From positions 1 through 36,070 of the forward strand of contig CAMPCZ010000005.1 in NCBI GenBank assembly GCA_946648015.1: a DNA stretch of 36,070 bases. The letters run 5' to 3'. The number at the start of each line of letters is the position of its first letter. Position 1 is the stretch's first letter. Source of the DNA: an uncultured Clostridia bacterium. GTDB taxonomy: Bacteria; Bacillota; Clostridia; Christensenellales; CAG-1252. The position numbers and the translations under genes are program-made. Under the pieces are notes generated by a model. It searched no databases. It was not told where the DNA came from and saw only the letters and a program-made list of their open reading frames with translations. This document shows positions 1 through 36,070 of this stretch, in pieces.

Positions 1-1
1 C

Positions 2-442
2 TGGCCCACCAGCGGTTTCTATCAATGGTGGCAAAAGTGGCTTGGCGTCGGCACCTGGGCCTATAGCATTTTGTTGGCAGTGTTGATTTTGTTCTTCAGC
101 TACTTCTATGCGAAGATCCAATTCAACCCCGAGGATATCTCCAAGAGCATCCAACAAAACGGTGGCTTTATCCCCGGCATTCGTCCCGGCAGACCTACGG
201 CCGAGTACCTCAACCGCATCAACAACCGCATTACGTTGTTCGGCGCCATCTTCTTGGCGGTCATCGCCCTCATTCCCGGCTTGGTGTTCCGCGCCATTCT
301 TACGACCAGTTCGACCGGCACCGGCCTTGTCAGCGCATTCTCGGCAACCGGTATGTTGATCGTGGTCAGCGTGGCCTTGGAGTTCAATACCCAACTCGAG
401 AACGAGTTGATGATGAAGCACTATAGAGGTTTCTTGAAATAA
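2..442 (+). CDS. secY: Preprotein translocase subunit SecY, C-terminal part (5' truncated by window edge)
   Basis: Frame open from position 2; contains NPEDISKSIQQNGGFIPGIRPGRPTAEYLNRINNRIT, a hallmark SecY C-terminal motif; followed by adk and map as in spc operons. Confidence 0.96.
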   Translation, partial: WPTSGFYQWWQKWLGVGTWAYSILLAVLILFFSYFYAKIQFNPEDISKSIQQNGGFIPGIRPGRPTAEYLNRINNRITLFGAIFLAVIALIPGLVFRAILTTSSTGTGLVSAFSATGMLIVVSVALEFNTQLENELMMKHYRGFLK

Positions 443-443
443 T

Positions 444-1070
444 ATGAAGTTGATATTCTTGGGCGCCCCCGGCGCAGGAAAGGGCACGCATGCAACGCGC
501 GTCAAACAAGATTACAACCTACCCCATATCAGCACGGGAGATATCTTCCGTGCTAATATCAAGGGTGGCACCCCCCTCGGGTTGTTGGCAAAGAGTTATA
601 TCGACAAGGGCGCATTGGTCCCCGACAGCGTGGTGATAGACATCGTCAAGGATCGCTTGCAGCAAGCGGATTGCGCGGGCGGCTACATTCTGGACGGGTT
701 TCCCCGCACGGTGGCGCAAGCGGACGCCTTGTCGACTTTTGCCGATATAGACGCCGTCATCAATTTGATACTGGACGGCGAGGTCATCGTTGAGCGTGTG
801 GCCGGTCGCAGAGTGTGCGATTGCGGCGAAACCTACAACGTGGCTACACTGGGGGGCAAAACCACCTGTGCCAAATGCGGCAAGCCTCTCTATCAACGCG
901 AGGACGACAACCCTCAAACCGTGCGCAACCGTTTGGCCGTGTACGATAGGGAAACCAGTCCTTTGCTTGCATACTATCGCCAAAAAGGCCTACTTCGCGA
1001 CGTGGACAGCAACGGCTTGACCATCGACGAAGTGTACGCCAAGATCAAAGCGATATTGGATACTTTATGA
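444..1070 (+). CDS. adk: Adenylate kinase
   Basis: MKLIFLGAPGAGKGT P-loop, LDGFPRT, Cys-containing LID; secY-adk-map synteny. Confidence 0.97.
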   Translation: MKLIFLGAPGAGKGTHATRVKQDYNLPHISTGDIFRANIKGGTPLGLLAKSYIDKGALVPDSVVIDIVKDRLQQADCAGGYILDGFPRTVAQADALSTFADIDAVINLILDGEVIVERVAGRRVCDCGETYNVATLGGKTTCAKCGKPLYQREDDNPQTVRNRLAVYDRETSPLLAYYRQKGLLRDVDSNGLTIDEVYAKIKAILDTL

Positions 1071-1813
1071 TTACAGTAAAGACTGATAGCGAAATAGCCA
1101 AAATGCGTATAGCCAACGGCATTGTCCGCGACGTGTTGCTCCTTCTAGGTGAGCACGTCAAAGAAGGCGTTTCGACAGCTTACCTTGACAAGATAGCGCG
1201 CGAATTTATCGAGAAACAGGGCGCGACCCCCACCTTTTTGGGATACAACGGGTTTCCCGCCAGCATTTGCGCCTCGGTAGACGACGTGGTGGTGCACGGC
1301 ATTCCGTCCAAGCACACCATTCTCAAAGAGGGACAGATCGTAGGGTTGGACGTGGGCGCCTTTATCCACGGATACAACGGCGACGCGGCGCGCACCTTTG
1401 CGGTGGGCAAAATAAGCCCCGAAAAGCAACGCCTGATCGACACCACGCGAGAGTGCTTCTTCAAGGGAGTGGGCGTGATGAAGGACGGCGTCCGATTGGG
1501 CGACTTGTCCCACGCCATACAGGAGCACGCCGAGTCCAACGGATACTCGGTGGTACGCGAGTTGGTGGGGCATGGCATCGGCCAAGCAATGCACGAGGAC
1601 CCCTCGGTGCCCAACTACGGCCCGGCGGGGCACGGCATACGAATGCACGCCAATATGACCATAGCGGTAGAACCCATGATCAACATGGGCGCCAAAGAGG
1701 TGTATACCGCAAGGGACGGTTGGACTGTGCGCACCGTAGACGGCAAGCCGTCGGCGCACTATGAAAACACCATTCTCATCACCCAAGAGGGCATAGAGAT
1801 CTTGTCGCTGTAG
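1067..1813 (+). CDS. map: Type I methionine aminopeptidase
   Basis: GHGIGQAMHEDPSVPNYG and VEPMINMG motifs; ATGA overlap with adk. Confidence 0.97.
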   Translation: MITVKTDSEIAKMRIANGIVRDVLLLLGEHVKEGVSTAYLDKIAREFIEKQGATPTFLGYNGFPASICASVDDVVVHGIPSKHTILKEGQIVGLDVGAFIHGYNGDAARTFAVGKISPEKQRLIDTTRECFFKGVGVMKDGVRLGDLSHAIQEHAESNGYSVVRELVGHGIGQAMHEDPSVPNYGPAGHGIRMHANMTIAVEPMINMGAKEVYTARDGWTVRTVDGKPSAHYENTILITQEGIEILSL

Positions 1814-1821
1814 GAGGGGAT

Positions 1822-2082
1822 ATGGACGTAGGTAACGTAGTATATTCCCGCCAAGGCCGAGATGCGGGCCGTATGTACTTGGTGGTAGCGGCGGCCGACA
1901 AAGAGGGCTATGTGTGGGTGGCAGACGGCGAGGTTCGCACCTTGTCGAATCCCAAAAAGAAAAACGCAAAGCACTTGCGCTACAAAGGCGAAGATTTGAC
2001 GGCAATCGCCGCCAAGTTGAAAGAAGGCAAACAAGTATTCGATAGTGAGATCAAGAGCGCCTTGCGCGCGTATGCAAAGTAG
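1822..2082 (+). CDS. KOW-domain RNA-binding protein (L14e-like, found between map and infA in Firmicutes)
   Basis: MDVGNVVYSRQGRDAGRMYLVVAA KOW-like N-terminus; position between map and infA; SD aggaggg. Confidence 0.8.
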   Translation: MDVGNVVYSRQGRDAGRMYLVVAAADKEGYVWVADGEVRTLSNPKKKNAKHLRYKGEDLTAIAAKLKEGKQVFDSEIKSALRAYAK

Positions 2083-2091
2083 GAGGGTACA

Positions 2092-2316
2092 ATGTCCAAG
2101 GAAGACGTAATCGAGATGACCGGCAGAGTGATCGAAGTCATGGCTTACCAAAACTACAAAGTTGAGTTGGACCAAGGGCACCGCGTCATCGTGGCTTACC
2201 CGTCGGGTAAGATGAGAACCAAAAGCATCAAAATCATCGAAGGCGACACCGTGCGCGTCGAGTTGAGTCCCTACGATTTGACCAAAGGCCGTATCGTATG
2301 GCGTGATAAAAACTAA
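2092..2316 (+). CDS. infA: Translation initiation factor IF-1
   Basis: S1-like fold sequence MSKEDVIEMTGRVIEVMAYQNYKVELDQGHRVIVAYPSGKMR; SD aggaggg. Confidence 0.96.
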   Translation: MSKEDVIEMTGRVIEVMAYQNYKVELDQGHRVIVAYPSGKMRTKSIKIIEGDTVRVELSPYDLTKGRIVWRDKN

Positions 2317-2330
2317 TGGAGGATTAGATA

Positions 2331-2447
2331 ATGAAAGTCAGACCGTCTGTAAAACCTATGTGTGGTAATTGCAAGATCATTCGTCGTCACGGTACCGTGA
2401 TGGTGATTTGTAGCAAAAATAAAAATCACAAACAAAAGCAGGGCTAA
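2331..2447 (+). CDS. rpmJ: 50S ribosomal protein L36 (38 aa; absent from the supplied ORF track)
   Basis: Hand translation [40 protein letters not shown]2-C-X12-C-X5-H zinc-type L36; SD tggagg upstream; infA-rpmJ-rpsM order. Confidence 0.96.
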
Positions 2448-2452
2448 TTCGG

Positions 2453-2481
2453 TTGTCAAAAATCGAATAGTGTGTTAAAAT
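2453..2481 (+). promoter_or_regulatory. Predicted sigma-A promoter upstream of rpsM
   Basis: TTGTCA (2453-2458) - 17 nt - TAAAAT (2476-2481). Confidence 0.75.
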
Positions 2482-2499
2482 AATATTTGCGACTTTTGT

Positions 2500-2565
2500 A
2501 ATTCATCCGTGTAGGCGCGGCTGGACGATTGTTTTCCACCGATCGTCCGCCTATGTTGGATAATT
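2500..2565 (+). promoter_or_regulatory. Long imperfect hairpin in the rpsM 5' leader
   Basis: AATT/AATT (2500-2503 with 2562-2565), ATCC/GGAT (2505-2508 with 2558-2561), TAGGC/GCCTA (2512-2516 with 2549-2553), GGACGAT/ATCGTCC (2523-2529 with 2542-2548). Confidence 0.6.
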
Positions 2566-2613
2566 ATCGAAGATAAATTCAACAAATTTACAAGGAGAAA
2601 TGGAGGTAAATTA

Positions 2614-2991
2614 ATGGCACGTATATCTGGTGTTGACTTGCCGAGAGAGAAAAGAGTAGAGATTGGCTTGACCTATATCTACGGCATTGGCTTGGCTACT
2701 TCAAAGAAGATATTACAAGAAACAGGTATCGATCCCGACATTCGCGTGAAAGACCTGACCGAAGCGCACGTATCCGCCATTCGTGAGTACATCGAGAACC
2801 CCGACAACCACTTGGTGGTAGAGGGCGACTTGAAACGTCAAATCGACATGGATATCAAGCGTTTGAGAGAAATCGGCTGCTACCGTGGTTTGCGCCACCG
2901 CAAAGGCCTACCCGTTCGTGGACAAAGCAGCAAACGTAACGCCCGTACCCGCAAGGGCCCGCGTCGTATCGTGAGTCGTTCCAAGAAATAG
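2614..2991 (+). CDS. rpsM: 30S ribosomal protein S13
   Basis: [26 protein letters not shown]...; C-terminal [19 protein letters not shown] ggaggt. Confidence 0.98.
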
Positions 2992-3001
2992 GAGGTAGAG
3001 T

Positions 3002-3394
3002 ATGGCAGCAAAAAAGAAAGTCGTTACAAAACGCAAAGACAAAATTCGTGTAGAAAAAGGACAATGTCATATTCAATGTTCCTTCAACAACACCATCGTT
3101 ACCTTTACCGATTTGCAAGGTAATACCATCTCTTGGTGCTCGGCCGGCAAGCTCGAATACAAGGGCAGCAAAAAGAGCACTCCTTACGTTGCGCAACAAG
3201 TGGCCGAGACGGCTGCCGACGTGGCGAAGGATTGTGGTATGAAGTACGTAGAGGTTTACGTGAAGGGTCCCGGCCAAGGCCGTGAGAGCGCTATCCGTGC
3301 GTTGGGCAACAAAGACATGATCGTTACTTTGATCAAGGACGTCTCTCCCATTCCCCACAACGGTTGCCGTCCCCCCAAACGTAGAAGACTGTAG
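3002..3394 (+). CDS. rpsK: 30S ribosomal protein S11
   Basis: [30 protein letters not shown]; ...[13 protein letters not shown]. Confidence 0.98.
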
Positions 3395-3411
3395 TCAAGG
3401 AGGTAAATTGT

Positions 3412-4068
3412 ATGGCGAAATATACTGGTCCCAGTTGCCGCCTTTGCCGTCGTGAAGGCGAAAAACTGTTTTTGAAAGGAGACAGATGTTATAACATTTC
3501 CAAAGATGGTACCACCCGCGCGTTGTGTCCCTTTGATAAGGGCGAGAGAGTTACCCCTCCCGGTCCTCAACGCAACGGCAGAAGAAAGGTGAGCGGATAC
3601 CAACAACAATTGCGTGAAAAGCAAAAAGTAAAACGTATCTACGGCATCTTGGAAAAACAATTCTATATGTATTATGAAAAAGCCGAAAAGATGAAGGGTG
3701 CAACCGGTGAAAACATGCTCATCCTCATCGAGCGCCGCTTGGACAACGTGGTATTCCAGATGGGTATCGCCGTCAGCCGCGCGCAGGCCAGACAACTTGT
3801 ATGCCACGGTCACATCACCGTCAACGGCAGCAAGGTAGATATCCCTTCCTATTTGGTGAAAGCCGGCGATGAGATCGCCGTCAAAGCCGAAAAATCCGAC
3901 AATGCTTTCTTTGCCGCGTTGAAAGACGCGCCCATTCGTGCCAATATGCCCAAGTGGGTCTCGTTCGACAGAACGACTTTGACCGGTAAAATCGAGGCTT
4001 TGCCCGTGAGAGAGGATATAGATTCGAGAATCAAGGAGCATATGATCGTCGAGCTGTACTCCAAGTAA
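3412..4068 (+). CDS. rpsD: 30S ribosomal protein S4 (cysteine/zinc-binding form)
   Basis: MAKYTGPSCRLCRREGEKLFLKGDRC...ALCP; S4 domain ERRLDNVVFQMGIAVSRAQARQLVCHGHITVNG. Confidence 0.98.
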   Translation: MAKYTGPSCRLCRREGEKLFLKGDRCYNISKDGTTRALCPFDKGERVTPPGPQRNGRRKVSGYQQQLREKQKVKRIYGILEKQFYMYYEKAEKMKGATGENMLILIERRLDNVVFQMGIAVSRAQARQLVCHGHITVNGSKVDIPSYLVKAGDEIAVKAEKSDNAFFAALKDAPIRANMPKWVSFDRTTLTGKIEALPVREDIDSRIKEHMIVELYSK

Positions 4069-4089
4069 TTTGAACTAGGAGGTTAGGAT

Positions 4090-5046
4090 ATGATAGAGAT
4101 TAAAAAACCCCAAATCGTTACCGAAGAGAGCAAAGACGGAAGTTTCGGCAGATTTACGGTAGAGCCCCTCGAGAGAGGTTTGGGCACTACGTTGGGTAAT
4201 GCGTTGCGCCGCATTTTGTTGGGCGCAATGCCCGGCGCAGCGGCAGTCGGTATCAAAATCGAAGGCGTAGACCACGAGTTTTCGACCATTCCTCACGTTG
4301 TAGAAGACGTGGTGGAGATCGTGCTCAACATCAAGGGCATCGCATTCAAGGCGCTGAGCCCCATCGACAACGATAACAAACCCATCGTGCGCTTGCAAAA
4401 ATACACGGCCGGTCCCGTGTATGCCAAGGACATTGATTGCGGTCTCGAGGTCGAAGTGCTCAATCCCGACCATTATCTGTGTACCATCGATGAGGGCGGC
4501 TCCATCAATATGGAGTTGACCATTGCCTCGGGCAGAGGCTATGTTACCGCCGATCGCAACAAAGACCCCCGTCAACCCATCGGTTATATCCCCGTGGATA
4601 GCATCTACACCCCCGTGGTGGCCACCAACTACATGGTGGAGGACACCCGCGTAGGGCAAAGCTTGGACTACGATAAGTTGACCGTCGAACTCAAGACCAA
4701 CGGCACCACCTCGGCGCGCGAAGTCATCAGCTTGGCCGCCAAAATTTTGGAGGATCACGCCAAATTGTTCGTGGATCTGTCCGACGACATGGACAAGACC
4801 AGCGTGTTGGTCAACCAAGAGGAAGACAAACAACAACGCGTGTTGGAGATGACCATCGAGGATTTGGATCTGTCCGTGCGCAGTTACAACTGCTTGAAAC
4901 GCGCCGCTATCCACACGGTAGAGGATTTGACAAAGAAGTCTTCGGACGAGATGCTCAAAGTGCGTAACTTGGGCAAGAAGTCTTTGGACGAAGTGATTAA
5001 GAAATTAGAAGACCTCGGTCTGAGTTTGCGTAACAACGACGAGTAA
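4090..5046 (+). CDS. rpoA: DNA-directed RNA polymerase subunit alpha
   Basis: PLERGLGTTLGNALRRILLGAMPGAA; alpha-CTD LSVRSYNCLKRAAIHTVEDL. Confidence 0.98.
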   Translation: MIEIKKPQIVTEESKDGSFGRFTVEPLERGLGTTLGNALRRILLGAMPGAAAVGIKIEGVDHEFSTIPHVVEDVVEIVLNIKGIAFKALSPIDNDNKPIVRLQKYTAGPVYAKDIDCGLEVEVLNPDHYLCTIDEGGSINMELTIASGRGYVTADRNKDPRQPIGYIPVDSIYTPVVATNYMVEDTRVGQSLDYDKLTVELKTNGTTSAREVISLAAKILEDHAKLFVDLSDDMDKTSVLVNQEEDKQQRVLEMTIEDLDLSVRSYNCLKRAAIHTVEDLTKKSSDEMLKVRNLGKKSLDEVIKKLEDLGLSLRNNDE

Positions 5047-5058
5047 GGAGGCACTACA

Positions 5059-5565
5059 ATGGCAAGAAAATTAGGTAAACCTACAGATGCAAGAATGGCT
5101 ATGCTCAAAGGTCAAGTAACCGACCTGTTGTGGTATGGCAAAATCGAAACGACCGCCCCCCGCGGCAAAGACGTGGCCCGCATGGCGGAGAAGTTGTTGA
5201 CCTTGGCTATCAACACCTACAACGACACCGTTGAGGTTACCAAAACCGTCAAGAACGCAAAGGGCGAAACGGAAGAAAAGAAATTCGTCAACGATGGCGT
5301 CAAGAAATTGGCCGCTCGCCGCAAATTGATGGCTGAGCTCTACGACGTACAAGAGCGCAAAGAGTATGGCGAGAGCAAGACCGCGTATCAAGCGCGTATC
5401 CGCGACATCAAGCACCCCTTGATCGAGAAGATCTTCAACGTGTACGCCAAAAAGTATGACGCTCGCAACCAAGAGAACGGCCAAGCCGGCGGCTACACCC
5501 GCATTCTTCGCTTGGGCAACCGCAGAGGCGACGACGCCGAAGTGGTCATCGTCGAGTTGGTGTAA
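5059..5565 (+). CDS. rplQ: 50S ribosomal protein L17 with internal insertion
   Basis: MARKLGKPTDARMAMLKGQVTDLLWYGKIETTAPRGKDVARMAEKLLTLA ... GGYTRILRLGNRRGDDAEVVIVELV. Confidence 0.96.
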   Translation: MARKLGKPTDARMAMLKGQVTDLLWYGKIETTAPRGKDVARMAEKLLTLAINTYNDTVEVTKTVKNAKGETEEKKFVNDGVKKLAARRKLMAELYDVQERKEYGESKTAYQARIRDIKHPLIEKIFNVYAKKYDARNQENGQAGGYTRILRLGNRRGDDAEVVIVELV

Positions 5566-5617
5566 TCGCACCAAGGCGCACCTGCGATATTCTTATCGGG
5601 GACAAACACAAACAAAT

Positions 5618-5658
5618 ACCCACAACGCTTCGCCTGTGCGAACCGCTGTGGGTTTTTT
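5618..5658 (+). terminator. Rho-independent terminator of the alpha operon
   Basis: ACCCACA (5618-5624) / TGTGGGT (5647-5653) with inner TTCGC/GCGAA, then T run. Confidence 0.85.
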
Positions 5659-5802
5659 GTCTATGGCACTCGTTGGCGGTAGCGCAATCCGCATAAGAGA
5701 TGCGCGAACGGTCGCGCCGCGGTTGCCGTCCGAACAGGCTACAATTTTACAAAATTTACCATTATATATTACGCGTGCGAGCGCGTTTTACAAATTTGCG
5801 TA

Positions 5803-5831
5803 TTGACAAAACGCCGATCGTGACGTAAAAT
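5803..5831 (+). promoter_or_regulatory. Predicted sigma-A promoter of the lipoprotein gene
   Basis: TTGACA (5803-5808) - 17 nt - TAAAAT (5826-5831). Confidence 0.8.
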
Positions 5832-5876
5832 GAGAATGGTACACTATCGTGCACTAATCTTTATGGAGGATAGCTT

Positions 5877-8800
5877 ATGAAGAAAACACTCATAGCAATA
5901 ATTGCCGTTATATTGGTAGTGGTGATGAGTTTGACTTTGTTCGCCTGCAACAACGGCGGCAAGAACAACGACCCCGCCAACCCCGGCACGCAACCCGGTG
6001 GCAACACCGACAAACCGGGCGGCAATACCGACAAGCCTGCCACCAACACCGGCAAGGAGTTGTCCGCAGACGAGTTGAAGAACAGCGACTACGCTGCTTT
6101 GACCGAGCAACTGCGCATTTATGCCGACCAATATCTCACCAACAACGCGACCGACAAAAAGGACGTATCCAAAGCGTTGGCCTCTACCTTGAACGACCTT
6201 GTGGCCGACATCGACGGCGAGCCCATCAAGTCCATCAGCGTCAAGTTGGAAAGTGACGATTGCTACAGCATCAAATTCACCTACAAAAACAACGATACCT
6301 ATACGTATCATGAGGAAGGCGAATTGCAAGCGCGCGTAGCCGAGACCGGTGTGTATGCCGGCTACGAAAAAGTGCAAAAGTCCAAGGACAGCAACTTCTT
6401 CGATTCCACCTTGGCGACCGTGTACAACGCTGCGTTGCACACCATTCGTCAAGCCATTGCCGACGCAACCGAGTTTGGTGAGGCCTATCAAGCCGTGGCA
6501 ACCGGCACCGCCACAAGCGGCATTCCCTTTGGCGGCAGCGTAGAGGCGGCCTTTACCGTGAACTACGGCGTGGGCGAGGGTCAAATCGGCCCCATGAGTT
6601 ACGGCCTCAAAGTGTACGGCACCTTGGGCTACACCGCGGAGGAGACCGAAGTGGCCATCGAGGTGATCGACGAGTCGAAAGACGCCGTGTTGGGCGGCTT
6701 GTACTATAAGGACGCTACCTTGTATCTCGACCTCAACATCGGCGATTATCAACAAAAATTGTACCTCGACAATGCGGACATCAACGCCATCGTCGGCGGC
6801 TTCTTCGGTATGGCCAGCTACGAAGCGCCCGCTTGCTATGACGTTTTGAACGGCGAATACTATGACGCGCACGATTTCGTGAACGGCTACTGCACGCAAT
6901 GCGGCGCCATCGAGCCCAAAGGGGAAGAGCAACAGGAAGAGACCGAGCCCTTCTATGCCAAGACCGACAGCAAGGGCGAATACGTCGAGTACACCAGCAT
7001 CAAGACCGCTATCACCGAGTTGACCGGTCAACAGTTGGTGGGCACCATCGTCGGTATCGTGGGCGGTATGTTCGACTGCGGTTCTGTCAAAGTGGGCGCC
7101 AACACTCGCTATCAATATAGCCTCGACCTCGACGCCAAACTGCAAATGTTGTTGAACAACCCCACCATCGGCCCCATGGTTTCGCAAGCCGTCAACCCCA
7201 TCTTGGGCAGCATCGAATTCTTGAGTGAATTGGATCTGGGCAGCTTCAAGGGCATCGGCGGTGTGTTGACTCTGAGCTTTGACGTCAGCGGCAGTGGCGT
7301 GAATTCGCGCTTGGCCGGTGTGCAAATCTCCTACAACGCGGCGCAAAAAGATTTCCGTTGGAATGGCGACGACGACGTGGCCAAAGTGTATGGCCCCATC
7401 AACGGTGCCATCACCATCAGCGACTTCTATATCGGCGAAGTTCCCGTTGAGATCAACGGTGAAAAGGACGAAGAGTACACCTACTTCAGCCCCTTCAACG
7501 CCGAAGCGACCGCCCAAGTTACTTTGAGCGGCTACAGCGATGAAACGTTCAACGATACCTACGACGTTACCGTGCGTTCCGCTTTCAACCCCTTCGCGAT
7601 GGAAGACGGCTCTGCCGAGATCGTCATCGAAAAGGGCGAGGCCGCCGAAGAGTTCTTGCACATCTACTTCCACAACGTCAAGGACACTTGGACCGTAACG
7701 ACCTATTATGACGGCCTGTACTACGAGACCGCGGCCAGCGATTCCGATCTGTTCAACAATTTGCTCGAAGACTATATCAAACCTTTGGGCGATCGCGATA
7801 GCGACAGCGTCATCTCCAACATCAGCGCATACGTATGGGCTTTGGTCGATCAATTCAGCAAGGTCTACACCTATGCCGACCTCGAGACCGACGTAGATAA
7901 AGCCAAAGCCAGTATCAACGCTTTGACCGTAACCGAGAAAGACGCCGACGGCAACGTGTTGCCCTCCAGCAAATGGTTGGATGGTATCAAGACGAACGCG
8001 CTCAGAGAGATCGACGGCCTCTTTGCCGACATCGACACCGAGTCCGAAGAGGAGGTTTTGCGTGAAGCCAAGAGCTCGATCGACTACATCGTAAGCGGTG
8101 CAAAAGAGCAATATAGCGAGCAACTCGCCTTGGAAGGCAAAACCGACTCCCTGATGGAAGGCTTTGACATTATGGCTCTCGTCTCCAACGTGGGCAAACT
8201 CAAAGATTTGTTCATCGGCGACAACGGTGCTGCCAATCCCGAAGTGTTCGATTACAAACTCGACTTCAGCGACCTGCAACTCTACGCCAACCTCGACTAT
8301 AAAGTGTACAACAGCGTGATCGCGGTGCTCAAGACGGCTCTGCCCAAATTGCAAGAGTTCGACGCTACCGCTGCCAAAGTGAAAGTGGACATGAACTACA
8401 CGGCGGCCAACAAGGGCAAATTGGTAGTGAACGTCGAATACGAGGGTTACACCATCGACGTAGTCGTGGACGTTGCCGACTGCTTCGACGACAACGGTCT
8501 GAAAGCCAGCTGCACCATGACGGCCGACGTGTCCATCAAGACGCCCGATACCAACTACGTCTATGCGGCCAGCATCGTTTGCAACAACTGGAACAAGAAC
8601 AACGGCACCATCACCATCAGCTTCAAAGAGAGCGACGGTAAGAACGTGAGAACTGCCAGCGACGAATACGTGAACATCGTGGTGACCCAAAGCTGGGACG
8701 GCGAGGAATACTTGGGCTTTGACGCCGACGTGACCTTGGCTGCCAAGAACGCCGCGGGCGAATTGGAAACCTACGAATACGCCGTATCCGCCAAGCACGA

Positions 8801-9146
8801 AGGCGATATGTACAACCTGACCGTCGACGGCATCACCTTGGGCATGAGCAGCGTTACCGCCGGCTTGGATGAAGACAACACCTTGTCCTTTGGTATTCCC
8901 GCTCCTTATTGCAGCGTAACTTGCCGCATCGCCATGGGCGACGAGGACGTGACCATCGCTATCAACCAAGCCAAGTTGACCAAGTGGGGTAGCAGAGTGG
9001 AAGTCGAAGGCATCACCATCGAGCCGGGTGACGCAGTCATTCGCAACGACGAATCCGGCAAAGCGCTCGATGAAGCTTGGTTCGAGATCATCACCGAAGT
9101 GTTGAACAAATTCTTCTACACCACGACCGAGGCGGAACAGATCTGA
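5877..9146 (+). CDS. Large secreted lipoprotein of unknown function (1089 aa)
   Basis: Signal peptide plus lipobox MKKTLIAIIAVILVVVMSLTLFAC; low-complexity GGNTDKPGGNTDKP linker; SD tggagga; consensus promoter and terminator flank it. Confidence 0.85.
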   Translation: MKKTLIAIIAVILVVVMSLTLFACNNGGKNNDPANPGTQPGGNTDKPGGNTDKPATNTGKELSADELKNSDYAALTEQLRIYADQYLTNNATDKKDVSKALASTLNDLVADIDGEPIKSISVKLESDDCYSIKFTYKNNDTYTYHEEGELQARVAETGVYAGYEKVQKSKDSNFFDSTLATVYNAALHTIRQAIADATEFGEAYQAVATGTATSGIPFGGSVEAAFTVNYGVGEGQIGPMSYGLKVYGTLGYTAEETEVAIEVIDESKDAVLGGLYYKDATLYLDLNIGDYQQKLYLDNADINAIVGGFFGMASYEAPACYDVLNGEYYDAHDFVNGYCTQCGAIEPKGEEQQEETEPFYAKTDSKGEYVEYTSIKTAITELTGQQLVGTIVGIVGGMFDCGSVKVGANTRYQYSLDLDAKLQMLLNNPTIGPMVSQAVNPILGSIEFLSELDLGSFKGIGGVLTLSFDVSGSGVNSRLAGVQISYNAAQKDFRWNGDDDVAKVYGPINGAITISDFYIGEVPVEINGEKDEEYTYFSPFNAEATAQVTLSGYSDETFNDTYDVTVRSAFNPFAMEDGSAEIVIEKGEAAEEFLHIYFHNVKDTWTVTTYYDGLYYETAASDSDLFNNLLEDYIKPLGDRDSDSVISNISAYVWALVDQFSKVYTYADLETDVDKAKASINALTVTEKDADGNVLPSSKWLDGIKTNALREIDGLFADIDTESEEEVLREAKSSIDYIVSGAKEQYSEQLALEGKTDSLMEGFDIMALVSNVGKLKDLFIGDNGAANPEVFDYKLDFSDLQLYANLDYKVYNSVIAVLKTALPKLQEFDATAAKVKVDMNYTAANKGKLVVNVEYEGYTIDVVVDVADCFDDNGLKASCTMTADVSIKTPDTNYVYAASIVCNNWNKNNGTITISFKESDGKNVRTASDEYVNIVVTQSWDGEEYLGFDADVTLAAKNAAGELETYEYAVSAKHEGDMYNLTVDGITLGMSSVTAGLDEDNTLSFGIPAPYCSVTCRIAMGDEDVTIAINQAKLTKWGSRVEVEGITIEPGDAVIRNDESGKALDEAWFEIITEVLNKFFYTTTEAEQI

Positions 9147-9166
9147 TCGACCGCCGACGCAACAAC

Positions 9167-9196
9167 AAAGGCACAGCTACGGCTGTGCCTTTTTTT
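9167..9196 (+). terminator. Rho-independent terminator of the lipoprotein gene
   Basis: AAAGGCACAGC-tacg-GCTGTGCCTTTTTTT. Confidence 0.9.
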
Positions 9197-9198
9197 GC

Positions 9199-9228
9199 AA
9201 AAAAGAGGGGCGTGCGCGCCCCTCTTGC
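9199..9228 (-). terminator. Minus-strand terminator for the 53-aa Cys-rich ORF
   Basis: Minus strand reads AAGAGGGGCG-CGCA-CGCCCCTCTTTTTT directly after the stop codon at 9229. Confidence 0.8.
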
Positions 9229-9390
9229 TTATTTGCCGCAACCGCAGCCGCCGTGACCGAACATCTTGGGCGTATTGCACGAGCCGCAGCACTCCAAAAT
9301 GAGCAGCAAGGGCAAAATGTCGCACAGGTTGTTGCCGCAGCAGCACACGAGCAAAATGATCCAAAGATAATTGTCGCCGAAATTCATCAT
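9229..9390 (-). CDS. 53-aa cysteine-rich hydrophobic microprotein (absent from ORF track)
   Basis: Hand translation MMNFGDNYLWIILLVCCCGNNLCDILPLLLILECCGSCNTPKMFGHGGCGCGK*; SD GGAGGT 9 nt upstream of ATG; own minus-strand terminator. Confidence 0.75.
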   Translation of the reverse strand: MMNFGDNYLWIILLVCCCGNNLCDILPLLLILECCGSCNTPKMFGHGGCGCGK

Positions 9391-9525
9391 AATATGTACC
9401 TCCAAATACGTTTGTATAACGGTTTTGCCGTTCTACTATAGCCTATGCGGGGGGCGGGGCGATTGTTACGCGATGGGCAAAATTTGCCTTGCCGAGGCAA
9501 AAGAAGCGCGTCTTGCCCCTTTTGC

Positions 9526-9555
9526 TTGACAAAGCCGAGCGCGGCTTGCTATTAT
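9526..9555 (+). promoter_or_regulatory. Predicted sigma-A promoter of glyS
   Basis: TTGACA (9526-9531) - 18 nt - TATTAT (9550-9555). Confidence 0.7.
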
Positions 9556-9588
9556 GTTGATATCAAAATATAGAAAAGAGGATTGATT

Positions 9589-10968
9589 ATGTCTAAAGAT
9601 TGTTTGACTATGGACAAATTGGTATCGCATTGCAAAACCGTCGGGTTCGTTTATCCCGGCTCGGACATCTACGGTGGCTTGGCCAACACCTGGGACTACG
9701 GCCCTTTGGGCGTGGAACTCAAAAACAACATCAAGCGTTCGTGGTGGAAGCGTTTTGTGCAAGAGAGCGCCAACACCTATGGTGTGGACGCTGCCATTTT
9801 GATGAACAGCCGCGTGTGGGAGGCCAGCGGCCATACCGCCTCTTTTTCCGACCCCAAGATGGATTGCAAAGAGTGCAAGACCCGCTATCGCGCCGACAAC
9901 CTGATAGAGGAGCATAGCAAAGGCGCCGTCAATCCCGACCTGATGACCAATGAACAAATGGAGGCTTATATCGAGGAGCATCACATCAACTGCCCCCGTT
10001 GCGGCCGCCACAATTGGACGCCCATTCGCCAATTCAATATGATGTTTTCCACCTCGCGCGGCGTTACCGACGAGGGACAGGATCTCATCTATTTGCGCCC
10101 CGAAACCGCACAAGGCGAGTTTGTCAACTTCCTCAACGTACAGCGCACCACGCGCGCCAAAGTGCCCTTTGGCATTGCCCAAATCGGCAAATCCTTCCGC
10201 AACGAGATAACGCCGGGCAACTTCATTTTCCGCACCATCGAATTCGAGCAAATGGAGCACCAATGGTTTTGCCACGCCGCCGACAGCGCCAAGTACTACG
10301 ACGAATACAAACAAAAGGCGTGGGCGTATCTCATCGACTTGGGCTTCGATCCCAACGAGTTGCGTTTCAAGGATCACGACAAGTTGGCCCACTATGCGGC
10401 CGCCGCTTGTGATATTCAATATCTGTTCCCCATCGGTTGGAGCGAGCTGAACGGCGTGCACAACCGCACCGATTACGACCTGTCGCGCCACCAAGAGTAT
10501 AGCGGCAAGAGTATGCAATACCTCGACCCCACCACGGGCGAGCGCTACGTGCCCAGCGTGGTGGAGTACAGCATCGGTTGCGACCGCTTGTTGTTGGCCA
10601 CCCTTTGCGCGGCCTATGACGAGGAGCAGTTGGAGGGTGGCGATACCCGCGTGGTCATGCATTTCCATCCCTATCTCGCCCCCTACAAAGTGGCCGTGCT
10701 GCCTCTGCAAAAGAATTTGGGCGACAAGGCGCGCGAAGTCTATAGTGCGTTGGCCAAGCACTTTATGTGCACCTACGACGAGGCCGGCTCTATAGGCAAG
10801 CGCTATCGCAGGCAGGATCAAATCGGCACGCCTATGTGCGTTACCATCGACTTTGACACCCTTGCCGACGACACCGTAACGGTGCGCGACCGCGACACCA
10901 TGGAGCAGATCCGTCTGCCCATAGCCGATCTGGTGGCCCACGTGGGCGCCAAGGTGGAGTTTTATTGA
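9589..10968 (+). CDS. glyS: Glycyl-tRNA synthetase (single-chain dimeric class II type)
   Basis: SHCKTVGFVYPGSDIYGGLANTWDYGPLGVELKNNIK; FRNEITPGNFIFRTIEFEQMEHQWFC; ATG at 9589 preceded by gagga SD (track start 9583 is an upstream TTG). Confidence 0.95.
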   Translation: MSKDCLTMDKLVSHCKTVGFVYPGSDIYGGLANTWDYGPLGVELKNNIKRSWWKRFVQESANTYGVDAAILMNSRVWEASGHTASFSDPKMDCKECKTRYRADNLIEEHSKGAVNPDLMTNEQMEAYIEEHHINCPRCGRHNWTPIRQFNMMFSTSRGVTDEGQDLIYLRPETAQGEFVNFLNVQRTTRAKVPFGIAQIGKSFRNEITPGNFIFRTIEFEQMEHQWFCHAADSAKYYDEYKQKAWAYLIDLGFDPNELRFKDHDKLAHYAAAACDIQYLFPIGWSELNGVHNRTDYDLSRHQEYSGKSMQYLDPTTGERYVPSVVEYSIGCDRLLLATLCAAYDEEQLEGGDTRVVMHFHPYLAPYKVAVLPLQKNLGDKAREVYSALAKHFMCTYDEAGSIGKRYRRQDQIGTPMCVTIDFDTLADDTVTVRDRDTMEQIRLPIADLVAHVGAKVEFY

Positions 10969-10969
10969 T

Positions 10970-11755
10970 ATGTCCGCCACCGTCTGCGTGCTGGCCAGCG
11001 GCAGCAAAGGCAACTGCACCTATCTTTCCGACGGCAATACCCACTTGCTGATAGACGCGGGTATCTCTTGTCGTCGCGTAGAGGAGGGGCTGTCCAAACT
11101 GGGCCGAACGATCGGCGATATCGACGCCATATTGTTGACGCACGAGCACATAGACCATACCTACGGCTTGGTTACGATAGAGCGGCGTTATCATACCACG
11201 GTGCTGGCCAATCGCGCCACAGCCGCCGGTGTGGACGCCCGTTTGTCTACCCAAATATCGCAGTTTTGCCGACCCGATTTCGACACCGGCTTTCGCGTGG
11301 GCGGCGTCTATATTATGCCGTTTCGCACCATGCACGACGCCGCTTGCTCGGTGGGCTATACCTTCGTGATGGGCGGACATCGCCTGAGTTACGTTACCGA
11401 CCTCGGCGTAGTTACGGACGGCGTGCGCCAAAACGTATCGGGCAGCGAATTGGTCATTTTGGAGTCCAACCACGACCTACAGATGTTGGCCACCGGCTCC
11501 TATCCGCCCGATCTACAGGCGCGCATCCGCTCGGACAAAGGCCATCTCAGCAACGCGCAAAGCGCCGCCTTCGCCGCCGAGTTGGCGGCGACGGGCACCA
11601 AGCACTTTGTGCTGGCGCACCTCAGTGAGGAAAATAACACCCCCGCTCTGGCACTGCAAGCGGCCAAGGAGAGCGTTTTCGCCCGTTTGGGCGTGAATGA
11701 CGTGCTTTGGACGGTCGCTTCGCAAAACGCCGCCTCCGAGGTCATCGAGTTATGA
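10970..11755 (+). CDS. walJ: MBL-fold metallohydrolase, WalJ/YycJ-like
   Basis: VLASGSKGNCTYLSDGNTHLLIDAGISCRRVEEGLSKLG...LLTHEHIDHTYGL; walJ-rlmH neighbourhood. Confidence 0.8.
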   Translation: MSATVCVLASGSKGNCTYLSDGNTHLLIDAGISCRRVEEGLSKLGRTIGDIDAILLTHEHIDHTYGLVTIERRYHTTVLANRATAAGVDARLSTQISQFCRPDFDTGFRVGGVYIMPFRTMHDAACSVGYTFVMGGHRLSYVTDLGVVTDGVRQNVSGSELVILESNHDLQMLATGSYPPDLQARIRSDKGHLSNAQSAAFAAELAATGTKHFVLAHLSEENNTPALALQAAKESVFARLGVNDVLWTVASQNAASEVIEL

Positions 11756-12726
11756 AATCCGCCGTACGGCAAGAGTTTCGTCCCAATACGGCGGGCATCG
11801 TTTTTTGTGTGGCGGTAGCCGCTTCGCTTTTGTTGCAGGTGGTGCTGTTTGCCGCTTTGCCGCACGACACGGCGCAATGGTGCTACACGTTTGCGGCACC
11901 CGTTCTGTATATCGTAGCCACCTTTGTGGGCGGTCTTTTCGACGGCACCGACGTGCCGCGCGCCCTGGGGCTTACGCGTGCGCCCCGCTTGTGGCAGATG
12001 GGTCTTGCCGCGGCGCTTGCTTTGGCGTGCATCTTCGCTTTTTTGCCTTTGGCAGAGGGCGTTTCTTTTCTTTTTGACAAAATGGGCTATCACGGCGGCC
12101 CCAATTATGTGGACTACACGTCCTCGTGGGGCAATATGCTTCTGGGCTTGGTGGTTTTGGCCCTTATGCCCGCCTTGGGCGAGGAGACGCTTTGCCGCGG
12201 CGCGGTGTTTGGCGCGCTCAAACAAAAGGGAACCTATTTCGGCATAGTGTTGTCGGCGTTGTTGTTTGCCTTGTGGCACGGTAGCCCCGTGCAGTTGGTG
12301 CACCAGTTTCTCATCGGCATAGTGATGGCGGTGCTCGTTCATCTCACCCGTACCGTGTGGGTGTCGGTATTGTTTCATTTTTGCAACAACGCCGCCGTCG
12401 TTTTGTACGAATTTGCGTATACGCAGGCGGGGTGGTCGTATACAATACCTTGGTGGGTCTATCTCATTATGTTCGTGGTGGGGTCGGCGATCGTTTCGGT
12501 GTTGCTGGTGGCGTATGCGCGCCTCACTTTGCGCAGCGCTCCCCCCCAAGAGGGCGCTTTGACGTCGGACGACGACAGACCTACGGCACGCTTGCGTCGC
12601 CTTGCGGACGTACACGGCGAATATACGCCCTACGTCAAGGGGCAAGCTATGTGGGGTATGTACGCCGCTTTTGCAGTGGTGGGCGTGCTGTGGATAATCA
12701 ATACCGTATCGGGGTGGATGGCCTAA
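11752..12726 (+). CDS. CPBP family putative intramembrane metalloprotease (copy 1)
   Basis: GEETLCRGAVFGAL (EExxxR), FALWHGSP, LFHFCNNAA motifs; multiple TM segments; ATGA overlap with previous gene. Confidence 0.85.
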   Translation: MKSAVRQEFRPNTAGIVFCVAVAASLLLQVVLFAALPHDTAQWCYTFAAPVLYIVATFVGGLFDGTDVPRALGLTRAPRLWQMGLAAALALACIFAFLPLAEGVSFLFDKMGYHGGPNYVDYTSSWGNMLLGLVVLALMPALGEETLCRGAVFGALKQKGTYFGIVLSALLFALWHGSPVQLVHQFLIGIVMAVLVHLTRTVWVSVLFHFCNNAAVVLYEFAYTQAGWSYTIPWWVYLIMFVVGSAIVSVLLVAYARLTLRSAPPQEGALTSDDDRPTARLRRLADVHGEYTPYVKGQAMWGMYAAFAVVGVLWIINTVSGWMA

Positions 12727-13760
12727 TGAGAAGTATGCGTAGCAAATTGATGATCACCTATTTTTGCAGTATGTTGGCACTCTCCATACTCAATATTTGC
12801 GTGTCTGTCATTCCTACCCGTCTTTCCTCCAACGACGCCGATATGGTGTTTACGTTGCTTAGCCAAATGGTGTGTATGGGGCTGATACCCATCGTGGGCA
12901 CCCTTCTGTCCAAGCCGCGCAAAGGAGAGCCTTTGGCCGTGTATGGCAGCAGGCTTGCGCGCAACTGGCGCTACCATTTGCCCACCACGTCCAAGTCGTG
13001 GCTGGTCGTGGTGCCACTGGCCGTTTCCTTTTACTTTACTACCCAACTGTTGTCTCGTTTCAACGTGCTCGCACTCACCCTCGCGCAGTTCACTTTCCCC
13101 GTGAGCGCCGGCACCATCTATACCAATTTCGGTGATTTGATCAAATGGATCGCGTTGGGCGCTTTGTTGCCCGCCGTTTTCGAGGAACTGACCCACCGTG
13201 GGTTGGTACTGGACGCGTTGTCTGACCGCGGCAACGAGATAGAGAGCGTGGTGTGGTGCGGCCTGCTGTTCGGCGCGATGCACACCAATATTATGCAGTT
13301 CTTCTATGCTTTCATAGGCGGTATGGTGTTCGGTTTTGTGGTCATCAAGACCAACAGTATCTATCCCGCCATGCTGTTGCACTTTTGCAACAACGCCTTT
13401 TCGCACGTGCAAAGCTACGCTTCGCAGCATCCTACGGGCGCGTTTCGGTGGATCGCCGCGCTAGACGACTTTTTTTATGGATCCAACGTCGGGCTTTTGG
13501 TCGGCGCGGTGTTGTTGGTCGCCAACTTCGTGCTGTCGGTATGGCTCTTGTCCACTTTGCAAAAGGTGAGCGGCAAACCGGAGGGCTTGCGCGAAAGGTG
13601 GCTGTTTCGCACCAAAAAGAGCGAGCGCTTTGCGCTTAGTCTGGACGCCTATCGGCCCGCGGGCAGGGCGACTTTGGCCGACAATTTGTTTATGTACGGC
13701 GCGTTCGCCATGTGCTTGGCCATGACCGTGTTTTCTTATGTGTGGGGCGTGATGCGATGA
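12726..13760 (+). CDS. CPBP family putative intramembrane metalloprotease (copy 2)
   Basis: FEELTHRGLVLDAL (EExxxR), GLLFGAMHTNIMQ, LLHFCNNAF motifs; start overlaps upstream stop (TAATG). Confidence 0.85.
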   Translation: MRSMRSKLMITYFCSMLALSILNICVSVIPTRLSSNDADMVFTLLSQMVCMGLIPIVGTLLSKPRKGEPLAVYGSRLARNWRYHLPTTSKSWLVVVPLAVSFYFTTQLLSRFNVLALTLAQFTFPVSAGTIYTNFGDLIKWIALGALLPAVFEELTHRGLVLDALSDRGNEIESVVWCGLLFGAMHTNIMQFFYAFIGGMVFGFVVIKTNSIYPAMLLHFCNNAFSHVQSYASQHPTGAFRWIAALDDFFYGSNVGLLVGAVLLVANFVLSVWLLSTLQKVSGKPEGLRERWLFRTKKSERFALSLDAYRPAGRATLADNLFMYGAFAMCLAMTVFSYVWGVMR

Positions 13761-14224
13761 ACGTCTACGTCGTTGCCGTCGGCAAACTCAAAGAACAGTA
13801 TTGGCGCGACGCCATTGCCGAATACCAAAAGCGTTTGTCGCGCTATTGCCGCTTGGAGATAGTGGAAGTGGCCGAGAGCAAAAACACCTCGCGCGCCGCC
13901 AAGGATATAGCCAAAGCGCGCGACGAAGAGGCCGCCCGATTGCTGGCCGCCGTTCGCGGCAAGTGCGTCGTGTTGGATATGGGGGGCAAAGAGGCCTCCA
14001 GCGAAGACTTGGGTCAGTTGGTCAAGGAGGCGCAAGATAGGGGCGAGAGCCTCACCTTCGTCATAGGCGGATCGGACGGCTTGGGCAGGGCAGTGCTGGA
14101 GCGCGCCGACGTGTCGGTGCGTTTCGGACGCATCACCTTTCCGCACCAGTTGTGCCGCGTGGTTTTGACGGAACAGATCTATCGTGCTTTTTGCATCGCG
14201 TCGGGCACACCCTACCACAAGTAA
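13757..14224 (+). CDS. rlmH: 23S rRNA (pseudouridine1915-N3)-methyltransferase RlmH
   Basis: MNVYVVAVGKLKEQYW...EYQKRLSRYC; FVIGGSDGLG; C-terminal GTPYHK*. Confidence 0.95.
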   Translation: MNVYVVAVGKLKEQYWRDAIAEYQKRLSRYCRLEIVEVAESKNTSRAAKDIAKARDEEAARLLAAVRGKCVVLDMGGKEASSEDLGQLVKEAQDRGESLTFVIGGSDGLGRAVLERADVSVRFGRITFPHQLCRVVLTEQIYRAFCIASGTPYHK

Positions 14225-14898
14225 TCGTAGAGTAGGTGGTACAGTCCCGCCCAACAGGCGGCGTCGGCCGCGTCCAATCGCACGTCGCGGTGCGTGCTTA
14301 TTTCCCGTATGCCGAGTAGCGTATGTAGCCACACTGTGAGTTCCGCCGTCAGGCGGTTTTTTTGTGCCTCGGTGCCCACTCGATAGGCCTCGCCGAAGCT
14401 GAGCCGCTTGCCTTGCCACATAGGGGAGGGTAGCGACGACAGGTCTATGGGTTCGCCTGCCGCTCTATATAGGTGCAGATCGTCGTGTAGGTAGGCCTCG
14501 CCGCCATGGCAGGCCAGGTAGCAGGCCACCCCTTTGGGATAGGCGACCCGGTGCGCATTCGCCCACGGACATTCCCCTATCGCGTAGAGTGGGTCAAGGC
14601 CTTCGGCGGGCAAGTCTACGGCGGTTATTTCTCCTTGTAGCGATATGCTTTTGACCACTACGCCTTGGGGCGTGCTTTGCGCACCGTATAGCACGCGGCG
14701 GCTTGCCTCGATGCGTGCGTGCGGTTTGCCGCCACGGGGTGCCGCCCGAGCGCTCAGGTCTATCCAGCCCGCTTTGGCCAACGCGTCCACCGCGGATAAC
14801 ACCGTGCTCATGCTCAAACCGCTGTGTTGCTTAACGCACAGCTTGGTGCAGGGCTGGTGGCGGATGATGGTGCGCAAAACGAGGGCATGGCAGTTCAT
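14212..14898 (-). CDS. Winged-helix protein with short degenerate ROK-like domain (228 aa)
   Basis: MNCHALVLRTIIRHQPCTKLCVKQHSGLSMSTVLSAVDALAKAGWI (wHTH) followed by PRGGKPHARIE...VVVKSISLQGEI resembling the start of ROK domains; extended minus-strand track start probably not used. Confidence 0.55.
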   Translation of the reverse strand: MNCHALVLRTIIRHQPCTKLCVKQHSGLSMSTVLSAVDALAKAGWIDLSARAAPRGGKPHARIEASRRVLYGAQSTPQGVVVKSISLQGEITAVDLPAEGLDPLYAIGECPWANAHRVAYPKGVACYLACHGGEAYLHDDLHLYRAAGEPIDLSSLPSPMWQGKRLSFGEAYRVGTEAQKNRLTAELTVWLHTLLGIREISTHRDVRLDAADAACWAGLYHLLYDYLW

Positions 14899-14991
14899 TG
14901 CCTTATTGTAGCGCCAAGCGTTGCACGCATTTGGCACAAAAAGGGCGAAAGGGGCGAAAAATTGCCGATTTTGCTGCCTATTTGTACCTAT

Positions 14992-15010
14992 ATATGCTAT
15001 AATGTGGGCA
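14992..15010 (+). promoter_or_regulatory. Extended -10 promoter abutting the ATG of the FAD protein (candidate leaderless mRNA)
   Basis: TATATGCTATAAT, -10 at 14998-15003, ATG at 15010; no SD. Confidence 0.55.
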
Positions 15011-16545
15011 TGGAAATCGTTAGCAATCTGACTATGCCGCTGGATGCAAACCAAGCGGCCGTACGCTCCGCCGCTTGCCATCGCTTGGGCTGGAAGGTGG
15101 GGCAGGTGCGCACCTTTGTGGTGTTGCGCCGTAGCGTTGACGCGCGCCGTATGCCCGTCAAATGGGTGTATACGGTGGGTTTATCGCGCGAGGTCGAGGC
15201 AGTGCCTTGCTATGCGCCCCGTGCGGCGCGCCCGCCGGAAATGCGCCCCGTTGTGGTGGGGTTTGGCCCTGCCGGCATGATGTGCGCTTTGTCTTTGGCC
15301 GAGTCGGGGTTGCGCCCCATCGTGCTGGAGCGCGGCGGCGACGTGGATACCCGCACCCAAAAAGTGCGCGATTTTTGGCAAAACGGCGTGTTGGACGAGC
15401 AGTGTAACGTGCAATTCGGCGAGGGTGGCGCCGGCGCCTTTTCGGACGGCAAACTCAATACCGGCACGGGCGACAAATGGATGCAACGCTACGTTTTGGA
15501 GACCTTCGTGCGCTATGGCGCCGATCCCTCTATCCTCTATGAAGCCAAACCCCACGTAGGCACCGACAAGTTGGTGGGTGTGGTGCGGGGCATACGCGAG
15601 CGCATACGTTCGCTGGGCGGCGAAGTGCATTGCAACGAGCCCGTGGTGGATATCGTCTCGTCGGCGGAGGGCGCGGTGCTTACTACGCCCGCGGCGCGCT
15701 ATACGACCCGCCACGCGGTGCTTGCCATAGGCCACAGCGCCCGCGATACCTACCGCTTGTTGCATAGCCGAGGCTACCTCATGGAATGCAAGGCGTTTGC
15801 GGTGGGATTGCGCGTGGAGCATTTGCAGGAGGACGTCAGTCGCGCGCTGTACAAAGAAGCATACGGACACCCATTGCTGCCGCCCGCCGACTACAAGCTG
15901 GTGTCGCACACCCCCTATGGCGGCGTGTATACCTTTTGTATGTGCCCCGGCGGCTACGTCGTGGCGTCTTCGGCCGAACGCGAAACGGTGGTCACCAACG
16001 GTATGAGCTATTCGGGACGCGACGGCGTCAATGCCAATGCGGCGGTGTTGGTGGGCGTTACGGCGGACGATTTGGCAGGCCGGCTATTCGGCGGCGTGGC
16101 TTTGCAGGAACAGTTGGAACGCTCGGCCTATCGCTTGGGCGGCGGCGACTATCGCGCGCCGGCGCAACGACTGGGCGACTTTGTGGCGGGGCGGCAAACC
16201 GTGGCTTTCGGCAAAGTGTCTCCTACCTATATGCCCGGCGTTACACCCGCCAGGCTCGACCAAAATCTGCCCTTTGCCCTGGCGCCGGCCATTCGGCACG
16301 CGTTTGGCGATTTCGGCCGAAAAATACGCGGGTTCGACGACGAGGACGCCGTGCTTACCGGCTTTGAAACGCGGTCGAGCGCACCTTTGCGCGTGTTGCG
16401 CGGCGACGACTATCGCGCGCCTACCGACCCGTGCGTCTATCCTTGCGGCGAGGGTTGCGGCTATGCGGGCGGCATCATGTCTGCGGCGACCGACGGGCTG
16501 AAAGTGGCCGAGGCCATAGCCTTGGACAACGGTGCGGAGGCATAA
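15010..16545 (+). CDS. FAD-dependent dehydrogenase, COG2509-like
   Basis: VVVGFGPAGMMCALSLAESGLRPIVLERGGDVDTRT; QFGEGGAGAFSDGKLNTGTGD; CGEGCGYAGGIMSAATDGLKVAEAI. Confidence 0.88.
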   Translation: MEIVSNLTMPLDANQAAVRSAACHRLGWKVGQVRTFVVLRRSVDARRMPVKWVYTVGLSREVEAVPCYAPRAARPPEMRPVVVGFGPAGMMCALSLAESGLRPIVLERGGDVDTRTQKVRDFWQNGVLDEQCNVQFGEGGAGAFSDGKLNTGTGDKWMQRYVLETFVRYGADPSILYEAKPHVGTDKLVGVVRGIRERIRSLGGEVHCNEPVVDIVSSAEGAVLTTPAARYTTRHAVLAIGHSARDTYRLLHSRGYLMECKAFAVGLRVEHLQEDVSRALYKEAYGHPLLPPADYKLVSHTPYGGVYTFCMCPGGYVVASSAERETVVTNGMSYSGRDGVNANAAVLVGVTADDLAGRLFGGVALQEQLERSAYRLGGGDYRAPAQRLGDFVAGRQTVAFGKVSPTYMPGVTPARLDQNLPFALAPAIRHAFGDFGRKIRGFDDEDAVLTGFETRSSAPLRVLRGDDYRAPTDPCVYPCGEGCGYAGGIMSAATDGLKVAEAIALDNGAEA

Positions 16546-16566
16546 AAAAAGCGCCCTGATGGGGCG
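16546..16566 (-). terminator. Minus-strand terminator downstream of the 87-aa gene
   Basis: Minus strand reads AGCGCCCC-atc-AGGGCGCTTTTTTT. Confidence 0.8.
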
Positions 16567-16830
16567 CTATACGTCATAATCGACGTTTTCTATGGTGAAT
16601 TTGGTAAAATCGACGGGTTCGATAAAATCGCGCGGCTTGTATTCCACAATGTTGAATCGGCGCAGATGGTTGAAGTGCATTGCCAAGGATACGGGGGTGG
16701 ATAAGTCGAGCCTTTGGCAGATCTCCACCAAAAAAGCCTCGTACTCCTCCCGCGTGAGGGGTGCGGCATTGCGCGCTATGATGTTGGCTCTAAGGTGTTC
16801 GCCATCTACGATTTTGGCCCACAATTTCAT
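16567..16830 (-). CDS. Uncharacterised 87-aa protein
   Basis: Own consensus promoter, SD GGAGG and terminator on minus strand; MKLWAKIVDGEHLRANIIARNAAPLTREEYEAFLVEICQRLD... Confidence 0.8.
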   Translation of the reverse strand: MKLWAKIVDGEHLRANIIARNAAPLTREEYEAFLVEICQRLDLSTPVSLAMHFNHLRRFNIVEYKPRDFIEPVDFTKFTIENVDYDV

Positions 16831-16872
16831 GCCGTTTTTCCTCCGCTACGGGCGTTGTCCCACCGTTAGTCT

Positions 16873-16901
16873 ATTATAAAACGGACGGCGGCGCTTGTCA
16901 A
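16873..16901 (-). promoter_or_regulatory. Perfect consensus sigma-A promoter for the 87-aa gene
   Basis: Minus strand TTGACA (16901-16896) - 17 nt - TATAAT (16878-16873). Confidence 0.85.
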
Positions 16902-16964
16902 CGGCAAAAATGGGCAAAGGGATTGCTTTACGCGTGTATTTGTGCTACAATAATGGAGCGAGGT

Positions 16965-17582
16965 ATGACAATGAAAGGCAAGTTTATCGTATTCGAGGGT
17001 ATCGACGGCAGCGGCAAATCGAGCCACGCGCGCATCTTGGCCGAGCGTATGCAACGCGAGGGCGTCGCCGTGTATCGTACGGCCGAGCCGACCGACGGCC
17101 CCATAGGCACCCTTTTGCGGCGCTACCTCAAGGGGGAGTTGCGGGCCGATGAGCGAGCCATTGCCACCTTGTTTTTGGCCGATAGACTCGACCACATTTC
17201 GGCCCCGGGCGGGCTTGAGGAAACCTTGCTTGCGGGCGTCAACGTCGTGTGCGACCGCTACTTGTACAGTTCGGTGGCCTACAACTGCGCCTCGGAGGGG
17301 GTGGATTGGGTGGCCGAACTCAATCGCACGGCACACCATAGGCTGCGCCCCGACTTGGTGGTGTATTTGGATCTGCCGGTCGGCGTGATGGAACAACGAT
17401 TGCAAAATCGCAATTTCAAGGAGATCTACGAGACCGTCGCCTACCAAACTCGTGTGCGTGAGCGCTATCTCGAGGCGTTCGACCTGTTTGGCGACAACGT
17501 GGCCATGATCGATTGCAACCGAGCCAAGGCCGAGGTGGCAGAGGACGTGTGGCACGCCGTGCAACGCGTGTTGGCGCAATAA
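16965..17582 (+). CDS. tmk: Thymidylate kinase
   Basis: KGKFIVFEGIDGSGKSSHARILAERM; DRYLYSSVAYN; TGTGCTACAAT extended -10 just upstream; start 16965 or 16971. Confidence 0.95.
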   Translation: MTMKGKFIVFEGIDGSGKSSHARILAERMQREGVAVYRTAEPTDGPIGTLLRRYLKGELRADERAIATLFLADRLDHISAPGGLEETLLAGVNVVCDRYLYSSVAYNCASEGVDWVAELNRTAHHRLRPDLVVYLDLPVGVMEQRLQNRNFKEIYETVAYQTRVRERYLEAFDLFGDNVAMIDCNRAKAEVAEDVWHAVQRVLAQ

Positions 17583-17643
17583 GCATAAGCGACCGCGTGC
17601 CGTGGAGGCGGCGAGGCGGTCGGCAGATAATGGAGGAAATGTT

Positions 17644-18525
17644 ATGGCAAATGTCAACGAAGAATTCGACGCTATGGACGAATTGTCCATAGGCGACTTG
17701 CAGGACGTAGAGTCCGAGGCGGCTGAGCAGCCCGCCCCGAGCGAGCAAGTGTTGGAGGTGCCCACCTTGGACGAGCCGCAAGGCGGTGTAGCCGTGGAAA
17801 ACGTTGTTGCGCCTACTCCGGCCGAGCAACCCGTCGCGCCCGTGCAAACGACGGAACAGCCTCGTCCGCAACCCGTATGCGAAGCGCCCAAACCCGCCGT
17901 GGTGCGGGCAATGCCTTTGCCCGACTACAATACGCGTTTGATGCGCAAAGAAAGGTCGGGCTATGCCGGCACGTTCCGCTTGGCGGAGGGCGAAGAGGTG
18001 CTGTCCATGTACCGCGCGCTCGCCGGCAAAGGCGTGGGCGGCCGCGTCTATCTCACCAATCGCCGCTTTTTGATGGAGGCTTCGCTACACACAGAGTTGC
18101 CCGTAGACAAAGTGGCGGGCTATTCCACCGGCAGATTTACCCATCTTAGCGTGTTCAAACTCATTTTCGGCATCTTGTTTTTGCTCGTTTGCGGCGGTGT
18201 GGCGGCGGCGTTTACTTTGCCCAACCTTTTGGGCAATTGGTCGGTATTCGAGGATATGAGTTGGCTCAGATACGTCTTCTATGCGGTAGGCGGTTTGTTG
18301 GGTTTGGTGGGGCTAATTATGGTATGCACCAGCGTGGATTCGCGCTTTATGCTGAGCATCATTACCGACGGCTTGCAACAGGCGGTGTCGGTGCGCTCGG
18401 GCGTGGGCAAAAACGACGTCAATATCTTCCAACCCATCGCCTACGGCAACAAGGGCAAAGACTACAAATTGTTCTGCCGAGAGTTCGGCGCAAGGTTGGA
18501 CGAGATCAAGCGCGCCCTCAAATAA
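17644..18525 (+). CDS. Membrane protein with acidic/Pro-rich N-terminus and possible PH-like domain
   Basis: GEEVLSMYRALAGKGVGGRVYLTNRRFLME (PH/GRAM-like start) then two TM segments; ATG 17644 after ggaggaaa. Confidence 0.6.
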   Translation: MANVNEEFDAMDELSIGDLQDVESEAAEQPAPSEQVLEVPTLDEPQGGVAVENVVAPTPAEQPVAPVQTTEQPRPQPVCEAPKPAVVRAMPLPDYNTRLMRKERSGYAGTFRLAEGEEVLSMYRALAGKGVGGRVYLTNRRFLMEASLHTELPVDKVAGYSTGRFTHLSVFKLIFGILFLLVCGGVAAAFTLPNLLGNWSVFEDMSWLRYVFYAVGGLLGLVGLIMVCTSVDSRFMLSIITDGLQQAVSVRSGVGKNDVNIFQPIAYGNKGKDYKLFCREFGARLDEIKRALK

Positions 18526-18640
18526 GGCGACAAACCCAATATATAGTGTCTTCGAGGGCGGCGAAAGGGCGAAAGTCCATATAAACCGCCCTCTTTGCTG
18601 CAAAATAAATAATTTTTTTGTAGGAATTGGCACAAAATCG

Positions 18641-18669
18641 TTGACACTTCTCTACGAGAATGATATAGT
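18641..18669 (+). promoter_or_regulatory. Predicted sigma-A promoter of the rpmG-secE-nusG cluster
   Basis: TTGACA (18641-18646) - 17 nt - TATAGT (18664-18669). Confidence 0.8.
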
Positions 18670-18716
18670 TAGTTAGCACCTCGCAAAGGGGTGTAATTTT
18701 TTCAAGGAGTTTGATT

Positions 18717-18881
18717 ATGGCAGCGAAAGAGGCTCGTACTCGTATTACGTTGGCTTGCAGCGAGTGCAAACAGCGCAATTACAATACCAAAAAGAACAAG
18801 AAGAATTCTCCCGACCGTTTGGAGTTTAACAAATATTGTCCTTTCTGCAGAAAGCACACTTTGCACAAAGAGGCAAAATAG
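18717..18881 (+). CDS. rpmG: 50S ribosomal protein L33 (54 aa; absent from ORF track)
   Basis: Hand translation [54 protein letters not shown]; Cys4 form; SD aaggag; precedes secE. Confidence 0.96.
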
Positions 18882-18893
18882 TTGGAGGGTAGT

Positions 18894-19151
18894 ATGGCAA
18901 AGACGAACAATGCCCCAAAAGACGCAGCAAAAAAAGACAACAAATTCGTTGCCTTCTTTAAGCGCATCGGCACCGGCTGCAAAGGCATTATATCCGAGCT
19001 CAAAAAGGTGTCCTGGCCCACGTTTGGCAAGGTGATGGCCCAGACCGGCGTCGTGTTGGTCGTGGTGCTGTTCTTCCTCGTGGTCATCGGCGCATTTGAC
19101 GCAGGCCTGACCGCTTTGCTCAAATTGTTGTTGAGGAATTCCCAAATCTAA
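18894..19151 (+). CDS. secE: Preprotein translocase subunit SecE
   Basis: FFKRIGTGCKGIISELKKVSWPTFGKVMAQTGVVLVVVLFFLVVIGAFD; between rpmG and nusG; SD ggagg. Confidence 0.94.
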   Translation: MAKTNNAPKDAAKKDNKFVAFFKRIGTGCKGIISELKKVSWPTFGKVMAQTGVVLVVVLFFLVVIGAFDAGLTALLKLLLRNSQI

Positions 19152-19160
19152 GGAGCGCGT

Positions 19161-19688
19161 ATGGAAGCAAGTGATAAAGTGTGTTGGTACATCATTCACA
19201 CCAGCGCTTCGAGCGAGTTGAGTGTACGCGACAACATTCTCAAGATGGTCGAAAACAACGGTTTGCAAGACCAAATTTTCGACGTCAAAGTGCTTGAGGA
19301 AGAGGAAGTCGTCGAGACCAACGGCAAGCGCAAGGTGGTCATGAAAAAGAAGTTCCCCACCTATGCTTTCATCAAGATGATCTATTCCGATCACGTGTAC
19401 TACAAGGTAACCAAGATCCGCGGCGTAACGGGTTTCGTCGGCGCGGGTGGTCGCCCCGAGCCTTTGACGGCGGCCGAAATTCGTCGTATGGGTTTGGAGA
19501 AGGTGAAAGCCGAGGATTTGGGCATCGAAGAGGGCGACCAAGTGCGCATCATCAACGGTGCATTCGAGGGCTATTATGGCGAGGTGAGCAAGATCGACAG
19601 CGACGCCGGCGTGGCCGAGGTCGTGTTGCACATGTTTGGCAAGCCCACGCCCATCAAGCTGGAATTCAATCAAATAGAGCGCGCGTAG
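19161..19688 (+). CDS. nusG: Transcription termination/antitermination protein NusG
   Basis: CWYIIHTSASSELSVRDNI...KKKFPTYAFIKM...; KOW region EGDQVRIINGAFEGYYGEV. Confidence 0.96.
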   Translation: MEASDKVCWYIIHTSASSELSVRDNILKMVENNGLQDQIFDVKVLEEEEVVETNGKRKVVMKKKFPTYAFIKMIYSDHVYYKVTKIRGVTGFVGAGGRPEPLTAAEIRRMGLEKVKAEDLGIEEGDQVRIINGAFEGYYGEVSKIDSDAGVAEVVLHMFGKPTPIKLEFNQIERA

Positions 19689-19788
19689 GCGCGTGTATAT
19701 TGGCGGAGGGCGACCCCCGTCTGTGGGAGAAAAGTAAATCTATCTATGCTTTTCGTTCGTACCATGATTTGCAAATAGGAGGTAGACT

Positions 19789-20214
19789 ATGGCAAAGAAA
19801 ATCAATGCAATCGTCAAATTACAACTGCCGGCCGGCAAAGCAACCCCGGGTCCCCCCGTCGGTAGCACCTTGGGCCCCCACGGTATCAACATTCCCGGTT
19901 TTGTCAAAGAGTTCAACGAGAAAACCGCCAAAAACGTGGGTTTGGTCATTCCCGTGGTGATGACTATCTATGCCGACCGTTCCTTTAGTTTCGTGCTCAA
20001 AACGCCCCCCGCTCCCGTGCTGATCCTCAAAGCATGCGGTATCGAGAAGGGTAGCGCCGTGCCCAACAAGACCAAGGTCGCCAACATCACCAAAGCGCAA
20101 GTCGAAGAGATCGCCAAAATGAAGATGCCCGACCTCAACGCAGGTAGCCTCGAGGCCGCTTGCAGCATGATAGCCGGCACCGCCCGTTCGATGGGCATCG
20201 TCGTCGTAGACTAA
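19789..20214 (+). CDS. rplK: 50S ribosomal protein L11
   Basis: [39 protein letters not shown]. Confidence 0.98.
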
Positions 20215-20225
20215 GGAGGAGCAAT

Positions 20226-20912
20226 ATGAAAATTAGCAAGAGATATAAAGAAGCTTCCGCCAAAGTAGAAAACGGTAAAGTATACGATTATGCCGAGGCC
20301 ATTCGTTTGGCCGTCGAGGCCGCCAGTGCCAAATTCGACGAGTCGCTCGAGTTGCACGTGCGTTTGGGCGTAGATCCCCGTCATGCCGACCAACAAGTGC
20401 GTGGCGTGTGCGTGTTGCCCAACGGTACCGGTAAAAAGGTGCGCGTGTTGGTGTTTGCCAAAGGCGCAAAGGCCGACGAGGCCACTGCCGCCGGTGCGGA
20501 CTACGTAGGCGCAGAGGAATTGGTCGCCAAGATCCAAAAAGAGAACTGGTTCGATTTCGACGCCTGTATCACTACGCCCGACATGATGGGCGTTGTGGGA
20601 CGTATCGCCCGTTTGCTCGGCCCCAAAGGCTTGATGCCCAACCCCAAGAGTGGCACCGTTACCCAAGATATCACCAAAGCCATTCATGATATCAAGGCCG
20701 GTAAAGTCGAGTATCGTTTGGACAAAGCCGCCATCATTCACGTGCCCTTCGGCAAAGTGAGTTTTGGCGCGGACAAACTCATCGAAAACTTCGAGACCAT
20801 TATGGACGCCATCGTCAAGGCAAAACCCTCCGCGGCCAAAGGTACTTATCTCAAGTCCATCGCGGTTGCCTCTACCATGGGCCCCGGCATCAAAGTTTCT
20901 TACGCGAAATAA
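20226..20912 (+). CDS. rplA: 50S ribosomal protein L1
   Basis: [29 protein letters not shown]...; [18 protein letters not shown] 20226 after aaggaggagc. Confidence 0.97.
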
Positions 20913-20922
20913 CAAAAAACAG

Positions 20923-20951
20923 TTGACACTTGTGTGTCGGGCTGTTACAAT
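20923..20951 (+). promoter_or_regulatory. Predicted sigma-A promoter of rplJ-rplL
   Basis: TTGACA (20923-20928) - 17 nt - TACAAT (20946-20951). Confidence 0.85.
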
Positions 20952-20957
20952 ATCATC

Positions 20958-21075
20958 GTTCATACAAAGACAGTAAGTGGCCTTGTGCCTTAAAGTTGCT
21001 TACCGAGGTGAATGTAAACATTTGATATGCTTTTACTGTCCTCTCGTCTTTGTATGGCGAGAGGATATTTTGTAT
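20958..21075 (+). ncRNA. Ribosomal protein L10 leader (cis-regulatory attenuator)
   Basis: P1 GACAGTAA (20969-20976) / TTACTGTC (21033-21040) and hairpin CCTCTCG (21040-21046) / CGAGAGG (21058-21064) followed by atattttg; directly upstream of rplJ. Confidence 0.85.
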
Positions 21076-21112
21076 AGCACCACTTTTGTGGAATCAATAT
21101 AGGAGGTAAATC

Positions 21113-21652
21113 ATGGCATCCAAAGCATCGGAATCCATTTTGAGTGCAAAGAGAGTAGTCATCGACGAAATCAAAGAGAAGATCCAAAGCGCTCAATCCA
21201 TCGTGCTGATGAGCTACCAAGGTTTGACCGCCGCCCAAGATACCGAACTGCGTGCCAAATTGCGCGAGGCCGGCGTCGAGTACAAGGTACTGAAAAACAG
21301 ATTGGTACGCATTGCGCTCAACGAGCTGGGCTACACCGAGTTTGACCACGACCTCGAGGGACCCACAGCGGTCGCTTTCGGTCATACGGACGCAGTTGCT
21401 CCTGCCAAAATTTTGTGCGAATACACCGCCAAATTTGGCAAGATCGCTGTCAAGAGCGGTATGGTTGACCACGTTGCCATCGACGCAAACGGAGTCAAAG
21501 AATTGGCCGAGCTTCCCTCCAAGGAAGTGTTGGTCGCGAAGGTACTCGGTATGCTGCAAGCCCCCATCACGGGTTTTGTGCGCGTACTCAACGGTACTAT
21601 CGGCGGTTTGGCCATCGCCCTCAAGGCGATCGCCGACAAACAGGAAGCATAA
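21113..21652 (+). CDS. rplJ: 50S ribosomal protein L10
   Basis: VVIDEIKEKIQSAQSIVLMSYQGLTAAQDTELRAKLREAGVEYKVLKNRL. Confidence 0.96.
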   Translation: MASKASESILSAKRVVIDEIKEKIQSAQSIVLMSYQGLTAAQDTELRAKLREAGVEYKVLKNRLVRIALNELGYTEFDHDLEGPTAVAFGHTDAVAPAKILCEYTAKFGKIAVKSGMVDHVAIDANGVKELAELPSKEVLVAKVLGMLQAPITGFVRVLNGTIGGLAIALKAIADKQEA

Positions 21653-21709
21653 TAGGCAACTACGGTTGCAACGCAACAAATTTTTGAAGAATAATTGGAG
21701 GATATAAAA

Positions 21710-22087
21710 ATGGCTGACATCAACAAAATGATCGAAGAAATCAAAGGTATGACCGTGCTCGAGCTCAACAACCTCGTCAAAGCACTCGAAGAAGAATTCG
21801 GCGTTTCCGCCGCTGCCCCCGTGGCCGTTGCCGCTGCTCCCGCTGCCGGTGCCGCCGCTCCCGCTGCCGAAGAGAAAACCGAGTTCACCGTGGTCTTGAA
21901 GGCCGCCGGTCCCAACAAATTGCAAGTCGTCAAAACCGTGCGTGAACTCACCGGTTTGGCCCTTGGCGAAGCCAAAGCCCTCGTTGACAACGCTCCCAAA
22001 GCCGTCAAAGAGAACGTCAGCAAAGAAGAGTGCGACAAACTCGTCGAGCAACTCAAAGCTATCGGCGCCGAGGTCGAAGTCAAGTAA
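21710..22087 (+). CDS. rplL: 50S ribosomal protein L7/L12
   Basis: Ala-rich hinge; [51 protein letters not shown] ggagg. Confidence 0.98.
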
Positions 22088-22100
22088 GTTTTTTGCAAGA

Positions 22101-22135
22101 CAACAAAAAGTGGGGTACGCCCCACTTTTTTGTTG
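22101..22135 (+). terminator. Strong Rho-independent terminator after rplL
   Basis: AACAAAAAGTGGGG-tacg-CCCCACTTTTTTGTT. Confidence 0.95.
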
Positions 22136-22149
22136 CAGTCGTCGGGTCT

Positions 22150-23454
22150 ATGATAGCCACCGCTTGCATTGCGGGCGCCGCATTTTTGCTGCTGACGCTG
22201 TCCATACTGTTTTTGCCCACCCTACGTTTGGGCAAATTGCGCCTGTCCACCTATTGGATAGTGGCGCTTGTAGGCGCAGTCGTATTGGTTGCGTGCGGTT
22301 TTGCCTCGCCCAAAAATATATGGGAGCACCTCACCGCCACGGGCGACGTCAATCCTCTCAAGATATTGGCGTTGTTTTTCTCTATGACGTTTTTGTCGGT
22401 ATATTTGGACGAAGTGGGGTTGTTTCGGCATTTGGCGTCGGTATGTGCGGGGCGTGCGGGGCACAGCCAATGGTCGCTTTTTTTCGTTTTGTATGCGCTG
22501 ACTGCGCTGCTCACCGTTTTTACGTCCAACGACGTGGTCATTTTGACGCTTACGCCCTTCATTTGCTTTTTTTGCAAAAATACAGACGTGGACCCGGTAC
22601 CCTATCTCGTGGGCGAATTTGCCGCCGCTAACACTTGGTCGATGATGCTGGTCATCGGCAATCCCACCAACGTCTATTTGTCCACCTATTGGGGCATAGG
22701 CTTTGTGGAATACTGCAAGGTAATGGCGCTGCCTACGGTGGCGGCAGGCGTTGCGCAGGTGCTCATCATAGCCCTTGTGTTTTGGCGTAAAATGCGCCGC
22801 CCGCTGTCGGGCAATACCCAACTCTATGCCATAGAGAGCAAGCCCGATCTTGCGGTGGGTCTTGCGCATCTTTTGCTATGCCTTGCCTTTTTGGTGGCGT
22901 CCGGCTACGTGGGTATACCTATGTGGCTGGTCGCCGTAGCGGCGGCTCTATCGCTTGGCGTATGCGCCGTGGTGGTGCGCCTTGTCACCCGCAGTGGCTG
23001 GGGCTATCTGGGGCATACTTTGGCGCGCTTGCCGTGGCAGTTGGTGCCCTTTGTGCTGTCCATGTTCGTCATCGTCATTGCGCTCGATACCCAAGGCGTT
23101 TCGGGCGAAATAGCGCGCGTATTGGGGCAAAATGCCCCCATTTGGGCGTATGGCGGCGCCTCGGCCGTAGCCAGCAATCTCATCAACAACATACCAATGA
23201 GCATTTTGTTTGCCACGTTGCCGCAGTCTCTGCCCGCAATGCAGGCGCGGCAGGCGGTATTCGCCACCATCGTGGGCAGCAACGTGGGCGCGTTTCTTAC
23301 GCCCATCGGTGCCCTTGCGGGCATAATGTTTACCTCGCTTATTGCGCGCTATCAGGTAAAATACGGTTTTCGGCAATTCATAGGGTACGGTTTGCTCGTC
23401 GGACTACCCACCTTGGCCGCAGCGTTGGGTGTGCTGTGCGCCACCGCGCGTTAG
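22150..23454 (+). CDS. ArsB/NhaD (ion transporter superfamily) membrane permease
   Basis: Multiple TMs; LTVFTSNDVVILTLTPFICFF, GEFAAANTWSMMLVIGNPTNV, ASAVASNLINNIPMSILFA, GSNVGAFLTPIGALAGI; proposed ATG 22150. Confidence 0.75.
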   Translation: MIATACIAGAAFLLLTLSILFLPTLRLGKLRLSTYWIVALVGAVVLVACGFASPKNIWEHLTATGDVNPLKILALFFSMTFLSVYLDEVGLFRHLASVCAGRAGHSQWSLFFVLYALTALLTVFTSNDVVILTLTPFICFFCKNTDVDPVPYLVGEFAAANTWSMMLVIGNPTNVYLSTYWGIGFVEYCKVMALPTVAAGVAQVLIIALVFWRKMRRPLSGNTQLYAIESKPDLAVGLAHLLLCLAFLVASGYVGIPMWLVAVAAALSLGVCAVVVRLVTRSGWGYLGHTLARLPWQLVPFVLSMFVIVIALDTQGVSGEIARVLGQNAPIWAYGGASAVASNLINNIPMSILFATLPQSLPAMQARQAVFATIVGSNVGAFLTPIGALAGIMFTSLIARYQVKYGFRQFIGYGLLVGLPTLAAALGVLCATAR

Positions 23455-23457
23455 CGC

Positions 23458-23492
23458 TTGCTTTCGGTAGGCGGCTATGCTACAATAGTGGT
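23458..23492 (+). promoter_or_regulatory. Promoter abutting the ATP-grasp start codon (candidate leaderless mRNA)
   Basis: TTGCTT (23458-23463) - 17 nt incl. extended TGC - TACAAT (23481-23486); ATG at 23493; no SD. Confidence 0.6.
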
Positions 23493-24380
23493 ATGAAACG
23501 CGCCCTCATTCTCAACAATGCCTATATGCAGTTGGATAGTTATCTCTATCAATCCCGACGCCTTGCCGAGGAGTTGGGTGCTTTGGGCGTGGAGACCGAC
23601 GTGCGGCGCAACGATTTTTTCGCCGTCGCCATAGATGACGCGGGGCACATAGACTTGCGCTTGGACAAGTACGATTTTTGTGTTTATTTGGACAAAGACA
23701 AGTACGTTCCCTATCTGTTGCAGGCCAAGGGCTTGCGGCTATTCAATAGTGCCGAGTCGGTAGAGGCGTGCGATGACAAGATGACCACGTTCGTGCGTTT
23801 GGCAGAGGCGGGCATTGCCGTGCCCTACACTTTGCCGGGATTGCTGTGCTTCGACAACGGTGCCGCCATTCCCGAGGCCGTGTATGCCGACGTGGAGGCA
23901 AGGCTCGGGTATCCTATGGTCGTCAAGTCGAGTTTCGGCTCGCTGGGCAAGGGCGTCTACAAGGTGGACGACAGGGCCGCGCTTTGCGACGTGCTCTCGC
24001 GGCTCAAATGCAAACCGCATCTCTTTCAGCGCTACGTGGGCACATCTTGCGGCCGCGACGTGCGCGTGCTGGTGATAGGCGGCGAGGTGGTTGCCGCCAT
24101 GCTGCGTCGCTCCGGCGGGGATTTTCGCTCCAACATCGAGTTGGGCGGTACGGCCACGCCCTATCGAGTGCCTGCCGCTCTTGCCGATGAGTGTCGCCGC
24201 ATCAGCGAATTGTTGGGGCTGGACTATTGCGGCGTCGACTTCTTGTTCGGGCCCGACGGCTTTGTGCTTTGCGAGGTCAATTCCAATGCCTTTTTCGGGG
24301 GGCTTGAGCGCACGACGGGCGTCAATGTGGCGCGATGCTATGCCGAATATATTTGTCGCACCGTCTACGGGAATATGTAG
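23493..24380 (+). CDS. RimK-like ATP-grasp ligase
   Basis: YPMVVKSSFGSLGKGVYKV, QRYVGTSCGRDVRVLVIGGEVVAAMLRR, DYCGVDFLFGPDGFVLCEVNSNAFFGGLERTTGVN. Confidence 0.85.
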   Translation: MKRALILNNAYMQLDSYLYQSRRLAEELGALGVETDVRRNDFFAVAIDDAGHIDLRLDKYDFCVYLDKDKYVPYLLQAKGLRLFNSAESVEACDDKMTTFVRLAEAGIAVPYTLPGLLCFDNGAAIPEAVYADVEARLGYPMVVKSSFGSLGKGVYKVDDRAALCDVLSRLKCKPHLFQRYVGTSCGRDVRVLVIGGEVVAAMLRRSGGDFRSNIELGGTATPYRVPAALADECRRISELLGLDYCGVDFLFGPDGFVLCEVNSNAFFGGLERTTGVNVARCYAEYICRTVYGNM

Positions 24381-24402
24381 TGTACGCTCAAAAAAATGTA
24401 TC

Positions 24403-24430
24403 AAAAAAGCGAGGACGTCCTCGCTTTTTT
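24403..24430. terminator. Bidirectional terminator (28-nt perfect palindrome)
   Basis: AAAAAAGCGAGGACGTCCTCGCTTTTTT between convergent genes. Confidence 0.92.
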
Positions 24431-24437
24431 GTCGTTG

Positions 24438-24575
24438 TTAGGATTTACCGCAATCCTTGGTGCTGTTTTTGCCGTTGCCTGCGGATTTGCCGCAATCCGT
24501 TGTCTTTTCGCTGCAATCGCTCGTTTTGCTCGTGCAATTCGTACTCTTTTTGACGCTTTTGGTTTTGCCTTTCAT
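24438..24575 (-). CDS. 45-aa heptad-spaced cysteine micro-ORF (only visible inside a longer minus-strand track ORF)
   Basis: MKGKTKSVKKSTNCTSKTSDCSEKTTDCGKSAGNGKNSTKDCGKS*; SD AGAGGT 5 nt upstream of ATG; stop lies 8 nt before the bidirectional terminator. Confidence 0.65.
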   Translation of the reverse strand: MKGKTKSVKKSTNCTSKTSDCSEKTTDCGKSAGNGKNSTKDCGKS

Positions 24576-24692
24576 AAATACCTCTTTTGCCGCACCTTGA
24601 TTTGCCGTAGCCGATGCGACATATTCAGTATGTGCAGCAATAGCCCGCCTACTCGCCGCGGCGTTGCCATTTTTTGGAGGCGGGGCTTGGCC

Positions 24693-24721
24693 GCATATCG
24701 CAGGCGATAGGGGCATATAAC
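24693..24721 (+). promoter_or_regulatory. Candidate sigma-E-like sporulation promoter of spmAB
   Basis: GCATATC (24693-24699) - 14 nt - CATATAAC (24714-24721), resembling sigma-E KMATATT-N14-CATACAAT; ATG at 24727. Confidence 0.45.
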
Positions 24722-24726
24722 ACAGT

Positions 24727-25323
24727 ATGAACGTAGTGTTTGCGGTGCTATTCGTATCGGGCGTGGTGTTGGTGGCGGTCTCGTCGCCCGACGCCTTGTT
24801 GGGCGTGTTGCTCGACGGCACTTCGGGTGCCGTTGCCTTGGCCATTCGCTTGGCAGGGGTGTACGCCTTGTGGCTGGGTGTGTTGCAAATATTGCAAGAT
24901 AGCGGCGCCGACCGCTTGTTGGCGCGCGTCTATCGCCCCTTGCTATCGCGCCTGTTTCGCGGCGAAAGCGAGCGCACGCAATCTCTTATCGGGCTCAACC
25001 TGACGGCCAACCTGTTGGGTTTGGGCGCAGCGGCCACGCCGATGGGTATAGCCGCTGTAGAGAGTATGTCGCACGGCGAAGCGGCCGCCACCGACAATAT
25101 GATTTTGTTCTTTATCCTCAACGTTACGGCGGTGCAACTGTTGCCCACCACGGTGATGGCGCTATTGGCGTCGCACGGCGCCGCCAATGCCGCAAGCATA
25201 GTTTTGCCGGGGCTTTTGAGTTCGCTTGCCACCGCCGTTTTTGGGCTGCTGACGGTGAATGTTGTGCGCATCGTCGGTGCCAAAATGCCCCAACGTATGC
25301 GCCAAAAACGATGCAAACGATAG
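24727..25323 (+). CDS. spmA: Spore maturation protein A
   Basis: GVYALWLGVLQILQDSGADRLLARVYRPLLSRLF; LNLTANLLGLGAAATPMGIAAVESM; FFILNVTAVQLLPTTVMAL. Confidence 0.92.
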   Translation: MNVVFAVLFVSGVVLVAVSSPDALLGVLLDGTSGAVALAIRLAGVYALWLGVLQILQDSGADRLLARVYRPLLSRLFRGESERTQSLIGLNLTANLLGLGAAATPMGIAAVESMSHGEAAATDNMILFFILNVTAVQLLPTTVMALLASHGAANAASIVLPGLLSSLATAVFGLLTVNVVRIVGAKMPQRMRQKRCKR

Positions 25324-25844
25324 TTTTACCATTGAATGCCGCCGACTATATATTGCCCGCCGTGCTGTTGGCGGTGGCCGTGGTGGGGCTGGTGTGCAAG
25401 GTGCCGCTGTTCGACAGTTTCGTCAAGGGAGCGGGGCGTGCGCTCAAGGTGGTAGCCGGCGTGTTTCCCTACTTGGCGGCGGTATTCGTGTGTGTACATC
25501 TGTTTGCCGCAAGCGGTTTGCAGGACAAGGTGGCCGCGTTCCTATCTCCCGTATTGTCGGCGGTGGGCATTCCTGCCGAGTTGGTGCCCTTGCTGCTGGT
25601 CAAACCGCTGTCCGGCTCGGGGTCATTGGCCGTGTTGGAGCAGATCATCGTGGACTACGGCGCCGACAGCGACGTTGCGCGCGCCGCGTCGGTGTTGGTG
25701 GGCAGCAGCGAAACGGTGTTGTACGTGGCCGCCGTCTACTTCGGCACGGTCAGCAACAAACGCTTGCGCTATGGTTTGCCCGTCGCTTTTGCTTGTACCG
25801 TCGCGGGAGCGCTTTTTTCGTGCTGGGCGGTGCGCTTTCTATAG
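25311..25844 (+). CDS. spmB: Spore maturation protein B
   Basis: VPLFDSFVKGAGRALKVVAGVFPYLAAVFV; KPLSGSGSLAVLEQII; GSSETVLYVAAVYFGTV; overlaps spmA. Confidence 0.92.
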   Translation: MQTIVLPLNAADYILPAVLLAVAVVGLVCKVPLFDSFVKGAGRALKVVAGVFPYLAAVFVCVHLFAASGLQDKVAAFLSPVLSAVGIPAELVPLLLVKPLSGSGSLAVLEQIIVDYGADSDVARAASVLVGSSETVLYVAAVYFGTVSNKRLRYGLPVAFACTVAGALFSCWAVRFL

Positions 25845-25871
25845 CGGTTTTGCGGGATTTTGCATTTTTAC

Positions 25872-25900
25872 TTGAATACGATGCTCGATTGTGGTATAAT
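25872..25900 (+). promoter_or_regulatory. Predicted sigma-A promoter for gene at 25934
   Basis: TTGAAT (25872-25877) - 17 nt - TATAAT (25895-25900). Confidence 0.75.
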
Positions 25901-25933
25901 CATTAGTGTCGCCTTTGGCGACCAGAGGTTAGT

Positions 25934-26494
25934 ATGGCAGACAAAAGCAGTACGAGCAAGTTCTTCTTGGGCGTGGCGGTAATGTTGGCGCTCAAGATAG
26001 TGGGGACGGTGATATGGCAGTTTATCAAAATTTTGGCCAACGTCATCGTCTATTTTGGCTTGTACGTTCCTTTTTTCTACTTTTTGTTGGGCACGGTCTT
26101 TGTGGGGCTGGGCGCTTTTAGTTTTTCGGTCGTCAGCATCAATATGATTTTGTTTTACGTGGGCTTGGCGTTGTGCTTTGGCGTGGCCGTTTGCATATTC
26201 GTGCGCTCCTATGGCAAAAAGCCCGTTTCGTCGGTGGTGCAGGGCAGTGCCGACGCCGTGCGCCGCGTCGCGGGGGAGCGTCGCCGCGCTCGTCGCCGCA
26301 CGCGTGTGGTAGCCGACACCGCGCAGGAGTCCGCTTCGGCCGCTCGGCCTTTGTTCATCTACTACAGCGAGCAAAATCCCGACCATTTGGTGCACGAATA
26401 CGAGGATTATTTCGACGTTTATCTCGATGACCGCGTTCACCCGATCAGTTTTCTCAAGCGGGTGGATAAGCCCAAATCGTCGGCGGGGGCATAG
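25934..26494 (+). CDS. Uncharacterised membrane protein with basic RRRARRRTR segment
   Basis: Hydrophobic TM segments then Arg-rich and acidic tail; SD agaggtt; consensus promoter. Confidence 0.7.
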   Translation: MADKSSTSKFFLGVAVMLALKIVGTVIWQFIKILANVIVYFGLYVPFFYFLLGTVFVGLGAFSFSVVSINMILFYVGLALCFGVAVCIFVRSYGKKPVSSVVQGSADAVRRVAGERRRARRRTRVVADTAQESASAARPLFIYYSEQNPDHLVHEYEDYFDVYLDDRVHPISFLKRVDKPKSSAGA

Positions 26495-26495
26495 T

Positions 26496-27419
26496 ATGAC
26501 CACTTGGTACGAGGGTATGCCCTTGCCCGATCGGCGTCTGTTGCCTGCGGCGCGCCGACGCATTTGGGAACTCGATTTTTTGCGGGGTGTGTTCATTTTG
26601 CTGATGATAATGGATCACACCTTTTTTGATATTGGTTACCCCTATATGTTTGGCGACGCTTGGGCCTATTCGGGCAATGCTTTCGCGGCCAAAATGGTGG
26701 CGTTTTGCCAATTTTATTGGGAAAACCCCGCGCGCGAATGGGTCCACGACGTCGTATTGTGGGGTTTCTTTGTGCTGTGCGGCATGAGCGTGGCCTTTAG
26801 CCGCAACAACTACTTGCACACCGCCAAGATAGCGGTGTGCGCCGTCATTTTGACGATGGGCACCTCGCTCGCCGAGAATTGGGGCATGGGTGAGGGCATC
26901 GTGGTGCGCTGGGGCGTGCTGCATATGTTGGCCGCCGCTTCGTTGCTGGTGGCCGTCGTATACGGCGCCGTGCGCCGCAACCGCGCCGCCCAAATCGCCA
27001 CCTTTTTTGCGTTGGGGCTGGCATTCTATTTGGTGGGGGTATTCTACCTCGACCGTCATAGCTGGCCCGCCCGCCCCGCGTGGTTGTGTATCATTTCGCC
27101 CAAAATGGGTAGCAGCTATCTCTTTACGCCGGGCGACAGCTTCCCCATGATGGGGTATATAGAGGCGCTTCGCGGCTATTCGCCCTATCTTGCCGTTCCT
27201 TTCGTTTCCCGCGTGTTGTGGGGCGCCGCTTTGGTGCCGCTTCTGTATCCCACAAAACGCACGCTGTTGCCGCGCCTCGACCGCGCTTGGCATCGGCCCG
27301 TATGCTTTGTGGGGCGGCATACGTTGGAGATCGTCATCTTGCACCAAGTCGCCATACCCGTGGTATTGGCGTTGGCGTCGGGTTGGTTCATCACCCCCGG
27401 CAATTACGTAATTTTTTAG
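26496..27419 (+). CDS. DUF1624/heparan-alpha-glucosaminide N-acetyltransferase-like membrane protein
   Basis: RIWELDFLRGVFILLMIMDHTFFDIGY; FVLCGMSVAFSRNN; RWGVLHMLAAASLL; FVGRHTLEIVILHQ. Confidence 0.8.
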   Translation: MTTWYEGMPLPDRRLLPAARRRIWELDFLRGVFILLMIMDHTFFDIGYPYMFGDAWAYSGNAFAAKMVAFCQFYWENPAREWVHDVVLWGFFVLCGMSVAFSRNNYLHTAKIAVCAVILTMGTSLAENWGMGEGIVVRWGVLHMLAAASLLVAVVYGAVRRNRAAQIATFFALGLAFYLVGVFYLDRHSWPARPAWLCIISPKMGSSYLFTPGDSFPMMGYIEALRGYSPYLAVPFVSRVLWGAALVPLLYPTKRTLLPRLDRAWHRPVCFVGRHTLEIVILHQVAIPVVLALASGWFITPGNYVIF

Positions 27420-27427
27420 GAGGGTCT

Positions 27428-28735
27428 ATGATCAAAATAGCTGTGGTCGGCGCCGGCGTCGGCGGTGTGGTGTGCGCATTTTATTTGGCGCGAAACGGGT
27501 ATGACGTTACGGTCTACGAGCGTTGCTCGCTCGACGACGTTACCTATTCTTGGCACGACGATATAGCGGTGGAATCCTTCAAGGATATAGGCCTCGGTAT
27601 GCCACCCGAAAACCTCTATTATCCCAAGCGAAATTGGACGTTCGTACCCCCTCTTTCCACCATGCACGTCTATGCCGGTTTGCCACAGCCTACCGACGTA
27701 TCCATTTCGCGGCGGGGGCTGCTGCATTGGCTTGTCGCCCAAGCCCAAGCCGAAGGCGCGCGTTTTGTTTTTGAGACGGAGGCGTCGCTTTGGGTGGAGG
27801 ACGATCTGGTGGTGGGGCTCACGGTAGACGACCAAAATATACCGTACGCTTTGGTGGTGGACAACGCCGGCGTGGATAGCGCGATCCGTCGTGCTCTGCC
27901 CCCTTCTTGCGGCATACGGCGCGAAGCGTACCGCGACGAGGTTTTTTGTGCATACCGCGCGTTTTACAGCCGCCGAGAGGGCGTAAGCGTGGCGGATAAC
28001 GAAACCAATCGCGTGTATTTGTTGCACGAGGGCGGCAAAGGCATCAGCTGGTGCATAGCCGACCCCACGCAACCCACCGTGGACGTACTCATCGGCCGCT
28101 TGGGCGACTTGGGGGAGGACGCGCTGGCCACGTTGCTTGCAAAGTTGCGCGAGGACAATCCCATCCTCACCGACGAGTTGACGTCGGGCGGTGCGGTGTA
28201 CCGTATCCCCGTGCGGCATCCCGCTTGGCGAATGGTGGCCGACGGCTACGCGTCGCTTGGCGACAGCGCCTTTATGACCATACCTATGCTGGGCTCGGGT
28301 ATGGCTGCCGGAATGGTGGCAGGGCGCATATTGGCCGAAACGGTGGTGGACAGACAGAGCGTCAGCAAAGAGGCGCTGTGGCATTATCAGGTGGCCTACT
28401 ACGATTATTGCGGCGCCGAGCATTGCGGCGTAGACGTCATGAAACGCTGGTTGTTGTCGGCCGATCCTGCCGACGTGCGTTGGTTGTTTGAGAGCGGCGT
28501 GCTGTCCGCGGACAATATCAACGCGGGCGCCGCGGGCGAAAATATCAAGCTGCGTTTTGGCGAATTGGTGCAAAAAGGCGTCAAGGGGCGCAAACGATTG
28601 GGCTTGCTGCTCAAACTGTCGGGTTTGCTGGGCGATTGCGCCAAGGCTGTGCGCTTGGCGCGGCGGATACCACGCGTGTACGACCCCGCGGAGGTCGAGG
28701 CTTGGCAGGCCAAAATGGAGGCTTTGTACCAATAG
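27428..28735 (+). CDS. FAD-dependent oxidoreductase (geranylgeranyl reductase-like)
   Basis: IAVVGAGVGGVVCAFYLARNGYDVTVYER Rossmann motif; GDSAFMTIPMLGSGMAAGMVAGRI; SD aggaggg. Confidence 0.75.
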   Translation: MIKIAVVGAGVGGVVCAFYLARNGYDVTVYERCSLDDVTYSWHDDIAVESFKDIGLGMPPENLYYPKRNWTFVPPLSTMHVYAGLPQPTDVSISRRGLLHWLVAQAQAEGARFVFETEASLWVEDDLVVGLTVDDQNIPYALVVDNAGVDSAIRRALPPSCGIRREAYRDEVFCAYRAFYSRREGVSVADNETNRVYLLHEGGKGISWCIADPTQPTVDVLIGRLGDLGEDALATLLAKLREDNPILTDELTSGGAVYRIPVRHPAWRMVADGYASLGDSAFMTIPMLGSGMAAGMVAGRILAETVVDRQSVSKEALWHYQVAYYDYCGAEHCGVDVMKRWLLSADPADVRWLFESGVLSADNINAGAAGENIKLRFGELVQKGVKGRKRLGLLLKLSGLLGDCAKAVRLARRIPRVYDPAEVEAWQAKMEALYQ

Positions 28736-28771
28736 CGCACTTGCCGCCCGATCTCATTCGTTATACCAAAG

Positions 28772-30346
28772 ATGAAATTCAAAATGCCCGCTATCAAAGT
28801 ATTCCATTGGCGTATGTTGCCCTTGGCTCTTGTGTGCTTGGTAGCGGGTCTTTTGTTCGTTTCCATTGATATTTGGTGGCTCACCGGGTTACTTATGACC
28901 TTGTGCGCCATAGGCATAGTGGTCGCCACCGTGCTGGCCAAAAGGCGGCGCGCCGTGGGCGTGGTGTGCCTTGCGGCATTGCTTGCGGCCTATTTGATGC
29001 TGGTGCCTATGGGTCAATACCTCGGCGCGATGATTGGGGACGAGATCTCGGCGCAAACGGTGGGTCGCATCGCCATGGTGTCTGCCGACGAGAACGGCAA
29101 AATAGACGCTTTGGTGCTGGACCATTTGCAAATAAACGGCCGCTCGGTCGGCGGCAAAGCCTCGGTCGATCTGCGCTATCAAACCACCGCCGCAATGGGC
29201 TATGTGTATGCGGACGCGGGGCGGAGCGACTACGTGGTGGGCATACCCCTCGAGATAGGGCAGACCGTGTCGGTAAAGGGCACTCTGACCGGTATCAAAT
29301 GGCACTATTTCGATAGCGCCGCTATGCACAATATCGTGCGCAAGGTCTACTTCCGCCTGCGTGCCGACGGACTTGCGATGGTGGACGCAACACCCCGCTT
29401 GGGTGCCACCGAAAAGGTGAGAGTCGCGCTCTATCGCACCTTGGCAGGCAATATGAGCGGGCAGTCGGCAGGTATGGCCTACGCCTTTCTTACGGGCAAT
29501 GCTTCCTTTGTGCCCGACGACGTGTTGGCGGGCTACCGATCTTCGGGCGCGGCGCATCTATTGGCGGTGTCGGGCTTGCACGTCGGTTTGGTTGCCGGCT
29601 TGTTGGCTCTTTTGCTCAAACGCTTGCGTTGCCCATCTTGGGGGCGAACGATCGTTTTGGCGGCGGTACTGGGCGTATACGCTTGGTTGTGCGGCGACGC
29701 ACCTTCGGTTTGGCGCGCTACCGCTCTTGTCGTGGGCGGTTCGCTTTGTTCGGCCTTGGGTAGGCGTCGCGATGCGCCCAGCCTGCTGTCGGGGTGCGGT
29801 TTGGTGCTACTTGCGGTGCGACCGCTGTGGCTTTTTGACGTTAGTTTTTTGTTGAGTTTTGCGGCATACGCGGGCGTTGTTTTGCTGTACGCGCCCTTGC
29901 GCAAAGTGCTTCGCCGTGTGCCCGGCAGGTGGGGCAACGCGCTGGCTCTCAACGTGGCCGTTACCCTTTCTACTTTGCCGATAAGCGTCTATTTCTTCGG
30001 CGGGTTTGCCCCTTTGTGCATTCCGCTCAACTTTGTGCTGATACCCGTTATGAGTGTGGTGTACGTGGTGCTCTTTGCGTGCGCGCTGGTTTCGGTGGTG
30101 CCCGCGTTGGGCATACTTCTTACGGGGCTCGACTACGTGTTGCGCGTCGTCAATGCCGCCGTGGTGGCATTGGGTGGCGTCGGCTACCTCGGCCTGCGAT
30201 TCGAAGTGTGGCATCTGCCCCTATACTACGGCGCCGCGGCGCTGGCGTCGCCCTATTGCTTGCCGCGCAAGGCGATCCGCTATTCGGCGGCGGCCGCCAC
30301 AGTGCTGCTGTTGGCGGTGTGGACGCTGGTCGACACCTTTGCATAG
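28772..30346 (+). CDS. comEC: ComEC/Rec2-type competence protein without C-terminal MBL domain
   Basis: GAAHLLAVSGLHVGLVAGLLALLLKRL; GDAPSVWRATALVVGGSLCSALGRR; FLLSFAAYAGVVLLY; ends after the TM domain; start codon uncertain. Confidence 0.78.
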   Translation: MKFKMPAIKVFHWRMLPLALVCLVAGLLFVSIDIWWLTGLLMTLCAIGIVVATVLAKRRRAVGVVCLAALLAAYLMLVPMGQYLGAMIGDEISAQTVGRIAMVSADENGKIDALVLDHLQINGRSVGGKASVDLRYQTTAAMGYVYADAGRSDYVVGIPLEIGQTVSVKGTLTGIKWHYFDSAAMHNIVRKVYFRLRADGLAMVDATPRLGATEKVRVALYRTLAGNMSGQSAGMAYAFLTGNASFVPDDVLAGYRSSGAAHLLAVSGLHVGLVAGLLALLLKRLRCPSWGRTIVLAAVLGVYAWLCGDAPSVWRATALVVGGSLCSALGRRRDAPSLLSGCGLVLLAVRPLWLFDVSFLLSFAAYAGVVLLYAPLRKVLRRVPGRWGNALALNVAVTLSTLPISVYFFGGFAPLCIPLNFVLIPVMSVVYVVLFACALVSVVPALGILLTGLDYVLRVVNAAVVALGGVGYLGLRFEVWHLPLYYGAAALASPYCLPRKAIRYSAAAATVLLLAVWTLVDTFA

Positions 30347-30384
30347 CATACAATGGTAGAGAGCGCAGTTCTTGCGGGTCGCTA

Positions 30385-30413
30385 TTGACACTATTATATC
30401 TTTGTGATATAAT
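30385..30413 (+). promoter_or_regulatory. Perfect consensus sigma-A promoter
   Basis: TTGACA (30385-30390) - 17 nt - TATAAT (30408-30413). Confidence 0.9.
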
Positions 30414-30473
30414 AGGCTTGGCAAAGAGCGGGCGATGGCTTCGCTTTGCCCGAAATAGTATGGAGGATGGCTT

Positions 30474-31091
30474 ATGATAGGTTGTAAAGAAATCAGCGGC
30501 ATTCGGTCCAAAAAGTGCAAATTCCTGTTGGTGGAAAGGCAGGGGACCAAATACTATTTGTTGGCGTATGCCAAACCCGCGGCTTGCGAGATGCAGTACA
30601 ATACTTTGCGCAATCTCCGCTTGCGCGCGATGCGCGTGCCCAAAGTGGTACAGATGGCCGACAACGAAGTGTTGCTCGACTATATCGAGGGCTCCACTTT
30701 GTACGAGGAGATCAGCGCCGGTCCCGTGTTCAAATTCGCGATGCTGGCGGCGGGCATGGCCAAGTTTATGCAAGACTTTTGCCAAAACGTCCCCGGCAAG
30801 CGTATGGGCGACGTGGACTATCGGCTGTACGTCGTGCGCGGCTCGGTGGTGTATGGGCTGGACTGCGACTGCGTGATCTCGGGCACCTATGCCGAGGAGA
30901 TCGCCGACGCCTTGTGTTCGCTTTTGGCGGAGCCCAAGGTTCCCAAGGATAGGCAAATTGCATTTTGTCGTTATCTCTATCAGGCCAGCGGCGTGTCCAA
31001 AGAGGACTTGTCTGCCGCCCTTGACGAGATCGTTCCCATCGCGGCCAATCTGTCGATGACCAAAGAGGAAATACTCAAAGCAATTCTATAA
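30474..31091 (+). CDS. Small APH/Bud32-like kinase-fold protein (205 aa)
   Basis: YYLLAYAKP (possible beta3 Lys), VLLDYIEGSTLYEEI (hinge-like), GDVDYRLYV (HGDxxxxN-like position), VYGLDCDCV (DFG-like position); SD ggagg. Confidence 0.5.
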   Translation: MIGCKEISGIRSKKCKFLLVERQGTKYYLLAYAKPAACEMQYNTLRNLRLRAMRVPKVVQMADNEVLLDYIEGSTLYEEISAGPVFKFAMLAAGMAKFMQDFCQNVPGKRMGDVDYRLYVVRGSVVYGLDCDCVISGTYAEEIADALCSLLAEPKVPKDRQIAFCRYLYQASGVSKEDLSAALDEIVPIAANLSMTKEEILKAIL

Positions 31092-31110
31092 ACTGAACGG
31101 AGACGACTAT

Positions 31111-32742
31111 ATGGAATCTAAATTTTTGACGCCCACGCAATTATGGCAGGACTTTGACCCCACGGGCAATTTGGACGTCAACTTCGTATCCAACCAAACC
31201 ATCGACGACATCACCGTCAAGGAGATGTACTTCAGCGCATTCAGAGCGGAGGACGGCTTTGTACGCGCGTTCGCGCGCATTTTGTTGCCCGCCGATTGTC
31301 CCAAAAACAACAAAAAATTCATCTTGTTTTTGGCTAGACCCAATATGGACCCCATGCCTTCGGCAATGCGCATTGCCGCCAAAGGCTATCCTGTCGGCTA
31401 CGTCGATTTGTCGGGCGAGGGCGACCCTTGCACGCAGTACGACGGTAGCTATGCCTATGGCAGATATGCTTTGGCCAAGGATAATCTGCATAACTGCACG
31501 CCCTCGGCTTTGGCCAGCCCCGTGTTGTTGTGGACCAAGATGTATTGCCGTTTTGTGTCCCTCGTGTTGCAACTCTATCCTCGTGTGATGCCCATCGCTT
31601 TTGCCGAGGAGCAGACCAACGAGATATTGTGGCCGTTATGTGCCAAAGACGCGCGCATATACGGCGGCGTCAGTTTGCTTGGCTCCGGCATTGTACAAAT
31701 GGACGAGGCCGACACCATCGAGCAGGACGAAAACGCCCAAAAATGGGCTATCGCACTGTCGCCGCAGGCGTATGCCAAATATACGGCTTGCCCCATGTTG
31801 GTGGTTACGGCTTCCAATCATAGCGGCCACAGCGTGGACAAGTTGGACGATTTGGTCAACCTTTTGCCCGTACCCGAAATGTGCGCGACCGTGGTGTCCA
31901 ATCGACTTTGTACCCAAATATCGGATAGCACCGAGTTTACTATTTGGCGTTGGATAGAGGGGCGCTACGTCGAGCGCAAAGAGTTGCCCAAAAATCCGAC
32001 CGTCGCGTATCAATTGCAACAGGACGGCAGCATTCACTTCGACGTAACTTGCGACGTTTCCGAGAAGAAAATCGCCGAGCAAAATCTCTATTATGCCTAC
32101 AACGAGGAGGATTCGGCCTATCGCGCTTGGCAGTGCCAGACGCAAAAAGGGGATGGCGACGGCTCTTTCAACGTGCGCGTCGCGGCGGAGGACAAAGTGT
32201 TGTTCGTCTATGCGTCGGTGCGCTACCGTGACGGCGTGGAGATAGCCAGTACGATGTTGCGCATCGACTTGCCTGCCGATATGCCTCGCCGCAGGCTCAC
32301 TCCCTCCAAACTGTTGTACGACACCTCGATGGGCGGCACGTTCTTTGCCGAAACGCAGGATATCGTGCTCGATTCCTCCCTCTATGGTGTGGGCTATAGC
32401 CCCAACGGCGTGGGCGGGTTGTACACCGACAAAGGCGACCTGGTCAGTTTTTGCGTGGGCGAAACGCGCCGCGTCAATCCCGTCGGTTCGTTTTCTTTGT
32501 CGGCCTATTCGCCCGTGGAGCGCAGTTTCGCTATCATCATCACGGTGTGGGAGAACGGCCAATACCACGACTATACGGCGGGGGTATTCTTGCGTGCCTC
32601 CGATGAGTGGCAGCGCATTCGCCTCGAGCCGGGTGATTTTCGCGACAATGCGTTGTTGCCTATGGGCGGTTGGCAAAATATGAAAAAGATCCGCATCTCG
32701 CACGCCGAGGGCGTTTTGTTCAACAATATGCTTTGGACCTGA
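31111..32742 (+). CDS. Esterase/acyl-hydrolase-like two-domain protein of unknown specificity
   Basis: N-terminal alpha/beta-hydrolase-like pattern (FILFLARPN...GYPVGYVDLSGEGDP...ARIYGGVSLLGSG...CPMLVVTASNHSG) plus C-terminal beta-rich domain. Confidence 0.45.
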   Translation: MESKFLTPTQLWQDFDPTGNLDVNFVSNQTIDDITVKEMYFSAFRAEDGFVRAFARILLPADCPKNNKKFILFLARPNMDPMPSAMRIAAKGYPVGYVDLSGEGDPCTQYDGSYAYGRYALAKDNLHNCTPSALASPVLLWTKMYCRFVSLVLQLYPRVMPIAFAEEQTNEILWPLCAKDARIYGGVSLLGSGIVQMDEADTIEQDENAQKWAIALSPQAYAKYTACPMLVVTASNHSGHSVDKLDDLVNLLPVPEMCATVVSNRLCTQISDSTEFTIWRWIEGRYVERKELPKNPTVAYQLQQDGSIHFDVTCDVSEKKIAEQNLYYAYNEEDSAYRAWQCQTQKGDGDGSFNVRVAAEDKVLFVYASVRYRDGVEIASTMLRIDLPADMPRRRLTPSKLLYDTSMGGTFFAETQDIVLDSSLYGVGYSPNGVGGLYTDKGDLVSFCVGETRRVNPVGSFSLSAYSPVERSFAIIITVWENGQYHDYTAGVFLRASDEWQRIRLEPGDFRDNALLPMGGWQNMKKIRISHAEGVLFNNMLWT

Positions 32743-32743
32743 T

Positions 32744-33415
32744 ATGGAAGAGAAATTTACCCCTCGCAAATTATTGCTTTATATCGTAGAAGTCATCTTG
32801 GTGGTGATGTTCGTTTTGTCCGCGGTGGCGCTGGTGCAACTCTTTTGGGTCAGTCCCATAGGCATCTCGGGCCCCTCTATGCAGCACACGCTGGATACGG
32901 GCGACACCGTGTACATCAACAAGGCGTTCAAAACCATCGACCGCGGCGACGTGGTGGTGGTCTATTTGCCGCAGGATTATACCAACTACGGGTTGGATTG
33001 GTGGCGCTATACGGGAGATAACGACGACACACAGCGCTGCCCCGCGTCGCGCACCAAGACTTTTGACGATTTCATCATGGCTATGCCCTTCTTCAATATG
33101 GGCACGGGCGACGACAATCAAGGCACCGCCAAGGACGGTTACAAAATGGTGATCAAGCGCGTGGTGGCCGTGCCCGGCGACACGGTGCAGATATTGGACG
33201 GCGTACTCACCGTCAACGGCGTGGAGGACGATCGCGGCGTGCGCGATTCTTCCCTGGCGTTCTATCACGTAATGGGCGCAGAGGAATACTTTATCATGGG
33301 CGACAATCGTTCCAAGAGTTTGGATAGCAGTAGCTACGGCCCAATTCGAGGCAGTTGGATCTGCGGCAAGGTGTTCGCCGCCAGAGTCAGTGGCAAATTT
33401 ACTACGAAACTATAA
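32744..33415 (+). CDS. lepB: Signal peptidase I with insertion
   Basis: SGPSMQHTLDTGDTVYINK (Ser box), KMVIKRVVAVPGDTVQI (Lys box), EEYFIMGDNRSKSLDSSSYGPI. Confidence 0.92.
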   Translation: MEEKFTPRKLLLYIVEVILVVMFVLSAVALVQLFWVSPIGISGPSMQHTLDTGDTVYINKAFKTIDRGDVVVVYLPQDYTNYGLDWWRYTGDNDDTQRCPASRTKTFDDFIMAMPFFNMGTGDDNQGTAKDGYKMVIKRVVAVPGDTVQILDGVLTVNGVEDDRGVRDSSLAFYHVMGAEEYFIMGDNRSKSLDSSSYGPIRGSWICGKVFAARVSGKFTTKL

Positions 33416-33429
33416 TAAGGAGATACGTT

Positions 33430-34479
33430 ATGGGTATGCAACACGAGATCAAAGCGCCGCAGCGCTTGCTGGACGCCAAAGGCAATATCGCCGAGCCCGG
33501 CTTCGCCAAAAAGTTGTATTGGCAATATGACCGCAAGGATATCAAGGCGGGCAAAATGCGCATAAAGGAGTGGGACTACTACTACATCGGCAACCAAGAC
33601 TACGGGCTGTGTCTTACCATCTCCGACGTGGGCTACGTCAGCAGTCTGTCCGTGTCCTTGTTGGGCTTTGGCGACAAACCCTTCCAGTTTAACGACAGCG
33701 AGTTGGGCGTTTTGCCGTTGGGCAAGGTGGGTATGCCCTCCACCAGCGAAAAGGGTAATGTTTCGGCCAAGGCCGGCACCATCGACATCACGTTCGACAA
33801 CGATGGTACGACGCGCCACCTCTTCGGCACCTACGACAATTTCGTCAATAGCAAAAAGCCTCTCACCTTCGACGTGGTGCTTACGGGGTTTCCCGAGGAG
33901 AGTATGGTCATCGCCACCCCTTTCGACAAAGACAAACACTTCTACTACAACCAAAAAATCAACTGTATGTATGCCGAGGGTTGGTGCGAGTTCGACGGGG
34001 TGCGATATGAGTTCAATCGCGCCAACGGCTCGTTGGGCACGCTCGATTGGGGGCGCGGCGTATGGACGTACGACAACACTTGGTATTGGGGCAGTGGCCA
34101 AATGATCTTGGAGTCGGGCGACCGCTTCGGCTTCAATATCGGCTATGGTTTCGGCAACACTACGGCCGCCAGCGAAAATATGCTGTTTTTCAACGGCAAG
34201 TCGCACAAGCTCGACGAAGTCAGCTTCAATATCCCCAAGGGAGAGGACGGCAACTATCGCTATACGGAGCCGTGGACGTTTAGTTCCAACGACGGCCGCT
34301 TCGAGATGAGTTTCGTTCCCGTCATAGACAGGCAGGCCCCCTTCGATTTGGGCATTTTGTGTATGATACCGCACCAAGTCTTCGGCAAATTGTCGGGCAA
34401 AGCGGTGCTCGACGACGGCACCGTCGTAGAGATCAAGGATCGTTTGGTCTTTGCCGAGCACGTGCACAACAAGTGGTGA
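33430..34479 (+). CDS. DUF2804 family protein
   Basis: DWGRGVWTYDNTWYWGSGQM, FGFNIGYGFGN, HQVFGKLSGKAVLDDG; SD aaggag. Confidence 0.75.
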   Translation: MGMQHEIKAPQRLLDAKGNIAEPGFAKKLYWQYDRKDIKAGKMRIKEWDYYYIGNQDYGLCLTISDVGYVSSLSVSLLGFGDKPFQFNDSELGVLPLGKVGMPSTSEKGNVSAKAGTIDITFDNDGTTRHLFGTYDNFVNSKKPLTFDVVLTGFPEESMVIATPFDKDKHFYYNQKINCMYAEGWCEFDGVRYEFNRANGSLGTLDWGRGVWTYDNTWYWGSGQMILESGDRFGFNIGYGFGNTTAASENMLFFNGKSHKLDEVSFNIPKGEDGNYRYTEPWTFSSNDGRFEMSFVPVIDRQAPFDLGILCMIPHQVFGKLSGKAVLDDGTVVEIKDRLVFAEHVHNKW

Positions 34480-34483
34480 TCGT

Positions 34484-34792
34484 ATGGCGGAGTTCGATAT
34501 CGAGTATATAGCGGACGACAGCGACCCCGATTTTATCGCGCTCGCCGACGAAAAAGGCAACGAGGACCAATTCGTCATCATCGGCTGCGTGGCGGTGGAA
34601 GACGTGCACTACGTGCTGGCCGTTCCCGTCAGTCCCGAAACGGTGGAAAGTGCCGAGGAGGACTTGGTGTACGTATTTGCGGTGCGCCGCGACGGCGACG
34701 AGGAATATTTTGAATATATCGTAGACGAGGATGTGGTTACGGCCGCCTTTGAGCGCTACGACGAGTTATTTAGAGAAGTAGAAGAGGACTGA
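34484..34792 (+). CDS. DUF1292 family acidic protein
   Basis: Highly acidic 102 aa; VEDVHYVLAVP...VYVFAVRRDGDEEYFEYIVDEDVVTAAFERYDEL. Confidence 0.75.
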   Translation: MAEFDIEYIADDSDPDFIALADEKGNEDQFVIIGCVAVEDVHYVLAVPVSPETVESAEEDLVYVFAVRRDGDEEYFEYIVDEDVVTAAFERYDELFREVEED

Positions 34793-34814
34793 TCCGTCCG
34801 GGGGGTACAAACCT

Positions 34815-35963
34815 ATGTTGAAAACGCAAAAGCAATTATCATTACGCGCCAAGACCATCATTTCGTTGGCGTGCTTCGCCGTGGTGTTTGCCGCACTTGC
34901 CGTCGTCGCCGCATTTTACGATTTGCAGATTAGCCGTATCCTCACCAAACATAGCTTGGTGGCGCCCGCATTCGGGCAGGAGCACGGCAGCTATATATCC
35001 AACAACGGCTTCGCCTTGTTCTTCGAGGCGTTGGGCAGCAGCCCCATCTATTTGATGGCCTCTGTGGCGGGTGCCATCGTGTTTTGGTTCTTCGCACGCA
35101 AGAGCGGCAAGTTGCGCGCTTTGGCCGCGCTCGGCGCCATTATGGTGGTGGCGGGCTTTACGCTCACCGTCAAGGATCTGTTTAGCTACGTTGCCGAGTA
35201 CATCGGTTCTCAGCTCGCTTCCCAAAGCGCCTTGGTGCTGGCCGCCCATCACGCGGCGGGTGCCGGCTATATTTTGGGGCTGTCCGTGGTGGTGGCGCTT
35301 GTGCCCGGCGTGGGCATGATTTTGCTTTGGCAACGCATTCCCAAGGCCGTCAACGACAAGATGATCTGGTGGGCGATCGCCATCGTTGCCACCCTCTTGT
35401 TCTATCTCATTCCCCACTTCGTCAAAGGACCCGTGGGCAGGGTGCGCTACCGCACTATGAATTATCTCAACGATTTCAGTTTGTATACCCCTTGGTACCA
35501 ACTCAACGGCAAGCGCGTGCTCACCGCCGACGGCGTGGTCGCATCCACGCCGCAGACCAAGGCTGCCATCATTGTGGCCAGCGACGCGTGCAAGTCGTTC
35601 CCCAGCGGGCACACGTTCTCGGCGGGCATGATCTATTCGCTGTTGGCTTTGCCTTATCTTAGCGACAAGTGCAACAAGACGGGGGTCAAGGTCGGCCTTT
35701 GGTGCGGTACCGTCGCCTATACGGCCCTCGTTGCCGTCAGCCGCATTGTGGCGGGCGCTCACTATATGGGCGACGTCTTGTTCGGCGGCAGCATCGCATT
35801 CGTCGGCTCTATGATCATGCGCGAGATCTTTGTCTGCCGGGGCGCCCATGTCAAAGCGCTCTTCGGCAAGCAACCTGCGGTCGAGGCCGTTTCCGGCGAG
35901 GCAACGGTTGCCACCGAGGAAGCCGGCGCATTGCCCGAAGAGGACAAAACGGACGCCGAATAG
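34815..35963 (+). CDS. PAP2-family membrane phosphatase
   Basis: KGPVGRVRYRTM, CKSFPSGHTFSAGMIYSLLALPYLS, SRIVAGAHYMGDVLFGG (three PAP2 motifs). Confidence 0.88.
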   Translation: MLKTQKQLSLRAKTIISLACFAVVFAALAVVAAFYDLQISRILTKHSLVAPAFGQEHGSYISNNGFALFFEALGSSPIYLMASVAGAIVFWFFARKSGKLRALAALGAIMVVAGFTLTVKDLFSYVAEYIGSQLASQSALVLAAHHAAGAGYILGLSVVVALVPGVGMILLWQRIPKAVNDKMIWWAIAIVATLLFYLIPHFVKGPVGRVRYRTMNYLNDFSLYTPWYQLNGKRVLTADGVVASTPQTKAAIIVASDACKSFPSGHTFSAGMIYSLLALPYLSDKCNKTGVKVGLWCGTVAYTALVAVSRIVAGAHYMGDVLFGGSIAFVGSMIMREIFVCRGAHVKALFGKQPAVEAVSGEATVATEEAGALPEEDKTDAE

Positions 35964-35989
35964 CGGCGGGCTTACAACCGATTTCAGCG

Positions 35990-36018
35990 ACAAAGCGGCG
36001 TTCACGCCGCTTTTTGTT
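35990..36018 (+). terminator. Rho-independent terminator after PAP2 gene
   Basis: ACAAAGCGGCG-ttca-CGCCGCTTTTTGT. Confidence 0.88.
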
Positions 36019-36070
36019 TGCCCCTATGGCGGTTTGCGGCGGCCGAATCGCATCGCAAATAGTCCGTGTA

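Follow-up and report, generated by a model that had tools for sequence, protein, structure and literature searches.

A lineage-restricted family of small basic, cysteine-bearing peptides with putative forespore-type promoters in an uncultured clostridial lineage

We lean slightly towards the view that the 45-aa microprotein encoded on the minus strand at 24438..24575 of the window (the whole 36,070-nucleotide stretch of DNA analysed here) is a lineage-restricted, forespore-expressed, basic and thiol-rich spore-core peptide that would resemble the minor SASPs. What already stands, on comparative sequence grounds, is the gene, its family and the type of promoter that precedes its members in the sister genus. 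The family was previously unnamed and, as judged from the searches below, is restricted to its lineage, being found only in the bacterial family to which the window belongs.

The ORF runs from an ATG at 24575 to a TAA stop at 24438-24440 and specifies cysteines at residues 14, 21, 28 and 42. Coordinates, strand and residues agree upon re-reading with those of the initial annotation, whose Shine-Dalgarno sequence (SD; AGAGGT) was likewise located, at 24580..24585 on the minus strand and 4 nt 5' of the ATG; an SD precedes all homologues. In-frame starts exist further upstream and would permit a 135-aa ORF from 24845, but the 45-aa form is preferred because of this SD and because of the position of the homologue's start. 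Only a few bases separate the stop from an intrinsic terminator at 24402..24431, which is indeed perfect and bidirectional, with a 13-bp stem, T-runs on both strands, -19 kcal/mol and z = -7.7, and which is common to the microprotein gene and a convergent plus-strand gene (23493..24380) for a RimK-family ATP-grasp protein of the alpha-L-glutamate ligase type (TIGR00768, 178.8 bits, cut-off 143.4). The latter is preceded by a gene for an ArsB/CitMHS-family transporter (22102..23454, plus strand). Divergent from the microprotein gene, as had been proposed, lie two plus-strand genes for Gate-domain proteins (PF07670) in the order spmA-spmB, starting at 24727 (spmA-like, 24727..25323, its SpmA match being under the Pfam cut-off) and 25311 (spmB-like, 25311..25844). 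No SD precedes spmA, and a putative sigma-E type promoter (24693..24721, plus strand, GCATATC-N14-CATATAAC) ends 5 nt from the ATG in the window. Comparable promoters precede spmA in further species of the genus (L003-L006), and in the clearest of the five species inspected the promoter ends about 5-6 nt from the ATG, implying that the mother-cell transcript of spmA may be leaderless. Elsewhere in the window are an ORF for a hydrophobic, Cys/Gly-rich product of 53 aa, which a strong SD precedes and no Pfam family matches (9229-9390, minus strand, MMNFGDNYLWIILLVCCCGNNLCDILPLLLILECCGSCNTPKMFGHGGCGCGK), and an ordinary ribosomal protein L10 leader (RF00557, 20946-21080, plus strand) 5' of rplJ.

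The window comes from a 1.74-Mb genome (G000), which we compared with five congeners within a family set of 20 genomes (G000-G019); all genomes compared are drafts. G001, the nearest congener by SpmA (74%), keeps the entire block ArsB-RimK-peptide-SpmA-SpmB, an ArsB homologue preceding RimK there too, and its syntenic peptide of 43 aa (MKTTKSNGKNTKGTTKSTKKSCAKSAATDCGTTDCGDSKKNCK) has a strong SD (GGGAGG) and its own bidirectional terminator hairpin directly 3' of the stop. The search in relatives for linkage to spmAB or the ATP-grasp gene, which had been suggested at the outset, thus yielded a homologue in the same block. In those remaining congeners whose SpmA was detected, neither the spmA nor the RimK locus contains a comparable ORF, and small Lys-rich ORFs were likewise not found at these loci in G003-G005 and the sister genus. 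With an HMM built from the two peptides, 396 genomes from the order were searched; this pointed to a sister-genus genome encoding MKQSNCKNCGSTKVVKKSTSVKKGASDCSNCGSSK, and through this sequence homologues of 33-37 aa came to light in 10 of the 13 sister-genus genomes, every one with a strong SD. In G014 the peptide gene directly adjoins a gene homologous (50% identity) to the ArsB-like one of the window. An 11-sequence HMM gave no convincing match beyond the two genera in the same 396 genomes, and neither Pfam nor NCBIfam has a family that matches the microprotein or its homologues. The weak matches from single-peptide and two-sequence searches of the genus, family and order, that in G010 excepted, were rejected upon reading their loci: those inspected were of low complexity and either lay in the frames of larger proteins or were without start and SD. 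SpoVA is encoded, but the microprotein gene missing, in G016 and in three near-complete congeners (G003-G005), so that retention of sporulation genes does not always call for it.

Since such peptides resemble one another through composition alone, similarity was judged against composition-preserving shuffles. With an HMM of the sister-genus sequences only, 2 of 20,000 composition-matched shuffles score as well as the G001 peptide and 58-113 of 20,000 as well as the window peptide; with G001 added to the HMM and the window peptide left out, 6 of 20,000 window-peptide shuffles do so, the low-complexity sequence making all these statistics weaker. The window peptide very probably belongs to the same family as the sister-genus genes. 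Most pairwise dN/dS values within the sister-genus family lie between 0.1 and 0.5 and a few are higher, examples being 0.04 for G018/G015 and 0.12 for G009/G013, which points to purifying selection on these homologues; the ratio between the window gene and its nearest homologue is 0.67, a value that is by itself not decisive. The dN/dS check that had been proposed therefore speaks for purifying selection among the sister-genus genes and leaves the comparison of the two congeners indecisive.

Promoters of the forespore sigma-F/sigma-G type have GHATR at -35 and a -10 of the form CATNNTA. All sister-genus genes carry GHATR-N17/18-CAWNNTA followed by an A, 18-26 nt 5' of the start codon, the -35 varying only where the consensus itself is degenerate. 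In C. difficile, an A downstream of the -10 is a mark of sigma-G (PMC3789822). Nine of the ten sister-genus genes match all six scored positions and the remaining one matches 5/6, against a background among 1,212 G007 genes of 0.3% for 6/6 and 1% for at least 5/6, with the proviso that the pattern was partly chosen after the sister-genus sequences had been viewed. The window gene would thus be the fairer test, and its putative site, with GAATA at 24622..24626, a 17-nt spacer and CAAATCA(A) at 24598..24604 on the minus strand, 22 nt 5' of the ATG, is suggestive only: it matches 5/6 positions (background 1%, or 0.4% at the same distance), at a distance within the range of the homologues. The region upstream of the G001 gene has no good forespore site (3/6). 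A strict B. subtilis sigma-G pattern is only weakly enriched in G007 upstream regions (4 matches versus a shuffled mean of 1.4), and the promoter argument thus rests on the homologues. In the sister genus, promoters of this class are also present at a neighbouring gene for a 45-aa protein and upstream of spoVAC, and a DacF-like gene has one too. Taken from these upstream sequences, expression of the window gene in the forespore is reasonably probable, and the early suggestion of a spore-associated peptide gains from the forespore-type promoters, the sporulation neighbours and the homologues.

The neighbouring gene encodes a second unnamed basic protein of 45 aa (L205-L215), found in the sister genus only (11/13 genomes), with the consensus ..NPTDxMIQANKDEAxSMLSLWGxKxRKHL.. 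and no Pfam or NCBIfam match, and is divergent from the Cys-peptide gene in seven sister-genus genomes. It would be leaderless, a forespore-type promoter ending exactly 5 nt from the ATG in 6 of the 8 upstream regions read. A short leaderless ORF also lies before or overlaps the start of spoVAC (L180, L182, L184, L185, L187) and begins exactly 5 nt past a forespore-type -10. Genome-wide in G007, the offset from forespore motif to ATG peaks at 5 nt (few sites), suggesting that leaderless sporulation mRNAs may occur in the bacterial family.

Could the window ORF be spurious, a chance frame in an intergenic region? The weak signal in the dN/dS of the congener pair would fit, but the conserved SD, the geometry of stop and terminator, the synteny and the homologous family effectively refute this, and we regard its probability as negligible. 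Because the syntenic homologue has its own SD and terminator and the sister-genus ratios are mostly low, the ORF is almost certainly a real gene, as the initial annotation had suggested. It is also conceivable that the microprotein is a protein of vegetative cells, small and basic and associated for instance with ribosomes or RNA, that lies beside sporulation genes by chance. Such a protein would be in keeping with the strong SD, the basic composition, the patchy tie to sporulation gene content and the lack of a usable forespore site at the G001 gene. However, forespore-type promoters precede 10/10 sister-genus genes, a search of the window found no sigma-70-type site for the gene, and the gene is not universal even within its genus; we consider a vegetative role quite unlikely.

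Other alternatives turn on the cysteines, whose heptad spacing had been read as a structural periodicity. Four cysteines fall into one residue class modulo 7 with P ~0.001 (~0.018 when summed over periods 4-12). This reading was rejected since the family has 3-4 cysteines at variable spacings (8-5-7 in G001, others in the sister genus), and the heptad is an accident of the window copy alone. The alignment of 11 members shows M1, K6, K9, K10, C21 and C28 (window numbering) to be invariant; the peptides, of 33-45 aa and strongly positive net charge, share a lysine-rich K-x2-KKS core, S/T richness and the two C-terminal cysteines. Most sister-genus members contain CxxC-x17/18-CxxC, which resembles a minimal zinc ribbon, and there is a weak resemblance to Zn_ribbon_3 (best E 0.0063) and TIGR04104 (E 1.4), as might be expected of a minimal zinc-binding peptide, zinc-ribbon- or metallothionein-like, that stores or buffers metal independently of the spore core. 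Yet three sister-genus members (G006, G015 and G018) have lost all or some of the N-terminal pair, so that a four-Cys zinc site is not family-wide, and CxxC pairs are absent from both window-genus members (G000, G001). A zinc ribbon has four conserved cysteines in two CxxC knuckles; only two are invariant here. Given in addition the lack of a significant family match and promoters of forespore-type appearance, such a zinc peptide is unlikely. The initial annotation had further entertained a RiPP precursor. Modification of such a precursor would fall to the adjacent RimK-type ATP-grasp or to an unseen radical-SAM enzyme. The ATP-grasp gene adjoins the peptide gene in two species and its product bears a weak resemblance to maturases of the MvdC/MvdD type (E 5e-8, well short of the cut-off), but a RimK homologue occurs in 19/20 family genomes, including those without the microprotein, and is not adjacent in the sister genus. 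No plausible radical-SAM protein with a CxxxCxxC motif is encoded nearby, the alignment has no division into leader and core, and SCIFF is not matched; for want of a linked maturase we rejected this reading, which is extremely improbable.

The preferred reading, a spore-core peptide, has to be seen against the sporulation genes of the host. The genus encodes sigma-G/sigma-F-type factors (PRK08215 SigG and PRK05572/TIGR02885 SigF match best, though short of the strict cut-offs), SpoVAC and SpoVAEB and, by our own reading of position and sequence, a SpoIIAB-like protein; SpoVA is encoded in 16/20 family genomes and in 8/8 near-complete ones. Alpha/beta SASPs (PF00269) were detected in none of the 20 family genomes G000-G019, the B. 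subtilis control being positive, and no member of the microprotein family matches PF00269. SASP genes are sigma-G dependent, and Galperin et al. describe a lack of every SASP gene in Spo0A-positive bacteria that do not form spores (PMC3533761). Either PF00269 fails to recognise SASPs that have diverged too far, or the bacterial family sporulates without them, or sporulation has been abandoned. This raises the question of how spore DNA is protected without recognisable alpha/beta SASPs, if such bacteria still sporulate. The microprotein family, which has no name and is in neither Pfam nor NCBIfam, extends the set of forespore-type genes of an uncultured lineage.

If the spore-core reading is right, sigma-G would switch the window gene on in the forespore, and the basic, thiol-bearing and probably disordered peptide would accumulate in the spore core. 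Perhaps its positive charge binds nucleic acid or other polyanions there, while its cysteines may bind metal (zinc) or cross-link upon spore oxidation; binding of nucleic acid or metal in the spore core is a tentative proposal that we doubt somewhat more than we credit. It is conceivable, if distinctly improbable, that the family, paired in the sister genus with the second 45-aa forespore-type peptide, took over protection of spore-core DNA through lysine and thiol chemistry. If true, such lysine- and thiol-based protection would be unlike that by classical SASPs; no description of a cysteine-rich core SASP was found in the open-access literature.

Among known systems, SCIFF (six cysteines in forty-five residues) RiPP precursors are Cys-rich peptides of ~45 aa from Clostridia, and the window peptide shares length, Cys-richness and host group with them, but its four cysteines are arranged differently, NCBIfam has no match for it and no radical-SAM partner gene was seen in the window. 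Zinc-ribbon mini-domains (Zn_ribbon_3, TIGR04104 cxxc_20_cxxc, TIGR04272) have CxxC pairs ~17-20 residues apart, as do most sister-genus members; the microprotein family differs in having no significant match to them and unconserved CxxC pairs, with none in the window peptide. Compared with SASPs (PF00269, SspH, SspI, Tlp), the microprotein is without sequence similarity, shorter and rich in Lys, Ser and Cys, whereas alpha/beta SASPs, to our knowledge, have no Cys. It is nevertheless like them in small size, lineage variability and, perhaps, control by sigma-G, SASPs being short, soluble, lineage-variable proteins with sigma-G promoters whose genes are readily duplicated and lost (PMC3533761).
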